A stretch of 64,000 bases of DNA from positions 186,001 to 250,000 of the forward strand of contig NZ_QGNZ01000001.1 of the NCBI RefSeq assembly GCF_003173595.1, read 5' to 3'. The notes below the pieces were generated by a model. That model was not told the origin of the DNA, did no database searches, and worked only from the letters and a program-made list of their open reading frames with translations. Each line of letters opens with the position of its first letter. Positions within the stretch are counted from its first letter, which is position 1. The position numbers were made by a program, and so were the translations under genes. This document shows, piece by piece, positions 1 to 64,000 of the stretch. The DNA is from Pedobacter yonginensis (GTDB lineage Bacteria > Bacteroidota > Bacteroidia > Sphingobacteriales > Sphingobacteriaceae).

Positions 1-705
1 ACCATTGGGAATGCACAAATCCCAAACGATACTTTATATGTCTATGGTCCCGGTGGGCCGCTCGGACCGATCAATGAATGTGCGAAGGTTTTTGGAAAGC
101 AGCATGATATCGTAATTAAAGTCACTGCCGGGCCAGATAATGAATGGATGCCGGATGCAATGAAACATGCAGATCTGTTCTTTGGAGGAGCAGAATACAT
201 GCTTTCAAAATTCATGTCTGACCACCCAAACATGATAGTGGCGAACTCTCGGACAGAGTTATATAAACGTGCGGCAGCGATCCTGGTACGGCCCGGCAAT
301 CCTAAAAACATCAAAAATCTGGGCGATCTCTGTAAACCAGGTGTGAAAATTCTTGATGTGAATGGGGCTGGGCAAATGGGGCTTTGGGAAGATTTGGCAG
401 GTCGACAAGATCTGATTGCAAACATACAGCAGCGTATAGCAGGTACATTTGCAAATTCGGCATTGGGTATTGCTGCATGGAAAAATGATCCTCAATATGA
501 TGCCTGGATAACATTTGGCTCCTGGCATAACCGTTTACCAGACCTCACCTCAATGGTTAGGATTCCTGTTACACAAACAGTCTATAGAGGTACACCTGTA
601 GTGAGGGGTAGCACTGGTACGCATAAGTCGGAAACTGAGGATTTTATCAAGTTTATGCAATCCGATAAAGGACATCTCATTTTCAAAAAATGGGGTTGGG
701 AATAA
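1..705 (+). CDS. AcfC-like extracellular solute-binding protein, 5' partial
   Basis: The frame is open from the first base, so the start and any signal peptide lie outside the window; 234 codons remain. The protein resembles the AcfC-type substrate-binding proteins of the molybdate/sulfate periplasmic-binding superfamily. Landmarks are the strand YVYGPGGPLGPI near the beginning, a central VRPGNPKNIKNLGDL segment, and the C-terminal DFIKFMQSDKGHLIF helix typical of oxyanion-binding proteins. It probably binds an oxyanion in the periplasm. Its neighbours are a YeiH-type exporter and a molybdenum-dependent sulfite-oxidase-like enzyme, so sulfate or molybdate is a reasonable ligand, but this is inference. 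A strong hairpin follows the stop codon. Confidence 0.75.
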   Translation, partial: TIGNAQIPNDTLYVYGPGGPLGPINECAKVFGKQHDIVIKVTAGPDNEWMPDAMKHADLFFGGAEYMLSKFMSDHPNMIVANSRTELYKRAAAILVRPGNPKNIKNLGDLCKPGVKILDVNGAGQMGLWEDLAGRQDLIANIQQRIAGTFANSALGIAAWKNDPQYDAWITFGSWHNRLPDLTSMVRIPVTQTVYRGTPVVRGSTGTHKSETEDFIKFMQSDKGHLIFKKWGWE

Positions 706-715
706 ATAATGTCTA

Positions 716-758
716 AAAACTTATCTTCTATAACATGAAGTTATGGAAGATAAGTTTT
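716..758 (+). terminator. Long hairpin, probable terminator
   Basis: Arms at 716-728 and 746-758 are perfect 13-base complements (AAAACTTATCTTC against its reverse complement). The stem continues inward through one T-G pair and five more pairs to an ATGAA loop. It lies 11 bases after the stop codon of the binding-protein gene and its right arm ends in TTTT. Confidence 0.7.
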
Positions 759-822
759 AATGATTTGATCGGGGTTTATTAGTTATGGATCTTTGAATTA
801 GAAAATAAAGACAATCAAAATT

Positions 823-1809
823 ATGACACAAATCAAAGACAATTCAAATTCTTCTAAAATAAAGGCGGGTAACCTGCTAAACTTAAATTTAAACACCCGT
901 AAAATTATCTTCATCCTGGCAGTTTTGCTGTGCCTCTTTCCATTTATGTCGCCTCCTTTAGCCTTATTGCTAGGATTAGTATTGGCGCAACTAATGGAAC
1001 ATCCCTATCTGCATTTAAATCACAAGGCCACAAACCTGCTGCTAAAAATTTCTGTTGTCGGGCTAGGATTTGGAATGAATGTATTCAGTGCAATGAAAGC
1101 AGGAAAAGAAGGCGTACTGTTTACCGTAGTTTCTATTTTCGGAGTGCTTATCATTGGTTTTATCCTGGGAAAAGTATTTAAAATAGAACGTAAAACATCT
1201 TTTTTGATATCAGCTGGAACGGCGATCTGTGGTGGAAGTGCTATTGCTGCATTGTCGCCTGTAATGAACGCAGAAGAAAAACAGATCTCCGTTGCAATGG
1301 GTACTGTTTTTATACTCAACTCGGTGGCCTTATTTCTTTTCCCCGCTATCGGACATGCGCTTAACTTGTCACAGTCACAATTTGGTATGTGGTGTGCCAT
1401 TGCTATTCACGATACCAGTTCTGTTGTTGGGGCAGCCAGTAAATATGGTGAACAAGCACTACAGATAGCCACAACTGTTAAGTTAGCCAGAGCACTATGG
1501 ATTGTTCCCGTAGCGTTTGGTACATCTTTCCTGTTCAAAAGCAACAATAGCAAAGTTAGTATACCCTATTTTATAGGGCTATTTATCCTGGCAATGATCG
1601 CCAACACCTACTTACCTTTTATTAAGCCTTTTGCGCCCTACTTTGTAGCATTAGCAAAAGCAGGCTTAACTTTAACCTTGTTCCTGATAGGAAGCGGACT
1701 CTCATTTACTATCTTGAAAGCAGTGGGGATAATGCCACTGTTACAAGGCGTAATTTTATGGATAGTAATTTCAAGTGCTGCATTATGGGCAGTTATATCT
1801 TTGGTTTAA
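823..1809 (+). CDS. YeiH/UPF0324-family membrane protein, putative sulfate exporter
   Basis: This 328-residue polytopic membrane protein matches the YeiH (UPF0324) family in length and conserved segments. The first about 30 residues are soluble; about ten hydrophobic segments follow. Family hallmarks are SAGTAICGGSAIAA near residue 130, the AIHDTSSVVGAA segment near 193 and the closing TLFLIGSGLS helix. The family is annotated as putative sulfate exporters, on context more than on biochemistry. It sits between an oxyanion-binding protein and, a little further on, a sulfite-oxidase-like gene, which fits removal of sulfate made from sulfite. Its stop codon faces the convergent gene 6 bases away. 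Confidence 0.85.
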   Translation: MTQIKDNSNSSKIKAGNLLNLNLNTRKIIFILAVLLCLFPFMSPPLALLLGLVLAQLMEHPYLHLNHKATNLLLKISVVGLGFGMNVFSAMKAGKEGVLFTVVSIFGVLIIGFILGKVFKIERKTSFLISAGTAICGGSAIAALSPVMNAEEKQISVAMGTVFILNSVALFLFPAIGHALNLSQSQFGMWCAIAIHDTSSVVGAASKYGEQALQIATTVKLARALWIVPVAFGTSFLFKSNNSKVSIPYFIGLFILAMIANTYLPFIKPFAPYFVALAKAGLTLTLFLIGSGLSFTILKAVGIMPLLQGVILWIVISSAALWAVISLV

Positions 1810-1815
1810 AATACA

Positions 1816-3207
1816 TTAGTTACTGATCATCACCAGCTTTTTTGAAAGATCATCAATAAGAACCACATGTTTATAATCGGCGCCACCTGTTCCTACACTC
1901 TTAATTATCCCCGAGGATTGACCGCTAAAAGCTCCTTTTTCATCGGTCTTAAAAGAATTGATGACATAATCTGCGTTAAACGTATCATTTGAGGAGTTGG
2001 TTAACGCTAAAGTATACGAAGTATTTGGCTCGAGTTTTTTAAAGTCCTGTTGGACAAGATCAGTCAAGCCTACGCTTCTTACGTTTAGCATGCCTGATGA
2101 CATTGAATTATCCTTATTCATCAATTTAATCACCTGACTTTTGTCTGCAAGATTAAGCGGGGTTAAATTTTCTTTTGAGGCATTTGCAGGGCTGGCATTA
2201 GCGGCGTACAACAATGCTTGCGGACATTGTCCAATAGCAATGGTTTTTACAACGGCCATTTTTACCAGATCAACCACTTGTACCTGGTCATCATTTTCTA
2301 ATCCGACATATGCAAATTTACCATCTGCCGAAGTCCAGACGCCATGTGGCAATGATCCTGTCGCAACGCTATCAGTAAGCTTGAAATCTTGTGAAACACT
2401 AAATACTTTTAAGCTGTTTTCTCCGCCAATGGTTGCCAGCATCACAGGTGAATCATTAACTAAAGTAAAAGTGACATGGTTGGTAATTGGACCTGTATTT
2501 AGTACTGTATGTATCGTATTTGTCTCCGTGCTGATGACAGTGATCTTCCCTACATCCTTATGTGTCAATGCAATCCATTTCCCATCAGGACTACAGAATA
2601 TATTTGGAGAAAATGGACTAACTACTGGAATACGCTTTACAATAGCATAAGAAGTTGCATTCACTACATCCACTTCTGCAGTAAAGCTGGAACAAATATA
2701 AGCCCATTTTCCATCTGGAGTAAAAGCAACCATTCCCGGGCCGTCGGCTACTGGAATTTGCTTGATTTCAATCAGTTTATTTGCATCAATTACGCTGATA
2801 TACGATTCTCCTCTTACCGATATCCATGCCTGTGATCCTGAAGGGTTAAAGGTTGCCTCATGCGGTGAACGTCCGATATAAACAGTTTTTAAAACTTTAT
2901 TTTTTGCTGTTGAAATAAAGGTTACTGAATTTGATCCAATGGAAACCGCTGCTAGTAATTGCCTTTTAGGGGAATAACCCAGGCCATGAACCAGGGCCTG
3001 TCCCTTATATAGAGGACTTAAGATATCAGGTTGGGGTTTACCAAGAACAATATTTCCTAATAGCGTTTGTGTTGAGGGATCTAAGACAGAAACCGTATTA
3101 GATATCTGATTGCCTGTATAAACCCTGTCTTGGGCATAGATTGATTGTGCTTTTGATTGTAGGGCAAAACTGAATATTAATAGCGTAAACAAGGATATCT
3201 TTTTCAT
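1816..3207 (-). CDS. Secreted YVTN/YncE-type beta-propeller protein
   Basis: This 463-residue protein has a signal peptide (about residues 1-20, ending SKAQS). Repeated beta-propeller blades span roughly residues 25-340, with recurring phrases such as NTVSVLD, NSVTFIS, SYISVIDANK and GKWAYICSS spaced about 40-45 residues apart. A C-terminal beta-rich domain of about 110 residues follows. YVTN/YncE-like propellers act in the periplasm as binding or scaffold modules, and the substrate here cannot be read from sequence. It starts 3 bases downstream of the DUF305 gene, so the two are probably co-transcribed. A copper-related periplasmic role is possible from that partner, but unproven. Confidence 0.75.
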   Translation of the reverse strand: MKKISLFTLLIFSFALQSKAQSIYAQDRVYTGNQISNTVSVLDPSTQTLLGNIVLGKPQPDILSPLYKGQALVHGLGYSPKRQLLAAVSIGSNSVTFISTAKNKVLKTVYIGRSPHEATFNPSGSQAWISVRGESYISVIDANKLIEIKQIPVADGPGMVAFTPDGKWAYICSSFTAEVDVVNATSYAIVKRIPVVSPFSPNIFCSPDGKWIALTHKDVGKITVISTETNTIHTVLNTGPITNHVTFTLVNDSPVMLATIGGENSLKVFSVSQDFKLTDSVATGSLPHGVWTSADGKFAYVGLENDDQVQVVDLVKMAVVKTIAIGQCPQALLYAANASPANASKENLTPLNLADKSQVIKLMNKDNSMSSGMLNVRSVGLTDLVQQDFKKLEPNTSYTLALTNSSNDTFNADYVINSFKTDEKGAFSGQSSGIIKSVGTGGADYKHVVLIDDLSKKLVMISN

Positions 3208-3210
3208 ATG

Positions 3211-3807
3211 TTAATGGGAGTTTGTAAATGTCTTCATTTGTTGGATTTCTATCTGTTCATCTGAGATAATATTCTCGGCCAGTCTTTTTACATTTTTATT
3301 TTTTCCATACCGCAACTCAACTTTAGCCATGTCGATGGCAGCCTGATGGTGAGGAAGCATTATCCTTGCAAAGGACAGATCAGTATCAGACAATTGTTTT
3401 TCTTCAGGCATTTGTTCCATCATCACTTTCATCATCTTCTGGTTGGCGTTTTGATGTTGGTTGCCTGTAGCGATAAATCCTTCAGGATGGCTGAGCAGGA
3501 GTCGCATTTGCTGAATCTGGGTTTGTTGCTCAGCTTTGATACTTTTAGCTAGCTGAATCATTTCTTTATTTTTTCCGGTCTTAATCTCTTCTTCTGCCAT
3601 ATCAATAGCACCCTGGTGATGTGGGATCATCATTTGTATGAAATCTCTGTCTGCAGATGTGGTAGCTGATATTTCATCCATCTTCATCATCATATGAGCC
3701 ATTTGCCCAAGGAAGACATTTTTTTTAGTTGCCATTTGCATGTGTTCATGTTGTGCTCGTGCAGAGAAACTAGCAAATAGTAGAAGTATAGACGTGAATC
3801 TGATCAT
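3211..3807 (-). CDS. DUF305 protein with two HHQ-containing repeats, secreted
   Basis: The 198-residue protein has an N-terminal signal peptide (ending FSARA) and a Met/His-rich stretch just after it. Two homologous halves each carry the DUF305 signature: MMIPHHQGAIDMA (about residues 63-75) and MLPHHQAAIDMA (about 147-158). The family has a ferritin-like helical fold and often sits beside copper-resistance genes. The Met-rich segment (HMMMKMDEI) also suggests Cu(I) or Ag(I) contact, which is inference. It is the upstream member of a two-gene unit with the beta-propeller gene, separated by 3 bases. Confidence 0.85.
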   Translation of the reverse strand: MIRFTSILLLFASFSARAQHEHMQMATKKNVFLGQMAHMMMKMDEISATTSADRDFIQMMIPHHQGAIDMAEEEIKTGKNKEMIQLAKSIKAEQQTQIQQMRLLLSHPEGFIATGNQHQNANQKMMKVMMEQMPEEKQLSDTDLSFARIMLPHHQAAIDMAKVELRYGKNKNVKRLAENIISDEQIEIQQMKTFTNSH

Positions 3808-3899
3808 GGTTTGATGTAGAATATTAATTGTGATAAACTGTTTATGCCAAACAAGCCTTATGCGATAACCGCAAGATCCTGAAATTTGTTCTTATTGAG

Positions 3900-5096
3900 C
3901 TATATTACATCTACATCAATTGGCGAGATAAAATTAACCATGTAAGTTCTTCTGTCTAAATCATGCTCCATGGGTTGCGTTTTGCCATTTTGATCTGTCG
4001 CTCTAGCCATTAAACTATATCTTCCAGTCTTAGCAGGAACCACCCATTCAAATTCAAATAGCTGCCAGGCGAAAGGGATAGCAGGACCAATTAATTTTGC
4101 TGGTTGCCATGAATTTCCTTTATCCGTGCTTATTTCTACTTTCGATAGGTTACTATCACCTGACCATCCTGCACCCCTTACTTGATAAGGTTTTCCAGCC
4201 GGCACCGCTTCAAACAATACCGGCCTTGATATTTCAGACTTAACCAATGTAGTGGTTACGGGCGTCAAGGTAGGTAGTCCTTCAACACGCTTCCAGTAAG
4301 CATATTCAATCGTCTGCCAATAGCCATCAAACGGCTTTTCAGATGCAGTAATTTTCATCAGCCATTTCACAGATGCCATACCATACCATCCTGGAATAAT
4401 TGCCCTTGCCGGGAAACCATGTTCAGCACTCAATGGTTTTCCATTCATTTCATAGGCGATGATGATGTGATCCTGCATTGCTATATTTAACGGAATGCTT
4501 CGGGCGAATTTGATTTTTCCTGGTGATTTCGGCTCTTCTGTAATCATCCCCTCATCATTCCCTTCCAAAATAATGTCTACCGTACCCACCTTTATGCCAG
4601 CCTTCTTTAACAATACGGATAAAGGTACTCCTGTCCATTCAGCATTGCTGATCCCACCTTGTTCCCATCCTAAACCCTTCACTTTTGGGGCGAGGTTAGC
4701 ACGTCCGTTTCCGGCACATTCTATAGTAGCCATTACCTTTTTTGCAGGAAGCTTTTTAAGTTCGCTCAGATTGATCTTTATGACATGATTGGTGTTGCCG
4801 CCAATCTCTAATTCCCAATTTGTAGCATCAATATTGGGAATATTAAAATGACTCCTGATGAAGAACTGGTTATTTGGAGTAATCCTGTTTTTTAACGTAG
4901 GAAATGGAAACTCCATATTTAATGGCTTTTTCTCTCGCGTAATAAGTCCTGGAAAGTCATTGTCTTCTCTGGTTTGTTGAATCTCCTTCGCCGAAGCCCA
5001 GGATGGTATTGTTGCGCCAGCTATCACCGGGATAATTCCAGTAACAAAATTACGTCTGTTTAACGTGTAGTTTTGTGATGTTTTGTCGTTTTTCAT
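3900..5096 (-). CDS. Sulfite-oxidase-like molybdopterin oxidoreductase (Tat-exported)
   Basis: The 398-residue protein starts with a twin-arginine signal (RRNFVTG at 14-20, then a hydrophobic stretch to about residue 36). The oxidoreductase molybdopterin-binding domain follows, with the expected molybdenum-ligand cysteine in IECAGNGR (C127) and downstream EHGFPARAIIPGWYG and VKWLMKI segments. The C-terminal third (about 285-390) is the immunoglobulin-like Mo-co dimerisation domain. By family it oxidises sulfite, or a similar substrate, in the periplasm using molybdenum cofactor and an external electron acceptor. No haem domain is fused. Neighbouring binding-protein and YeiH genes fit a sulfite-to-sulfate theme. 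Confidence 0.85.
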   Translation of the reverse strand: MKNDKTSQNYTLNRRNFVTGIIPVIAGATIPSWASAKEIQQTREDNDFPGLITREKKPLNMEFPFPTLKNRITPNNQFFIRSHFNIPNIDATNWELEIGGNTNHVIKINLSELKKLPAKKVMATIECAGNGRANLAPKVKGLGWEQGGISNAEWTGVPLSVLLKKAGIKVGTVDIILEGNDEGMITEEPKSPGKIKFARSIPLNIAMQDHIIIAYEMNGKPLSAEHGFPARAIIPGWYGMASVKWLMKITASEKPFDGYWQTIEYAYWKRVEGLPTLTPVTTTLVKSEISRPVLFEAVPAGKPYQVRGAGWSGDSNLSKVEISTDKGNSWQPAKLIGPAIPFAWQLFEFEWVVPAKTGRYSLMARATDQNGKTQPMEHDLDRRTYMVNFISPIDVDVI

Positions 5097-5414
5097 TTCA
5101 ATAAATGTAGGTGATTACAATATAGCCAAAAATCTCTCATAGGATAACTTGTATTCTTCCTTTTTCTTGATGGTTGAAAGGAAACAACTGTAGACTTTAC
5201 TTCATCGCTGGCCTGCTAGAAAAGACACAATAGTTCTATAACTGTTTATCAAATACTCATCTCAATTTCTATCAAAAAACGGTCGTTATCTGAGAAGAGT
5301 TTTCTGAAATTATTCTAAGTATTTATGAAATGGGATCTTGCAGTTGGTAAAATATTGTTTTATACAGGCGTATAAGTCCGCAAGCAATGGATAGACATCT
5401 CCTTGAAATTCAAC

Positions 5415-5575
5415 GGTTCGACCTTAATACGGCTGGGGTGAATCATATACCCTAACCGGAGATCGAACCATCAAAAATCCTTATTTCTGGACAATAGAGC
5501 AGGTTTTTAAAATGAAAAACCCCTCTTTACTTACGTAAAAAGGGGCTGTACCCCCAGACGTACTAAAATCGAACC
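5415..5575. repeat. 24-base inverted repeat enclosing 161 bp
   Basis: The left arm is 5415-5438 and the right arm 5552-5575. Reverse-complementing the right arm gives 20 of 24 identical bases; both arms begin GGTTCGA and end CTGGGG. Three of the four differences become G-U pairs in minus-strand RNA, so a minus-strand transcript could form 23 of 24 pairs. A third TCGAACC lies inside at 5463-5469. It could be a structured RNA, a MITE-like remnant or tRNA T-arm debris. No flanking target-site duplication is visible. Confidence 0.5.
5520..5545 (-). terminator. Terminator-like hairpin read leftward
   Basis: CCCCTCTTTAC (5520-5530) faces GTAAAAAGGGG (5535-5545) across a TTAC loop: 11 pairs with one mismatch. 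Read on the minus strand the hairpin is followed by TTTTT, the usual layout of an intrinsic terminator. It lies 220 bases beyond the stop codon of the HNH gene and could end the restriction-like operon. Confidence 0.5.
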
Positions 5576-5766
5576 AGTTTATTGAACAATTAACCATAAT
5601 AAGCTCAATACCAATAAGTTAATGAATTTTGTTTATTTTCGCATGCAGAATTGTTTTGAAGTGTTATTATAAGATGAGATGCGAACTAACATAAAACTTG
5701 TGTCAAAATATTGAAGTTGAAGAAATTATTATATCGTTCATCACAGATAGTGAAAACGTAACTGAA

Positions 5767-6933
5767 TTAGTTAAGCCAGTTCATATTGACCTTGGATGAA
5801 GTATTTTCGTCAATTTTTATTAGAGCTCTGATGATCGAACTATTTTCTAACAAGTATTGGTGGAAGATAAATTGTGGCACAAGATTAACCATTGATGTGA
5901 TTCTAGCATCAGTAAGCTTGCATATCTTAACATTCTCAGAAATAGATAAGTCAATGTTCTGATCAACATTGTTTTCAGGATTGGTTTCCTTTACCTCAGG
6001 GAAACTGTCATATATTATAATGTCAATCCAAGATTTGGTTGATCTTCTTATTTCTTCCGCATACCTTTTTTCTACATCAAAAACGGAAACCCAAGTTCTT
6101 AAATTTTCCTTTAGAACTTCATCATCCTTGTCTATAGCATCAATCGAAACATTAAACTGTCCCTTTAGACCATTAGAGATATTCGGTTCTTCTAGACATT
6201 CTAATTGATATTCAAAATCCTTATATGAATATTTGGAGTTATATGGATAAAAGGAAGTCCTTCGATGTTTTTCTAAAAAATTATCAAAAAGTATATGGTC
6301 GGCACCTTTGACTCGTTGATTACACCTCAGCCCCATAGGAAACAAATTATTTAGATTAACCGCCGAAAAAGGATATTGACTGCTATTTAAATAATGATCA
6401 TAATCTGGCCGGCCCTCGGTATCAATTAAAGTGTAAGTTTCTAACCCACAAAATGTACAAATCGATGGGTTCTTGCTTTGAAAAGATTCGAAGTGATCAT
6501 TTAAACTGGTGTTTAAGGTTTTTAAAATTGGTGAATCTTTAGAAGTAAGAATATAAGAATATAACCACTGAAATAAATTTTTACCAGTTGTAACCTGAAA
6601 ATCAACTATTGCGCTAATATTTTGTGGTAGGTCATCAAGACCTGTTAGTGATGCGGCCTTATTTAAGCAAAGCTCAATTATGTCATTATTTTCCAGGAAA
6701 GTTTTGCTCAAAAGGCTGACTTCATCTTGTGAAAGGCTTGTTTTACATCTATGAAAAAATCCCTCAAAATTTTCTTTCAACTTGCCTTTCATTATGTCAT
6801 CATTTACCCAAGTGGGAAAAAGTGAATTCGAAAATTCAGCAGTTTCAGCATCAGCAATTTTAGTAAAAAATTGTGTGAGGAGCTCATGAATCTTTTCAAT
6901 TTCATGTTTGGATGAATGTAATTGAAATAGCAT
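5767..6933 (-). CDS. HNH-type nuclease-like protein of an HsdMS-AAA operon
   Basis: This 388-residue protein has a helical N-terminal half and a central HNH-like module: C159-x2-C162, then D177-Y-D179-H180-Y, then N194-x4-P199, C204-N205 and K209. A zinc knuckle, a DxDHY beta strand and a later Asn is the layout of HNH/beta-beta-alpha-metal nucleases, so I infer DNA or RNA cleavage. The C-terminal part (230-388) has no family I recognise. It starts 1 base after the AAA ATPase stop and is the last gene of the four-gene operon. The ATPase plus HNH pairing recalls PtuA-PtuB of the Septu defence system, although here it is attached to HsdM and HsdS. Confidence 0.65.
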   Translation of the reverse strand: MLFQLHSSKHEIEKIHELLTQFFTKIADAETAEFSNSLFPTWVNDDIMKGKLKENFEGFFHRCKTSLSQDEVSLLSKTFLENNDIIELCLNKAASLTGLDDLPQNISAIVDFQVTTGKNLFQWLYSYILTSKDSPILKTLNTSLNDHFESFQSKNPSICTFCGLETYTLIDTEGRPDYDHYLNSSQYPFSAVNLNNLFPMGLRCNQRVKGADHILFDNFLEKHRRTSFYPYNSKYSYKDFEYQLECLEEPNISNGLKGQFNVSIDAIDKDDEVLKENLRTWVSVFDVEKRYAEEIRRSTKSWIDIIIYDSFPEVKETNPENNVDQNIDLSISENVKICKLTDARITSMVNLVPQFIFHQYLLENSSIIRALIKIDENTSSKVNMNWLN

Positions 6934-6934
6934 C

Positions 6935-8524
6935 TTATTTTTTATTTTTTTGTTCCTCTATTTCCTTTATTACATAAAGTTTCTCGACTGAATCTCCAAA
7001 TAGATTGATTTTTTGCTTATAAACTGACTCAGTTGCGTTTACCAAGCTTTCTAGATCGGTCAATGACTTTTCCGATACTAGATTTTCAAACTCAAAAGCA
7101 TTCTTCAGTATATTTGAAAAAGATGCTCCATAAGTTTCATCCTCAATTCTAGAAAAATAGACTTTCTCACCATTTTTTTCTCTTGTAAATTTAAATACAT
7201 TGTACCCGTGACAATCTGACAATATAAAGGGGGAGTGTGTTGTCAGCAAAAGTTCATGATTTCTACATTGTATTAATGAATTTAGTTGACTGAAAAATTT
7301 ACTCCTCCATTGAGGATTAAAGTGTGTGTCTGGTTCATCAAATAAATAGATAATTTCTTTACTACCAGGCACATCAAATAATAACATCGCCCCAACTACA
7401 TGGATAAACTGGTGTTCACCATCACTTATTTTCATATACTCGGTACGAACGGTAGGTTTTTTTAAAACCAACTCTACTTGTTCTATGCTGAATATTTTGT
7501 CTAGAGTCGCTATTGTGGGGAATTTCAATAAAATTCCATTCTCCCGCTTCTTTCTGAGTGTATTTCTGTATTCTTTCTGAACTGAAAAAGTATTTAGCAG
7601 ATTCAGCTTATAAAGGGCAGTAAATAAGTTCTGACTATTCTCGAATTCATTCTTAAATTTTAATCTAGTAGCATTATTAACAAGATAGTCAAAGTAATAT
7701 ACATCTCCTCTTTTTTTATCTGGAGTCAACAGGTTATAGCAAGTTGCACACTTTTTTAACTTGTCGATATATGTCTCAAATTCTGAAGGAAGATCAATTT
7801 TGTTTGTGCTATAACCTTTATCCAATCGAATTACAATTCTAAATGAGTCAAGTCCTTTGATCCTTGTGGTATCCTCAAAAACTGTCTTGGCCTTTTCTTC
7901 GTTTAATAAAAAATTAGAGATTAGAATAGCAGCATTCGAGTCAAAATCCATAAGAGTCAAATTGGGCTGTGATATCTCATCTTCATCAATAGATGGAGAT
8001 TTTTTTTTCATATTAACCCTATATGTCACCTCTCTTGCATAATAGTCTTGCAATTCGATGAATGGCATACTTAGCAACTCATTAGAACCCGAAGTGTAGG
8101 CAATGACTCTCGGTAGAAATTGTTGGAAAAAATCATCATCCACAACTTTAAAATTTCCATTTTCGAATTTTGAAAAAACAGTTTTAATAGTTCTAGACTC
8201 TTTAAATCGTTCAATTTTAACATATTCATCTTGCCCCTCGACATTAATCTTATACTCTATCTCAAAAAATATTTGAAGTCTTTTTTTGTTATCAGCATAT
8301 GGAGTATAAGGCTTTGGGGTTACATGATAACTCAAGAAAAAAACATCAAGAAAATAGAATATATCGCCAAGAAGCTCAAGAAAATTAGATTTACCTGACC
8401 CGTTCAATCCAACAAGACAAATTGGATCGATTTCATCCACAATAAATTTTGGCTTTGGGAAAGATTGCTCAAAAGGTTCTAAACTTCTATACCGCTCTAA
8501 TAGTTTAAGTCTAACTAGCTTCAT
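6935..8524 (-). CDS. Restriction-system-associated AAA/SMC-like ATPase
   Basis: The 529-residue ATPase carries a Walker A motif G39-LNGSGKS-46, an ABC-type signature SDGEHQ (367-372), Walker B with catalytic glutamate IIYLFDEPDTHF (391-402) and an H-loop TTHSP (428-432). This is the order of the AAA_15/AAA_21 SMC-like family found in OLD, Septu and other defence proteins. The region between the motifs (about 90-350) is a long insertion instead of a coiled coil. Its start overlaps the hsdS stop as TAATG, showing translational coupling. I recall a family literally named restriction system-associated AAA family ATPase that fits this operon. It probably powers or gates the HNH effector encoded next. 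Confidence 0.8.
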   Translation of the reverse strand: MKLVRLKLLERYRSLEPFEQSFPKPKFIVDEIDPICLVGLNGSGKSNFLELLGDIFYFLDVFFLSYHVTPKPYTPYADNKKRLQIFFEIEYKINVEGQDEYVKIERFKESRTIKTVFSKFENGNFKVVDDDFFQQFLPRVIAYTSGSNELLSMPFIELQDYYAREVTYRVNMKKKSPSIDEDEISQPNLTLMDFDSNAAILISNFLLNEEKAKTVFEDTTRIKGLDSFRIVIRLDKGYSTNKIDLPSEFETYIDKLKKCATCYNLLTPDKKRGDVYYFDYLVNNATRLKFKNEFENSQNLFTALYKLNLLNTFSVQKEYRNTLRKKRENGILLKFPTIATLDKIFSIEQVELVLKKPTVRTEYMKISDGEHQFIHVVGAMLLFDVPGSKEIIYLFDEPDTHFNPQWRSKFFSQLNSLIQCRNHELLLTTHSPFILSDCHGYNVFKFTREKNGEKVYFSRIEDETYGASFSNILKNAFEFENLVSEKSLTDLESLVNATESVYKQKINLFGDSVEKLYVIKEIEEQKNKK

Positions 8525-10062
8525 TATTTTGCAATTTTAAAAATTAAACCATCTTTTTTTGAATCTTCGATCTCTAAAAATACTTCTGATGAGTCATCAC
8601 CTATTGGTTCTCGTAAGTAATTAAAGAGTATGTCTTTCAAATCATCATAGTCAATCTCAATTCGAGCATAGACAAGTTTCTCAAGGTCTTGAAAGGTAAA
8701 TGAATTCTTATTGAAATTAGATTGGATTATTTCTTTAATCACCTCAATGTCTGGTAATTTAGTCGGTACTTTCTTAATTGATTTCTTCATTTTCTCAATG
8801 CTAATAGACAAAGCTTTATGCTCTTGAATCTCGTCAAATAATAATTTAATTCCCTTTTCTGTAGATTTATTTGAAATTTCTCCTTTAAAAATTTTTTCTT
8901 GGTAGTCTAGAAAAAATGTGTCCAATTTTGTAGATATTAAATTTGCCTTTACAATTAACTTATTAAATAGCACTAATGATAAATTAGCCTGCTCTTGCAA
9001 TTCACGATTTAAAGGAAAGCTTAATTGCAATAAACTGGAGAAATAAAGTCTTGACCTTACACTACCTCTGGTAAGGGAGTTGATCTCTTTTAAACCGATG
9101 TCTGATTTTAAAAATTTTAAGAGTAGCAAAGGACTAATTGTGTCCTTTATTCTAAAAACGACATAATCTGGGCTAGTTATCGCCAATTTTTCACCATTAT
9201 ATATACCGATTGATCCGATGTTTATTCGCATCGGATTATATACAAAATCGCCAGGTAACACAACCTTATAAGTTGAAAAATTCGACTTTCTTGTAGAGCG
9301 CAAGGGAATTACTCCTTTAAAGTTGTCAACACCAACTTTTAATAATTTTTCAAATCCTTTCCCAATCCGGTCGTTACTTTGCTCTAAATAATCACCAAGT
9401 GAGAGATTGGAATCGTTTATATTATGTTCAGTGAAATAACTTAATAACCTATCACCAATAAGACTGAGATTTTCAATTCTTGCTTTAATTTGCTCGATTC
9501 TTTGCTTTAGAGATCCAATTTTGTCCGCAAAAATTGATTGGGTTGAAAGATCAGGAATTGGAATTGGAGTCTTTAAATATTCATTAAAATTTAGATTACG
9601 GAGATTTGTTGTCTGTGTTTGTATATTATTGAAATGACCTGACAAATACGAAAAATTTAAAAAATGATAGATATAGTTAGGGTTAACTGCTCCGCTAAGT
9701 CTTATTTGCCTGAAAAAATTGGAACAAACGAGTGGTGATTGTTCGCTTAGAATAGTCTCATTATCGATCTGTATTACTCTACCAACCGGCTGGTCAGGCC
9801 CGCCTCCAGATATTTCAACCACAATGTCATTTGCTAAAAGCTCTCTCTTTTTTAAACTATCTTTTTTTATTGCCCTCTTTGCTGCATTAAATGCTTTATC
9901 ACGAGACCAAAATTTATAATCAGTACCTCTTATGACTTTTACTTGTATAAAAGAAGGATTAATATTACTTTTTACCTCACTTCCCCAATCGCCTCCAAGT
10001 GTGTGGATTGCGATATCTTCGAGCGAAACAAATCCCCAACCATTCTTTTTGTTACTTTTCAT
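8524..10062 (-). CDS. hsdS: Type I restriction specificity subunit with C-terminal extension
   Basis: The 512-residue protein has two target-recognition domains. The first (about 10-170) ends in LKTPIPIPDLSTQSIFADKI, leading into a conserved helix at about 175-210. The second (about 222-352) ends in FPLNRELQEQANLSLVLFNKL, leading into another helix to about 395. HsdS recognises the bipartite DNA target and docks HsdM. Unlike a standard HsdS, about 110 residues follow the second helix (400-512), including SFTFQDLEKL, which looks like a winged-helix segment. That tail may hold the ATPase or HNH partner. It overlaps hsdM by one base (TAATG) and the ATPase gene in the same way. Confidence 0.85.
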   Translation of the reverse strand: MKSNKKNGWGFVSLEDIAIHTLGGDWGSEVKSNINPSFIQVKVIRGTDYKFWSRDKAFNAAKRAIKKDSLKKRELLANDIVVEISGGGPDQPVGRVIQIDNETILSEQSPLVCSNFFRQIRLSGAVNPNYIYHFLNFSYLSGHFNNIQTQTTNLRNLNFNEYLKTPIPIPDLSTQSIFADKIGSLKQRIEQIKARIENLSLIGDRLLSYFTEHNINDSNLSLGDYLEQSNDRIGKGFEKLLKVGVDNFKGVIPLRSTRKSNFSTYKVVLPGDFVYNPMRINIGSIGIYNGEKLAITSPDYVVFRIKDTISPLLLLKFLKSDIGLKEINSLTRGSVRSRLYFSSLLQLSFPLNRELQEQANLSLVLFNKLIVKANLISTKLDTFFLDYQEKIFKGEISNKSTEKGIKLLFDEIQEHKALSISIEKMKKSIKKVPTKLPDIEVIKEIIQSNFNKNSFTFQDLEKLVYARIEIDYDDLKDILFNYLREPIGDDSSEVFLEIEDSKKDGLIFKIAK

Positions 10063-11453
10063 TATTTAACAAATTGAAACAGTTCTTTAAACTCCTCGAC
10101 AATAGATTCTAGTTCTGAGATTGCTTCAGAAATAATTTTCTCAGAATTTTTTGGCTTGTTTACAGTACTTTTTACATCAACATCCCAAGAAAAATTTAAT
10201 TTATAATTACCTCTAATTATTTCTTCAATGGGAAATCGTTTAAATCTTGCATTTTCCTGCCTATTAGACTTACCATTTTCATCTTCACCAAAACATCTTT
10301 CAAATTCTACAAACTGCTCTTTACTTAGAGGTCTTCCTCTCTTTGTTATTGAGGGAACATTGGTTCTAGCGTCATATATCCAAACCTCATCAGTTGGAAC
10401 ACCTTTTTGGAAAAATATTACATTTGCTTTTACGCCTTGGGCATAAGGACTAAATGTCCCATCTGGCAATTTCAAAATTGTATGGAGATTACACGAACAC
10501 ATTAAATCTTTGAGAACCTCAGAGGCCTTATCATCAAATAAGCAATTGTCTGGCAGTACCATTGCTGCTCTACCCTCATTTTTCAGTGAATGTTGTACAT
10601 ATTGAACAAAGTTTAGCTGTTTATTACTAGTCTTCACTATAAAATCTGTTCGTTGGGGTACTTCACTCGATCCCTTTGTGCCAAAAGGTGGATTTGTCAA
10701 AACACATGAAAGTTGATCTCGAATAATATTATCTGTTCCGTATATTGTATCACCAAGCGTTATCAAAGGTTCCACGCCATGTAAAAAAAGATTCATTAAA
10801 GCCAAACGCTGTGGACGATTTACCAGCTCTTGTCCAGTGTAAGTTTGTGTCCTTAATTTAATTTTCTCCTTTGAAGAAAGTTTGTCAATCGCAAAGTTAT
10901 CTAACAACCATTCATAAGCAACAATCAAAAAACCGCCTGTTCCACATGCTGGGTCACTTATTTTAAAATCATCTATCCCAATTGGGTTGGGTTTCATCAC
11001 ATTAACTATCGATTTAATAACTTCTCTGGGAGTAAAATATTGACCTGCCCCCTTTTTACCTTCGCTCGCTGCCTTTTCTAGTAGACCCTCGAATGCAGCT
11101 CCTTGAACATCAATATCTAAATCAGTCCAGTTTTCCTCATCAATTAGTTGAATAAGCTTTTTTAAATTTTTGCTGTTATTGATTCGAGGGATGGGTTGAG
11201 AAAAAATGTCTCCGAGAATCCCGTCTTGTTCTTTCAGTTCTTTGAGCATACTGACATAGTGATCCATCAAAGCTTCTCCTGAGAGATCTTTTAATGTAAT
11301 CCATCTGCAGCTATTAGGAACGGAAACGCCCTTTTCTTCTGCCATTTTTAGAAATAAAAGATAGGTTAATTGTTCAATATAATCCCCAGAATCTACACCA
11401 TCGTGCCTCAGGGTATGGCAAAAACCCCACAATTTATTGACAATATCTGACAT
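10062..11453 (-). CDS. hsdM: Type I restriction N6-adenine methyltransferase subunit
   Basis: The 463-residue protein has the HsdM layout: a helical N-terminal domain (VNKLWGFCHTLRHDGV, then YIEQLTYLLFLKMAEE), QYFTPR at 138-143, S-adenosylmethionine motif I DPACGTGGF at 167-175 and the catalytic NPPF motif at 254-257. It should methylate adenine at sites chosen by HsdS. It is the first gene of a four-gene operon in which each start touches the previous stop. No hsdR translocase gene lies within 6 kb on either side, so the restriction function must come from another component, most simply the AAA-HNH pair. Confidence 0.93.
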   Translation of the reverse strand: MSDIVNKLWGFCHTLRHDGVDSGDYIEQLTYLLFLKMAEEKGVSVPNSCRWITLKDLSGEALMDHYVSMLKELKEQDGILGDIFSQPIPRINNSKNLKKLIQLIDEENWTDLDIDVQGAAFEGLLEKAASEGKKGAGQYFTPREVIKSIVNVMKPNPIGIDDFKISDPACGTGGFLIVAYEWLLDNFAIDKLSSKEKIKLRTQTYTGQELVNRPQRLALMNLFLHGVEPLITLGDTIYGTDNIIRDQLSCVLTNPPFGTKGSSEVPQRTDFIVKTSNKQLNFVQYVQHSLKNEGRAAMVLPDNCLFDDKASEVLKDLMCSCNLHTILKLPDGTFSPYAQGVKANVIFFQKGVPTDEVWIYDARTNVPSITKRGRPLSKEQFVEFERCFGEDENGKSNRQENARFKRFPIEEIIRGNYKLNFSWDVDVKSTVNKPKNSEKIISEAISELESIVEEFKELFQFVK

Positions 11454-11739
11454 TAAAAAAAACTTTTAGACTATAAAAGTAATTAAATGTTATCGCATTT
11501 TTTTTGAAAAAAACCTAGCAGAGAGTAAAGTCCTATAAATCAAATTGAATCTATTGATTGGAGAATAATTTTCATTTCTAAGGGCTTCAATGAATGTAAA
11601 GAACACTTAGTAGCGGACAACATGCTCTCCCCATCAATTGTCTAATTGCTTTAAAGAAGATAACAGAATTTATTGCCCGCAAGGGCCGCCCGATATTTTA
11701 GACAATATCAGGTAGCCTTTGCCATTATAGGAATTGTTG

Positions 11740-12804
11740 TTAATTCAATGCATTCACTCCAACTTTTGCAAACTCGTTGCATAAATCAAACGTAGTTTGC
11801 GCCTTTCCTAATGCGTTGCCTGTCATTATAGATTTAAACTTTGTTTCTGTGTCTTTGTAGCTTTTTACGTTCTGAAAATATCCCGTTACACCATTGTAAG
11901 CACCAAACAAAGTACCTTTTGTAGTTTCCATTTGCTGGGTCGGACTTGTGGAGGTATATTCCAAAACATTATCTACCATATTGGTGAACACACTTGAAAA
12001 TTCATCCTGTTTTCCTATTTGGAGGTTCTGCAAGGTTTCTTTATTTGGTGCCATTGCAATCTGCACCAATTTTTTAACCTGTTTATCGGTAATCTTAACT
12101 TTAGCCCATTGATTAAAAACGTCCTCCATTTCTTTTGCTAATAGATTGGTTATGCCTAACAGTTTATGCGCTTCTTTTAACCTGTCGTGTGCGCTTGCGG
12201 TGTGGCGTATTTTAACTGCGTTGCTCTGATTTTTCAATGCCGCATTTAATGTGTTTTGGCAACAAATGCGAATAGGCGTAAAAGATGCGGTAATACTTCC
12301 AAAACCATCGTGCGAGGTGGTCAAAAATAAAAACTGCTCAATTAAATCGTTCTTGCCAACTTTGATGTATTCGGGCAACTTAGCGGTAATAAAAATGCGT
12401 TCACCTTTTCCCAATGCTCCCGCTGTTTCGTAGTTAATCCCATCTTTTCCGCCTACAATGCTATCAAAAAATGAAAATGCATCAATATTCTGTACAACGT
12501 GGTAATCCCTGCCAACTACGCCCAAAACCTCGTCAGTGTCTGTTCTTACTGTTGCATAATGATTTGGTACATCTACACGCCATTCCATTACAATGTCGTT
12601 ATCCTCTGTTTCTGGCGTGGTATCATCTCCATAAGTAAACAGGTTTCGTTTCTCTACGATATAATCTAAACCTGCGTATTTAATCGCTTCTGCGCTTGTT
12701 GGGTAATTTTCTATAATTGTACCCAATCCGTGCCAAGCTTTTTCTTTGACAGAAAAAATGCTGTGCTTCTCTGTCTTGCTGTTATAATTTAGGTTGTGCG
12801 ACAT
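11740..12804 (-). CDS. DUF932 phage/plasmid-like protein
   Basis: The 354-residue protein matches DUF932 (phage/plasmid-like protein family): WHGLGTIIENYPTSAEAI near the start, VVGRDYHVVQNIDAFSFFD near residues 97-114, TSHDGFGSITASFTPIRICCQNTLNAAL near 168-196, and a helical C-terminal half. The family is common on plasmids, phages and Bacteroidota conjugative elements and its function is not established. The first 23 bases overlap a small upstream gene, itself coupled to another small gene, so these form one transcript with the alanine/lysine-rich gene further upstream. It marks this part of the window as mobile-element DNA. Confidence 0.85.
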   Translation of the reverse strand: MSHNLNYNSKTEKHSIFSVKEKAWHGLGTIIENYPTSAEAIKYAGLDYIVEKRNLFTYGDDTTPETEDNDIVMEWRVDVPNHYATVRTDTDEVLGVVGRDYHVVQNIDAFSFFDSIVGGKDGINYETAGALGKGERIFITAKLPEYIKVGKNDLIEQFLFLTTSHDGFGSITASFTPIRICCQNTLNAALKNQSNAVKIRHTASAHDRLKEAHKLLGITNLLAKEMEDVFNQWAKVKITDKQVKKLVQIAMAPNKETLQNLQIGKQDEFSSVFTNMVDNVLEYTSTSPTQQMETTKGTLFGAYNGVTGYFQNVKSYKDTETKFKSIMTGNALGKAQTTFDLCNEFAKVGVNALN

Positions 12805-12988
12805 GATGAATGTTTTTTATGTTTCTTACTCTTGATAATAGAATTTCAGTTTCCAATATGTTGACGTTTGCAGTATCGGTTAAGGTAAGTTTTGACTGCG
12901 TTTCTATTTCGTTAACTATATCCGATAACTGCGTATGGTCGGCATGGACTGCCACGCGGACCATAATAAATAAGGTTTCGTATTTCAT
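12782..12988 (-). CDS. Small conserved-looking element protein, 68 aa
   Basis: This 68-residue soluble protein has no family I recognise. It begins MKYETLFIMVRVAVHADH, a beta-strand-like start, followed by a helix containing DIVNEIETQ. It is supported as a gene by context: its ATG overlaps the stop of the 44-residue upstream gene (ATGA at 12985-12988) and its 3' end overlaps the DUF932 start by 23 bases, a pattern expected of translational coupling. Confidence 0.6.
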   Translation of the reverse strand: MKYETLFIMVRVAVHADHTQLSDIVNEIETQSKLTLTDTANVNILETEILLSRVRNIKNIHHVAQPKL

Positions 12989-13119
12989 CTTTTTTGTGAA
13001 TGTTGTTTTTTGAATTTATCTAACTGCTGATAAAATGCCTTGGGGTTTTCCTCTTCAAACTCTAATCCATAGCCAATCCAATACAACTGGTCTAAGAATT
13101 CAATAAATGCCTCAAACAT
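12985..13119 (-). CDS. Very small element protein, 44 aa
   Basis: A 44-codon frame starts with ATG at 13119 and reads MFEAFIEFLDQLYWIGYGLE..., ending in a Lys/Gln-rich tail. Its TGA overlaps the ATG of the next gene (ATGA), which is the main reason to believe it. It is acidic and helical in its first half, has no signal peptide, and I recognise no family. Confidence 0.5.
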   Translation of the reverse strand: MFEAFIEFLDQLYWIGYGLEFEEENPKAFYQQLDKFKKQHSQKR

Positions 13120-13178
13120 GATATTAAGATTTAGTGAATAATTAAACGCCCCACCGCATGGCAGGGCGTTCTATTGGG

Positions 13179-13754
13179 TTACTTGGTTGGGATAAAGATT
13201 TCGCCCTCGATTTCTGCCAATTTATCTACGCAAAGTGTATTGACCATCTTAGCAACTGCATTAATAATAAATGGGTTTTTGGTTGTAAATTCCCTGCCTT
13301 TATCATCTTCAATCGTCAATTCGCAACGCTGAAAATGTGTGCTGTCTGTTTCTTCCGCGTCGTCTTTTTGCGCCACTTCAAAGGTTTCAAGCGTTCCAAT
13401 TGTTTCTAAAAGTTTGCCCCTTTGATTGATGCGACGGTTTAAATCCAACGCCAATTTTATAGTGGCTTCTAAATTCATCGCAGGTTTTTCTTCTTTCAAC
13501 TGCTCTTTGATTTCAATTTTGGTCGGCTCTGCCTTTGGTGCTTCGGCTGGTACAACGATAACTTTTGATTGTTCCTTTGGTTGCTCAACTTTAACAGCTG
13601 TAGGATTTGCCGTTTCTGATTCCAATTTTGGTTTTTCTTCGTTTTGCTGATTGGCGTCTTTCAATGGTACCGCCGGACGGATTGCCGATTTATCAGTAGA
13701 ATTGGTTTTAACTGCTCCGTTTTCTTTTCCGCTTGTGATTACTGTAGTTTTCAT
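13179..13754 (-). CDS. Hypothetical mobile-element protein with low-complexity N-terminus
   Basis: The 191-residue protein has a disordered Lys/Glu/Pro-rich first half (about 1-95, with EKPKLESE, VEQPKEQSK and EAPKAEPTK) and a folded C-terminal half beginning NLEATIKLALDLNRRINQRG. The folded part contains a strand-rich stretch CELTIEDDKGREF and ends KLAEIEGEIFIPTK. I know of similar proteins only as hypothetical genes beside DUF932 genes in Bacteroidota conjugative elements. It is the first gene of the leftward DUF932 group and has no membrane segment or signal peptide. Confidence 0.6.
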   Translation of the reverse strand: MKTTVITSGKENGAVKTNSTDKSAIRPAVPLKDANQQNEEKPKLESETANPTAVKVEQPKEQSKVIVVPAEAPKAEPTKIEIKEQLKEEKPAMNLEATIKLALDLNRRINQRGKLLETIGTLETFEVAQKDDAEETDSTHFQRCELTIEDDKGREFTTKNPFIINAVAKMVNTLCVDKLAEIEGEIFIPTK

Positions 13755-14266
13755 AACTTCTGTTTTTTAAATTGTTTTCGATAATGATTTGAATTATTTG
13801 CGCTAATAAATGGGTTCTGTTATTTTGTGCTGTGGGTGGGCTTCTGCCTTTTGTTTCGTTCATGGGTTTTCGCTTTAAAAATTCAGTCGGCAGGAGCCTC
13901 CTGCCTTTTTGTTAAACCCAATCACCTGATTACAATCCAATAGGCGGGCAAGACTTTGCGAAAAAAAATACTACCCGAAGCGAAGCGAGGTGTGGAGATT
14001 TTTTTTCAGCAAACCCGTAGGGCTTGGTCTTGACTAGCCTAAGGGATTGTTCAGAAATTTTGGCACAAAAAGGTTGGGGGTAATTTTCTTACAGTTAAAA
14101 AGCAGTAATCAGTAGCGGAAAATTGAGGGAATATCTATGGGAATAATTTAGAAAGATGGAGTCGGGTTAGTAGAAATCGAGTTTTGCCAATACTTGTCCA
14201 TCTGCTTGTATATTTCTTGGAATTGTATTAATTTTTTTCATTAATTTTAATGGATAAACTCCATTA
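13755..14266. other. 510 bp non-coding region with a large palindrome
   Basis: I see no gene here on either strand. The notable content is the interrupted palindrome listed separately at 13949-14032. The right part (14050-14266) is AT-rich and should hold the promoter of the VOC gene; the left part should hold the promoter of the leftward DUF932 group. Confidence 0.6.
13949..14032. repeat. Long interrupted palindrome
   Basis: CAAGAC-TTTGCGAAAAAAAAT (13949-13969) faces ATTTTTTTTCAGCAAA (13998-14013) and GTCTTG (14027-14032). The inner arms pair over about 14 bases with one unpaired base and the outer CAAGAC/GTCTTG arms close the structure. The 28-base loop contains the repeated CGAAG-CGAAG-CGAGG. 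It sits in the gap between two divergently placed element gene groups and could be a replication, transfer or regulatory structure. Confidence 0.5.
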
Positions 14267-14284
14267 TTGAATTTTTTATGCCCA

Positions 14285-14701
14285 ATGATTAGCTTTAAAA
14301 ATAGCGTTCCAGCACTCCCAGTAGTCAGCATCAAAAAGGCTGTCGATTTTTATCAAACCAAAATGGGATTCAATGCCCGTAACCAAGAAGAGACCTTTGC
14401 CATACTGGTGCGTGGCAATGTCGAAATACATCTTTGGCAGGCATGTGACAAGAGTTGGAAATTCAGGAGCCTAGTACTTTTTCTTAAACCAATCTGGAGT
14501 GGAGCCGAAACGTTTATTGCTGGAACGGCCAGTTGTAGGGTCGAGGTCGAGGGTATTGATGAGTTATATTCAGAATACAAAGCACAGGGAGTGCTGCACG
14601 GTGAGCATTCAGTTGTCGAAGAACAATATTGGGGACACCGTGATTTGGCAACATTAGATCTTTATGGAAACCTCATCACTTTTTATGAAGTGGTAAGCTA
14701 G
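14285..14701 (+). CDS. VOC-family protein, bleomycin-resistance-like
   Basis: The 138-residue protein has the vicinal-oxygen-chelate fold pattern: SVPALPVVSIKKAVDFYQTKMGF at the start (shown here as the segment around residues 4-26), LVRGNVEIHLWQ in the middle and ATLDLYGNLITFYE at the end. This is closest to bleomycin-binding resistance proteins and glyoxalase relatives, which sequester a drug or act on small electrophiles. A TTG codon at 14267 would extend the frame, but ATG 14285 places the first strand correctly. Its stop overlaps the stop of the convergent GDCCVxC gene (14698-14701). The ligand cannot be determined from sequence. Confidence 0.75.
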   Translation: MISFKNSVPALPVVSIKKAVDFYQTKMGFNARNQEETFAILVRGNVEIHLWQACDKSWKFRSLVLFLKPIWSGAETFIAGTASCRVEVEGIDELYSEYKAQGVLHGEHSVVEEQYWGHRDLATLDLYGNLITFYEVVS

Positions 14702-14913
14702 CCACAGCAGGAAGTTCCTTGTTGGATGGGTGGGCATTTGACTGTGCCATAGCTACAAAATACACAGCAGTCCCCAGCAAGTGGCTTCAGTATTGTTCCA
14801 CAGTTTTCGCACCCATAAAAATACTGGCAGGAATCGGTGGGCATTTCTTCATTTTTTGCAAAGCCGCAGGTTGGGCAGGTGATAGTCGAACTGGATATGA
14901 TTGCTTTAGCCAT
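14698..14913 (-). CDS. GDCCVxC-motif cysteine-rich small protein
   Basis: The 71-residue protein carries four cysteine pairs or clusters: TCPTC near residue 12, GCENC near 34, GDCCVFC (about 47-53) and a terminal SCCG. GDCCVxC is the naming motif of a small family of (seleno)proteins often found beside mercury transport genes; here the positions are Cys. The zinc-ribbon-like spacing suggests metal binding. It starts directly after the MerTP stop with no gap and is the last gene of the ArsR-MerTP operon. A role in handling imported Hg(II) is inference from context. Confidence 0.75.
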   Translation of the reverse strand: MAKAIISSSTITCPTCGFAKNEEMPTDSCQYFYGCENCGTILKPLAGDCCVFCSYGTVKCPPIQQGTSCCG

Positions 14914-15522
14914 TTATTTTTTACTTATTATTTTATTTCTGTAGCCTATTTTCCTTATTTTTCTGCTGATGCTGTCAGCAGTTATACTGTCTGGATTGTA
15001 ACTGACCAAAGCCATTCTTTGTTCAAATGAGGTAGTGGAACTGGCAATACCACTAATCCCCGTTAATCCCCCGTCGATGTGGCTAGTACAGCCTTCGCAG
15101 CTCATTCCCTCTATAGAGAATTTCACGCTGGCAAGTTTTTTATTTACCGTTCCGTTTATGGGCACTGTTTTTGGGTTGGCGTAAAGCAAACTTGAATAAT
15201 AGGGAAAAGTTATCAACAGAGCAGAGACTACCGTTACGACCATCAGAAACTTTTTTGACACCATAAAACTTTTTTTCTGCACCTCACATCCACAGTTATC
15301 TTTTTGTACGTTCTTTGGTTTCAGTAGATTGTACCATGCCAGTGTGAACACCAAAATGGTCAGTCCGATAATATATGGCCGATAAGGCTCTATCCAACCA
15401 AAATAGGTTGAGGCGCTGCCTGCACCCCCGATGACGGCAAATAAAGGGGCAATGCAGCAAAGTGATGCCGTAAAGGCGGCAAACAGGCCTGCTATCCAGC
15501 TTTTTTTTAATCCTGTACTCAT
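14914..15522 (-). CDS. merTP: MerT-MerP fusion mercuric transport protein
   Basis: The 202-residue protein joins two known parts. Residues 1-70 are MerT-like with a vicinal Cys pair in the first membrane helix (C22-C23 in SLCCIAPL) and a second helix. A cytoplasmic NCGCE follows at about 76-80, then a third membrane helix at 92-112. Residues 130-202 are a MerP-like HMA domain with GMSCEGC (C142, C145). By family it carries Hg(II) from the periplasm to the cytoplasm. It overlaps the arsR-type gene by ATGA. No merA reductase is present in the window, which is unusual because import without reduction would be harmful. Confidence 0.85.
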   Translation of the reverse strand: MSTGLKKSWIAGLFAAFTASLCCIAPLFAVIGGAGSASTYFGWIEPYRPYIIGLTILVFTLAWYNLLKPKNVQKDNCGCEVQKKSFMVSKKFLMVVTVVSALLITFPYYSSLLYANPKTVPINGTVNKKLASVKFSIEGMSCEGCTSHIDGGLTGISGIASSTTSFEQRMALVSYNPDSITADSISRKIRKIGYRNKIISKK

Positions 15523-15884
15523 GGTTGTATCGTTGTTAAATGTTTTTGTAGTTGATTGAAGAACGGACGAAGCAGGTCAAGTTGTGAAGCCTTAATTGAA
15601 TAGAATATGGTCTGGCCAGATTTTACGGAATGGATCATACCACCATCCTTCAGCTTACGAAGATGCTGTGATATGGCAGGGATGGTCATATCTAATATGT
15701 CGCTAAGGTCGCACGGACATAGCTTGCCCTCTGTATCCAAAAGGAAAAGTATCTTTAATCTAACCTCATTTCCTGTTAGCGAAAGCAGCCCTGACAATTC
15801 CGAAAACAAACTATTGTTCTCCAAGATTTCCCTGCAATTGTTGATCTGTCCCTTGTCGGCGAATATTCTCTTGCAAACGTTCAT
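15519..15884 (-). CDS. ArsR/SmtB-family metal-sensing repressor
   Basis: The 121-residue protein is a winged-helix ArsR repressor: LCPCDLSDIL with the alpha-3 metal-site pair C56-x-C58, recognition helix around TIPAISQHLRKLKDGG, and wing SVKSGQTIFYSI. An additional Cys near each of residues 4 and 17 could complete a thiolate site. It should release DNA on binding a soft metal or metalloid such as Hg(II), As(III) or Cd(II). I start at ATG 15884 in preference to TTG 15890. It overlaps merTP by four bases and its own promoter contains a perfect palindrome, so autoregulation is likely. Confidence 0.88.
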   Translation of the reverse strand: MNVCKRIFADKGQINNCREILENNSLFSELSGLLSLTGNEVRLKILFLLDTEGKLCPCDLSDILDMTIPAISQHLRKLKDGGMIHSVKSGQTIFYSIKASQLDLLRPFFNQLQKHLTTIQP

Positions 15885-15898
15885 AATCAAATAAAGGA

Positions 15899-15930
15899 CA
15901 AAGATAGGTATTTAAGCAATTACTTAAATA
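15899..15930 (-). promoter_or_regulatory. ArsR-type operator and -7 box
   Basis: TATTTAAG (15909-15916) and CTTAAATA (15923-15930) form a perfect inverted repeat with a 6-base spacer. Immediately downstream on the minus strand is TATCTTTG (15906-15899), matching the Bacteroidota -7 consensus TAnnTTTG. The start codon of the ArsR gene is 14 bases further. The operator would block the promoter. Confidence 0.75.
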
Positions 15931-15947
15931 CAGAATGTGTTAAAAAA

Positions 15948-15974
15948 AATGCGGCAATGTTGAGTTGCCGCATT
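15948..15974 (-). terminator. Intrinsic terminator of the transfer operon
   Basis: AATGCGGCAA (15948-15957) and TTGCCGCATT (15965-15974) form a perfect 10-pair stem around a 7-base loop. Read leftward it is followed by a run of eight T. It lies 53 bases past the last transfer-operon gene and just upstream of the mercury operon promoter, insulating the two. Confidence 0.85.
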
Positions 15975-16026
15975 CTAATATATCATCTATGGTTAACTAT
16001 GGTTTAATGAGATAAAGCCAGATATT

Positions 16027-17307
16027 TTACCTGCCTAAGCCTGTGCTTTGAGCAACTTCTTTGTCCTTTCCTTGCTCTTGTTTTTTCGAGAAGATATTGG
16101 CAACCTCAAGTCCGGTTTCTTTTAGGAACTGCTCTCTTTTTTCTGGTTTACCATCTTCTCTATAGAAGTTAAGCTTTCCGTAACGTACAGCAGTTTCCAA
16201 ATACATTTTTGCTTCTTGTCCTTCTTTTTCTACTGTTACAAGTTGTCTGTTTCCGTTTATCAAAGATGTTTCCAAAGCCGTTGCTTTTTTGGGGTCAGCC
16301 ATTTCTTTAATCTTAAAATCATCCAATAGGGCTTTTACATCAAACCCATAAGCATCTGTAAATTGGCGAAATGTTAGGTTGTTCTGACGGTCTCTTTCTT
16401 TTTCGGTGTCTAACTGCATCCAGGCTTTGTATGGCGTACCTTCTCTACTCAACAAATCATCACGATAAACAGCTCTTCCCTGAACCAAATTTGCTGCCTG
16501 TTCTTTAGAAAAGCCTTTTCCATGATCTAACCAAAAGGTTTGCGGAATTGATGGAGAATAATAATCCCGTTTGAAATCTTTAGAGACATAGTTCACCTTT
16601 CCTTCCTCCATGTTAGCTAGCATGGTTTTATTAGCGGCATCCTTACCAACCGCAAGCTCACTATTGCCGTTCTGTTTTTTGAAAAAATCTATTGCTTCAG
16701 CGACGTTTTCCAATTTTTTAACAATGTTTTTTCCTTCTTCGGTTTTAGTGATCACCATATACTTTTGGCCTTCTTGTAATGGTTTGCCCTGATTATGTAC
16801 TGCCTCCAGTTTGTTAAGGTAGTAATAGTCTGATTGACCAGATTGCTTAAAATGCAGGGTAATATCTACTTGGCCTCTGCTCGCTTTTACTTCATCATAG
16901 AGCTTGAATGCCGGATCATCATTTTTCATGTGCTCTTCCATTTTCGTAATTAACGCTTCATCGAAGCCTAATTTCTTCATCTCATCTTTGAGATCTTCCA
17001 GATTATTTAAGTTCATATTAATGTGAATTAGTTCTTTTTCTTTATTTATATTTTTCGCGCTGTTCAACACCTTTTTCAGATGTTCGATAACATGCCTAGT
17101 AGGATAAAGTTGAAAGTCGCGATCGTAACCTCTGTAGTCATTCATATATTCTTCTGCAACCTTTCTTTCTTTGATTCCTGGCAAATGCCAAGGGCCTTCT
17201 ACTGGATAGTAGTTATTGATTACCGTCCAGATATATCCTTCTTTCAAGTCCCGATCTAGGTTGATAATTGTCGCATTCAATCGCAACAAAGTCATCTCCA
17301 AGCGCAT
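16027..17307 (-). CDS. DUF3945-like conjugation-associated protein
   Basis: The 426-residue soluble protein ends the transfer operon. Its second half shows features of the DUF3945/DUF4099-type proteins of Bacteroidota elements: NLVQGRAVYRDDLL near 288-301, RQNNLTFRQFTDAYGFDVKALLDDF near 323-347, and INGNRQLVTVEKEGQEAKMYLE near 362. The first half is helical with DLKDEMKKLGFDEAL and EVKASRGQVDITLHF. No catalytic motif is visible. In CTnDOT-like operons traN follows traM, but this protein does not look like TraN. It starts 5 bases after the traM stop. Confidence 0.6.
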   Translation of the reverse strand: MRLEMTLLRLNATIINLDRDLKEGYIWTVINNYYPVEGPWHLPGIKERKVAEEYMNDYRGYDRDFQLYPTRHVIEHLKKVLNSAKNINKEKELIHINMNLNNLEDLKDEMKKLGFDEALITKMEEHMKNDDPAFKLYDEVKASRGQVDITLHFKQSGQSDYYYLNKLEAVHNQGKPLQEGQKYMVITKTEEGKNIVKKLENVAEAIDFFKKQNGNSELAVGKDAANKTMLANMEEGKVNYVSKDFKRDYYSPSIPQTFWLDHGKGFSKEQAANLVQGRAVYRDDLLSREGTPYKAWMQLDTEKERDRQNNLTFRQFTDAYGFDVKALLDDFKIKEMADPKKATALETSLINGNRQLVTVEKEGQEAKMYLETAVRYGKLNFYREDGKPEKREQFLKETGLEVANIFSKKQEQGKDKEVAQSTGLGR

Positions 17308-17312
17308 TTCAA

Positions 17313-18344
17313 CTATTTTAGTTTATTATTCCGCAAAAGGATTGGATGATTTGCTTTCAGCTTTACCTTAATGCGTTTTACCTTTTTGGAAAAAAGGTTT
17401 TTTGCAGTTTCAATTCCCGCACCTGCAATTTGTGCTCCCATAGATTGGTCTAGGGTCATGAGCTGTAGATTGCGAACAGCATCATCAGAGCCACCATTAA
17501 TAGCATCTGTTAATAACGCTTCTGGTGCTTCAATACCACGGATTCCATCTAGGCTATAAACTGATAGGTCAACAGGAACAATCCGATTGCCCAAGCGGAT
17601 AGTTTTCACATCAAGCAACAATCTCTGATTAGCGATATTACAGATACCATAGATAAGCTGCCCCTTTGGCATCATCTGTCCATTCAGTTTTACGCTATCT
17701 AGGAGGCGTAGTTTGATCGTTGAGCCCTGCACTACTCTTTGATTATCTACAACAATTGCGGGTATGGCCTTGAACAAACTATCGGGACTATCTGCAACCT
17801 GATTGATGTATTTTTCCCTTACACGCTCTGGGTGCTGTATGTCCATAATGTTCTGGAGCACGGTGTTTAATTGATCCATCTCGGGGTCTGAACCTTTTCC
17901 CGATTGCATTGATCGCATCAGCATTTCCAATCGGTCGACATCATTTTTCATCCCAGTTGATTGCTGAATAGCTGTGCCTGAAGTATTGGTAGCTTTTGTG
18001 GGTGGTCTTGATAGTTCTCGGTTTAATGCTTGCAATTTTTGGTTAATTTGTTCAGTCTGAAAGTCTTCTCCCGTAGGATTAAATCCAAGCCGATCAGCAA
18101 CACCTGCAATGTCATTTTTGGCAGTATCGTTTCCTTTCAAATTGTAGATGCTCAATTTATCGGAAGGGTCTACATTTTTAAATGTGGCATTTGGCAGTGA
18201 AGTATTAATGCCTTTGCTGGCTGATGTCGAAGGCTCATTTCCAGTTCCTCCACCCATCGCATAAAATGCTAGCGCCAAAAACGGGAGTATCAGTAATGGA
18301 ATTACCAATAGCACCTTTCTTTTGTCTTTTTGTTTTCTTTCCAT
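17313..18344 (-). CDS. traM: Conjugative transposon protein TraM
   Basis: The 343-residue protein begins with a short basic segment and one membrane anchor (VLLVIPLLILPFLALAFYAMGGG, about residues 11-33), a periplasmic low-complexity linker, and a C-terminal domain with TIKLRLLDSVKLNGQMMPKGQLIYG and the closing GNRIVPVDLSVYSLDGIRG region. This is the Bacteroidota TraM (VirB10-like) layout. I start at ATG 18344; a longer frame to 18431 would overlap the upstream gene by 62 bases and place the membrane helix internally. It would link the inner-membrane complex to the outer-membrane pore. Confidence 0.85.
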   Translation of the reverse strand: MERKQKDKRKVLLVIPLLILPFLALAFYAMGGGTGNEPSTSASKGINTSLPNATFKNVDPSDKLSIYNLKGNDTAKNDIAGVADRLGFNPTGEDFQTEQINQKLQALNRELSRPPTKATNTSGTAIQQSTGMKNDVDRLEMLMRSMQSGKGSDPEMDQLNTVLQNIMDIQHPERVREKYINQVADSPDSLFKAIPAIVVDNQRVVQGSTIKLRLLDSVKLNGQMMPKGQLIYGICNIANQRLLLDVKTIRLGNRIVPVDLSVYSLDGIRGIEAPEALLTDAINGGSDDAVRNLQLMTLDQSMGAQIAGAGIETAKNLFSKKVKRIKVKLKANHPILLRNNKLK

Positions 18345-18369
18345 CTTTAAAATTTTTAATTGATTGTGA

Positions 18370-18588
18370 TTAATTGATTGAATTAAATAGCAACATTGTG
18401 CAGTAGCAAGCAAATGCGATACAAAAGCCAAATAAGATATAGGAAATCGTTAGACGTGATAACCTACTTGTTTTGACATTTAAGTAATCTGCTAGATGAC
18501 TTTGCCTGTCGATAATTTTTTTAGCAATTTTCTCTGCGATCGCATCATTAGATACAATTGCTCTTCTTTCTTTTTTAAATAGCCTCAT
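18370..18588 (-). CDS. Small TraL-like membrane protein
   Basis: The 72-residue protein has a charged N-terminal half (MRLFKKERRAIVSNDAIAEK) and a single C-terminal membrane helix (ISYILFGFCIAFACYCTMLLF). Its position between traK and traM is that of traL in CTnDOT-type operons, and its size fits, so it is probably a minor component of the transfer apparatus. Only position and topology support the name. Confidence 0.6.
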   Translation of the reverse strand: MRLFKKERRAIVSNDAIAEKIAKKIIDRQSHLADYLNVKTSRLSRLTISYILFGFCIAFACYCTMLLFNSIN

Positions 18589-18592
18589 TGCA

Positions 18593-19207
18593 TTAATGGA
18601 TTAGTGGTTCATCGCTGTTTTCTAAAGTTTCCCACCGCTGGATAAGAAAGCCGTGCGGATTATTATCACTTCTGGTAACGTTCCGTATATAACCTTGCGT
18701 GATGAGTTTCCTAGATGTTACCGAGGTTGATCTGATCAACTTCTGTGTAGCATAGCATTTGAAATAAAATGGATATTGTTCAACATCAATTTTTATACTG
18801 TCAGCCACAATTTCTTGTGAAATATTAGCAGAAATGAGGTTGTTGTAATAGCCTTGCTCTCGCAGATTATCGTAGGCTTTTTTGGCGCTTTCATCTGCCA
18901 AGTTCAACGCATTTGAAATGTTGTTCTGAATTACCTTGTCGTCTGGATCAAGTGTGAAAAACAGGTGATGAAATGTTTTGATGTGATCCCTAAGCTCTAC
19001 GGGAAGATTATCTTTTCTTTCTGTACTAAACGCTTCAATAGCTTTTCCATTAGCCAAAATGTAAATCTTTGCCTGAACTGTCTTCACCATATCAAAGCTT
19101 TTATAAATCGAAAAGCCAGATATAAATACACATGCTACTATTAAAAAAAGGCTAAATCTTTTAATGTGGCTGAATGCCGTATCGATGTTTTTAAATTGTG
19201 TAAACAT
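18593..19207 (-). CDS. traK: Conjugative transposon protein TraK
   Basis: The 204-residue protein has a short cytoplasmic start (MFTQFKNIDTAFSHIKRFSLF), one membrane helix to about residue 37, and a periplasmic domain with SFDMVKTVQAKIYILANGKAIEAF. The HIK start, single anchor and length match Bacteroidota TraK, a VirB8-like scaffold of the mating-pair apparatus. It lies 18 bases downstream of traJ and 4 bases upstream of the traL-like gene. Confidence 0.88.
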   Translation of the reverse strand: MFTQFKNIDTAFSHIKRFSLFLIVACVFISGFSIYKSFDMVKTVQAKIYILANGKAIEAFSTERKDNLPVELRDHIKTFHHLFFTLDPDDKVIQNNISNALNLADESAKKAYDNLREQGYYNNLISANISQEIVADSIKIDVEQYPFYFKCYATQKLIRSTSVTSRKLITQGYIRNVTRSDNNPHGFLIQRWETLENSDEPLIH

Positions 19208-19225
19208 AATGATGTGTTTTAAGGA

Positions 19226-20431
19226 TTATTTGCCCGAAAGTTTATCGTGCTGATGGCTCGAACTATTCTGCTGGTCGGGGAAATAGTCGGAGTTACTAGC
19301 CGCAGCATATCCTTGGCTCATGTTTCGTTTACTGTCTCCAAGCATATCGACCGCCATTCCTGCACCCGCTGAACCTGCACGCATTCCTGTGTGGCCTGTT
19401 GTGCTGATAATAGAATTTACCTTTTGAAGGATAGTATTTCCGCCTCCTGCATGCACAACGTAATTTGCCACATTGGGCACCGAAAAATAGCCTACAATTC
19501 CGATCACAAGAAAAATAAGGTATGCTGTATCAGTGCTACTAAAGAAGGTATCACCCTGCTGATCGATTTGTGAAATATCTAGCTTCAACATATTTTCCTG
19601 TATTTTCCCGAGTATACTCCCAAAGATGTTAGCAATAGGAAGCCATAAGAAAATGTTAATATATCTCGCTAGCCAAACGGTTAAAGTATTCTGAAAGCCA
19701 TCAAAGACCGCAAAGCCAAATACGAGTGGCCCCAGAATGGCAAGTACGATAAGAAAGAATGTTCTTATTGTGTTGATACATAGGCTTGCCGCGGCATAAA
19801 GAACTTCCAAGACCTCGCACATCCATTGTTTTATCGAGTTTCTAAAATTATACGACTGCTTTTCCATAAAGAACTTGATGTCGTTCCCAAGACCTTCGAA
19901 CATTCCCTCATCTTCACGATCAGGGTCTTTCGGATGTGTGTATTTGTACCATTTATCACTGTCGCCCCTTCCGTCTTCACCAATATACATTTCGTAATAT
20001 TTACTTTTTTTAACGGCCTGTTCTTTTCTTTTCAAAAGCAGTTCAATCGCTTTATTGGAATCCTTTACCATTGACCCAGTAGCGGTAACGGTTGGCTGCA
20101 GAATCCCATTCATTACCGATATCACGATAGGAAACATCAGTATGGCCATACCCAATGCAAAGGGGCGCAACAACGGATAGAAATCTATGGGTTCGGTTGA
20201 TGCCATTTGGCGCCATACCCGACTGGCGATGTACCATAGGGCACCAAATCCAGCAATACCACGGGCAACTCCGATTAGCCGACTACAAAGTGGAAGCATA
20301 TCGTTGTACACCCTGTCAAGAACGGGTTGCATTCCAGTTAGCGTTTCCGCCATGCCTTGGGCATTGGAAATTTGGGGCAAAAGCATGGCTGATACCACAA
20401 TGAATGTGGCTAAAAAAAATCTAGTTTTCAT
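19226..20431 (-). CDS. traJ: Conjugative transposon protein TraJ
   Basis: The 401-residue protein has a signal peptide (about 1-24), then ARGIAGFGALWYIASRVWRQMA and FALGMAILMFPIVISVMNGI membrane helices, a charged cytoplasmic loop with EDGRGDSDKWYKYTHP, and a distal group of helices including LAILGPLVFGFAVFDGF and WLARYINIFLWLPIANIFGSI. This is the TraJ (VirB6-like) polytopic layout. The C-terminal 60 residues are soluble and Gly/Ser/His-rich. It would form part of the inner-membrane DNA channel. It starts 5 bases after the preceding gene. Confidence 0.9.
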   Translation of the reverse strand: MKTRFFLATFIVVSAMLLPQISNAQGMAETLTGMQPVLDRVYNDMLPLCSRLIGVARGIAGFGALWYIASRVWRQMASTEPIDFYPLLRPFALGMAILMFPIVISVMNGILQPTVTATGSMVKDSNKAIELLLKRKEQAVKKSKYYEMYIGEDGRGDSDKWYKYTHPKDPDREDEGMFEGLGNDIKFFMEKQSYNFRNSIKQWMCEVLEVLYAAASLCINTIRTFFLIVLAILGPLVFGFAVFDGFQNTLTVWLARYINIFLWLPIANIFGSILGKIQENMLKLDISQIDQQGDTFFSSTDTAYLIFLVIGIVGYFSVPNVANYVVHAGGGNTILQKVNSIISTTGHTGMRAGSAGAGMAVDMLGDSKRNMSQGYAAASNSDYFPDQQNSSSHQHDKLSGK

Positions 20432-20436
20432 AAGCT

Positions 20437-21084
20437 TTAGTTTATCCCAAAGTAGCCTTGGGTAGTTTTCAGATCTGTATTTTCCCTCTTCCTCTGGAGG
20501 TTGAGAATACTTGCCTCCTTATTAAAATTTCGAAGAAACACCAGTTTATCTTCAGTGTCGGTAAAGATTCTGTCTATGGCCTGTAATCGTTCATCATCGC
20601 TCATCCTCAGCTTGGACGAAGTTATGACCGTGGTCAGTTCTTCGATGTTATCCAAACTCTGATCGAACAGTTGCTTATATACTTTACCCAAATAATCAAT
20701 TTCCTGCGGACTAAAGTTTGAAGATGACTTAAACCTATTATACGCCGCTTTATACTCAGTGATGATTTTTTTCTGGTAGCTGATGATATCGGCAACCCTT
20801 CTGTATTTTTTGATTTCCGGATTGACCAGCATCAGACCATCTAAAAAGACTTCGTGAAGTGAAAAATTTCCCTGTGCAATATTTTTTACCGAATTGTAGC
20901 CATTAGTAATTACCGAATATCCGCGCTTCATATCTGATAGGATATTCTTTAATTGGCTCAACTTTTCGACGTTTAGCAATAGTTGTTGGGTCTCCTGTGA
21001 TTGTGCATTTACAAATTGAACCTTTGAGATAAATAGTATAAGAAATGCAAAAAAGGCAATCCTGTATTTAATTATTTGTTTCAT
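20437..21084 (-). CDS. Secreted helical protein, third TraI-like paralogue
   Basis: The 215-residue protein has a signal peptide (about 1-27, ending FVNAQ) and a wholly helical mature part. MKRGYSVITNGYNSVKNIAQGNFSLHE-type phrasing (around residues 54-80) and SKLRMSDDERLQAIDRI (around 160-176) align closely with the upstream 215-residue gene. It overlaps that gene by 17 bases. Relatives are sometimes labelled TerB-like, but I see no tellurite motif. It is probably a periplasmic component of the transfer apparatus in the slot between traI and traJ. Confidence 0.65.
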   Translation of the reverse strand: MKQIIKYRIAFFAFLILFISKVQFVNAQSQETQQLLLNVEKLSQLKNILSDMKRGYSVITNGYNSVKNIAQGNFSLHEVFLDGLMLVNPEIKKYRRVADIISYQKKIITEYKAAYNRFKSSSNFSPQEIDYLGKVYKQLFDQSLDNIEELTTVITSSKLRMSDDERLQAIDRIFTDTEDKLVFLRNFNKEASILNLQRKRENTDLKTTQGYFGIN

Positions 21085-21715
21085 AAAGCTTTTTTAAATC
21101 GTGAATGGACTGTTCTTCATGCTGCTTTTGGCGACCGAACATTTTGATCTTATTGGTGAAATGCTGTACAAACTGAGATTTGTCTACCATTCTCTGATAA
21201 ATGTTTTCCAAGCGTTTAAGTCGCTCATCATCTTTCATTTCAACCTTGCCTGAGGTAATGACCAGTAAAAGTTCATCTAAGTCTTTTTCGCACTCTTCTG
21301 TCACGTTCTCTCGAACTTGATCGACGTATGTAAGTGTGTTGGCATCCAATAATTTGCTTTTTCGAATGCTTCCCAATGCTTTGCTAATCTCAAGCTGAAG
21401 GATGATGATGTCTACAACTTTTCCATTATTCTTAATTGCAGGGCTGACAGCTTTTAAAGAACTGATAAAGGAATTGTGTAAGTTAAATTCCCCTTTTGAC
21501 AAATCTTTTACTGTATTTAAGCCATCACTTGCGATATCATATCCTTTTTTTAAATAGCCTGCATAAACCTTTAAGGCTACAAGCTGCTCAATAAGGTATT
21601 TCTTTTGCGTTTTCTTTTGCCTAAAAAATTCGGCATAAGTTTGGGCATTTGATGTAAGGGAATACAGCACAGCAACAACGAAGAACACAATTGTTTTTAA
21701 TTTAGTCGATTCCAT
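21068..21715 (-). CDS. Secreted helical protein, second TraI-like paralogue
   Basis: The 215-residue protein has a signal peptide (to about residue 24, ending TSNAQ). The mature part shows YLKKGYDIASDGLNTVKDLSKGEF near 54-77 and GKVEMKDDERLKRLENIY near 155-172. Both segments recur in the neighbouring downstream gene, and the second also resembles AQMTDAKRLELINDAV of the upstream TraI protein, so three tandem relatives are present. It overlaps the upstream gene by 14 bases. A periplasmic, coiled, structural role in conjugation is the likely reading. Confidence 0.65.
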   Translation of the reverse strand: MESTKLKTIVFFVVAVLYSLTSNAQTYAEFFRQKKTQKKYLIEQLVALKVYAGYLKKGYDIASDGLNTVKDLSKGEFNLHNSFISSLKAVSPAIKNNGKVVDIIILQLEISKALGSIRKSKLLDANTLTYVDQVRENVTEECEKDLDELLLVITSGKVEMKDDERLKRLENIYQRMVDKSQFVQHFTNKIKMFGRQKQHEEQSIHDLKKLYETNN

Positions 21716-22400
21716 AAATCTCCTTCAGTTTAGCCGTCTCGTCCAATGACCTCGATCTTTGTATGCTCAATTGGATATTTTCCTGATTGTAACGCTTAAG
21801 ATCACTGTAATTGTCATCCATTTTATTTACGGCATCATTAATTAGCTCAAGCCTTTTGGCATCCGTCATCTGGGCTTTGAAAGAATTGATTACCAGGATT
21901 ATCATATCTAAATTTTTAATGCTTTCGTCCAGAATTCCCTTATAGACCTTTTCCATCTGTTCGAGTTCCTCTGGTTTGAAATGCTTATCCTTATTGAAAA
22001 GCGCCCATGCCCATTTGTATTCATCTACAATTGCGACTTGCTTTGTGGTGAGGTCTTTGATACGCTTATAATAGGCAATGGTTGATTTGAACTTCCACAG
22101 CTCTTCATAGTATTCGCTGTAAAGGTTCTTCTGCTTTTCAGTCCAATCGGTTATTTCTGTAAGCTTCAGTTTTGACAATTGATTTTCAAGTACCTTTTGC
22201 GCATTCTGCAGCCAAATGGTCTGGTTCTGCAATCGCTGAACTTTCAGATCGACTGCTTTGATTACTTTTTTTACTCCTGCTTTTATAACCTCAAGCACTG
22301 CCACCTGTGCATTCGCCCCTTGGGGCAAAGCAACAAACAATGTCATAGCGCTCAATGGGAGAATGACCATGTACGTTTTCATATATTTTATAAATTTCAT
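21702..22400 (-). CDS. TraI-like conjugative transposon protein
   Basis: The 232-residue secreted protein has a signal peptide (to about residue 32, ending GANAQ) followed by a TraI-typical helical start (VKKVIKAVDLKVQRLQNQTIWLQNAQKVLENQL within residues 43-76). WTEKQKNLYSEYYEELWKFK follows, then FKAQMTDAKRLELINDAVNKM near 172-192. These match Bacteroidota TraI, a periplasmic mating-pair component, not the relaxase of the same name elsewhere. It lies downstream of the VirB4 gene and a small lipoprotein, the expected order. Confidence 0.78.
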   Translation of the reverse strand: MKFIKYMKTYMVILPLSAMTLFVALPQGANAQVAVLEVIKAGVKKVIKAVDLKVQRLQNQTIWLQNAQKVLENQLSKLKLTEITDWTEKQKNLYSEYYEELWKFKSTIAYYKRIKDLTTKQVAIVDEYKWAWALFNKDKHFKPEELEQMEKVYKGILDESIKNLDMIILVINSFKAQMTDAKRLELINDAVNKMDDNYSDLKRYNQENIQLSIQRSRSLDETAKLKEIYGID

Positions 22401-22415
22401 GGTGAATAAATTTTG

Positions 22416-22784
22416 TTAATTTATTTTTTGATAAGTTCTGTTGCCAACTTTTATTTTGGCTGAGTCTGGATAGAAAGTGATGAGCTTACCTTTCTTGATT
22501 TCTGTTAACTTCCTGCTGCTTTCATCGTAAACTGCGTTCCAATTTTCCGTTTCATGCTCACGTTTCCCAATCTTTCCGTCCGTTACCAAATTGAAACCCG
22601 TTTTTCTGTGGATATAGAAACTACTGTTTTCTGAAGGTTCGATAACTAACGTATCATTGGCGATACTAAATTCGCTTCCCGCATTGTTGATGTAAGTACC
22701 GGGAATAAATGAACGAATATTGTCAGTTTTGCACGCATTTATCAACAATGCTGCAATTGCACATAAAATGATTAAGTTTTTCAT
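22416..22784 (-). CDS. Small lipoprotein of the transfer operon (DUF3876-like)
   Basis: The 122-residue protein begins MKNLIILCAIAALLINACK, a lipoprotein signal with Cys at about residue 18. The mature part is beta-rich with SFIPGTYINNAGSEFSIAND and a closing VGNRTYQKI. Position after traG and before traI agrees with small DUF3876-like genes in related operons. I place the start at ATG 22784, five bases after the traG stop; a longer frame to 22814 would bury the signal peptide. It may help anchor the apparatus at the outer membrane, which is inference. Confidence 0.6.
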   Translation of the reverse strand: MKNLIILCAIAALLINACKTDNIRSFIPGTYINNAGSEFSIANDTLVIEPSENSSFYIHRKTGFNLVTDGKIGKREHETENWNAVYDESSRKLTEIKKGKLITFYPDSAKIKVGNRTYQKIN

Positions 22785-22788
22785 GAGA

Positions 22789-25254
22789 TTATTGATTTTG
22801 GTTTCTAAGTTCATTTGCTAGTACTGCTATTCCTTTTTGAATGCTGCCATACTTCTCAGTGTATTGCTGGACTTTCATTTTCTCGCTTTCTTCAGTGGTG
22901 TAAGCGAGATATTCCTCAATAGAGACTTCTGTTCGGTAAACTTTACTATGTTGTCCCCCAAGGGAAATGAATACCTCTTTGTATTTTCTATTCGGGTCAT
23001 TAGCCTTATTCATGGAAAGTATTTGGGCCTTTTCTTTTTCGGTAAGCCCAAGCAGTTCCTGTATGCTATCGAACTTGTTTTGATACTTGCTCTGATCGAG
23101 CAGTATTTTACAATCTGAATTATTAATAATTGCCTGTTTAACGATTGGTGAAGAAATGATATCTTCTACTTCTTGGGTAACAACAACTGCCTCGCCAAAG
23201 AATTTTCTAACTGTTTTGAAAAGATATTTGATGTACTCTGCCATTCCTTCTTTAGCAATTGCTTTCCAACACTCTTCAATAAGGATCATCTTACGGATGC
23301 CTTTCAGCTTGCGCATTTTAGAAATAAATACCTCCATAATAATGAGCGTAACGGCTGGGAAAAGTATAGGATGGTCTTTTATCGAGTCAAGTTCGAATAC
23401 AATAAACGGCTCATTTAAAAGATCGAGATTTTCAGTTGCATTTAGTAGATAATCGAATTCTCCGCCTTTATAATACGGATTGAGTACATACAGAAAATTA
23501 CTTATATCAAAGTCCTTTTCCTTTACTTTGGCATCCTCCAGCACCTGCAAATACTCCGATAAAAGAAACTCATAAAATGTGTTGAAACATGGGAATATAT
23601 CCGAATTCTGTTCCAGATGTTCAAAATAAAGCGTTAACGCATTGGATAGGGCAACATATTCTGCACGCTTAAAAGTTTCATCGTCCTTTTTCCATAGTGC
23701 AAGCAGCAGGGTTTTGATACTTTCCTTTTTTTCTGTATCGAGCACATCTCCTTCAGTAAGGTAGAATGGATTAAACTTTATAGGATCTTTTTCTGAATAG
23801 GTGAAATAATAGCCTCCAACCAGATCGCAAAGACCTTTATAGCTATGTCCCACATCCACCAGAACTACATGCGTGCCCTGCTCATAATAACTTCGTACCA
23901 TGTGATTGGTAAAGAATGATTTGCCACTTCCGCTTGGGCCAAGAATAAATTTGTTCCTATTCGTAGTGAAGCCAAGTTTGATAGGCTCATCTGAAATATC
24001 GACATGTACAGGTTTCCCCGATAACCGGTCACCCATACGGATGCCAAATGCGCTAACACTTGAACGATAGTTACTTTCGAGGTTAAAAAAACATGTAGCC
24101 TGCTCAACGAAAGTGTCAAAGGTATCGTTCATCGGAAAATCAGCTTGATTGCCAGGCAACCCTGCAAACCATATTTGCGCCTGCCCATCTGTTTCCTGTT
24201 TAGCAACAGCATCCATTTGCGCCATAGCAGAAGAAACAATATTTTTGAGGTCTTTGGCTTTGCCCACATCATCAGACCATGCCAGAACATTAAAATGTGC
24301 TTTGATCGGTAATCGCTGTGACGCAATGGCTTCATTCAAAAAATCATTTACCGAATCTCGGCTTATTGCATTTTCCCTTGAATAGCTTGATAGGGATTGC
24401 AACCGTAATTTTTTAGCTTCAAGTCTTTTTATCGTCTTCTGCGAATCTTCTATGAAAATGTACTGATTAAAAATGTGGTTGCAATTGAGTAACGTTCCCA
24501 ATGGACTTGCAAACCCGATACTGAACTTTGTACGGTCTGTACTGTATTTGTCGTAATTTATTCGACTACCGCAAAGTGAGGGAAGATCCTCAGTATCAGA
24601 TAAAGTATAAAGTTCTAAATGTTTATCACCAATCCTTATATTGTCCTTGATGTGAATATCCCGAATAATAGGCTGTGAACTTGATTCAAGTAAAAAGCAA
24701 TATCGTTCAATAATTCCAGAGTGGTTAGCGGTGCCTGCAAGTCCATCATCACCAATTCGTGTAAGTGAAACAAAGTTGCCGTCCGTCATAATCCTTTCAA
24801 ATTGCCCAGCACAGTCTAAGAAATCCTTATAAAGAACAGGGTTGATTGTTTGTACAGGGACAATTGATTTGCGAAGAATATTGCTGTAGACTGAACTTGA
24901 CAGTTTTCTATCTTTCGGCTTTTTGGTCAAAAAAATATAACATCTGTGGTTCAAACATTCTCTTTCATTGAAGAAATTTTCACTGCTTCGTGAAAGAAAA
25001 CTATTGTCCGAACTTTCAAAGTCTGCCTCATGTTTACCTTCGATAAACCAATCCTGTTTGTGGAATATAGAATGCTGTGGTAATACTTTGATAGCCTTTA
25101 CCCATGTTTGATGATACGCTTCATAATCCCGATCAGAAAGTGTAAATATCTCTGGTAACTTAACTTCGTAAGCTATTGTGATATCGCCTTGTGCCGAAAG
25201 GATGCAATTGTTCTCCACCTTATAGATTGGCAAAATTTTTCTTGCTTCTACCAT
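22789..25254 (-). CDS. traG: TraG-family conjugation ATPase (VirB4-like)
   Basis: The 821-residue ATPase carries Walker A G439-PSGSGKS-446 and Walker B with ILIEECWKAI near residue 667. A downstream RKFFGEAVVVTQEVEDIISS segment precedes a conserved tail. The N-terminal 400 residues are the TraG/VirB4 partner-binding domain. This is the cytoplasmic motor for pilus or channel assembly in Bacteroidota conjugation. Its length is normal for the family. It sits 2 bases after traF and within the traE-F-G order typical of CTnDOT. It is distinct from the coupling protein at 51.8 kb. Confidence 0.95.
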   Translation of the reverse strand: MVEARKILPIYKVENNCILSAQGDITIAYEVKLPEIFTLSDRDYEAYHQTWVKAIKVLPQHSIFHKQDWFIEGKHEADFESSDNSFLSRSSENFFNERECLNHRCYIFLTKKPKDRKLSSSVYSNILRKSIVPVQTINPVLYKDFLDCAGQFERIMTDGNFVSLTRIGDDGLAGTANHSGIIERYCFLLESSSQPIIRDIHIKDNIRIGDKHLELYTLSDTEDLPSLCGSRINYDKYSTDRTKFSIGFASPLGTLLNCNHIFNQYIFIEDSQKTIKRLEAKKLRLQSLSSYSRENAISRDSVNDFLNEAIASQRLPIKAHFNVLAWSDDVGKAKDLKNIVSSAMAQMDAVAKQETDGQAQIWFAGLPGNQADFPMNDTFDTFVEQATCFFNLESNYRSSVSAFGIRMGDRLSGKPVHVDISDEPIKLGFTTNRNKFILGPSGSGKSFFTNHMVRSYYEQGTHVVLVDVGHSYKGLCDLVGGYYFTYSEKDPIKFNPFYLTEGDVLDTEKKESIKTLLLALWKKDDETFKRAEYVALSNALTLYFEHLEQNSDIFPCFNTFYEFLLSEYLQVLEDAKVKEKDFDISNFLYVLNPYYKGGEFDYLLNATENLDLLNEPFIVFELDSIKDHPILFPAVTLIIMEVFISKMRKLKGIRKMILIEECWKAIAKEGMAEYIKYLFKTVRKFFGEAVVVTQEVEDIISSPIVKQAIINNSDCKILLDQSKYQNKFDSIQELLGLTEKEKAQILSMNKANDPNRKYKEVFISLGGQHSKVYRTEVSIEEYLAYTTEESEKMKVQQYTEKYGSIQKGIAVLANELRNQNQ

Positions 25255-25256
25255 AA

Positions 25257-25577
25257 TTATTTTGATTTTAGTTTGAGGAATAGTTGTCTGGAACGAAATT
25301 TTAAACAGGATGGCAGATTACGTTTTGCAATGAACTTACTTAGCCCATGTTCACCAAAGCGATGGCTTAATCGAAAAGTAATCATAAAGATTGCTGTACC
25401 TGCTGCAAGAATTAGAGGGAGAATGATGAACAGATTTACCCTAGAAATGTAAAGGATGGCAAATGCGATAAGCAGTAGCACAAGACCAATTGCCAAATAG
25501 GCAATGTATTGGGCCTTCAGTCCCTTAAACATAATCGGCTTAGATACGCCCTTGTTAATTTGATAGATGCTTGCCAT
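25257..25577 (-). CDS. traF: TraF-like membrane protein (DUF4133)
   Basis: The 106-residue protein starts MASIYQINKGVSKPIMFKGL, the usual DUF4133 opening. Two adjacent membrane helices follow (YIAYLAIGLVLLLIAFAILYI and FIILPLILAAGTAIFMITF), then a basic C-terminal segment. DUF4133 is the TraF protein of Bacteroidota conjugative transposons and corresponds in size and topology to VirB3. It lies 2 bases from both traE and traG. Confidence 0.93.
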   Translation of the reverse strand: MASIYQINKGVSKPIMFKGLKAQYIAYLAIGLVLLLIAFAILYISRVNLFIILPLILAAGTAIFMITFRLSHRFGEHGLSKFIAKRNLPSCLKFRSRQLFLKLKSK

Positions 25578-25579
25578 AA

Positions 25580-25894
25580 CTAAATCCCGAAAAACGATTT
25601 AAGAACGGTAGCTACCACCACTAAAAAGATACAGCTTCCAAACCAAGCAGCGGCTACCTTGTTGGTGTCAGGTTCGCCACCATTCCATTTAGAATAGACT
25701 TTAACAGCACCAATAATGCCGATTACTGCGCCAATAGCATACATTAGGTCGCAACCAGTATCGAAATACCCCTTAACTTTATTAGTTGCCTCTTGTATAC
25801 CTGAATTTCCATCTTGTGCGCTGGCGGCGAATGTTAAGGCCAACAGGCAGAAGAAGAGAACAATGTTGATTTTTGATTTTATATTGGATTTCAT
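25580..25894 (-). CDS. traE: TraE-like pilin-type protein (DUF4134)
   Basis: The 104-residue protein has a cleavable signal (ending FAASAQ) and two hydrophobic helices (CDLMYAIGAVIGIIGAVKVYSKWNGG and AAAWFGSCIFLVVVATVL, near residues 49-100). This is the DUF4134/TraE family, the VirB2-like pilin or channel subunit of Bacteroidota conjugation. It is 2 bases upstream of traF. Confidence 0.93.
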   Translation of the reverse strand: MKSNIKSKINIVLFFCLLALTFAASAQDGNSGIQEATNKVKGYFDTGCDLMYAIGAVIGIIGAVKVYSKWNGGEPDTNKVAAAWFGSCIFLVVVATVLKSFFGI

Positions 25895-25921
25895 ATTGAT
25901 CTTGATTAAGAATGATTGATG

Positions 25922-26443
25922 TTAATCCCACAGGTTTTCCAGTTCCTCACTAGAGAGATGAAATGGGGCGTGATTACTGATGAATTGGTTAATTCTGCCA
26001 ATATTCGGATGGGAACCGATCTTTGGGTAATTTTCCTTAACCACCTCCATTAAGTTTAGAAAATCTTTTTTGGTGCCGTCTTCCTTTTCAAGTAAGGCCA
26101 AGACTTCTTTGATATCTTGGAGTACGTCAGGTATCAGCCCAACTTGGTCAGCCTTATCCTTTTCTGACGGAGTAAACCCAAAACTTCCTGCCGTAACTGA
26201 AGAAAGCCCATCAGGCAATTTTGCCTTTCCCATTAGTTCATCTTCGTGCAATTCTTCTTGAAGTACGTCCACATCGTCTTCCCATCTGTGTGGCAATTTT
26301 TCGGAAGTGGTAGAAGTACCATCTCTTTTTAAAAACCTTAAAAATTCAGCTCGATAGAAGATTAGGATTACACCTACATACCATATTAAACTAAGTACCA
26401 TTGAGGCAACCAAAAACTGTTGCCATGTAAATTGTTGTAACAT
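25922..26443 (-). CDS. Single-anchor membrane protein at the head of the transfer operon
   Basis: The 173-residue protein has one membrane helix near the N-terminus (FLVASMVLSLIWYVGVILIFY) and an acidic soluble domain containing EDDVDVLQEELHEDELMG and SNHAPFHLSSEELENLW. I recognise similar unnamed genes directly upstream of traE in Bacteroidota elements, but not a named family. It is the first gene of the leftward operon and starts 27 bases upstream of traE. Confidence 0.65.
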   Translation of the reverse strand: MLQQFTWQQFLVASMVLSLIWYVGVILIFYRAEFLRFLKRDGTSTTSEKLPHRWEDDVDVLQEELHEDELMGKAKLPDGLSSVTAGSFGFTPSEKDKADQVGLIPDVLQDIKEVLALLEKEDGTKKDFLNLMEVVKENYPKIGSHPNIGRINQFISNHAPFHLSSEELENLWD

Positions 26444-26574
26444 ATTATTTTGCTTTTATCTCAATGCTCCATTGCATTAGGATTTCATAAGCAAAGGTTC
26501 AAAGACATCAAATTTTTAATTCGCAACCGGTACGGTAGGTGCGTGATTTTAATAGTCTGAAACCTAAAAATTGC

Positions 26575-27432
26575 TCATTTGGATGGTTTAAATGCGTTAT
26601 CATCTTCAATTCTCTGGATGATGAATTCACGCATTTTATCAAGAAACTTAGTTGGACTATCACGTTTTCGGTTACGTATATCTATAAAATTTCGATACGA
26701 ACGGCTAAGATCGATTTGCAAGATGTGCTCCATCCATTTGATGATATCAGAGAGAGTGGCATTTCCACTGTTTAATTGACCCGTATAAAAAAGACCATAG
26801 ATAACTTCAACGAGATTAGTTTTATCACCTGTCCATTTAAAATTGAGATTTTCATTATTGGTTAATGTTGGATTGTCGTTTACGATTGTTGTTTTTATCG
26901 TATCGTATAAAATATGTTCCTGCAATTTTTCGTAAGCGAAAAATTTGGCGAAGAGGTAATCGCCAGCTGTAGCAAATGTGGGGTCAACATCTAGAAAGTC
27001 TAAATTAATCAGGTCTAAAGGTTTTCTTCCTCGTAAAAAATGAATGTTATCCATTTCTGTTGCACCTAAACGGTAATACTGATAAAAAAATTCGTGTTGT
27101 CGGAAAAATCGATTTATAAATTTTAGTTGCTCTTCACGGTATTCAGTAACCTGATCTATAATGATAGGTTTGTTGCTTTGGTAACTATATCGTTCAGATG
27201 CAAAAATTATTAATCCAGTAAACTGTGGTTTTAGAATTTTGAAAAATTCAATTTCTTCACATTCAGTATCAAATTGTTCTTCAAGAACTAATTTTTTAAC
27301 TTTTTCGAGCGATTTACTTACTAAGGTGTGGTAAGATTTTAGAATCTTAATTGGAGTAGACTTAGAACCTTCTACTTCATGCAGATCTGCATTTAACTTT
27401 TGCAAATACTCCTCGCATTTTTCTCTCATCAT
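26575..27432 (-). CDS. rteC: RteC-like regulator of conjugative element
   Basis: The 285-residue protein matches RteC in length and pattern: CEEYLQKLNADLHEVE at the start, RFFRQHEFFYQYYRLGATEMDNIHFLRG in the centre (residues around 108-135), and IKWMEHILQIDLSRSYRNFIDIRNRK near 228-253, the winged-helix DNA-binding end. In CTnDOT, RteC activates the excision operon. Here no xis genes and no rteA/rteB two-component genes lie beside it, so its target may differ. It is transcribed toward the transfer operon, 131 bases upstream. Confidence 0.85.
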   Translation of the reverse strand: MMREKCEEYLQKLNADLHEVEGSKSTPIKILKSYHTLVSKSLEKVKKLVLEEQFDTECEEIEFFKILKPQFTGLIIFASERYSYQSNKPIIIDQVTEYREEQLKFINRFFRQHEFFYQYYRLGATEMDNIHFLRGRKPLDLINLDFLDVDPTFATAGDYLFAKFFAYEKLQEHILYDTIKTTIVNDNPTLTNNENLNFKWTGDKTNLVEVIYGLFYTGQLNSGNATLSDIIKWMEHILQIDLSRSYRNFIDIRNRKRDSPTKFLDKMREFIIQRIEDDNAFKPSK

Positions 27433-27880
27433 AGCTTTATGTATTTAATTACCTTTTTGAGAGCGATGCCTAAGCTTATTATAACCAAAATTAGGAGAAA
27501 GCTAAGACTAGAAAGGTGATTTAAAATACAATCGAACCTTTATTAGGCCGAATTTTAAAAACATAGTTAAGTAGTAAAAAATGTAGCTCTAATAGCTGTA
27601 TGCATCGTTTTTTTATAAAAATGTTGATGCTTTCTCATTCAGCTTGAATTATGATTTCCTCAAACAAAATATATAATATAACTTGTGATAAAAATCACAA
27701 TCGAGCATCTCTAAAAAGAAATTGGTGCGGAGAAATTCGTTAAAAAAAAACTTAGAATTTATTGAGGATGTTGGAAGTTACTCGCCAATGTCAAAATAAA
27801 TCTTCTATTTCGTCGTTTTTTTTATATCACGATAAGAGAAACATATAATTAACAGACGCTCTTTGCTAAATGTTGTATAT
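27433..27880. other. 448 bp divergent intergenic region
   Basis: No gene is visible. The region separates leftward rteC from the rightward Crp/Fnr gene and must contain both promoters. It is very AT-rich and holds the TGTGA-N6-TCACA palindrome listed separately. Confidence 0.6.
27683..27700. promoter_or_regulatory. Crp/Fnr-type operator
   Basis: TTGTGAT (27683-27689) and ATCACAA (27694-27700) form a perfect palindrome with an AAAA centre, containing TGTGA-N6-TCACA, the classical CRP half-sites. It lies 181 bases upstream of a Crp/Fnr-family gene and 251 bases upstream of rteC, so autoregulation or control of rteC is possible. Confidence 0.55.
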
Positions 27881-28489
27881 ATGGAAAGCGATGTATCCGA
27901 TTCAATTGATTTGGTTTTAGTTCTTGGTTCGATAACTCCTTTATCTGCCCCATTTCAAGAACGTATTACAAACCAAGTGCTTACAGAAACCTTTAAAAAG
28001 GGACACATTCTGCTCCGACCAGGAGAAGTAGCCAGAAGAATATATTATATCAAAAAAGGATTTCTTAGGGCTTATATCATAGATGAAAATGGTAAAGAAT
28101 GTACCTCTTGGTTAATGGGTGCAAATGATTTGATGATTTCTGTTTATAGTTTTTTTACACAGCGGCCAGCTGACGAATACATAGAGGTATTAGATGACTG
28201 TATTCTTCAATCAATCACATGGAACCAACTGCAATCATATTATGCCGATTTTAAAGAGGGAAACTACATAGGACGTGTTCTTACTGAAAAGTATTATATC
28301 CTAAGTGAAGAACGGAGTATTTTCATGCGTACGAAAACCCCAGAAGAACGATATAAAATTCTACTACAACAGCATAATCAAATTGAACAGTTAACAACTC
28401 AATCTAATATTGCATCATATCTAGGAATTACAAGAGAAACACTAAGTCGCATTAGAAGCAAGATGTTAAAAACGCGTCTTGCTAGTTAA
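27881..28489 (+). CDS. Crp/Fnr-family transcriptional regulator
   Basis: The 202-residue protein has an N-terminal cyclic-nucleotide-like beta-roll (KKGHILLRPGEVARRIYYIKKGFLRAYI, residues around 42-69) and a C-terminal helix-turn-helix (TTQSNIASYLGITRETLSRIRSKM). The effector is unknown: the cAMP-binding RxS signature is not evident, and no FNR-type cysteine set is present. ATG 27881 is preferred to TTG 27863. It heads a rightward cluster with a lipoprotein, a small membrane protein and a protease-like protein, starting 16 bases before the lipoprotein gene. Confidence 0.85.
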   Translation: MESDVSDSIDLVLVLGSITPLSAPFQERITNQVLTETFKKGHILLRPGEVARRIYYIKKGFLRAYIIDENGKECTSWLMGANDLMISVYSFFTQRPADEYIEVLDDCILQSITWNQLQSYYADFKEGNYIGRVLTEKYYILSEERSIFMRTKTPEERYKILLQQHNQIEQLTTQSNIASYLGITRETLSRIRSKMLKTRLAS

Positions 28490-28505
28490 CCTAATTTTCA
28501 CTTAA

Positions 28506-29921
28506 ATGAAGTATATGAAAAAGAGCATCCAATTTTATATCCTATTCATTTTAACATTCTCCGCCTGTAAAAAGGAAACAAAAATTGATAAAGAATTACC
28601 TGTAAAAGAAACCATTACACTTAATGAAGCACTTAATTGGCTAAGTAAACAAGCAGATACATCTTCGCTCGTTAGTAAATACCCAATTAGGTCAACTAAT
28701 GCTAAATCTGTTGCAACTAACGACGGAAACCGAATAATAATTACTATTTCTGGGCAACCCATATATCAGAATATCAAACAAGGTTATAGGCAACTATCTA
28801 TAGAACGAAATTCCAAGACTAACCAAATTGAAGGAAAATTCATTGAAATTATCCCAGATGCGCTTTATTTTCAGGCAAAGCAGAAAGTAGATCAAAGTGA
28901 TTTCACAGGAAGGATTTTAGTTTATGACCTAAATTATAATTTGGAAAAAGGTTCAATTTATAACAATGGTAAACAAATAGGAGAATCACGCCCTTCAACC
29001 AAAAGTGAAAAGCTTGCATTTACTCAAAATAAACCTCAATTACCAATATTAGCTACGTTCGAACAAAATTCTACATCAGCCAATGGCAAAATATCTATGG
29101 CACGGATGATCGAAACCTGTGCATGGCTACAAACGAGTTATGTAGATGCCGAAGGTGTTTTTACGGTTCATGCAGAAAGATATTGTGAATATTTTTATTT
29201 AGATGATGGTGGTGGCGGTGGCAATTACAATGATGGCGGAATAAACTACGAAACTCCAAGTGGCGGAGGAGGAGGTGGTGGAAGTACGAGCACCCCAGCA
29301 CCTCCGCCACCCTCAAACATACCGGGAGAAAACAATAACAATGTTGACCCTAAAAAAATGGTTGAGTGCTTTGGCAACGTGCCAAGTGCAGGTGCTGCAT
29401 TTCAGGTTAAAGTTTTGGTTGTTGAACCAATGCCGGGAACATTTTTTAATGTTGGCCCCAATAGTTTTGGACACGTAGCTATCCAACTGACAAAAGTAAA
29501 TGGAGATCGATCAGTAACTCAAACATTAGGTTTTTATGGTTCAGGTTCTGGACTTGATAAATTAATTTCTCCATCCACTATTAAAGATAACGGTGATATT
29601 GAATATAATATGAATGCCAATTATTTCACTGATGCATCTAGCTTTCAAAAGATTTTAGACTACGTGGCTAACCCACCAACAAACTATCATTTTACAGATT
29701 TTAATTGTGCCGCATTTGTTTACAATGCAGCTAGGGCTGGAAATCTCCCTGTTCCAAATCCAACTACTACTTTTGGAATTGGAGGGCCTGGTGGTGTAGG
29801 CACAGGTATGTCTCCTGCGGGATGGGGGTCAGCACTTCGTTCAGAAAAAGCAGCTAATCCCAAAGCAAATATTGGTGAAGGTGGCGGTACTGCCCCTGCA
29901 AGTAAAGGGGAATGTAAATAA
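28506..29921 (+). CDS. Lipoprotein with Gly-rich linker and papain-like C-terminal domain
   Basis: The 471-residue protein has a lipoprotein signal (FILTFSAC, Cys 21). A variable beta-rich N-terminal domain (about 35-235) follows, then a Gly/Pro low-complexity linker (about 235-280). The C-terminal domain has a GHVAIQL motif (H323) and a later DFNCAAFVYNAARAG motif (C401). His before Cys is the order of permuted NlpC/P60 or LRAT-like papain folds, so a hydrolase or acyltransferase activity is plausible. I recall related lipoproteins in Pedobacter-like genomes but no characterised member. It may be an exported effector with the small membrane protein downstream as partner. Confidence 0.55.
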   Translation: MKYMKKSIQFYILFILTFSACKKETKIDKELPVKETITLNEALNWLSKQADTSSLVSKYPIRSTNAKSVATNDGNRIIITISGQPIYQNIKQGYRQLSIERNSKTNQIEGKFIEIIPDALYFQAKQKVDQSDFTGRILVYDLNYNLEKGSIYNNGKQIGESRPSTKSEKLAFTQNKPQLPILATFEQNSTSANGKISMARMIETCAWLQTSYVDAEGVFTVHAERYCEYFYLDDGGGGGNYNDGGINYETPSGGGGGGGSTSTPAPPPPSNIPGENNNNVDPKKMVECFGNVPSAGAAFQVKVLVVEPMPGTFFNVGPNSFGHVAIQLTKVNGDRSVTQTLGFYGSGSGLDKLISPSTIKDNGDIEYNMNANYFTDASSFQKILDYVANPPTNYHFTDFNCAAFVYNAARAGNLPVPNPTTTFGIGGPGGVGTGMSPAGWGSALRSEKAANPKANIGEGGGTAPASKGECK

Positions 29922-29944
29922 TAAAAGTATCTTAAATTGATATT

Positions 29945-30292
29945 ATGGAAAATCAAAAATCAATAATAACAAAAAATAGAAAAGTAATCTTAATTGCTAT
30001 TGCAGTGGTAATTATAATAAGCAATACACCACCTATGCAGTTTTTCCTACTCGAAAATTATAACTATCAAAATGCAGACGGTTCATTTAAATATACGGAA
30101 GAACCAGGACAGGCATTAGATTTTAAAGTTGGCGAAAGAAGATGGGAAAGATTTAAAACTGAAAACAGCAGTGATCCAAATCAAACGCTGTACAGAACCT
30201 TTAGAATCAAACCTTGGCAGTTTTGGGAGTGGTGGCAGTTTATAGCCCATGGAAAAAGATTTACTTTGCCTTATTTGAGCGCTCCTAATTAA
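29945..30292 (+). CDS. Small single-pass membrane protein, 115 aa
   Basis: The 115-residue protein has one membrane helix near the N-terminus (VILIAIAVVIIISNTPPMQFFLL) and a soluble aromatic-rich tail (WERFKTENSSDPNQTLYRTFRIKPWQFWEWWQF in residues 67-99). No family is recognised. It follows the papain-like lipoprotein gene by 23 bases. An immunity or partner role is possible but rests only on position. Confidence 0.6.
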   Translation: MENQKSIITKNRKVILIAIAVVIIISNTPPMQFFLLENYNYQNADGSFKYTEEPGQALDFKVGERRWERFKTENSSDPNQTLYRTFRIKPWQFWEWWQFIAHGKRFTLPYLSAPN

Positions 30293-30356
30293 TGAAATTG
30301 CAATAATTACGCAGTATTACTAACTTGGTAATTATTAATTTAGCGTAATTAAAAAA

Positions 30357-31118
30357 ATGTCAATAACTGATGCAGAAGTTATGGTTCTCTCGTCCATACA
30401 AGTTTATATGGGGGGCAAAGAAAATATAAAGCCACATGGGTTTGGCTCAGGCTTTATAGTCAAATATTTAGATAGACGTTTTTTTATAACGGTAAGGCAT
30501 GTTACTGATTATGAAGGAATGGTAACCTATTTAGAAACCAATCTTCCTATTAGTGCAAATGGAGCTATTTTAAAACCAGTTGGTGGGTTATGTTATTTCG
30601 ATATGTTCACATTAGCTGAAGGCATTTTACCGGATGATTTTATTAAATTTTTAAATGATGGACCACGAAAAAGACTAGATATTTGTTTTGCTGAAATTAA
30701 GGATGATGTACCCTTGCTTCAACTAGCAATGAACTTTGGGGCATTTAGCGTGCCCGAATGTTCTAAAATAGACCTTGATCTTACATATACAGATTTACCT
30801 AATAAAGAAGAACGATACGGGTTCTATGGGAAAATTAAACCTGTTTACGAAGGCATGAAATTACATCTAACTCCTAAATTCAATCATTCATTAAAATTCC
30901 ATAGAACAAATTCTGAATTTCATATTTTTTTAGCTCCTAAGATTATTAAATCGGCTGATGAATATGAAGGCTGTAGTGGTGCACCAATTTTAGATTCGGA
31001 GCAAAGATTAGTAGGTGTCGCATGTGCAGTTGTAACAAATACAAAAATGATTTATGCATTCCCTATTCAAAAATGTAAAGAATTATTAGATACCGCCATC
31101 CAAACAGGGATGCTGTAA
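30357..31118 (+). CDS. Trypsin-like serine protease domain protein
   Basis: The 253-residue protein has the chymotrypsin-fold signature: GFGSGFIV near residues 28-35, FFITVRHV with the likely catalytic H48 (usual form TAAHV), RLDICFAE with the likely D108, and EGCSGAPILDSEQRLVGV with the likely S207 (usual form GxSGGP). There is no signal peptide, so it probably acts in the cytoplasm. It is the last gene of the Crp/Fnr cluster. Cytoplasmic trypsin-like proteins beside other effector-like genes are known in defence and signalling islands, but the role here is unknown. Confidence 0.7.
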   Translation: MSITDAEVMVLSSIQVYMGGKENIKPHGFGSGFIVKYLDRRFFITVRHVTDYEGMVTYLETNLPISANGAILKPVGGLCYFDMFTLAEGILPDDFIKFLNDGPRKRLDICFAEIKDDVPLLQLAMNFGAFSVPECSKIDLDLTYTDLPNKEERYGFYGKIKPVYEGMKLHLTPKFNHSLKFHRTNSEFHIFLAPKIIKSADEYEGCSGAPILDSEQRLVGVACAVVTNTKMIYAFPIQKCKELLDTAIQTGML

Positions 31119-31225
31119 AATCATAAAAGTCTCAATTTTAAATAATAGTTCAATATTTTAAAGAGCATATTAAAGAACTGGCTACAATGTATAAATTTAT
31201 TTAAATCATCTATTTTTAGCCAAAA

Positions 31226-33280
31226 TTAACTTTTTACCTTCAATAGGCTTGCGTTTATAGCTACTACAACGGTACTAACTGTCATTAAAACGGCACCCGC
31301 TGCTGGACTAAGTAAAATGCCTTGGCTATACAAAACACCAGCGGCCAAAGGGAGTGCAACGACATTGTAACCTGTAGCCCACATTAAATTTTGTATCATC
31401 TTCCTGTATGTAGCCTTGCCAAAAAGGATCAGGTTTACAACATCTTTTGGATTGCTGTTCACTAACACAATTCCTGCTGTTTCCGCTGCAATGTCGCTAC
31501 CTGAGCCGACGGCAATACCTACATCTGCAATCGCAAGCGCAGGGGCATCATTTACCCCATCACCTGTCATAGCTACAAATTCGCCTTTGCTCTGCAAATC
31601 TTTTATTTTTTCCAATTTCTGGTGTGGTAGTACCTCTGCCATAAAACTATCCATGCCTAAGACTTTACTCACGCTTGCAGCTACTTTACCATTATCGCCA
31701 GTAAGAAGAATAGACTTGATATTGTTCTGTTTCAATGTTTTGATAGCTTCAGCAGACTCGGGGCGTATCTGATCGGAAAGGGCAATATAGCCCGTCAATT
31801 CATCATCAACCAATAAAAAAACAACAGTCTCGGTATCATCCGCTTTGAAATCATTAGGAACTGCAATCTTATTTTCTTTAAGATAACCAGGACTTACAAC
31901 TGACACTTTCTTATTCTCTACTATCGCCTCAACGCCTTTACCCGTAATTGCATTAAATTTCTCGGCACTAGGGATTTTGATTGATAGTTCTTTAACTTTT
32001 TGAAGAATTCCTGTAGCAATTGGGTGTTCAGACTTTAGCTCTAAGGCAGAAGCAAGGCGGATGATCTCGTTTTCATCTATGCCTTTTTGCAACGATACGA
32101 TTTTCGAAACCTCAAATTTACCTACTGTTAGCGTGCCTGTCTTATCAAATACAATAGTTGTTATTTTTCGTGAATTTTCAAATGCAGTCCTGTTCTTGAT
32201 TAATAGTCCGTTCTTCGCAGACAATGCAGTTGATTTGGCGACTACCAAAGGTACGGCCAGACCCAATGCATGTGGGCAGCAAATCACAATTACCGTTACC
32301 ATGCGTTCCATTGCAAACGCCAGTGTTTGTCCAGTTAAATACCAATATAGGAATGTACCAATACCAGAAACCAGTGCAATAATAGTTAACCATTTTGCTG
32401 CTTTATCTGCTAACAATTGTGTTTGCGACTTCGATTTCTGTGCCTCATCAACCAATTTGATTACTTGCGAGAGATATGAATCCTTTGCGGAATGTGACAC
32501 AGTAACCTTAATCGATCCGTTTCCATTGATAGCACCAGCGATTACTTTATCACCTTTTACCTTTTGTACGGGCTTGGATTCTCCCGTAAGCATAGATTCA
32601 TTTAAATAGCTTTCACCATCCAAAATTATTCCATCTGCAGCCACCTTTTCACCCGGTTTTACCAGAATTATATCGTTCTCTTTTATTGTATCCGTTTTTA
32701 CGTCGTGAACCATATCTGGCATAACCATATGTGCTTCGGACGGCATCAACTGCACCAAAAGCTCCAGTTCCTTTGATGCCCCTGCTATTGATTTCATTTC
32801 TATCCAATGACCCAAAAGCATAATCAAGATCAGAGTTGCCAATTCCCAGAAAAAATCCATGCCTGAAAGTCCAAAAACGATGGCCACACTATATCCATAG
32901 GCAACCGTGATGGCAAAACCGATCAAGAACATCATGCCAGGATTCTTTGCTTTTACCTCATCAGCCCATCCTTTTAAAAATGGCCAGCCACCGTAAAAAA
33001 ACACAATAGATGAAAGTGCAAACAGAATATAAGAGGAGCCAGTAAATTGCCAGTTTACACCAATAAAATGCTGAATCATTTCTGATAATAGCATAATAGG
33101 AAAGGTTAAGACCAGCACCACATAAAAGCGCTTCTTAAAATCATCAATCATCGCTTGATGATTATGCCCTTGATGTCCCATTGCAGGATTAGAACCGTGA
33201 GACATTTTGCTGTGATCCATTTTTGTAGGTTCACTTTTTGCAATATCAGCGGACGTTTTTTGGTGTTGATGGTGTTCCAT
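31226..33280 (-). CDS. copB: CopB-type P1B-3 copper-exporting ATPase (CPH motif)
   Basis: The 684-residue P-type ATPase begins with a His/Met-rich tail (MEHHQHQ, then HQGHNHQ near 36-42). Its metal-transport motif is C335-P336-H337, typical of P1B-3 Cu(II)/Ag(I) exporters, unlike the CPC motif of the two other pumps in the window. The phosphorylation motif is D379-KTGT, followed by TGDGVNDAPALAIADVGIA. There is no HMA domain. It pumps copper or silver from the cytoplasm. It lies downstream of a small secreted gene and of the large oxidase gene in the leftward copper cluster. Confidence 0.92.
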   Translation of the reverse strand: MEHHQHQKTSADIAKSEPTKMDHSKMSHGSNPAMGHQGHNHQAMIDDFKKRFYVVLVLTFPIMLLSEMIQHFIGVNWQFTGSSYILFALSSIVFFYGGWPFLKGWADEVKAKNPGMMFLIGFAITVAYGYSVAIVFGLSGMDFFWELATLILIMLLGHWIEMKSIAGASKELELLVQLMPSEAHMVMPDMVHDVKTDTIKENDIILVKPGEKVAADGIILDGESYLNESMLTGESKPVQKVKGDKVIAGAINGNGSIKVTVSHSAKDSYLSQVIKLVDEAQKSKSQTQLLADKAAKWLTIIALVSGIGTFLYWYLTGQTLAFAMERMVTVIVICCPHALGLAVPLVVAKSTALSAKNGLLIKNRTAFENSRKITTIVFDKTGTLTVGKFEVSKIVSLQKGIDENEIIRLASALELKSEHPIATGILQKVKELSIKIPSAEKFNAITGKGVEAIVENKKVSVVSPGYLKENKIAVPNDFKADDTETVVFLLVDDELTGYIALSDQIRPESAEAIKTLKQNNIKSILLTGDNGKVAASVSKVLGMDSFMAEVLPHQKLEKIKDLQSKGEFVAMTGDGVNDAPALAIADVGIAVGSGSDIAAETAGIVLVNSNPKDVVNLILFGKATYRKMIQNLMWATGYNVVALPLAAGVLYSQGILLSPAAGAVLMTVSTVVVAINASLLKVKS

Positions 33281-33333
33281 AATTTAATTTGATGTAGAGA
33301 ACCTTTCTAATACGATTGGATTCTCAATTCGTG

Positions 33334-33783
33334 CTATTTTGTCTTTTTCTGCGCAAGGAAATAGCAATGGGCAGCACAAGCATGGAGCTTGTAGTTCTTG
33401 TGCACAGTCCCCAATGAATGGCCCTTTGGATCCAGTATTTCACATTTTTCTGCGTCTATATCCCTTACTGTAATAATATTTTCTCCCTTGATGTTGTAAT
33501 AGTTGCCGTTCTTTTGTGCCTTGCCCAAGTTTTTACCCTTCGAGTCTATGACATTTCCATTGCCATCAATAAAATAGATTGTCTTACCTTGATTGTCCTT
33601 TATAATATTGTCCTTGGTGATGTAGCCAAGTTTGTTCCAGCCATGGTCATGGATTTCACCCTTTTTATTGATGGATATTTTTTCGACTTTCACTTTTTCT
33701 GCTTTTGTCTGACCGAAGACATTGACTGTAAGTACTGTTAATGCCATCAACATTAAGGAGAATAAGAAATGGATTTTTTTCAT
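33334..33783 (-). CDS. Secreted beta-flower-type repeat protein
   Basis: The 149-residue protein starts at ATG 33783 with a signal peptide (to about residue 24, ending NVFGQ). A series of short beta repeats follows: KGEIHDHGWNKLGYI, KDNQGKTIYFIDGNGNVIDSKGKNLGKAQ (split over residues 56-85), and PKGHSLGTVHKNYKLHACAAHCYFL at the end. This resembles the small family called 5-fold beta-flower protein. Two cysteines and several histidines at the C-terminus could bind copper. It lies 53 bases upstream of copB. Confidence 0.6.
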   Translation of the reverse strand: MKKIHFLFSLMLMALTVLTVNVFGQTKAEKVKVEKISINKKGEIHDHGWNKLGYITKDNIIKDNQGKTIYFIDGNGNVIDSKGKNLGKAQKNGNYYNIKGENIITVRDIDAEKCEILDPKGHSLGTVHKNYKLHACAAHCYFLAQKKTK

Positions 33784-33916
33784 GATTTCTATAATTTGTT
33801 TACCGAATGTACGCTTAGACACCATCTAATCTATTGACCCTCATCAACTACTAAAATGATGTGTATCACTAAATTATATCTTGGAAAAAGACCATTTCTT
33901 ACTCCCCTAAAATAAA

Positions 33917-36649
33917 TTAGTACGTCAATGTGATTCCTCCTCCATAACCCATATCGCTATCATAATGGGTAGAAAATGAAAAGTATTTAGTTACAATGTA
34001 TCTAAGTCCAGCCATATATTCCTTATCCGTGTTTCCCATAATATTTAGCCTTAATCTTTTGCTCAATGGCATATCCTCACGCATCAATTGAAAACGAAAC
34101 TTGCCTTTACTGTCCAGACGAGCTTCGGCAGTAACCAACATTGGAAGAATGTATTGCGCACCAATCACAGCTGCCTTTCTGTTCATCTGATTGCTGAGCT
34201 GTCCAAACATATTTTTCTCTGCCGTATTGCCCATACTATTATAGTGATAATCAAATCCAATGAAGGGCATGAACCATTGCATTTTTCCAATATAGCGGCC
34301 GAAATATGTTTCTACTTCATTCCCATGTTCTGACTTCAATCCCAACCTAAATTCACTAGAAAAACGATATCGCGTATTCGCCAACATCACTTCACCATCG
34401 CTACCGTTGCTTTCCAGTCCAATGTTTCCCATCAGATGGAATTCCCTATCGTCGCTGAACAATTTGCGCTGGGCAAGTCGTGGATTGGGGATTTCTGGAT
34501 TCGCTGGCGAGTTCTCATAGCTGAAAACCCTGCCCATGCCGCTCATCATGTGGTAAAGGATATGGCAATGGAAAAACCAATCTCCGCCTGGTTCAGTTGC
34601 GGCAAATTCTATGGTATCACGTTCCATTGGCATGATATCCAGAACATTTTTCATAACAGCATTATCTCCCTGCGCATTCACTACCCTAAAATCATGGCCA
34701 TGCAAGTGCATCGGATGGCGCATCATGCTATTATTGTAGAGAATAATCCTAACGTTTTCGCCCTTCTTTATCAGTATCTTATCGGTTTCTGAAACTGTTT
34801 TATTATCAAGGCTCCAAACATACCTGTTCATGTTGCCCGTGAGCTCAAACTTAATTTCCTTCCATGGCCCTCTCGGTAACGTGGTTATTTTTGGGTCTCT
34901 CAACATATCATAGTTAAGGGTGACAATATCCGAGCTAGTAGTCCCCATATCCATTCCCGCCATGCTTTTGTCTTCAGCTTTTGGACTTTTTTTAGCAGGC
35001 TCTTCACCAGTAATTTCAGGATACATCACCGTATTCATGTCCATAATTTGGTTCTGCATCTTCATACCGTCCATCTCGATCATGTTACCCTGCATGTCCA
35101 TCATGTCGTTCATCATTTTCATCCCTGCGAAATATTTGAGTTTCGGAAGTGACTTGGCGGGAACTTTTTCGCCTTTGCCCAGCCACAGGGATGCAGATTT
35201 TGTCCTGTCTTCTGGGGTCACCAAAAATTCATAGCTCTTATTTTCGGGAATGGTAACAACTACATCATAGGTTTCAGATACAGCAATAATCAGTCGATCT
35301 ACTTCAACTGGCTCTACATCGTTTCCATCAGTGGCTACAACAGTAATCTTTCCGCCAGAATAGGTCAGCCAAAAATAATCAGATGCGCCAGCATTGGCTA
35401 TGCGTAGCCTTACCTTATCGCCAGCCTTAAATTGGGTCTGTACGTTCTGGTTCTTTCCATTAATCAAAAAAGCATCGTAATATACGTCACTTACATCCAT
35501 AGCGTTCATCCGCTTCCATTCATTGTTCACTTTCGTTTTAAACTCTCCAGATCGAATGGCTTCCGCATAACTTTGTGTAGCACCTTTTTGAATGGCAAAC
35601 CAGTCGGTTGCATTTTTTAAACTGCGATGGACTTCCTCTGGCTTCATATCTGTCCATTCGCTAATTACAATTGGCAATGTTGGAATATCCCATTCCTTAT
35701 TACGTTTGTTCATGATAAACGAACCATACATCCCTATCTGTTCCTGTAACTTGCTATGGCTATGGTACCAATGAGTTCCGTGCTGCACAATTGGAAATCT
35801 GTAAATATAGGTCGTATGCGGTTTAATCGGCATTTGGGTCAAAAATGGAACACCGTCTTCCTTGTTGGGAAGAAAAAGGCCATGCCAGTGCAACGATGTT
35901 TCTTCATCCAAGTTATTGTGTACATAGATCTCTGCGGTATCACCTTCTGTAAATATCAAGGTTGGCATAGGGATCTGTCCATTAACGGCAATGGCACGTC
36001 TTGGTTTTTTGCCATACGTAACTGTAGTATCTGCAATATATAGATCGTAACGTACCGTTCTGGGCTTGGCACTGTTAGTTATGGTTTTTATAGGGCCGAG
36101 GTTAGCCTTTGCTTTCTTGATGTTGGTCAGTGTTGCATCATTGTCGTTCATATCCATGTCTTCCATTGCTGTTTTCGATGTATTGCCAGGCATATCCATG
36201 CCATCGTGGCTTTTGTTCTCAGACTTAGTTTTTTCTGAAACCAGCTTCATTCCGCATTTCGGGCACTTTCCTGGCGCATCTTGATGAATTTCTGGATGCA
36301 TCGGACAAGTGTACGATGCACTTTTTTCACCAGACGGCTTGCTATCAGAAGTTTTGCTGGTTCCCATCTCCATCTTTTCAGCTTCCTTTTTTGCTGGCAC
36401 TGTTTGCTTTACAGCAGGCGAAGCTTTTTTCACGGGTTGCTTCTTAACGGCTACTGGTTTCTTCATCACCAATGCCATTCCGCATTTTGGGCATTTGCCA
36501 GGTTTTCCCTGTTGTATTTCTGGATGCATGGGGCATGTATAGATGTCAGCATTTTTAACGGCTGTTGACGCTGTTCCATGCTGGTCGTGTTGCGCATTGG
36601 CCATCTGCAACGTGAAGACAGCCAAAATTAATAATATTATCTTTTTCAT
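33917..36649 (-). CDS. Multicopper oxidase fused to two metal-binding domains and a CopB-like barrel
   Basis: This 910-residue protein combines modules usually encoded separately. After a signal peptide (1-19) come two near-identical heavy-metal-binding motifs starting YTCPMHPEI and ending CPKCGM (37-61 and 113-137). A CopA-type multicopper oxidase follows (about 190-730) with LHWHGLF, HWYHSHS, HPMHLHGHDF and HCHILYHMMSGM copper sites and Met-rich insertions near 500-560. The last about 175 residues are beta-rich and end in an aromatic-type outer-membrane strand, resembling CopB/PcoB copper-resistance barrels. It would oxidise Cu(I) in the periplasm and tether to the outer membrane. It overlaps the upstream haem-protein gene by four bases. 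Confidence 0.82.
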   Translation of the reverse strand: MKKIILLILAVFTLQMANAQHDQHGTASTAVKNADIYTCPMHPEIQQGKPGKCPKCGMALVMKKPVAVKKQPVKKASPAVKQTVPAKKEAEKMEMGTSKTSDSKPSGEKSASYTCPMHPEIHQDAPGKCPKCGMKLVSEKTKSENKSHDGMDMPGNTSKTAMEDMDMNDNDATLTNIKKAKANLGPIKTITNSAKPRTVRYDLYIADTTVTYGKKPRRAIAVNGQIPMPTLIFTEGDTAEIYVHNNLDEETSLHWHGLFLPNKEDGVPFLTQMPIKPHTTYIYRFPIVQHGTHWYHSHSKLQEQIGMYGSFIMNKRNKEWDIPTLPIVISEWTDMKPEEVHRSLKNATDWFAIQKGATQSYAEAIRSGEFKTKVNNEWKRMNAMDVSDVYYDAFLINGKNQNVQTQFKAGDKVRLRIANAGASDYFWLTYSGGKITVVATDGNDVEPVEVDRLIIAVSETYDVVVTIPENKSYEFLVTPEDRTKSASLWLGKGEKVPAKSLPKLKYFAGMKMMNDMMDMQGNMIEMDGMKMQNQIMDMNTVMYPEITGEEPAKKSPKAEDKSMAGMDMGTTSSDIVTLNYDMLRDPKITTLPRGPWKEIKFELTGNMNRYVWSLDNKTVSETDKILIKKGENVRIILYNNSMMRHPMHLHGHDFRVVNAQGDNAVMKNVLDIMPMERDTIEFAATEPGGDWFFHCHILYHMMSGMGRVFSYENSPANPEIPNPRLAQRKLFSDDREFHLMGNIGLESNGSDGEVMLANTRYRFSSEFRLGLKSEHGNEVETYFGRYIGKMQWFMPFIGFDYHYNSMGNTAEKNMFGQLSNQMNRKAAVIGAQYILPMLVTAEARLDSKGKFRFQLMREDMPLSKRLRLNIMGNTDKEYMAGLRYIVTKYFSFSTHYDSDMGYGGGITLTY

Positions 36650-37116
36650 CTGTTATCTTTTTTTTCCAGACTGTCCAGTACTGCACTGGCCCAATCTGTT
36701 ATTATCTTCTGCTCCTTTGCAGAAAGCTTTGTACTCTGGTGGATCATGGTATAGGAAGGAAGCGGCATGCTTCTGTCTTCAATACTAGATGAAATAGACT
36801 TGAGCTTGCTCATCTTTCTTCGATTGCTATAGCTGTCAAACTCATCAAAGTTCAGTTCGGATTTTCCCTCAGCAATGTGTGACCCCATCCATCTACCGAA
36901 AGGTTGGATCATTGTATACCATGGGTATTTGGTATAATTGCTATGGCAATCGAAACACGAGTTGCTTAGTATCTTTCCAACATTTTCTGGAACCGGAAAA
37001 GTATGCAAGAATTTAATATGGCGGGGGTCTCCACCATTGTTTCTCGTTGGTTGTAAGAATTGCAACAGTAGAAAAACCGCCGCAATGCCAAAAAAAACTT
37101 TCCTTTTGCCAGTCAT
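36646..37116 (-). CDS. Haem-binding domain protein, membrane-anchored
   Basis: The 156-residue protein has an N-terminal anchor (VFFGIAAVFLLLQFL) and a periplasmic domain with the c-type haem motif CFDCH (about 54-58) set in NSCFDCHSNYTKYPWY. WMGSHIAEGKSELNFDEFD and a C-terminal LSAKEQKIITDWA helix follow. This is the Haem_bd family found widely in Bacteroidota. Beside the multicopper oxidase it could pass electrons to or from the copper site, which is inference. It overlaps the oxidase gene by four bases (ATGA) and follows a DUF3347 gene by one base. Confidence 0.82.
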   Translation of the reverse strand: MTGKRKVFFGIAAVFLLLQFLQPTRNNGGDPRHIKFLHTFPVPENVGKILSNSCFDCHSNYTKYPWYTMIQPFGRWMGSHIAEGKSELNFDEFDSYSNRRKMSKLKSISSSIEDRSMPLPSYTMIHQSTKLSAKEQKIITDWASAVLDSLEKKDNR

Positions 37117-37117
37117 A

Positions 37118-37684
37118 TTAGTTCAGTTCTTCTTTTACGCTTCCGCAGTCAACCATCGATTTCCCATAGTAGGGGTTTTTGATTTCCTTGGTTTCACTGA
37201 TCCAGTTTCCTCCCTTTCCCTTATTGTACATTGGACAGTTGTCGTAAAAGAGTTTTTGTCCTGTAGCTTTATCTGCTTTTAAGAGGTCATAGATTTCACC
37301 GCTTAACGTTTCGAAATGTTCACGTTGATGTTTGATGTTTCCCACATTTGAACCAATGTGTTCCGCATGCTCCTTTGCATCGGCATTGATGTCTTCGAAG
37401 ACTTTTGCCTGCTCGGCCGAGAGTGAAGTTTTGTCCACAGCTGCAAGCGAAGTGACAAGGCTTTTACCTGCTTCTGCTGCTTGTTTATCATTGTCCTCCA
37501 CAAGGGCATTTTTAAGTTTTAGGTAATCTTTGGTAACCGCATCGATAGCGGAGACTTTGTTTGCTTCTGCTGTTACTGCACCTTTGGCAATAGTATCTTT
37601 TGCATCGCCATTAGTCTGTTTATTGCTATTGCATGCAGCGAGCACCAAGCTCGACATTGCCATGCCTAAGAAGATATTTTTCAT
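37118..37684 (-). CDS. DUF3347 lipoprotein
   Basis: The 188-residue protein starts at ATG 37684 with a lipoprotein signal ending LAACN (Cys about 18). The DUF3347 domain shows KDYLKLKNALVEDNDKQA near the start, HQREHFETLSGEIYDLLK in the centre and the family-typical YDNCPMYNKGKGGNWIS and IKNPYYGKSMVDCG ending. The CPM...YYG...C pattern suggests metal binding. DUF3347 is related to the C-terminal part of some CusB proteins, and periplasmic copper binding is the usual proposal. A longer frame to 37828 reads into the preceding intergenic region and is not used. Confidence 0.85.
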   Translation of the reverse strand: MKNIFLGMAMSSLVLAACNSNKQTNGDAKDTIAKGAVTAEANKVSAIDAVTKDYLKLKNALVEDNDKQAAEAGKSLVTSLAAVDKTSLSAEQAKVFEDINADAKEHAEHIGSNVGNIKHQREHFETLSGEIYDLLKADKATGQKLFYDNCPMYNKGKGGNWISETKEIKNPYYGKSMVDCGSVKEELN

Positions 37685-37751
37685 TTTTTTGGACTTTAAG
37701 AAAGGTAAGTACAGTCCCCAGCATATATGCCTGTGGACTGTACAGGAATAA

Positions 37752-38231
37752 TTAGTTGATGGTCTCAGAAATTTTTCCACAGGTAAGCATGGCACTACCA
37801 TAGTAAGGGTTCTTGACAGGTTTTTCACTGCTGAGCCAGCTGCTCTTTTTCATCGGACAGTACTGTACATAAATAGGGTCGGCAGATAGCTTTCCAGACT
37901 TTGCCAGTGTAATCATTGCCGTTGAAAGCGGTGCAAAATCCTCCCTTTGGGCCTTGATATCCGTCGTTTTGGATACCATTGTCGAATGCTTCAACAGTTC
38001 TGCTTTGTCCTTATCTCCAATAATTTTGTTATCGGTACTTTCGATGGACTTGACAAGTTCGAGCGACTTTGCACTTGCAAGGGTTGCATCGCCTGCAACT
38101 AGAGCGTTTTTAAGTGAATAGTATGATGCCAGCACCGATGTATTGGCATCATGTCCATTATGTTCCTGTGCAAAAGTAGCCTGCACCAAAGTTGTTGCGA
38201 TTACGGCAACCAATAAAAATATTTTTTTCAT
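37752..38231 (-). CDS. DUF3347 secreted protein, paralogue
   Basis: The 159-residue protein has a Sec signal peptide (ending QATFAQ) and His residues right after it (EHNGHD). Its DUF3347 domain repeats the plan of the neighbouring gene: SYYSLKNALVAGD, KAQREDFAPLSTAM, VQYCPMKKSSWLS and VKNPYYGSAMLTCG. Unlike that gene it has no lipobox, so it is free in the periplasm. The pair probably arose by duplication and may pass copper between compartments or sites. Confidence 0.85.
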   Translation of the reverse strand: MKKIFLLVAVIATTLVQATFAQEHNGHDANTSVLASYYSLKNALVAGDATLASAKSLELVKSIESTDNKIIGDKDKAELLKHSTMVSKTTDIKAQREDFAPLSTAMITLAKSGKLSADPIYVQYCPMKKSSWLSSEKPVKNPYYGSAMLTCGKISETIN

Positions 38232-38309
38232 TTTGTATTAATTTAATGTACATAGATTATTACGTTGACGGCATTTCTCTACCGTCAAAAAAATAAAACA
38301 GTCATTAAA

Positions 38310-38795
38310 TCAAATCTGAAAACTCTGTACCGCAATGCGGATATCAGGTATGGGGGGATGGTGGCACCTAACAAAATAACTGTTGTCTGGCGTGTGGAAG
38401 TTAGCCATTTCAACATCTACCAAAATAGAAACAGGATGAAGAAGATCTGCAAATATCTGCGGTGACTTTATGGATATAGTTTTGCTTAATTGCTTGTCAA
38501 CTGCTACAAATTTGGCTACTTCATCTTTGCAACAATTATCTTTTTTACCCTCTTGCTTTTTATTATGAGAGTGAGCGGCAGAAGATTCGGTGTTTTTATT
38601 TGAATGGCTGTGAGGTTTCGTGCCTTTTGGATGATTATGAACCCTAGTTACGGGAATTGTAGAATGTTCGTCGTGGTGCTCTTTGTTAATTACCATATCT
38701 GCACCAATAGTACAGGCAAAGCCAACAACTGTATTCGAAAGGAATAGAATTGTCAGAAACACGGCCTTAAACTTTATTGACAGACTGATTTTCAT
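38310..38795 (-). CDS. Secreted His-rich protein of the copper cluster
   Basis: The 161-residue protein starts at ATG 38795 with a signal peptide to about residue 28 (FACTIGAD). It carries a His-rich stretch (EHHDEHSTIP, HNHPKGTKPHSHS, AAHSHNKK), a CC pair in DNCCKDE and a terminal RCHHPPIPD. This set of motifs recalls the Bacteroidota HYC_CC_PP family, though the first motif here lacks HYC. It should bind copper in the periplasm. It lies between the AraC regulator and the DUF3347 genes in one leftward unit. Confidence 0.62.
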   Translation of the reverse strand: MKISLSIKFKAVFLTILFLSNTVVGFACTIGADMVINKEHHDEHSTIPVTRVHNHPKGTKPHSHSNKNTESSAAHSHNKKQEGKKDNCCKDEVAKFVAVDKQLSKTISIKSPQIFADLLHPVSILVDVEMANFHTPDNSYFVRCHHPPIPDIRIAVQSFQI

Positions 38796-38896
38796 TAGTA
38801 CAAAGTAAGCTATTATTTTAATATGAACAAAGATAGCGAAGTAAGAGTTTTGGTTATTACACAATTAGGCGAAAAATTTACATAATTCCTTGTCCT

Positions 38897-39460
38897 CTAT
38901 ATCTGGTCTAATGGTCTTCGATCATTAACTTTTAATGTTTTGAATTGACTAGGCGATAAACCTGTTACTGACTTGAACTGGTTGGAAAGGTGGGCGCTAC
39001 TACTATAACCCATCTTCCAAGCTATTTCATTTAGGTTAAGTTCACCATATTGGATAAGCTCTTTTACCTTCTCTATTTTTTGCTGGATGATAAATTTTTC
39101 AATGGTAGTATCTTCACTTTCGGAAAATAACCTGCTCAAGTAGCTATATTCCCGGTGCAATCGATCACTCAACGCTTCACTGAAAACAATGTGAAGTTCG
39201 GGATGTGGTGAATGGTGTATGAGTTCAATTATCGTGTTACGGATCCGCTCAACCATCTTATCCTTATCCCTGTCAATCAGTTCGAAGCCCAAAATTTTAA
39301 GCGAGGCGGAAATTTCGCTCAACAATTCCTCCGAAGGCTCGGGAGAAACAACGGCCTGCCCAAGTGAAATATCATCAACCTGGAGATCGTGGTGCTGAAG
39401 CTGTTGTGTCACCACCGAAATGCAACGGTCGCACACCATGTTTTTTATTGATAACAACAT
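38897..39460 (-). CDS. AraC-family regulator with HMA-like CxxC N-terminal domain
   Basis: The 187-residue protein has a C-terminal AraC DNA-binding domain: NLNEIAWKMGYSSSAHLSNQFKSVTGLSPSQFK, covering residues about 141-173. The first about 70 residues look like a heavy-metal-associated ferredoxin-fold domain, with MVCDRC (C10, C13), a downstream QQLQHHDLQVDDISLGQAVV and LKILGFELID. An HMA-type sensor on an AraC protein would let Cu(I) or a similar ion control DNA binding. It lies within the copper cluster, which is its likely target. Confidence 0.8.
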   Translation of the reverse strand: MLLSIKNMVCDRCISVVTQQLQHHDLQVDDISLGQAVVSPEPSEELLSEISASLKILGFELIDRDKDKMVERIRNTIIELIHHSPHPELHIVFSEALSDRLHREYSYLSRLFSESEDTTIEKFIIQQKIEKVKELIQYGELNLNEIAWKMGYSSSAHLSNQFKSVTGLSPSQFKTLKVNDRRPLDQI

Positions 39461-39573
39461 ACCCTATAGGTTAGATTAAATGCTAATATACGCTTTGTTT
39501 CAACGAGATAATTATCAATGGGAAGAACATCAATTGATAACAAAATGACGTCCTTGCCAAAATGAAAACCGAA

Positions 39574-39786
39574 TTAAATTTTTTCTGCCTTGTAACCAGC
39601 CTTTTCAAGCGTGTCGATAACCTGATAGGTATCGATTCCCTGCTTTCCCTCCACTGTTAATATCTTGTCTGGATTCTGCGTGTCAACTTCCCATTTTTCA
39701 ATAGCTAAAAGATTGTTCAGGTGGGGGGTAACGGCAGCTATACAGCCACCACATTTGATATTTGTTTTGAATTTTAATGTTTCCAT
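39574..39786 (-). CDS. Heavy-metal-associated domain copper chaperone (CopZ-like)
   Basis: The 70-residue protein is a single HMA domain: a first strand LKFKTNIKCGGCIAAV with CGGC at residues about 12-15, a helix, and a final EKAGYKAEKI. It lacks the usual Met-Thr before the Cys (here NIKCGGC). It lies 12 bases after copA and probably delivers Cu(I) to that ATPase in the cytoplasm. Confidence 0.88.
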   Translation of the reverse strand: METLKFKTNIKCGGCIAAVTPHLNNLLAIEKWEVDTQNPDKILTVEGKQGIDTYQVIDTLEKAGYKAEKI

Positions 39787-39798
39787 GATTGTGATTGT

Positions 39799-42033
39799 TT
39801 AAATAAGTTTAGAAAATTTTAAGCGAAGACTATTGCTTACCACCGATACAGAACTAAGCGCCATTGCTGCACCCGCGATCATCGGATTTAGCAGAAAGCC
39901 ATTGATTGGATATAAAATACCAGCAGCAAGGGGAATTCCTATCAAGTTATAAATGAATGCCCAGAACAGGTTTTGGCGTATCGTGCGAACAGTGAGCTTC
40001 GACAGACGCAAGGCCTTGGGAACCTGTAAAAGATCGGAGGAAACCAAGGTAATCTTGGCAACATCAATTGCAATATCCGAGCCTTTCCCCATGGCAATCG
40101 ACACATCGGCCTGTGCCAGGGCATGGCTATCATTAATACCGTCACCGATCATGGCAACTATTTTTCCCTGCGATTGTAGTTCCTTAATGAACTTTGCTTT
40201 TTCGGAAGGTAGCACTTCGGCCCTAAAATCTGTAATCCCAACCTGTTTTGCTACAGCGGCCGCAGTTTGTTCGTTATCTCCAGTGAGCATATACACTGCA
40301 ATATTACGCTTCAAAAGTTCAGAGATAGCAAGGGCAGAACCATCTTTGATCTGATCGGCAATGGCAATAGTGGCTAATACTTTATTTTCATTGGTAAAAT
40401 AAATTACCGTCTTTGCCTGTTCCTGTAACTTTTTCACTGACTGCTGTAAATTTTCTTCAACTTCGATACCAGCGTCTTTCAATATTTTATGGCTGCCTGC
40501 CCAATACTTTTGTCCTTCAAATGTAGCTCGTACGCCTTTTCCAGTAAGGCTTTCAAACCCCGTAACTCTTATCGGGTTAACATTTCCTGTTTGTAGATGG
40601 CGAACAATAGCTTCAGCAAGCGGATGTTCAGATTGCTGTTCAAGTGCAAACAGGATACCAATAAGCTTTTGCTTGTCGGTATCGACCTCATTTTGCCAAT
40701 GGAGTTCCGTTACTTCAGGTTTGCCTTTTGTAAGAGTTCCGGTCTTATCGAGAACAACTGCATTAACCTTATGGCCAAGTTCCAGAGCTTCGGCATCTTT
40801 TATCAATATACCGTTTTCAGCGCCCTTGCCAACACCTACCATAATAGCTGTTGGAGTTGCAAGGCCGAGCGCACAAGGACAGGCAATAACCAGTACGGTA
40901 ACCATCGCCAGCATTCCCTGGGTCAGGGCATTTTCACCACCAACCACTACCCATATTATAAGGGTAAGCACTGAGATACCGATAACTATCGGAACAAATA
41001 TCCCTGCAATTTTATCTACGAGCCTTTGTACTGGAGCTTTAGAGCCTTGGGCATCTTGCACCATTTTTATGATCTGTGCAAGCATTGTTTCCCCACAGAC
41101 CTTTCGGGCTACAAATCGAAAGCTTCCCTTTTGGTTGATTGTTCCTGCAAAGACCTGAGCTCCTACTTTTTTCGAAACTGCTACAGGTTCTCCAGAAATC
41201 ATGCTTTCATCCACGTAGGATTCGCCCTCATATATTTCGCCGTCTACTGGGATCTTTTCACCAGAACGCACAAGTATTTTATCGCCAATTGCAATATCAG
41301 AAAGCGGAATTTCTTTCTCTCCATTTTCGGTGATAACAAGCACCGTTTTTGGCTGTAGTCCGATCAGCTTTTGGATGGCGGAAGAAGTATTGGATTTTGC
41401 ACGTTCTTCGAGCAGTTTCCCCAACATGATAAATACGATGACCACGGCGGCGGCTTCATAATAGACATGTGGATGAAGCCCTCTTTGGTGCCAAAATTCT
41501 GGATATAGTGTATTGAAGAGACTGAAAAGGTATGCAATGCCAGTACTCAAGGCAACAAGGGTATCCATATTTGCTCTACCATGCCTTGCCTGTTTGAAGG
41601 CGTTAACAAAGAAGTTTTTTCCAAAAATAAAAAGTACTGGTGTAGTTAGTGCCAACATATAATAATTTGCATATTGGATATCCATAAAGAACATCCCAAT
41701 AGCTACCACTGGAAGTGTTAATATCCCAGATGCTATCATACGCTTCTTTAGCGAACTATAGTTTTTTTGCTGTACCTCTTCCTGTTTTTCCTTTCCGCTT
41801 TCGGTATCCATGATCAGATCGTAGCCTATTGACTGTACTGCTTTTTGGAACGCGGTCGGCTGCACCTGATCTGGATGATAGGAAACCTTAACTGTCTGAG
41901 CAGCATAGTTAACCTCTGCTTTCTCAACTCCTTGTTGGGCGGCGATCATACTTTCCACACTGTTTGCACAGGCAGCACATGTCATTCCAAGAACTGGGAG
42001 CGAAAGAGTTTGAATATCGTTTTGAGCTTTCAT
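39799..42033 (-). CDS. copA: CopA-type Cu(I)-exporting P1B-1 ATPase
   Basis: The 744-residue ATPase has one N-terminal HMA domain with GMTCAAC (C19, C22), eight predicted membrane helices, the transport motif CPC (ACPCALGLATPT, about residue 385), the phosphorylation motif DKTGTLTKGKPEV (about 429), and MIGDGINDSHALAQADVSIAMG (shown in part). The last differs from the usual GDGINDAPAL by SHAL. It exports Cu(I) from cytoplasm to periplasm. It heads a unit with the HMA chaperone and probably the AraC gene, and a -7 promoter box lies 19 bases upstream of the start. Confidence 0.95.
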   Translation of the reverse strand: MKAQNDIQTLSLPVLGMTCAACANSVESMIAAQQGVEKAEVNYAAQTVKVSYHPDQVQPTAFQKAVQSIGYDLIMDTESGKEKQEEVQQKNYSSLKKRMIASGILTLPVVAIGMFFMDIQYANYYMLALTTPVLFIFGKNFFVNAFKQARHGRANMDTLVALSTGIAYLFSLFNTLYPEFWHQRGLHPHVYYEAAAVVIVFIMLGKLLEERAKSNTSSAIQKLIGLQPKTVLVITENGEKEIPLSDIAIGDKILVRSGEKIPVDGEIYEGESYVDESMISGEPVAVSKKVGAQVFAGTINQKGSFRFVARKVCGETMLAQIIKMVQDAQGSKAPVQRLVDKIAGIFVPIVIGISVLTLIIWVVVGGENALTQGMLAMVTVLVIACPCALGLATPTAIMVGVGKGAENGILIKDAEALELGHKVNAVVLDKTGTLTKGKPEVTELHWQNEVDTDKQKLIGILFALEQQSEHPLAEAIVRHLQTGNVNPIRVTGFESLTGKGVRATFEGQKYWAGSHKILKDAGIEVEENLQQSVKKLQEQAKTVIYFTNENKVLATIAIADQIKDGSALAISELLKRNIAVYMLTGDNEQTAAAVAKQVGITDFRAEVLPSEKAKFIKELQSQGKIVAMIGDGINDSHALAQADVSIAMGKGSDIAIDVAKITLVSSDLLQVPKALRLSKLTVRTIRQNLFWAFIYNLIGIPLAAGILYPINGFLLNPMIAGAAMALSSVSVVSNSLRLKFSKLI

Positions 42034-42051
42034 TACTTAATTATTGATAAA

Positions 42052-42059
42052 CAAATTTA
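42052..42059 (-). promoter_or_regulatory. -7 promoter box of copA
   Basis: Read on the minus strand this is TAAATTTG, matching the Bacteroidota -7 consensus TAnnTTTG, 19 bases before the copA ATG. No matching -33 TTTG is evident at the proper distance, as would fit an activator-dependent promoter. Confidence 0.45.
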
Positions 42060-42258
42060 CGACGGTACCCTCTCTCGATTTTTACATGATTTTGTGAAAA
42101 AGTTGCATAATTTCTTTTGTAAGGGATAATGTAGAGAGTAAGAGATTGCTATCGAAAGTTTTCTTTATAAATTATGCCTTATGTTGTCATAATTGCAATA
42201 GATAATAATAATTTCTTGATTAAGAAACATATTGAAATGAAATTACGTTATTTGTATT

Positions 42259-42585
42259 GTGAAACCGCTTGCCTACATATTGTTATCTTGCCTAATGTTC
42301 CTATCTTCCGTTCAGGGAGTTGGAAGCACTGCGCAATCTAAATCGATAACCAATTGCTGCACGGGTGCTTCTTGTAAGCATGGAAAACCTGAGCAAAAGG
42401 ACAAAGGTTGTGACAGCAAGGCTTGTAATCGTATGGTTTCCTACGCCCGTTGTGGCTTTGTCGTGGCAGAGCAGTTGGTATTACCGAACCAATATGTACT
42501 GAACGAAAGCGTGTCCCAATATATCTTCGACATGGACATCGTTTCTGGATTTACACAAATCGGTTGGCATCCTCCAAAAGTTTAA
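42259..42585 (+). CDS. Secreted Cys-rich protein, 108 aa
   Basis: The frame starts with GTG at 42259; no in-frame ATG or TTG lies upstream without an intervening stop. Residues 1-26 form a signal peptide (LAYILLSCLMFLSSVQGVGS). The mature part has Cys-rich NCCTGASCKHG and GCDSKAC near 34-58 and a C-terminal IGWHPPKV. CC and PP placements recall the secreted His/Cys-rich copper-cluster protein at 38.3 kb. It is transcribed divergently from copA and probably binds metal in the periplasm. Confidence 0.6.
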   Translation: MKPLAYILLSCLMFLSSVQGVGSTAQSKSITNCCTGASCKHGKPEQKDKGCDSKACNRMVSYARCGFVVAEQLVLPNQYVLNESVSQYIFDMDIVSGFTQIGWHPPKV

Positions 42586-42644
42586 TAATAATTTCTGTAC
42601 GTCTACCTGTACTATAAATATTATTAATCTTAAAATCAAAAATC

Positions 42645-42839
42645 ATGAAAAAGTATTTTTTCACCGCAATGGTGATGCTATTATCTATATCTTCTATTTC
42701 TTACGCTAATACCCCTTGCTGTAACAGCAAAATGAACAGTTGTACAAAGTGTTCAAAAACGTGTGGTAAGCCAAACTGCATGGATACTTGTAGTAAAGCG
42801 TGTAAAGCTTCGGGTGAGTGTAAAAAAACCTGTAAATAG
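42645..42839 (+). CDS. Secreted metallothionein-like mini-protein, 64 aa
   Basis: The 64-residue protein has a clear signal peptide (ending SISYANT). The mature about 42 residues hold ten cysteines spread through CC, CTKC, CGKPNC, C, C, C and a final CK, with Lys and no aromatic residue. That composition is metallothionein-like, and a periplasmic thiol cluster binding Cu(I), Ag(I) or Cd(II) is plausible. Disulfide formation would be the alternative fate. It follows the 108-residue gene by 59 bases and ends at a strong terminator. Confidence 0.65.
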   Translation: MKKYFFTAMVMLLSISSISYANTPCCNSKMNSCTKCSKTCGKPNCMDTCSKACKASGECKKTCK

Positions 42840-42840
42840 C

Positions 42841-42868
42841 AAGAAAGCCGGGGAGACCCGGCTTTCTT
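42841..42868 (+). terminator. Intrinsic terminator
   Basis: AAGAAAGCCGGG (42841-42852) and CCCGGCTTTCTT (42857-42868) are perfect complements around a GAGA loop. The hairpin begins 1 base after the stop of the Cys-rich mini-protein gene. The symmetry allows use from both strands. Confidence 0.9.
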
Positions 42869-42916
42869 AACTTATTTGAAATTCATTTAGAATCTATATC
42901 ATTTACAAAAATCGCA

Positions 42917-43066
42917 TTAGTTTAAAATGTGAAGCTTAAATACATGGAAAAATTTCATAATTACAGCGATTCCTAACACAATCCACATCGTCCAAAACAA
43001 AGTCATTTTCACAATATAAGCTGTGGTCAACTTTTTTCTTGACCTTTTTCGACCTTTGTTATTCAT
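42917..43066 (-). CDS. Small membrane protein, 49 aa
   Basis: A 49-codon frame starts at ATG 43066, 12 bases downstream of the zinc ATPase stop. It reads a very basic head (MNNKGRKRSRKKL), one membrane helix (FWTMWIVLGIAVIMKFF) and a short His-containing tail. Such a positive-inside mini-protein next to a metal pump may be an accessory subunit. I recognise no family; context and topology are the only support. Confidence 0.5.
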   Translation of the reverse strand: MNNKGRKRSRKKLTTAYIVKMTLFWTMWIVLGIAVIMKFFHVFKLHILN

Positions 43067-43078
43067 AGGCAAATAAAA

Positions 43079-45082
43079 TTATATATGCTTACGCTGGATC
43101 CTGATTGCATTAAGTATTGCCAAAAAAGCTACACCAACATCGGCAATTACTGCTTCCCAAAGATTTGCGACACCAAAAGCACCTAGCGACAGCACCGCAA
43201 CCTTTACCGCCATCGCAAGGATGATATTCTGCCAAACAATGTTGCGTGTAAGTTTTCCAATCTTCAATGCTGAAACAATCTTCACAATTTGATCGTTCTG
43301 GATTACAATATCAGCTGTTTCGATTGCCGCATCACTTCCAAGACCGCCCATTGCAATTCCTGCATCAGCAAGCGCAATAACAGGTGCATCATTTACTCCG
43401 TCGCCAACAAATGCGATATGCCTGCCTTCTTTTATCAGTGCCTCGACTTTTTCAACCTTTCCCTCTGGCAATAGGTCGCCAAAAGCCTCGTCAATTCCGA
43501 GCTTTTTCGCTACCTGATCTACTACTGATTGTTTGTCGCCTGAAAGCATTACCGTTCTAATATTAAGGTCGTGCATCATTTTAATCCCTTTGGCCGCATC
43601 TTCCTTAATTTCATCTGCAATGGTAATATAGCCAGCGTATTTTTTATCGATTGCAATTACCACTATAGTGTCTACAATTTCTTCTACCTCCTTCGGAAAC
43701 TCAATCTTATACTTTTGTAGTAATTTTATATTTCCTGCCAACACGTCCTTGCCATCCACTTTTCCTTTTAGACCATGTCCAGAAATTTCTTCCACAGCAG
43801 TTGCCTTTCCACTATCAGCTTCTTTCCCAGCATATTCAATAATGGCCTGTCCAACTGGATGTGTTGAGTTTTTTTCGAGGATAGCCACTAGCTTAACCAA
43901 TTCCTTTTCTGTAATTCCCTCAGTTACTACCTTCTGAACCTTGAAGACTCCCTTGGTAAGCGTACCAGTCTTGTCCATCACAATCGTGTTGATCTTGGTC
44001 ATCACGTCCAAAAAGTTTCCACCTTTAAATAGGATTCCATTTTTAGAAGCTAGCCCAATACCACCGAAGTAGCCCAGCGGAATAGAGACCACTAGTGCAC
44101 AAGGACAACTGATTACAAGGAAAACAAGCGCCCTGTACAACCAATCGTTGAAAACATAATTCTCTACTACGAAATAGGGAACTAGAGCAAGCGCTATCGC
44201 TAGAAAGAAAACTATTGGTGTATAAATTTTTGCAAATTTTGAGATAAAAAGCTGGGTCTGTGATTTTCTCGCAGAAGCATCCTGTACCATCTCCAATATC
44301 TTGCTCAATTTGCTATCCTTAAACAGAGCCGTTATTTCAATTTCCGAAACTGTATTTAAGTTGATCATTCCGGCAAGAACTGCTTCGCCTTTATATTTAC
44401 TATCTGGGCGACTTTCACCTGTGAGTGCGGCAGTATTGAAAGAGCCTTTATCGGAAACAAGTTTGCCATCAAGTGCCACTTTTTCACCTGCCTTAACCTG
44501 AATAATTTCTCCCATTTTAACTTCCGCCGACGGAATGACCTGGGTTTTTCCGTCCCTTATCACCGTTACTTCGTCGGGCCTAATATCCAGCAGTGCTTTG
44601 ATACTCGCAGTAGCCCGATCAACAGCAGAGTCTTGAAACCACTCTCCAATGGAATAAAATACCATTACAGCTACTCCCTCTGAGTATTCTCCAATATAGA
44701 ATGCACCTAAGGTGGCAACGCTCATCAGCACAAACTCGTTGAAAATATCGCCTCTAATTGCCTTGCGGAATGCCAAGCCTAGTACACTCCAACCAGCCAA
44801 CAAAAAGGCTACACTATTGACGCCAAGTGAAACCCATTTGGAAAGCTTAACGCCAAAGCCATAGTCCATAACCAGTACACAGACCAATATTAAAAGTCCA
44901 GTTAACAGGCCAAGATGTTGCTTCCACTGTGGCTGATTTGGATCAGCATGGCCGTGGTCATGCTCTTCTTCTTCTTCATCTGAATTTTCAGGTTCCTTTA
45001 TTTTTGGTGAAGCCTTTGCATCCTTAACAAGGTGCTTGGTCTTTACGTTTTTTTTATCGTCGTTTTCGCAACAGTCTTTCAT
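43079..45082 (-). CDS. ZntA/CadA-type Zn/Cd/Pb-exporting P1B-2 ATPase
   Basis: The 667-residue ATPase begins with MKDCCEN and a Lys/Glu-rich linker, then EEEEEHDHGHADP, giving a Cys- and His-based metal tail in place of a full HMA domain. The transport motif is C326-P327-C328 in SCPCALVVSIPLGYFGG, characteristic of Zn/Cd pumps. Phosphorylation is at D370-KTGT, with GDGVNDAPVIALADAGIAMG toward the C-terminus. It exports Zn(II), Cd(II) or Pb(II). It follows a 58-residue gene and a Zur-type operator, and precedes the 49-residue membrane protein. Confidence 0.92.
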   Translation of the reverse strand: MKDCCENDDKKNVKTKHLVKDAKASPKIKEPENSDEEEEEHDHGHADPNQPQWKQHLGLLTGLLILVCVLVMDYGFGVKLSKWVSLGVNSVAFLLAGWSVLGLAFRKAIRGDIFNEFVLMSVATLGAFYIGEYSEGVAVMVFYSIGEWFQDSAVDRATASIKALLDIRPDEVTVIRDGKTQVIPSAEVKMGEIIQVKAGEKVALDGKLVSDKGSFNTAALTGESRPDSKYKGEAVLAGMINLNTVSEIEITALFKDSKLSKILEMVQDASARKSQTQLFISKFAKIYTPIVFFLAIALALVPYFVVENYVFNDWLYRALVFLVISCPCALVVSIPLGYFGGIGLASKNGILFKGGNFLDVMTKINTIVMDKTGTLTKGVFKVQKVVTEGITEKELVKLVAILEKNSTHPVGQAIIEYAGKEADSGKATAVEEISGHGLKGKVDGKDVLAGNIKLLQKYKIEFPKEVEEIVDTIVVIAIDKKYAGYITIADEIKEDAAKGIKMMHDLNIRTVMLSGDKQSVVDQVAKKLGIDEAFGDLLPEGKVEKVEALIKEGRHIAFVGDGVNDAPVIALADAGIAMGGLGSDAAIETADIVIQNDQIVKIVSALKIGKLTRNIVWQNIILAMAVKVAVLSLGAFGVANLWEAVIADVGVAFLAILNAIRIQRKHI

Positions 45083-45098
45083 AACGGTATTTTAATAT

Positions 45099-45275
45099 TT
45101 ATCCCTCAGAATCCATGAACCAGTTTTCTGCCTGCTCAATCGCATTTTTTAAAGCTGACATTCGATCTGTCTTCATTTCTTCTGGCATGGCCTCTAAAAT
45201 TTCTAATGCTTTTACCCTAACCGTAGGCCTTAGATCTTTTAATTCCACGTCGATATTTTCGAATTGATTGTTCAT
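45099..45275 (-). CDS. Small acidic protein in the zinc-pump operon, 58 aa
   Basis: I start at ATG 45275 (MNNQFENIDVELKDLRP), 58 residues, because a longer frame would run through the operator. It is a soluble, acidic helical protein with ALEILEAMPEEMKTDRMSALK and ending ENWFMDSEG. No family is recognised. It is the first gene after the Zur-type box and lies 16 bases before the Zn/Cd ATPase, so it may be a zinc-related accessory protein. Confidence 0.6.
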   Translation of the reverse strand: MNNQFENIDVELKDLRPTVRVKALEILEAMPEEMKTDRMSALKNAIEQAENWFMDSEG

Positions 45276-45290
45276 GTTTTTAATTAATAA

Positions 45291-45327
45291 CAAAAGTAAA
45301 CTACAATCTGTTGCAATTGTATTGCAA
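45291..45327 (-). promoter_or_regulatory. Zur/Fur-type operator and -7 box of the zinc-pump operon
   Basis: TTGCAAT (45311-45317) and ATTGCAA (45321-45327) form a perfect palindrome around TGT. Downstream on the minus strand TACTTTTG (45298-45291) fits TAnnTTTG, and the first ATG follows 15 bases later. The operator sits just after the stop of a Fur-family gene, where the -33 region would be. Confidence 0.75.
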
Positions 45328-45330
45328 ACA

Positions 45331-45744
45331 TTAACTTCCACAGCTTCTACAGACACCCTTAACAATCAGTTGGGTTTCTAAAGACTGGTAACCTTTGGGT
45401 AATTTAATCTCCGGTATGATTGTTTTTGGAAGGCAGTGGGTTTCCCTGCATTCTGTACAATAAAAATGCAGATGGAGATCATGGTGGCCTTCTATGTCAC
45501 ATCCTGATGCACAAAGTGCAAATTTGGTAATTCCGCTTCCATCTTCAATTCGATGCACGAGACCATTTTCCTCAAAAGTCCTTATGGTTCTATACAGCGT
45601 GACCCTATCTAAACGCTCCATCTTAAGTTCCATATCTGTAAGACTCTGGGCAGATGATTGTCTGATCAAAGAATCCAGAACAACCAACCGCATAGCGGTT
45701 GGCTTTATATTTTTTTCTGTAAGTCTAGACTCTAAGTGTTTCAT
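45331..45744 (-). CDS. Fur-family metalloregulator (Zur-like)
   Basis: The 137-residue protein has the Fur winged helix (KPTAMRLVVLDSLI, then DRVTLYRTIRTFEENGLVHRI at about 48-68) and the C-terminal metal domain with HHDLHLHFYCTECRETHCLP (C at the zinc-structural CxxC) and a final GVCRSCGS second CxxC. Sensing of zinc is likely because the gene sits between an RND metal pump and a Zn/Cd ATPase whose promoter has a palindromic box. It overlaps the adaptor gene stop (TAATG). Confidence 0.85.
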   Translation of the reverse strand: MKHLESRLTEKNIKPTAMRLVVLDSLIRQSSAQSLTDMELKMERLDRVTLYRTIRTFEENGLVHRIEDGSGITKFALCASGCDIEGHHDLHLHFYCTECRETHCLPKTIIPEIKLPKGYQSLETQLIVKGVCRSCGS

Positions 45745-46931
45745 TATTCTTCCTCTGCTCCACCAGCGGATTTTGACTGGAGATAAAATGCGCCCTTAGT
45801 TATAACCTTAGCATTCTTTGGCAACTCCTCCAGAAAGATAATCTGTACATATCCCTGCTCAACAACACCAGTTTTCACCTCTGTTTTTACAAAGTGGAAG
45901 GTGTCAGCCTTACTTTCTTTTTCACTGGTTACGATAAAAATATACTGTTTTCCCTCTGATCGGACAACCGCATCAACTGGAAGTGCAGCAGTAAGTTTGC
46001 TTCCCGTACTAATCAATGCGGTAACATACATGCCAGGAATCAGGTTTTTGTTTCCCGCATTATCAATAACCGCATGAACAACTACACCTTTGCTCTCGTT
46101 CTCAAATGATTTATTGATGCCATTTATTCGTCCACTGATCAATTGGTTTTCTTGATTAGTCAATTGAAAACTTACTTTCTGTCCAACACGCACAGCCATC
46201 AGATCTTTCTCAAAAACGGTAAGGTCGCAATGTATCTTTGAGTTATCTACAACTTCCATAATTGATGTGCCGGGCTGAACAAACGCTCCTGTATTTGCCG
46301 TAATCTGACCAACTGTACCGTTTATTGGAGACAAGACGGGGAATTGGGAAACAATCTTGCCCTTTGCGATACTAGCGGGAGATACGCCAAGTTGTTGAAG
46401 TTGACTTTCGTATGCATTCAATTTTGACTTTTCAGCATTGTAAGTAGCTTGTGCAGATTGAAAGGATTTGCCCGTTCCAGCATCAGCGGCCTGTAATTGT
46501 TTTTGACGTTCATACTCTGCCTGCACATAGGTGAAGCTGTTCTTACTAGCTAAATAATCCTGCTGAATTTTAATCAGATCTTGGTTGTTGATTGTGGCTA
46601 GCACCTGTCCCTTTCTCACTTGTTGACCCTCTAGCACGTTAATTCTGGTGATAATTCCTCCCGAAAGAATGCTCACATCGGCTTTATTCTGAGGCGGCAC
46701 TGCTAATTGGCCATTAGCCTTAACAACAGCGTCTAAGTTCTTCTGTTCGATTTCACCAATGGTAATCCCAACGGTTTTCATTTGTTCGCTTGTAAGTTCA
46801 AGACCACTTGCCTCTTCATTTGCCTCCTCAATAGGGGCTTCACTTTTCGCATTTTCTTTTTGATCATTTGAACATGCCACAGATAGCGTGATCAAGACAA
46901 AAAAGAGATATTTTATTTTAGATTTATACAT
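45744..46931 (-). CDS. RND efflux periplasmic adaptor, CusB/CzcB-type lipoprotein
   Basis: The 395-residue protein has a lipoprotein signal (LITLSVAC, Cys 20), an acidic spacer, and membrane-fusion-protein domains. A lipoyl half-motif GGIITRINVLEGQQVRKGQVLATI lies around 91-115, then a helical hairpin (about 120-180), the second lipoyl half PINGTVGQITANTGAFVQPG, and a beta-barrel with VGQKVSFQL. It bridges the inner-membrane pump to the outer-membrane channel and is co-transcribed with the pump gene, 1 base upstream. The metal is Zn, Cd, Co, Cu or Ag by family. Confidence 0.92.
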   Translation of the reverse strand: MYKSKIKYLFFVLITLSVACSNDQKENAKSEAPIEEANEEASGLELTSEQMKTVGITIGEIEQKNLDAVVKANGQLAVPPQNKADVSILSGGIITRINVLEGQQVRKGQVLATINNQDLIKIQQDYLASKNSFTYVQAEYERQKQLQAADAGTGKSFQSAQATYNAEKSKLNAYESQLQQLGVSPASIAKGKIVSQFPVLSPINGTVGQITANTGAFVQPGTSIMEVVDNSKIHCDLTVFEKDLMAVRVGQKVSFQLTNQENQLISGRINGINKSFENESKGVVVHAVIDNAGNKNLIPGMYVTALISTGSKLTAALPVDAVVRSEGKQYIFIVTSEKESKADTFHFVKTEVKTGVVEQGYVQIIFLEELPKNAKVITKGAFYLQSKSAGGAEEE

Positions 46932-46932
46932 T

Positions 46933-49900
46933 TTAGTTTCCTTTTAAATATTGTAATTGAATTGCAGATTGATTAAGTTGGCTGAGTGCCTCGATGTAGG
47001 CAAGTTTGGTCTGTACCGCACCTGATATATGTTGTATATATTCGAGGTAGCCGATCTCGCCTAGGTTGAACGACACCTGTGCGATTCTCGATTGTTCATC
47101 GGCCAATTTTAAGCCCGAACTATTATAGTAATCCACAAGCTTCCTAAAAGTAGCGTAGTGTTCTAACTCTTGGTTGTAGGCCAGACTAATTTGGGATTGG
47201 ACATTTTCATAATTTGATCTTGCAACCTCAACCGCTATTTTCTCTGCATTTATTCTTGACCGATTTGCTCCATTAAAAAGCGGAACAGCAATGCCTAGCT
47301 GGACACCTGCTATTCGTGTACCTGGAGAATATGTTCTTGAAATATTTGCTGGGTTGAAGCCAGAAATCAGAAGCTGTTGACTATAGCCAACCGTAAACTC
47401 GGGCAAAGATTTTGATCTTTCTACTGCAAGTCGTGCACCTGCAACTTCGATATTCTGAAGCTCAATTTTAGATTGCGCATTCAAAGATGGATCGATACTA
47501 GGTGCAACTTCAAAGGGGGCAATCAAGCCACTTTCGGCAATATTGAGCTTTGCTCCTAAATTTAACAGTTGCTTTAGGGTAGACTCGCTGTTTTTCAATT
47601 CTGCTTCTGCATTAGCACGCATTGCTCTTACTTCTTGAGATTTGGAAGTAGCACTAATAAGCTCCAACTTCGAAGTCTCGCCCGTCTTTAACCTAATTTC
47701 AGCCTTTTTCACGAAATTAGTATAGATACTATCCTGAAAATTTAATACCCGTAAAGTTTCTCTGTTCAGCAAATAACTATACCAAGCATTTTTTACGTTT
47801 CTTATAATTTCCGATTCCAGAGAGCGATTTGTCCTTTCTGCCAAAATCGTCTGTTGGTTGAGCAGTTTCCTGTTATTTTTATAGAGGCCTGGCCATGCTA
47901 TATTTTGGCTGATGCCAATCGAATTATCCATATTGCCGCCACTGGTCGGATCCTGGGTTAATAGCACCTCGGTTTTTGCAATATCAGTTCCAGATTTTTG
48001 CAGCACTCGTGATTGTTCAACGGTCAATCTGGAAGACCTCAATTGCAGGTTGTTCTTCAGTGCTAGAGAAATTGCACTATCTAATGTTATTGCTTTGGAT
48101 TTTTGTGCATTTGCCATAAATGTTCCGCTGACCATAAGGCCGCACATGATTAAAAGCGTAGCGACACCTTTGTGTATGGATACTTTTGTGCTTTCTTTCT
48201 TATTGAACAATAGGTATAGGCAAGGCAGGATGAATAATGTAAGTAAGGTTGCAGTAATCAGCCCACCAATAACTACTGTTGCCAATGGTTTTTGTACTTC
48301 GGCACCTGCACTGGATGATAATGCCATAGGAAGGAAGCCAAGTGATGCCACACAAGCAGTCATTAATACAGGGCGCAATCTGGTTCTTGTGCCTTCAAGT
48401 ACACGTTCATAAATATTTCCTATCCCTTCATCCCTAAGCTGGTTGAAATATCCGATCAATACAATCCCATTCAATACAGCGACACCAAAGAGTGCGATAA
48501 ATCCAACTCCCGCAGATATACTGAATGGCATACCCCTTAGTAGAAGAGCTGCAATACCTCCAATAGAAGCTAGTGGTACTGCGGTAAAAATCAGCAGGCT
48601 ATCTTTTACCGATCTGAACGTTACATATAACAGTAATAATATAAGGATTAATGCAGCTGGTACAGCTATGGATAATCTTGTTTTTGCCGCCTGAAGGTTT
48701 TGGAACTGTCCGCCATAGGTTATGTAGTAGCCACTTGGCAGTTTAAGTTCCCTATTTAGTTTTTCCTGTATCTCTTTAACCGTTGTTTCAATATCACGAC
48801 CTTTTACATTAAAACCTACATAGATTCTTCGATTACCACCTTCTCTAGAAATCTGAGCTGGTGCATCCTTAAACTGAATTGAAGCAACTTGATTAAGCGG
48901 GACTTTGTTTCCAGATGGAAGCGGTATTAATAGATTTTCAACCCCCGAAATATTCTCACGCAAATCCCTATTCAGTCTGATGACCATGTCAAAACGTTTT
49001 TCTCCTTCAAAAACAACTCCGGTAACGCTTCCTGCAAATGCAGTCTTCAAGATCATATTAACATTTCGGATGTTAAGCCCATATTGAGCCATTTTATCAC
49101 GGTCATACGCAACCTGTATCTGTGGTAAACCATCTACTTTTTCTATAAATGGTTCGTTTACACCTTCCACTGGTGAAATCATCTTTGCAATTTTATTGGC
49201 TTGAACGGCTAACACTTCCAAATCACTTCCATAGATTTTAACAGCTACGTCTTGTCGTATGCCAGTCATGAGTTCATTAAAACGCATCTGCATAGGTTGG
49301 GAAATTTCCACATTTATGCCTGGGATAATTGCAAGTTCCTCTTCCATTTTCTCCATCATTTCTTCCCTGCTACCAGCAGATTTCCATTCTTTTTTTGGCA
49401 ACATTGAAAGCATCATATCGCCACGTTCCATCGGCATTGGATCGGTAGGGATTTCTGAACTCCCAATTCGCGTTACCGCTTGTTTGATTTCAGGGAATTT
49501 GTTTTTAAGTAGTTTCTCAGCTTTTCCGAAAGTGCTTACCACTTCGGAAAGTGAAGTGCCCTGTGCCATTGAGATTTCTACTGTCAAGTCGCCTTCTTCA
49601 AGTGTGGGAATAAATTCTCCGCCCATATTCGTGAATGCCCAAATTGCAACTGCAAATACGAGAACTACAATAGCAACTGCCAGTTTTTTAATCTTAAGTA
49701 TGTTGATAAGCGCACGTTGATAAATACGTTGTAAAAATTCGATTAATCTGTCAGAGATATTTCGTTTTGGCGCAGTATTCTTGCTCAAGAAAAGAGCGCT
49801 TGCCATTGGAACATAGGTCAAGGAAAGAATAAATGCTCCCAATATGGCGAATGCAACAGTCTGCGCCATAGGTTTGAACATTTTGCCCTCAATGCCAATA

Positions 49901-51306
49901 AGGGATAATAAGGGTAGATAAACAATAAGTATAATGATCTGCCCAAAAGCGGCGGACTTCATTAGCTTACTGGCACTTTCTTTTACCTCGGTATCCATTT
50001 GTGCAGAGGTTAATTTAAGAATCCCTTCCTTTCGATATTTTCCTGTTGTAATATGATGGACTACACTCTCAACAATAATTACTGCCCCATCCACGATAAG
50101 TCCAAAATCTATTGCTCCAAGGCTCATAAGATTTCCCGAAACACCGAATAGCTGCATCATGGAGAATGCAAAAAGCATGGCAAGTGGAATTACAGAAGCA
50201 ACAACAAGCCCTGCTCGCCAATTACCCAAAAGAAGTACCAGTACAAAAACAACAATCAATGCACCTTCTAAAAGATTTTGCTTTACTGTTCCGATGGCAC
50301 GGCCTACGAGTTCTGTACGGTCTATGAAAGGCTCGATTACAACTCCTTCGGGAAGTGACTTTTGTACTTGCGTCATTCTTTCTTTTACGTTTTTGATTAC
50401 CTCGCTAAAGTTCTCACCCTTTAGCATAAGCGTTACACCTGCAACCACTTCGCCCTCACCATTGCGGGTAACGGCACCATATCTGGTCGCACTTCCAAAT
50501 TGAACTGTTGCAACATCACGAATAAGGATGGGTGTCCCGTTAACATTTTTAACAACGATCTTGCGTATATCATCTAGATTTTGGACTTGCCCAAGTCCTC
50601 TTATGAAATAGGCATTTTTTTGCTGCTCAATATAAGAGCCTCCGGTATTCTCATTGTTGTTTTCCAGCGCTTCATAGATTTCTGGGATGGTGAGTCCTAG
50701 GGAATTCAACTTGTCATTATCCAATGCTATTTCATATTGCTTAACATAGCCGCCCCAACCGCTCACTTCTGCAACACCAACGGTTCCGGCAAGCTGGGTT
50801 CGTACAAGCCAATCTTGAAGGGTACGAAGGTCGGTAGCGGTGTATTTATCGTGATAGCCTTTTTTGGTATGGATTACATATTGATATATTTCACCAAGGC
50901 CTGTGGTAATTGGAGCTAGCATTGGTTCACCAAGTCCTGAAGGAATAGAGGCCTCAGCTTCTTTAAGTTGTGCATTGACCTGCGTTCTTGCCCAATAGAT
51001 ATCTACATCATCCTTAAAGACGATGGTAATAACTGATATGCCCGAGCGGGATATAGAACGTTTTTCAATGATACCAGAAATATTAGCCATTGAAAGCTCA
51101 ATCGGTGCAGTAATGAACTGTTCTACTTCCTGAGCACCTAAACTTGGTGCTTGTGTAATAATCTGCACTTGATTATTGGTGATGTCGGGTTGCGCATCTA
51201 TTGGCAGATGATAGGCTGAATAAATGCCAACCAAAACCAGTGCAAGCGTTGCAAGCCCTATGGTTATCTTGTTCTTTATGGAGAACGAAATTATTTTTTC
51301 AAACAT
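46933..51306 (-). CDS. CusA/CzcA RND metal pump fused to a TolC/CzcC outer-membrane factor
   Basis: The 1457-residue protein is a full heavy-metal-efflux RND pump (about 1-1038), starting MFEKIISFSIKNKITIGLA. It carries GAIDFGLIVDGAVIIVE in the fourth membrane helix and VLLFVLLPCLYLLFNKKE-type closing region. A short linker and membrane/signal-like segment (VATLLIMCGLMVSGTFMANAQ) follow, then a complete TolC-like factor (about 1060-1457) beginning ITLDSAISLALKNN. Fusion of CzcA and CzcC is seen in other Bacteroidota pumps, and the internal signal-like segment suggests processing or export of the C-terminal part. It extrudes metal across the whole envelope together with the adaptor. Confidence 0.92.
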   Translation of the reverse strand: MFEKIISFSIKNKITIGLATLALVLVGIYSAYHLPIDAQPDITNNQVQIITQAPSLGAQEVEQFITAPIELSMANISGIIEKRSISRSGISVITIVFKDDVDIYWARTQVNAQLKEAEASIPSGLGEPMLAPITTGLGEIYQYVIHTKKGYHDKYTATDLRTLQDWLVRTQLAGTVGVAEVSGWGGYVKQYEIALDNDKLNSLGLTIPEIYEALENNNENTGGSYIEQQKNAYFIRGLGQVQNLDDIRKIVVKNVNGTPILIRDVATVQFGSATRYGAVTRNGEGEVVAGVTLMLKGENFSEVIKNVKERMTQVQKSLPEGVVIEPFIDRTELVGRAIGTVKQNLLEGALIVVFVLVLLLGNWRAGLVVASVIPLAMLFAFSMMQLFGVSGNLMSLGAIDFGLIVDGAVIIVESVVHHITTGKYRKEGILKLTSAQMDTEVKESASKLMKSAAFGQIIILIVYLPLLSLIGIEGKMFKPMAQTVAFAILGAFILSLTYVPMASALFLSKNTAPKRNISDRLIEFLQRIYQRALINILKIKKLAVAIVVLVFAVAIWAFTNMGGEFIPTLEEGDLTVEISMAQGTSLSEVVSTFGKAEKLLKNKFPEIKQAVTRIGSSEIPTDPMPMERGDMMLSMLPKKEWKSAGSREEMMEKMEEELAIIPGINVEISQPMQMRFNELMTGIRQDVAVKIYGSDLEVLAVQANKIAKMISPVEGVNEPFIEKVDGLPQIQVAYDRDKMAQYGLNIRNVNMILKTAFAGSVTGVVFEGEKRFDMVIRLNRDLRENISGVENLLIPLPSGNKVPLNQVASIQFKDAPAQISREGGNRRIYVGFNVKGRDIETTVKEIQEKLNRELKLPSGYYITYGGQFQNLQAAKTRLSIAVPAALILILLLLYVTFRSVKDSLLIFTAVPLASIGGIAALLLRGMPFSISAGVGFIALFGVAVLNGIVLIGYFNQLRDEGIGNIYERVLEGTRTRLRPVLMTACVASLGFLPMALSSSAGAEVQKPLATVVIGGLITATLLTLFILPCLYLLFNKKESTKVSIHKGVATLLIMCGLMVSGTFMANAQKSKAITLDSAISLALKNNLQLRSSRLTVEQSRVLQKSGTDIAKTEVLLTQDPTSGGNMDNSIGISQNIAWPGLYKNNRKLLNQQTILAERTNRSLESEIIRNVKNAWYSYLLNRETLRVLNFQDSIYTNFVKKAEIRLKTGETSKLELISATSKSQEVRAMRANAEAELKNSESTLKQLLNLGAKLNIAESGLIAPFEVAPSIDPSLNAQSKIELQNIEVAGARLAVERSKSLPEFTVGYSQQLLISGFNPANISRTYSPGTRIAGVQLGIAVPLFNGANRSRINAEKIAVEVARSNYENVQSQISLAYNQELEHYATFRKLVDYYNSSGLKLADEQSRIAQVSFNLGEIGYLEYIQHISGAVQTKLAYIEALSQLNQSAIQLQYLKGN

Positions 51307-51373
51307 GGAAATTTGTTAATACGTGAAAAATGTCCACAGTTAGGCTGCGGAACAAACTATTTTGTAAAACGTA

Positions 51374-51691
51374 TTAAACTACCTTTGGGGGCTGATAGAT
51401 TTCAAGCGGCTGTTCGCTGATTGAAGGAATGCGATATGTGGTATAGGATGTTTTTGTAAAAGAGAATATTGCTACCTGATCCTTTACTATAGGAAAATGT
51501 CTTGAGACAGAACAGCAGGCGCATGTACAAAAGGGAGGGCAAGTTTCTTGATTATAGTGCTCAATGCCTTTCGGAGATTTTTTTATCGATGAAACTTCGA
51601 TGGAACTTTTGCCAAAATCATCGTTATCCTGACAGGGCAGCAGGGTAAGCATGGTCATATAAAGACTAAATATGATAATTACGTATTTCAT
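51374..51691 (-). CDS. Secreted Cys-rich protein, DUF6660-like
   Basis: The 105-residue protein has a signal peptide-like start (IIIFSLYMTMLTLLPCQDND) and a CPPFCTCACC cluster near residues 51-60, followed by a beta-rich tail ending LEIYQPPKVV. This set of motifs is what I recall of DUF6660 proteins, which occur just upstream of RND metal pumps in Bacteroidota. It lies 67 bases upstream of the pump gene and may bind the exported metal. Confidence 0.65.
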   Translation of the reverse strand: MKYVIIIFSLYMTMLTLLPCQDNDDFGKSSIEVSSIKKSPKGIEHYNQETCPPFCTCACCSVSRHFPIVKDQVAIFSFTKTSYTTYRIPSISEQPLEIYQPPKVV

Positions 51692-51761
51692 CCGCTACAA
51701 ATATACAAAATTTTGAGAAACGAAATAGCAAGATACTGAATAGGCATCTTGCTATTGTAAC

Positions 51762-53768
51762 TCACATAGAAATTGCCACCCCATTGGATGAGTTATCCTC
51801 ATCTTCATTTTTCTGTTGGGTAACACTACCTATCTTTTTTAACTCAACTTTAAAAATCTCATCAATATCTGACTTTATCTGTAGGTAGTTTTCGTGTATA
51901 TCGGTTTCGCTAACTTGTTTTACAATAGGAATCGGTTTATAGTTTTCTTCTTCATATTTAATGGCGTTGTGGTCGTTCTGAATTTCACTATGAAAAATCT
52001 TAAGTTTGATTTTTTGATCAGGATTGTCGGCAACAATACCTACAAACTCTCCAGATGATAATGATGAAATTTTAGAGGCAGGTATGGCAAATTCTAACTG
52101 CAACGACTTTGAAATTGAAGTATCAGAACTGTTAATGCTCAAACTTGTTCGATCTTGCATAATCTTGCCAAAAGTTTCCGACAGCTTTTTAGCAGTACTT
52201 CCAGTCACTTGACCGCTGATTATATTCCCAACGATACCGCTGATTACGTCTGCCTGCTCTGAACCATAATCTTTTTTAAGTTGGCTAAAATCTTGAACGG
52301 CTAAAGTTGTGGCAACCTTATTACTTCTTGCCGTTGCGATTAGGCTATCCATATTATTGAAATAAATCGTTGGAAATTCATCGAACACCAAACTGCTTTT
52401 TAATTGATCTTTTCTGTTCACCAATTTTATCATCCTTGAAATATAAAGCGAAAGCACTGCGCCATAAGTCTGTATTTTTTGAGGATTATTACCAACGCAT
52501 ACGATTTTAGGTTCAAGCGGATTATTTACATCAAGTGTGAAATCGTTTCCGCTAAGTACATAATAGAGTTGAGGCGATGATAGTCTTGCCAATCCAATCT
52601 TGGCACTCGCAATTTGCCCCTCTAATTGTTCTTTTGCCTTATTTTGAAATGCAGATACGAAAGGATTGATCAACACTTTTATTTCCTCTTCCCGTTGTAG
52701 GACAGCAAACAAAGGGTCGTAATCGGCCTGCATTAATTCAATAACATGTGGCAACGTACAATATTTCCCATTCTCATATTTTCGTAAAAACCATATTATT
52801 GCCGTTAGAAAGTTAATCGGACTCTCAACAAAAAAATCTCCCTGTTTCTTTATCCAATCCCTATTTAGGCCTAACATTATGGTACGGCTTGCCTCAGTCG
52901 CATCGGTTATATCTTCCATTCCCGCTGGGTCAAGTGGATTGCAGCGATGCGTTCTGTTTAGATCATCAAAGTTAATAACATAAAATGAGGGTTTAATTTT
53001 ATAGCTCTTTTGATATTTCAATAATTTATTGTAAGCAATTTTACTTAGATCATCATATTTAAAATCATAGAGAAACATTGAAAATCCTTTTTTAATGTGC
53101 TGATCTATAATATGTCTGATTACGAAATAAGATTTACCTGCTCCCGGAGTTCCCGCTACAAGCATTCCACGAAAAGGATTGATAAAGTTGATCCAGCTAT
53201 CACGAACTTTGTCTTTTAACCGATACTTAGCCGGAAGATTAATTGAATACTCATTTTCCAATAATCGTTCTTCCTGTGGAAAGGTTTCATTTTCATCGTT
53301 AAATATGTCCTTGCTTAGATTTTCTTTTATCAGTCTTGATAACAAACCTCCACCAGTAAGAATTAAAACGTAACCTAAGGACGTAATAGTTATATAAAAA
53401 ATCGCAACTGTTGTAGGGGCGCTGTTAATGTAAAAACAAAAAACACTAGTGAAATAACAAACCAAACCAAATGCTACGTAGCTAGATATTGATATGATGT
53501 TTATTTTTTCATCTTTTTTGCCCTTTGCCCCAATAAGAGAGATAAACAAGCAAAGAAGTACTGCTAGTTTAGGTATCAGAAAGCCATTAAACAGCCCTGT
53601 TTTTGAAATATTTGCTATGATGTTATCTGTAATTTCTGCTGTAAATCCCCATTGTTCAAAAGCTATATAACAGCACAAATAGAAATGTATGCTTAATATA
53701 AACAAACTGAGTAAACGTGTAAAATCAATTATTTTTCTTAGTCCCTGTATGTCTTCTCCTGTATTCAT
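51762..53768 (-). CDS. Type IV coupling protein (VirD4/TraG-like)
   Basis: The 668-residue protein has several N-terminal membrane helices (to about residue 148) and a cytoplasmic ATPase domain with Walker A G206-TPGAGKS-213. Walker B is LVFDEFPTIYF near 455, followed by ATARSNKVATTLAVQDFSQL. This is the T4CP that passes the relaxase-DNA complex to the transfer channel. It lies 9 bases downstream of the relaxase gene. It stands about 25 kb from the VirB4-type traG, with the metal cargo between them. Confidence 0.92.
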   Translation of the reverse strand: MNTGEDIQGLRKIIDFTRLLSLFILSIHFYLCCYIAFEQWGFTAEITDNIIANISKTGLFNGFLIPKLAVLLCLFISLIGAKGKKDEKINIISISSYVAFGLVCYFTSVFCFYINSAPTTVAIFYITITSLGYVLILTGGGLLSRLIKENLSKDIFNDENETFPQEERLLENEYSINLPAKYRLKDKVRDSWINFINPFRGMLVAGTPGAGKSYFVIRHIIDQHIKKGFSMFLYDFKYDDLSKIAYNKLLKYQKSYKIKPSFYVINFDDLNRTHRCNPLDPAGMEDITDATEASRTIMLGLNRDWIKKQGDFFVESPINFLTAIIWFLRKYENGKYCTLPHVIELMQADYDPLFAVLQREEEIKVLINPFVSAFQNKAKEQLEGQIASAKIGLARLSSPQLYYVLSGNDFTLDVNNPLEPKIVCVGNNPQKIQTYGAVLSLYISRMIKLVNRKDQLKSSLVFDEFPTIYFNNMDSLIATARSNKVATTLAVQDFSQLKKDYGSEQADVISGIVGNIISGQVTGSTAKKLSETFGKIMQDRTSLSINSSDTSISKSLQLEFAIPASKISSLSSGEFVGIVADNPDQKIKLKIFHSEIQNDHNAIKYEEENYKPIPIVKQVSETDIHENYLQIKSDIDEIFKVELKKIGSVTQQKNEDEDNSSNGVAISM

Positions 53769-53777
53769 AATTTTGCT

Positions 53778-55028
53778 TTATCGAGTTATCCCTCTTCTTT
53801 TTTTCTTCTTCTTGCCGATTGTTGGTTTAGAATCATTTTCAGTTTTACCTAGTAAATCATTTAGATAATTGGTATTTGAAATTGCTTCTAAGTATGCCTG
53901 TGGTTGAGCAATGCCTATTATAAAATTTGTCTTGCATTGCTTATTAGGTTTGAGATAAGTTTTAGGTTGATCCTTATCTTTGATTAATTCATTAATGACT
54001 TTAGCACTGTAGGACTTTCCTAGTGAGCTTCCATTAAAGACGGTTTTGTGGATATGGTCAATAAATGTTGCTCCATAGTTATATCCCTGTTCATTCTTTC
54101 TGAAAACTATATCTACGCCTTGCTTTCTCAACTCAGTTAAAAGAGTTTTTTCAGTGATAGAATCATACTTCCTTAAAGTTCTGTCTATTCGGCCCATCAA
54201 ATCCTGTTTATAAGGCTTTCTTTTTTCTGTGTTTCCTACGAATTTATTTTCAAGATTTCTAAGAGTAGGTTTGCTATAAAACGAGCTGGCTTTAATAGGA
54301 ACACCTATTTTATGTCCAGTTTGATTCAAAACAGCATATTGTAGTCCTTTTTTTTGGAACATTGCAGTGTCGTCTTTTCCTCTGTCTGCGATTACATTGA
54401 ATAGATTGAGAACTGCATTAAATTCGGCAACTGAAGTAAATTTGTAACTGTCCACCACCGCATTAACAACATTACTGATTGCCCGCTTTGTTGGAGTACG
54501 ACCATAGCTAATGATATCTGGATTTACTGGCTTTATTGCAGGCATAGGCTTAAACTTTTTACTTTCTGCCACAATTAAATTGAAATCTTTTTCAATCTGC
54601 TTTCTGGCTGGCTCTGATAATTCTCTGCCAATATTATGTAGGTTGATCGATTTGCCGTCCCGCAGGATGCTTGTGGTGGCAATATGGATATGCTGATGCG
54701 CTACATCACTATGCCTGTAAACTAGAAATGGTTGCTCATCGAACCCAATCAGATCCATATATCGGATGGCAATCTGTTGCATTTTAGCGTTATCAATTTT
54801 CTCGCTTGCCTCAAAATTTAGTGATATATGTAGTGCGTTGGTTTTTACGCTAGACCTTAATTCAGTAAGGTGCTTAAACCTTGTGATTTTATGTTGGATG
54901 TTCATTTTCTCGATATCGCCTGCAAAACCGCTTGCCAAAATCAAGCTAGCACTTCCTTCAGAAACCTTGTTCTCATTATAATGTAAGATGCCCCTGATGC
55001 TTTTACCGATCTTTATTTTTGCAACCAT
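53778..55028 (-). CDS. Relaxase (MobB-type, relaxase/mobilization nuclease domain)
   Basis: The 416-residue protein has a MOB-family relaxase domain: a conserved start (VAKIKIGKSIRGILHYNENKV), LHISLNFEASE, and the metal-binding HQHIHIATTS with H111, H113 and H115. The catalytic Tyr is not obvious to me; Y18 in ILHYNENKV is the candidate. The C-terminal half is basic and ends KKKKRRGITR. It nicks oriT and pilots the strand. It overlaps the accessory RHH gene by 16 bases, and the palindrome cluster upstream of that gene is the likely oriT. Confidence 0.9.
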   Translation of the reverse strand: MVAKIKIGKSIRGILHYNENKVSEGSASLILASGFAGDIEKMNIQHKITRFKHLTELRSSVKTNALHISLNFEASEKIDNAKMQQIAIRYMDLIGFDEQPFLVYRHSDVAHQHIHIATTSILRDGKSINLHNIGRELSEPARKQIEKDFNLIVAESKKFKPMPAIKPVNPDIISYGRTPTKRAISNVVNAVVDSYKFTSVAEFNAVLNLFNVIADRGKDDTAMFQKKGLQYAVLNQTGHKIGVPIKASSFYSKPTLRNLENKFVGNTEKRKPYKQDLMGRIDRTLRKYDSITEKTLLTELRKQGVDIVFRKNEQGYNYGATFIDHIHKTVFNGSSLGKSYSAKVINELIKDKDQPKTYLKPNKQCKTNFIIGIAQPQAYLEAISNTNYLNDLLGKTENDSKPTIGKKKKKRRGITR

Positions 55029-55420
55029 TTTTCCGCTAATTGTGAAATTATAACCAGTAATTTTTCAACCCTCTCATCAACATTCTTGTACAGTTCAGCG
55101 ACCTTCATTACATAAAAAGCTCGATGAGTTTCTACCTTGTCTTGATTAAATGTTCTGGTAATCTGATTGATATTGATGCCGATTGCTTTCAGCTCTTTTC
55201 TAATCAAAGCCATTTCTTCCATTGGAGCATTCAAAGAATTATCTTGATGTAATAGTTTGATCTTACGGTTTGAAAGAATTCTACGGATAACTTCAGCCAT
55301 GGAAGCGCTACCACTTTCAACCCGCATTTTTTCTAACTTGTTGAACGTAGTTTCAGTTATCCGGACGATAACATTTTTAGTTAATAATGCATCTTGATTT
55401 GTCGCTCTCTTTCTTGGCAT
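55013..55420 (-). CDS. Relaxosome accessory protein (ribbon-helix-helix, MobC/MobA-type)
   Basis: The 135-residue protein begins with a basic segment and a ribbon-helix-helix (NVIVRITETTFNKLEKMRVE, then ASMAEVIRRIL). A conserved ELKAIGININQITRTFNQ stretch follows, characteristic of MobC-like relaxosome proteins. I use ATG 55420 instead of GTG 55429. It would bind oriT and load the relaxase. The gene starts 25 bases from the palindrome cluster. Confidence 0.88.
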   Translation of the reverse strand: MPRKRATNQDALLTKNVIVRITETTFNKLEKMRVESGSASMAEVIRRILSNRKIKLLHQDNSLNAPMEEMALIRKELKAIGININQITRTFNQDKVETHRAFYVMKVAELYKNVDERVEKLLVIISQLAEKWLQK

Positions 55421-55444
55421 ATACAGCACCTTTTAGAAAGTTCA

Positions 55445-55536
55445 GACTTCACGAGTTCCGAGTGAAGTCCTGGCCGTAAGGACAGCAAAGATATTTTTGC
55501 ATGCAAAAATACATCTTTGCTAAGTCCACGCGGACT
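55445..55536. other. Cluster of inverted repeats, candidate oriT
   Basis: Four inverted repeats lie end to end: GACTTCAC/GTGAAGTC (55445-55452, 55462-55469), GTCCT/AGGAC (55467-55471, 55479-55483), the perfect 18-base palindrome ATTTTTGCATGCAAAAAT (55493-55510) enclosed by GCAAAGAT/ATCTTTGC (55485-55492, 55513-55520), and AGTCC/GGACT (55523-55527, 55532-55536). It is upstream of the relaxosome genes, where oriT is usually found. Confidence 0.6.
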
Positions 55537-55646
55537 ACAACGCTGACCTCCCGAAAGTGAATTGAACTTCGGTTAATTGTGATGTAAAGATTGTGTACTT
55601 AAAAATTGCCAAAGCGCAAGTATGGTGGTAGGTGCGGAAAGTTTAT

Positions 55647-56486
55647 TTACCAAGTAATGATGCCGTTTTCAACTTTTCTTGATTCAAATTCATTTATCTG
55701 GCGAAAATCCTTTTTATCATTTTCTACACGATAAACTTTAAATTCATCTCTAAGTGCACTGATAAGTTCGATGTTATTATCGTTAATAAATCTGTTGTTA
55801 AATGCGAAATTAACACCCTGTCCATCAAATGGTACGCTCGGATAATAGATAGCATCAACATTCATTGGTAATTCAAAAAGAGCTATGTTACAGTAGGCTG
55901 ATGTTATAAGATAAGTTAGCGGATCTTCCTTACCAGATTTTCTAAACCTTTCAAACAAAAATCGATAAAATAAGATATTCGCCTCTTTGAACTCCCCATC
56001 GTATTGATTGATAAAATCATCCAAGACTGGCCCGTGCTGTAGATCAAATTTTGAGGCTCTATTTTCTGCATCTGGAGATGTGATAATTAATGTTGTAAAA
56101 GGACGTTTGACAATCCATCGGCCAATGGTTACGTAAAGATTTTCATCTATTTCTTTTTCCTTGGACCAATAATCTACCAATTCTAAATATGATGTGGGTC
56201 TATTTTCTGCACAGTAAAATTTGGATTGGTATGGTCTATTGCATCTTGCAAAAGACTTAATAGCTTCGTGAGGTGCTAATGAAATGTCATTCTTAGATGT
56301 GTAAAATACATCTTCAAAATGTGTTCTGGCTCTGAAAACCTCAATATTATCATGAATGTCATAAATAAGTATTGGAAGTTGCTGAATGATCTTATATGCC
56401 ATAAAAGCTTTCTCGTAAGCAAACTCATCATTTGGATCAATTGCTTCTAATTTGTCTATTGCTTTCTGAACATTCTGTATAGTCAT
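55647..56486 (-). CDS. RES-domain-like protein
   Basis: The 279-residue protein contains EVFRARTHF near residue 48 and RCNRPYQSKFYCAENRPTSYLE near 81-102. This resembles the RES fold, in which an early Arg, a middle Tyr and a Glu act on NAD. RES toxins consume NAD+, but this copy is longer than the usual about 150-residue domain and no Xre-type antitoxin gene is adjacent. The C-terminal part includes ITSAYCNIALFELPMNVDAIYYPSV. Function is uncertain. It lies between the oriT candidate and the recombinase genes and has its own upstream region. Confidence 0.5.
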   Translation of the reverse strand: MTIQNVQKAIDKLEAIDPNDEFAYEKAFMAYKIIQQLPILIYDIHDNIEVFRARTHFEDVFYTSKNDISLAPHEAIKSFARCNRPYQSKFYCAENRPTSYLELVDYWSKEKEIDENLYVTIGRWIVKRPFTTLIITSPDAENRASKFDLQHGPVLDDFINQYDGEFKEANILFYRFLFERFRKSGKEDPLTYLITSAYCNIALFELPMNVDAIYYPSVPFDGQGVNFAFNNRFINDNNIELISALRDEFKVYRVENDKKDFRQINEFESRKVENGIITW

Positions 56487-56583
56487 ATTTACCTCCCTTT
56501 TAATTACATTTATTTAAAATTACACAATCGAAATGGCAGAGGTATAATAATTTTCAGTGATACAATAAATTTAAAATTTTAAT

Positions 56584-56847
56584 ATGAAATATGATGTAAG
56601 AAGTATAAGCGAGGGATATTGCCACATAACTTTAATCCCAGAAACAGATATTGAACGAAAGTTGGTTGTTATTAAAGATGAGAAAGATAAGGAAGAAAAG
56701 GAATATACTTTTGAAGTTCATTACGGAAATGCTATAAAATATAAGTTCGGGCCAAAAGCGCATTTAGATGGTATTGAGGTTGAAGCTTATCCTACTAAAG
56801 TTTTTGCAGAATATATAATTGAACCTGGCTCAATCGGAAATAGTTAA
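56584..56847 (+). CDS. Hypothetical small protein, 87 aa
   Basis: The 87-residue protein is soluble, beta-rich and charged (VVIKDEKDKEEKEYTFEVHYG). No motif or family is recognised. It is the first of three rightward genes ending in the recombinase; coding potential rests on length and sensible composition. Confidence 0.5.
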   Translation: MKYDVRSISEGYCHITLIPETDIERKLVVIKDEKDKEEKEYTFEVHYGNAIKYKFGPKAHLDGIEVEAYPTKVFAEYIIEPGSIGNS

Positions 56848-56934
56848 ATATTCTCGCACCTTCCGTACCTATTGCGCACAATGTAACTTAATGCCTTGCA
56901 TATTGCTTTTGATTAAAGAAAGGTAAGGTAAATT

Positions 56935-57123
56935 ATGCAGGATAAAAAGCGTTCGATAACTCCTCAAAAAGCTATAGAAATACTTAATAACCACGGCACA
57001 ACTGTAACGTTTGAAGAAGCAAAAATAATTTTGGATTTTATGTATAATTTTGCTATATTGTCTGTAAATCAATTAGTTAAAAATAAATATTCGAATAGCG
57101 ATGGGAGCAAAAAATATAGTTGA
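56935..57123 (+). CDS. Small protein preceding the serine recombinase, 62 aa
   Basis: The 62-residue protein reads SITPQKAIEILNNHGTTVTFEEAKIILDFMY, with two helices. Similar short genes commonly precede serine recombinase genes in Bacteroidota elements; I recall the pattern but no function. Its last 23 bases overlap the recombinase start, suggesting translational coupling, so it may help regulate or direct the recombinase. Confidence 0.65.
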   Translation: MQDKKRSITPQKAIEILNNHGTTVTFEEAKIILDFMYNFAILSVNQLVKNKYSNSDGSKKYS

Positions 57124-58774
57124 TCAGATTGTTTATCGTGATAGAAGAACACATAAACCAGAGCAAAGAAATAAGGCAAACAGCTTAAAGACTATACAGC
57201 AAACAACCGCCTTTTTATATATCAGAGTAAGTACAGACGAACAGGCTGACAGAGGTTTTTCGCAAAGAGACCAAGATCAGCGCTTGCATGAATATTGCCA
57301 ACGGAATAATATAAAAGTGGGAAGGGTAATCTATGAAGATTATTCTGCCAAGACATTTAAAAAGCGCCCTGCTTGGTCTAAACTACTTTTAGAGTTGAAA
57401 AAGACTAAGGGTAGGAATTGTAATTTGATTTTATTTACCAAGTGGGATCGATTTAGTAGGAATACAGCCAACGCTTACAATATGATCGACACGCTTACAG
57501 GTTTGAATATAGAACCAAATGCGATCGATCAATTATTAGATTTAAGAGTACCTGAAAGCCGAATAATGCTAGCTGTATATATTTCTATGGCTGAAGCTGA
57601 GAATATTAGGCGAGGAATGAATGTGGTTGTTGGTATGCGCAGGGGTAAGTTAGAAGGAAGATGGATGGGAAAAGCGCCAGCAGGTTATATAAATAAGATC
57701 CGTGAAGATAAATATAAGTACATCGATTTAATTGAGCCAGAAGCTTCCCACATGAAATGGGCATTTGAGGCAATTGCTTCAGGCCTTTATCCGACAGACC
57801 ATGTTTGGAAACTTGCTAGTGATAGAGGAATGAAATGTAGAAGGAATACTTTTTGGGCAAACATTCGAAATCCTGTTTATTGCGGAAAGATCATTGTTCC
57901 ACCAGATGAGAATAATGGAATGTTTCTTTCCGACGGAAAGCATACTCCCCTCATAAGTGAGAGGTTATTTTGGGAGGTTCAGGATGTTTTAGATGGCCGA
58001 AAAAAGGTTCAGCAAGTGAAAATACAAACCCCAGAAAATTTACCTCTCAGAGGATTTTTGTATTGTCCAGATTGTGGCCACACGTTAACTGGAAGTGCTT
58101 CTAAGGGCAGGCCTGGCTATTATTATTACTACCACTGTAAACCTCCATGTAAAGCTAGGTTTAAAGCTGAAGAATTGAATAAGGACTTTGTTCGTGAATT
58201 GCAAAAGTTTGTTCCGAAACCTGGAATGGCAGAATTATACAAGCAGGTTGTTTGTGACACCTTTGGTGATAATAAAAAGAATTTTGATGAAAAAAGAAAA
58301 CAGTTAGTTTCTGAGATTTCAGATCAAAATAATATGCTGACCAAAATAAGAGCATTGCTGTTGTCTGATGATATTGATGTAGCTGATTATAAAATTATGA
58401 AATCAAAGTGTGAAGAGAAGATTGTAAGACTTGAAGCACAGCTAAAAGAGTTAAAAGATCAAGCCAATGCAAAGACAGATGTAAGTGATATCGTTGATGA
58501 AGCTTTAAAAAGGTTCAAAAAGCTCACTGAATTATATTCTAAAGGCGATATTGAAGCAAAACGTTATATTATCGGTTCGATCTTTCCAGAAAAATGGACT
58601 ATTTTAGAAAATAAAGGTCGAACCGGTAAAGTCAATCTTGCAGCGCATCTTATCTATCAGATTAACAGTTTGTTATCGCATAAAAAAACCGGAGTTAGAA
58701 CTAAAATTAGAACTAACTCCGGCTTGGTACCCAGTGCCGGAGTCGAACCGGCACGGTTTCCCACAGGTGTTTGA
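57101..58774 (+). CDS. Large serine recombinase (resolvase/recombinase/zinc ribbon)
   Basis: The 557-residue protein has a resolvase domain with catalytic Ser in YIRVSTDEQ (S44), WDRFSRN and the AEAENIRRGMN helix, followed by a recombinase domain. A zinc ribbon follows with CPDCGHTLTG and a later HCKPPC near 320-348, then a coiled coil (about 390-450). This is the integrase-type large serine recombinase. Its last 15 or so codons (from VPSAGVEPARF to the TGA) are read antisense through the tRNA-Leu gene, and the tRNA terminator also lies within the frame. The native protein may therefore end differently when the element is a circle. Confidence 0.92.
   Translation: MGAKNIVDQIVYRDRRTHKPEQRNKANSLKTIQQTTAFLYIRVSTDEQADRGFSQRDQDQRLHEYCQRNNIKVGRVIYEDYSAKTFKKRPAWSKLLLELKKTKGRNCNLILFTKWDRFSRNTANAYNMIDTLTGLNIEPNAIDQLLDLRVPESRIMLAVYISMAEAENIRRGMNVVVGMRRGKLEGRWMGKAPAGYINKIREDKYKYIDLIEPEASHMKWAFEAIASGLYPTDHVWKLASDRGMKCRRNTFWANIRNPVYCGKIIVPPDENNGMFLSDGKHTPLISERLFWEVQDVLDGRKKVQQVKIQTPENLPLRGFLYCPDCGHTLTGSASKGRPGYYYYYHCKPPCKARFKAEELNKDFVRELQKFVPKPGMAELYKQVVCDTFGDNKKNFDEKRKQLVSEISDQNNMLTKIRALLLSDDIDVADYKIMKSKCEEKIVRLEAQLKELKDQANAKTDVSDIVDEALKRFKKLTELYSKGDIEAKRYIIGSIFPEKWTILENKGRTGKVNLAAHLIYQINSLLSHKKTGVRTKIRTNSGLVPSAGVEPARFPTGV
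58689..58722 (-). terminator. tRNA-Leu terminator
   Basis: CCGGAGTTAG (58689-58698) and CTAACTCCGG (58713-58722) form a perfect 10-pair stem. Read leftward it follows the tRNA 3' end by 2 bases and is followed by TTTTTTT. It lies inside the recombinase frame on the other strand. Confidence 0.85.
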
Positions 58775-58807
58775 GACCAGCGCGTCTACCAATTCCGCCA
58801 ACTGGGC
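58725..58807 (-). tRNA. tRNA-Leu (anticodon CAA)
   Basis: The 83-base gene folds with acceptor GCCCAGT/ACTGGGT (first pair G-T), encoded CCA, T-arm GCCGG-TTCGACT-CCGGC, a long variable arm typical of leucine tRNAs and anticodon loop CTCAAAC with anticodon CAA. The anticodon stem CTGGT/ACCTG has one T-T mismatch at positions 28-42. The gene is transcribed leftward toward the recombinase gene and is the probable insertion site. Confidence 0.93.
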
Positions 58808-58898
58808 ATTCTTATTTGGACGGGATGCAAATGTAGATAACGAAAAGCTAAATCACAAAATTATTTTCATTTAGATTTCGATTTTTTTATAATTCGCT

Positions 58899-59210
58899 CT
58901 ATATGTTTGTGTTGGCATCCAAAGGCCTTTCGTCTTTAAGTTTTTTATCTACCACAAATGGAGCAAATGGAAGTAATGAAGCAAGAAAAATCAATACAGC
59001 TTTGCCAAATTTCCATTTTTGTTCTTGCCAAGCCAAAACCAAGGTTGCCGCATACAGCACAAATAGCAAACCGTGCGCCCAGCCTGTATATTTCACCACC
59101 TTATCGTAGTGGAGCAAATATTTTATAGGCATGGCCACAAATAATAAAAGCAGATAAGAAATGCCCTCTGCTACAGCTACTTTACGAAAAATTGAAATCG
59201 AACTACTCAT
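58899..59210 (-). CDS. DUF3817 membrane protein
   Basis: The 103-residue protein has three membrane helices and the DUF3817 pattern: FRKVAVAEGISYLLLLFVAMP, KYTGWAHGLLFVLYAATLVLA and VLIFLASLLPFAPFVVDKKL. The family is an uncharacterised small integral membrane family. It appears to be chromosomal flanking sequence, leftward, next to the tRNA gene. Confidence 0.85.
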   Translation of the reverse strand: MSSSISIFRKVAVAEGISYLLLLFVAMPIKYLLHYDKVVKYTGWAHGLLFVLYAATLVLAWQEQKWKFGKAVLIFLASLLPFAPFVVDKKLKDERPLDANTNI

Positions 59211-59408
59211 GCTTGTTGTTTGACAAGTGCCTAAAATAAAGTAAAGACTTTGGCAATCAAAAACTAAAAAAGGATTTTACACTATACTGTTTAAACAGCC
59301 CTATTCATGCAAGTGTGCGTTTTATCACAAAAAATAAAACAAATCCTATTCAGCTGGGTTTTCTATCTGTGTTAACTGCTTAATTATTAACGCCTAAATG
59401 AAAAAAAA

Positions 59409-59774
59409 ATGGGAAAGCGAATTTGTGTACTAGAGGATAATGAAGATATAAGAGAGATTATTTCATTTGTTTTAGAAGATGAAAAATACGAGGTGTTTAC
59501 TTTTGCCACGATAAAAGATTTTGAAAAGGGTGCCAGAGCATTGCATCCACATGCATTTTTATTGGACGTAATGTTGCCTGATGGAAACGGACTCGATGTG
59601 TGTTGCAACCTAAAGGCCGAGAGTGAGACCAGAAATGTGCCCGTTTTAATGATGTCGGCTAACTATTCGGCAAATCAGATGAGTAAACAATGCACGGCTG
59701 AAGACTTTATTCACAAGCCTTTTGATATCTATGATTTTGTAAAGCGCATTGACGCTCAAATTCAGCGCAACTAA
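59409..59774 (+). CDS. Single-domain response regulator
   Basis: The 121-residue receiver domain shows acidic residues ICVLEDNED, phosphoacceptor D53 in LLDVMLPDGNG, a conserved Ser in VLMMSANY and the lysine in IHKPFD near the end. There is no output domain, and no histidine kinase gene is adjacent. Its stop overlaps the convergent helicase stop (59771-59774). Confidence 0.88.
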   Translation: MGKRICVLEDNEDIREIISFVLEDEKYEVFTFATIKDFEKGARALHPHAFLLDVMLPDGNGLDVCCNLKAESETRNVPVLMMSANYSANQMSKQCTAEDFIHKPFDIYDFVKRIDAQIQRN

Positions 59775-61879
59775 AACAGGGAGCTGGTTCCTAAATAATC
59801 ATTCACCAATTTGGTTACCGCGTTGCCCAACTGCACTGCGTTTCCAATGCCCACGCCCTTTAAGGCAGCTAACTGCTCAGTGTTTCTAGGCAGTTTTAAG
59901 GCGATGAGGGCCAAGGTTTGGTTGGAAAGTACCGTATGCTCTGGAACGTTCTTCAGTTCGCCATAGGCAGCTCGCCAACTCAACAAATTCTTGTACAATT
60001 GAAGGTTGGCAATATCTCTAGGAAGCTTAATTTTTTTAGGCATTGATGGGGTGGTTTCAGCCTTACCATTTTGGCTTGCTGAATGTAGCCTCTCCATATA
60101 ATTTTGCACGGAAAATTGATCCCAGTCCATTTTGAATAAAGAAAGTTTAGCCAAAAGTGCTTGTTTACACGCTTTTGCAAGATTCATCACTTTATCCGAA
60201 TTGCTATCGTTATAAAAGTTAAGATTTAGAATTTTATCCAATTCATTACAGACCAAATCCAGTTTCGGAATGAAATAGCCCGCTGCTTTTTTTAATCTGT
60301 CAATGAAGAAAGTTTCTGTCTTCAAGGGCTGGGTTGTGGAAATTTTGGAAAGTTCCTGCTTATTAAACCCATCAGCAATTTTGAAAATTTCCTTTTCTAT
60401 TTGTTGATTTAAGGGGGAGAATAGTTGTGAAAATTCTGCCTGCTCGTCTTGATCTTTAAATCTGCTTTTCTCCAGTATTCGCCAGTCCTGCTTAAGTGGT
60501 GTGAAATCGACCAAATCACTGATTAAACTCCAGGCATATTCATTTTCATATTGATGCAATGCAGATTGATCGGCATTTGCATGGGAAGACTTTTGGGTAA
60601 AGTCTACCACTCTTGAATCGGTGATGATGTTTTCGAGCTTAACTGGCAATTTCAATATCAACCCCTCCAAGCTTCTACATCGGCTTAAGGCCACATAAGC
60701 ATGCCCGTGTGCAAAGGCGGCACTTACATCTATAATTGCTTTGTCGAAGGTTAAACCTTGACTTTTATGCACCGTTATTGCCCAAGCCAATTTGAATGGA
60801 AATTGTTCAAACGATCCGGTGTTTACCTCGTTAATTTTATTTTCGTTTTCGCTTAAATTGTATTTTACATTCTGCCAAACTTCTCGCTCAACCTCAATTT
60901 GAGTACCGCCATCCATAAACTGTACGGTTATGGTGTCGTTTTTGATGCCTACAATTTTTGCTGCCTTGCCATTATAAAACTGTTTTTTCCCAGAGGAGTC
61001 GTTCTTGATAAACATTACTTGTGCACCTGCTTTTAAGGTTAAAGTTTCGTCAACAGGGTAGGCATCTTTTGGAAAATCGCCCGTAATCTTCGCGTTAAAA
61101 GTATGGTGTTCACCTTCCAGCTTATCTAAACAACTGCTGTTGATTTCCGTAACCATGTTGTTGTGGGTGGTTAAGGTGATGTACTCGTCTTTCCAAACAC
61201 TGTCTAGGCTTGCATCGTAACGCTCGTTCAGTTTTTCCAAAAGACTTTCATCTATCGTATTTTCTCTGATTTGATTTAAAATTTCGAGGAAAACGGGGTC
61301 TGATTGGCGATAAACTTTCTCTAAAGTGAATGTAGTGATGTTAATGCTTTTAAACGCCTGACTATCAAAAAAATATGGGCTCTGGTAATGATCTTTAAGA
61401 ATGTGCCAAGCATCGTGAAAGATGGGAGAGAGCTGGTATAAATCGCCAATCATTAAAACTTGAATACCTCCGAATGGGCGATTAGAACCTTTTACTTTTC
61501 TTAAGGTTAAATCAATAAAATCAATGAGGTCTGCCCGAACCATACTTATCTCATCAATGATTAACAGTTCGAGGCATTTTAGTAGGCGGATTTTTTCTTC
61601 TGAATATTTTATGGCTTGGTTGTGCTCGCCGCTTTCATTTTTAATGGGGATGAGAGGGCCAAAGGGGATTTGAAAAAAGGAATGTAAAGTTACCCCGCCC
61701 GCATTTATTGCCGCTACAGCAGTTGGCGCAACAACGGCGAAATTTTTTGTAATTGTATTTTTAATGTGCCTTAGCAGCGTGGTTTTACCTGTACCGGCCT
61801 TTCCTGTTAAAAATATCGGTCTGTTTGTAGAGGTGAGAAAGTCTAAAATAATTTGATTGTCTGGACTAGGGCTATTCAT
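59771..61879 (-). CDS. Pif1-like helicase with C-terminal HRDC domain
   Basis: The 702-residue protein has Walker A G26-KAGTGKT-33, helicase motif II LLIIDEISMV near 115, and IQVLMIGDLYQLSP near 147. C-terminal motifs are AWAITVHKSQGLTF near 367 and HGHAYVALSRCRSLEGL near 392. A helix-rich region precedes a C-terminal HRDC-like domain (YKNLLSWRAAYGELKNVPEH, about 627). Pif1/RecD-like helicases unwind DNA at forks or G-quadruplexes. It reads leftward and appears chromosomal. Confidence 0.88.
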   Translation of the reverse strand: MNSPSPDNQIILDFLTSTNRPIFLTGKAGTGKTTLLRHIKNTITKNFAVVAPTAVAAINAGGVTLHSFFQIPFGPLIPIKNESGEHNQAIKYSEEKIRLLKCLELLIIDEISMVRADLIDFIDLTLRKVKGSNRPFGGIQVLMIGDLYQLSPIFHDAWHILKDHYQSPYFFDSQAFKSINITTFTLEKVYRQSDPVFLEILNQIRENTIDESLLEKLNERYDASLDSVWKDEYITLTTHNNMVTEINSSCLDKLEGEHHTFNAKITGDFPKDAYPVDETLTLKAGAQVMFIKNDSSGKKQFYNGKAAKIVGIKNDTITVQFMDGGTQIEVEREVWQNVKYNLSENENKINEVNTGSFEQFPFKLAWAITVHKSQGLTFDKAIIDVSAAFAHGHAYVALSRCRSLEGLILKLPVKLENIITDSRVVDFTQKSSHANADQSALHQYENEYAWSLISDLVDFTPLKQDWRILEKSRFKDQDEQAEFSQLFSPLNQQIEKEIFKIADGFNKQELSKISTTQPLKTETFFIDRLKKAAGYFIPKLDLVCNELDKILNLNFYNDSNSDKVMNLAKACKQALLAKLSLFKMDWDQFSVQNYMERLHSASQNGKAETTPSMPKKIKLPRDIANLQLYKNLLSWRAAYGELKNVPEHTVLSNQTLALIALKLPRNTEQLAALKGVGIGNAVQLGNAVTKLVNDYLGTSSLF

Positions 61880-61976
61880 ATTTTTCCAAAAATAGCCTAA
61901 TTGCTTAGAAGTTTAAGCATCAAATTTTAAACAATCGCAAGGGTCGCAAGAATCTCAAAAAAAATGAATTGGTTTT

Positions 61977-62303
61977 TTAGGAAAGTAACTTTCTTTCTAT
62001 TTTTCTTCCTGCACGTTTCGCAAATATACCACCAGCCAATTTAAACAGAAAACCAGAGTTTTTCAGAACCGTTTTTTTTACTACAGAGGATAGAAGTTTC
62101 CCAATTGGATTGCTCGCTACATTACTTCTGCTCATTATCCTTTCTAAACTTGTTTTATGATGGAAAATTCGGGATGGGAGGCCAAAGGCAACAGCTTTTA
62201 CGCCTGTCTTTAATGAGTGTTCCTTTTTATTCATATCTGATTTTAAGGCAGACATGTATCGTTTTAAAGATTTGTGATTGGTAATTGCGATTGCTTTATT
62301 CAT
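61977..62303 (-). CDS. Hypothetical basic protein, 108 aa
   Basis: The 108-residue protein is Lys/Arg/Ser-rich with a stretch SGFLFKLAGGIFAKRAGRKIE near the end that is weakly amphipathic. No signal peptide, membrane helix or family is recognised. It lies upstream of the helicase gene in the same direction. Confidence 0.5.
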   Translation of the reverse strand: MNKAIAITNHKSLKRYMSALKSDMNKKEHSLKTGVKAVAFGLPSRIFHHKTSLERIMSRSNVASNPIGKLLSSVVKKTVLKNSGFLFKLAGGIFAKRAGRKIERKLLS

Positions 62304-62738
62304 AGGCTTAAATACTCTTATTCTTTGAACAGGATAGATTACAAGAGGTTTTGAGAAAATGAAATTTTGTACTCTTATAAGTTTTATTGCAAAATAGTAT
62401 CTATCGAAGGCAGATTAAATTGAATGGTGACAAATGCTCGACGATGCCTTATCGCTTTCTTTTCAATCGGTCCTGTATCTGTCGGTGCTATAATTCATTT
62501 TGCCTTTGAAATTGCCAAATTACTTTTTGCCAAAATCCTTACCATGCGTTCACGTATAAATTCTTCTACATCAATTTCCGCTCTTAAACTTGTAAGCCAT
62601 TTGAGAACAGGTATTTAAAAATTGAGACACCGAAGAAAGTAAGGATATGTTAAATCGACCGATTTTTAATTGCCGTTTGCCTTATTAAAACATGTAGCGT
62701 TTTAGAACTGGGTTGCGTTTTAGTACCAAACCGAGTTT
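62304..62738. other. 435 bp non-coding region
   Basis: I see no convincing gene. A 39-codon stretch open on the minus strand (62495-62614) reads LRAEIDVEEFIRERM... between two stops but has no start at its head; it may be a broken gene tail or chance. Confidence 0.45.
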
Positions 62739-63143
62739 ATGAGAACCAAAGCCAACAATTCAATCGTTTCCTTCTTTTTAATTGCACTCCTTTCGGTAGT
62801 TATATTTGGATGTAAGGAATCTGTTTTGAGCACAAAAGAAGGTGATGAGCAATCCTTGAAAGCGCTTTTTGCCGATGTAGAGAAGATTGCCTATCAGTAC
62901 CCTTGCGAAAACGCAGGTGAATGGAAGTTTATAGCGGTAGGATCCAGGCCATGCGGAGGTGCATCTGGTTTCATCGCCTATTCCTCTAAAGTAAACGAGC
63001 AAATGCTTTTCGAGAAAATAAAGCTGTTTACAGAAAAGGAAGCCAGCTACAATGCAAAATACAATCCAACATCGCCCTGCGCCCTTATTGTGGCACCGAA
63101 AAGTGTAATCTGCGAAAATGGAAAGCCAAAGCTTGTTTATTAA
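62739..63143 (+). CDS. Hypothetical lipoprotein, 134 aa
   Basis: The 134-residue protein has a lipoprotein signal (SVVIFGC, Cys 25). The mature part has four further cysteines in YPCENAGEW, RPCGGASGF, SPCALIVAP and VICENGK, and reads like a small beta-rich Bacteroidota lipoprotein family that I cannot name. It is followed by another lipoprotein gene in the same direction. Confidence 0.6.
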   Translation: MRTKANNSIVSFFLIALLSVVIFGCKESVLSTKEGDEQSLKALFADVEKIAYQYPCENAGEWKFIAVGSRPCGGASGFIAYSSKVNEQMLFEKIKLFTEKEASYNAKYNPTSPCALIVAPKSVICENGKPKLVY

Positions 63144-63269
63144 TTGTTCAAAATTTCATCACGTGTAAATACCTTTCCATAACGGTTTTTAACCTCTCCA
63201 TATCGTATCCTTTACAGACTAAAAACAATTATTAATCTTTACATAATCAATCAAACAAACCCAGTTATT

Positions 63270-63650
63270 ATGAAGAAGCGCTCAATTCTTTCCGTTTTGC
63301 TACTTTTTGTGTTCTTACAATTTTCGTGTGAAAAAGATTTGCAAACGAGTATGTGTTATCAAGTAAAGTATCTTTCTGCCTATTGTCCAAATGCCGATGC
63401 ATCATTAGTGAGCTTCACTACCAAAAATAAAGATGCTACACCGATTACCGATAGTAACGGCGATGTTATTGATTATCAGGCTGCCATCCTTAACGTTCCA
63501 GCTGAATTTAAAGTTCCTGGAAAAGTATTCTACGTGAAGTACCACTTCAATGGAGGCGAGGAAGAAACCATTCCATGCCCAGCCATTACCTTGCCTGTCA
63601 AAGTTTTATCTGCTGATGGCGCGTCGGAACAAGATTGTCGCTCAAATTAA
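63270..63650 (+). CDS. Hypothetical lipoprotein, 126 aa
   Basis: The 126-residue protein has a lipoprotein signal (FLQFSC, Cys 20) and a beta-rich mature part with YLSAYCPNADASLV near 34-47 and FYVKYHFNGGEEETIPCPAI near 89-108. No family is recognised. It ends before a symmetrical terminator shared with the convergent phosphoesterase gene. Confidence 0.6.
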   Translation: MKKRSILSVLLLFVFLQFSCEKDLQTSMCYQVKYLSAYCPNADASLVSFTTKNKDATPITDSNGDVIDYQAAILNVPAEFKVPGKVFYVKYHFNGGEEETIPCPAITLPVKVLSADGASEQDCRSN

Positions 63651-63674
63651 TTTCTGACCATCTTTTACACAAAG

Positions 63675-63710
63675 GCAACGAAATCTTTTAAGTTAAAAGA
63701 ATTTCGTTGC
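63675..63710. terminator. Bidirectional terminator
   Basis: GCAACGAAAT (63675-63684) and ATTTCGTTGC (63701-63710) form a perfect 10-pair stem, with TTTT/AAAA pairs inside. It lies between two convergent genes, 24 bases after one stop and 35 bases from the other. Confidence 0.8.
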
Positions 63711-63745
63711 TTCTTGAAGTTTATAAAGTGTAGATAGAAAGGTTT

Positions 63746-64000
63746 TTATACTTTCCTCTTGAGCTCAATTACTGTGATTTCTGGCCATATCCCAATTCGA
63801 CCAGAAAAGCCTAGAAAGCCAAAGCCTCGATTTACATTGAGATACCTACCATTTTCGGTTTTTATGCCTGCCCAGTGTTTATAACGATATTTTACTGGGC
63901 TCCATTTAATCCCAAATGCTTCAATTCCAAACTGCATACCATGCGTATGGCCAGCTAATGCAAGTTGAATTTTTGATGGGTTATTTTTAACCTGTGCATC
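63746..64000 (-). CDS. Metallophosphoesterase (YkuE-like), partial
   Basis: The frame is open to the window end, so the N-terminal part is missing. The visible 84 residues contain LALAGHTHGMQFG, the GHTHG metal-binding motif of calcineurin-like phosphoesterases, then NRGFGFLGFSGRIGIWPEITVIEL, the conserved C-terminal region of YkuE-type enzymes that hydrolyse phosphoesters at the membrane. The first Met in the frame (63937) lies after the motif and is not the true start. Confidence 0.88.
   Translation of the reverse strand, partial: DAQVKNNPSKIQLALAGHTHGMQFGIEAFGIKWSPVKYRYKHWAGIKTENGRYLNVNRGFGFLGFSGRIGIWPEITVIELKRKV

Follow-up and report, generated by a model that had tools for sequence, protein, structure and literature searches.

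A conserved four-hairpin unit, very probably the origin of transfer of a CTnDOT-type ICE in Pedobacter, and its copies away from mobilisation genes

Does the cluster of inverted repeats at positions 55445-55536 of the Pedobacter DNA analysed here (a stretch of 64 kb, hereafter the window) mark an origin of transfer (oriT)? The sequence-only reading had guessed as much from the density of the repeats and their position upstream of a relaxosome accessory gene. Direct reading and a repeat search recovered the four tightly packed inverted repeats that it described: GACTTCAC-9-GTGAAGTC at 55445-55469 (hairpin D), GTCCT-7-AGGAC at 55467-55483 (hairpin C), the long imperfect arms AGCAAAGAT...ATCTTTGCT at 55484-55521 (hairpin B) and AGTCC-4-GGACT at 55523-55536 (hairpin A), the order A-B-C-D running 5' to 3' on the mob coding strand. 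At the core of hairpin B is a perfect palindrome, TATTTTTGCATGCAAAAATA, which spans 20 bp (55492-55511) instead of the 18 bases first reported and is the only perfect palindrome longer than 14 bp in the window, the next longest having 14 bp. The gap upstream of the accessory gene, in which the repeats lie, measures 217 bases, as described, if that gene starts at the GTG at 55429; from the ATG at 55420, which the MPRK/MSRK start common to relatives suggests as the actual start, it measures 226 nt.

Repeat density alone is weak evidence, because one of 6391 stepped 92-nt segments of the window (at 29371) ties with the repeat region on a crude hairpin score and several others come within one or two points of it. 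The predicted fold of the 217-nt gap is better than that of 199 of 200 shuffled sequences, both as DNA (z -3.35) and as RNA (z -2.78).

Downstream of the repeats, on the minus strand, lies a three-gene mob operon encoding an accessory protein (55013..55420; MobA in Bacteroides naming, MobC-like, Pfam MobC_2 at 7.1e-9), a relaxase with a MobA/VirD2 nuclease domain (53778..55028; MobB in Bacteroides naming, PF03432 at 4.1e-26) and a coupling protein with YWFCY and T4SS-DNA_transf Pfam domains (51762..53768; MobC in Bacteroides naming). MobC is the only one of the three proteins to pass its curated NCBIfam cut-off (Bacteroid_MobC, 1165 bits), the accessory protein and the relaxase matching Bacteroid_MobA (1.6e-8) and Bacteroid_MobB (6.3e-84) below theirs, and a phmmer comparison of the relaxase with PDB sequences returned nothing up to E 1. 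Residues Y17, H106, D108, H111, H113 and H115, which we take to be those conserved in the relaxase family, are kept in at least 97% of 43 relaxase sequences.

The element that carries this operon is a CTnDOT-type ICE of the Pedobacter genome, with minus-strand genes for TraM (17313-18431), TraK (18593-19207), TraJ (19226-20431) and TraG (22789-25254). On the other side of the repeats, a plus-strand serine recombinase gene (57101..58774; Pfam Resolvase at 2.4e-23, and Recombinase) overlaps with its 3' end a minus-strand tRNA-Leu(caa) gene (58725..58807), the presumed attachment site; an attachment-site search for a direct repeat of the tRNA-Leu end found none convincing. In 10 of 11 relatives compared, the tRNA-Leu neighbourhood (58725-59284) adjoins sequence matching G000:C1:174059-175481, which in the genome of the window lies 10.5 kb to the left of the window and in the orientation opposite to that of the relatives. 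This location suggests that the ICE is probably about 69 kb long, and the orientation suggests an inversion that includes the ICE relative to those 10 relatives. Between 33917 and 51306 the window also holds metal-handling cargo: a multicopper oxidase, a metal P-type ATPase and an AcrB-type efflux pump in a single frame with an outer-membrane efflux protein.

Of 301 genomes of the family, 153 have a relaxase match at E <=1e-20 and 44 a blastn match to the 217-nt gap. The sequences upstream of the relatives' accessory genes share a common four-hairpin plan, and a covariance model (R1) built from 19 such sequences (alignment A2) finds matches in 117 of the 301 genomes; in the window it delimits the conserved A-B-C-D unit to 55441..55542 on the minus strand (88.9 bits). 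Among the matches listed, 77 reach at least 54 bits, and these strong matches include 57 with a relaxase gene downstream on the same strand, at a distance from the unit of 399-424 nt in 56 cases and of 786 nt in the remaining one.

Base pairing within the unit has been maintained by compensatory change. We counted pairs in a model-based alignment (A4) of 55 copies, 54 of them distinct, whose 55 sources had been chosen so as to limit duplicates; fitting to the covariance model favours pairing, and 19 of the 55 rows had also built that model. Paired cells amount to 92.5%, versus 74.7% (sd 0.6) in shuffles; two-sided change occurs at 27 of 33 pairs (shuffled mean 18.5), the changes at three of these 27, in the outer helix of B, coming largely from ambiguously aligned rows. 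Cells with two-sided change number 334, versus 95 (sd 11) in shuffles, and the covariation score is 0.497 versus 0.160. Structures slid along the alignment pair only 34.5-49.3% of cells, and a separate RNAalifold run on A2 predicts 27 pairs, 16 of them compensatory; both agree with the covariation result. By hairpin, two-sided compensatory change affects five of the six modelled pairs of A and each of the eight modelled pairs in the two helices of D (at least one such change per pair); the outer helix of B is paired in 98.4% of cells and its inner helices in 98.6% and 99.4%; and C is paired in 79.9%, one of its pairs being mostly a C-T/T-C mismatch. Hairpin D encloses a conserved loop, CTCGGAACTCG on the mob strand. 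The distances among oriT units correlate with those among relaxases (Mantel r 0.351, 0 of 2000 permutations, n=43 of the 55), a correlation that may be due in part to joint inheritance. Two copies, L107:10034-10130 and L108:10020-10110, end after hairpin C and are possible deletion junctions.

The plan extends beyond the family. In all seven more distant loci tested, comprising four Bacteroidales elements, a Spirosoma plasmid, a Chitinophaga locus and a Sphingobacteriales MAG, five of them picked from the 161 plasmid records in which a relaxase matched, a four-hairpin unit scoring 18.4-46.5 bits lies upstream of the relaxase region. The units of the four Bacteroidales mobABC operons (L115, L116, L117 and L119) are more diverged and sit upstream of mobA, with scores of 30.8-46.5 bits; one of these loci, on a 55.7-kb B. 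fragilis record (L115), is probably, to judge from its name and size, the tetQ element CTn214 mentioned in an excerpt of PMC10865816. Of 395 genomes drawn from the phylum, at least 16 contain a model match; the figure is a lower bound because the model is adapted to a single family and strict filters were applied. A relaxase match follows downstream in 12 of the 16 loci inspected, three of them at 21-27% identity, and the other four (L145, L147, L150 and L151) have no relaxase match within 1.5 kb. The arm GCAAGATGT (or GCAAGGTGT) and the loop box CTCGGAACTCG or CTCCGAAGTCG recur in the distant copies, among which the closing pair of the loop box also swaps between G-C and C-G; some of these copies have, by eye, no separate hairpin C. 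A blastn search of plasmids with one relative's unit gave no match, and a search for related loci among genome contigs found only three.

Taken together, the conserved structure, its position, the mob homology and a nic-like box lead us to regard the repeat cluster as very probably the oriT of the CTnDOT-type ICE, a reading based on comparison of sequences. What had been a guess from density and position now draws support from the compensated pairing of the four-hairpin unit and its constant spacing to relaxase genes, from the presence of the unit 5' of mobA in Bacteroidales, from the MOBP-like nic box and from the copies that lie away from mob operons, in elements that are probably mobilisable. 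As expected for a MobABC-type ICE of Bacteroidota, homologous accessory, relaxase and coupling-protein genes adjoin the unit, in the same order as in the CTnDOT/CTn341-type transposons of Bacteroides. The differences from those transposons are that the Bacteroidales relaxases are about 29-34% identical to that of the window, that hairpin B is longer in the Bacteroidales copies and that their loop box reads CTCCGAAGTCG (L115, L116, L117) or CTCCAAAGTCG (L119) in place of CTCGGAACTCG. The oriT of CTn341 is reportedly the subject of a 2010 paper by Peed. Literature searches, judged by titles and the opening lines of abstracts, brought up no description of the conserved four-hairpin fold, or of relaxase-less oriT elements in Pedobacter.

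Unexpectedly, candidates for such relaxase-less elements appear among the strong matches. Twenty of the 77 strong matches (among the matches listed) had no listed relaxase, and we examined 18 of them by tblastn in loci of up to 20 kb and two in loci obtained earlier. Eight proved not to be orphans: G209 carries a complete mob set, six (G194, G166, G232, G282 C8, G105 and G236) retain a whole or partial accessory gene, with the relaxase cut or missing or a contig end reached, and one lies at a contig end (G015). Around the remaining 12 of the 77 listed strong matches, loci of about 20 kb, which reach about 10 kb from the copy, contain no match to the relaxase, the accessory protein or the coupling protein. 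Hairpin D is lost in two of the 12 (G282 C6 and G239 C4). Relaxase domain PF03432 is absent from the genomes of two (G081 and G260), and the other 10 have a relaxase somewhere in the genome.

Nine of the 12 mob-less copies are accompanied by a serine recombinase gene that overlaps a tRNA gene. In seven (G035, G203, G191, G081, G145, G260 and G290) a downstream serine recombinase frame, broken in G145 (locus L102), overlaps tRNA-Met. These seven loci (L098, L099, L100, L101, L102, L103 and L105) belong to the genus of the window and have differing DNA upstream: between L098 and the other six, similarity sets in 6-246 nt ahead of the oriT unit, and no DNA is shared further out. The oriT of L098 is nearest (distance 0.078-0.098) to those of L085, L083 and L081, which carry mob genes, the relaxase of L085 being cut. 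In G282 C6 the recombinase overlaps tRNA-Ser and lies 5 kb away. The loci of G200 C1, G185 and G239 C4 showed no recombinase gene at a tRNA gene. The genome of the window itself has a mob-less copy (G000:C1:318684-318785, or L095:9984-10085), where a serine recombinase gene overlaps tRNA-Leu(gag) and the same stretch contains the Hachiman defence genes HamA and HamB, the HamB frame being 573 aa long and ending at position 590 of the 721-position profile. By column, this oriT and the one at the genome's second mob operon (L112, on contig C12) are 91% identical; its identity to the oriT of the window is 59%.

The 12 mob-less copies look like relaxase-less oriT hitchhikers, and the elements that carry them are probably mobilisable. 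Elements lacking a relaxase that mimic an oriT have been reported from Firmicutes and Proteobacteria (a 2017 review, PMC5704250, of which section 10 is drawn on here), and an excerpt of PMC11389934 gives them the name iOriT. Like iOriTs and mobile genomic islands of the MGIVflInd1 type, the present copies have an ICE-like oriT and, in nine of the 12, a recombinase of their own, and no relaxase was found nearby in loci of about 20 kb; unlike the reported iOriTs, they have serine recombinases that overlap tRNA genes and belong to Bacteroidota.

These copies bear on the alternatives to an oriT. The unit could instead encode a structured leader RNA at the 5' end of the mob transcript, acting as an attenuator or riboregulator. 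The unit stops 20-25 nt short of the accessory start, covariation is present, the RNA fold is better than those of shuffled sequences as given above, and SGI1 mobilisation requires a small RNA, according to the part of PMC9299015 consulted. Against this, Rfam with lenient thresholds has as its best hit in the unit mir-2778, a chance match of 21.1 bits against a gathering threshold of 86, and in 17 relatives it reports only a tRNA, in one of them; moreover, copies exist with no mob gene, or with different genes, downstream. G-T pairs are also rare, with 37 of 1775 cells overall and 0 of 324 in hairpin A, where GC-to-AT changes are nonetheless numerous, and a DNA structure therefore fits better than an RNA. 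As to which DNA strand folds, the 72 C-T/T-C mismatch cells versus 14 G-A favour the plus strand, a clue in conflict with the 37 G-T versus 21 A-C cells, which favour the mob strand. We consider a leader RNA improbable.

Less probable again is an operator or promoter through which the accessory protein would regulate its own operon, with the oriT elsewhere. On the mob strand the unit carries TATCTTTG (55493-55486), which resembles a -7 box and presumably fits that of Bacteroidota, but this box is lost in GCAAG-type relatives, and 10 of the 12 copies without mob genes retain the full unit. MobC of plasmid RA3 does autoregulate its operon (PMC4175270, in the part seen), and the operator and oriT roles are compatible. 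That the palindromes arose by chance in an AT-rich gap has a vanishingly small probability and is already refuted: 0.175 perfect palindromes of at least 20 bp are expected per 64 kb (7 in 40 order-1 simulations) and another segment ties on hairpin score, but the unit is conserved and compensated in 55 copies.

Returning to the oriT, hairpin B is likely to be the relaxase recognition hairpin, and a putative nic box, TACATCTTTGC (TACATCTTTG^C), occupies 55510..55520 on the plus strand. An inverted repeat adjoining a conserved nic-like sequence is present, as in oriTs generally. MOBP relaxases such as RP4 TraI and VirD2 need ATCCTG, with the consensus (C/T)ATCCTG(C/T) (PMC3772185, in excerpt), and nic lies eight nucleotides 3' of the hairpin in the relaxase substrates described in the portion of PMC4814116 available. 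On the strength of the conserved arm directly 3' of the inner hairpin, together with the MOBP consensus and spacing, we place the nick at 55519/55520 on the plus strand, a position that we hold with reasonable though far from full confidence. As in the MOBP oriTs of RP4, Ti VirD2 and H. pylori tfs4, a hairpin is followed after about 8 nt by a nic-like box; unlike them, the window has four hairpins in a row, a nic box that can also pair within the longer hairpin, and the box CATCTTTGC versus CATCCTGC. The box departs from the exact consensus (C/T)ATCCTG(C/T) by one substitution and one extra T (ATCTTTG vs ATCCTG), and this extra T makes the exact nic uncertain; in many relatives the box is TACATCTTGC / CATCTTGC.

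A deletion in one relative (G233:C6, near 9946 of locus L114) ends close to this position. A tra gene is there joined to window position 55514-55516, in the middle of the oriT: tra homology ends at window 20602, inside a 215-aa gene that adjoins traJ, is traI by position and has no NCBIfam match, and resumes at 55514, with two shared bases. The missing DNA corresponds to 34.9 kb of the window; its end is 4-6 nt away from the predicted nick, whose 3' side is retained, and the locus then matches the window up to 55594. The junction, a single case and not exactly at the predicted nic, fits breakage or faulty rejoining at an oriT; microhomology joining would explain it too. Elsewhere in the window, 13 bases at 27857-27869, CGCTCTTTGCTAA, are identical to the G233 junction sequence and resemble the nic box, possibly by chance.

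In the mechanism that we propose, the accessory protein (MobA) and the relaxase (MobB) would assemble on the hairpins, and the relaxase would recognise hairpin B and, through Tyr17, nick the plus strand at CATCTTTG^C, just 3' of the inner hairpin. It would stay on the 5' end after the nick while the coupling protein (MobC) would hand the strand to the T4SS of the element, so that the serine-recombinase side would enter first and the mob operon last; on the arriving strand, hairpin B would re-form and the relaxase would rejoin the ends. The nic position, the strand, the direction of transfer and the role of each hairpin are all inferred. Given the nic strand, the presumed leading region would start 3' of nic, at 55543..55646 on the plus strand. 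Further into it, at 55647-56486, the window has a RES-domain-like gene (Pfam RES, below the cut-off).

An oriT of this kind was already known, and the shared fold and the oriT-only copies are of more interest than the oriT of the window itself. On balance we lean towards a single hairpin-coded oriT family in Bacteroidota, in which the fold is kept and the sequence drifts, and which in Pedobacter has been captured by relaxase-less, tRNA-targeting serine-recombinase elements that mimic ICE oriTs. If this is true, these iOriTs imitate ICE oriTs, one of them that of an ICE resident in its own genome, and can carry cargo such as Hachiman anti-phage genes, so that defence islands would travel on the relaxases of other elements. 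The covariance model of the family allows oriTs and oriT-only elements to be found in Bacteroidota genomes, the latter being missed by searches for relaxase genes alone, and it opens two questions to direct test: the site at which MobB-type relaxases nick, and the possible hitchhiking of oriT-only defence islands on ICEs in this phylum.
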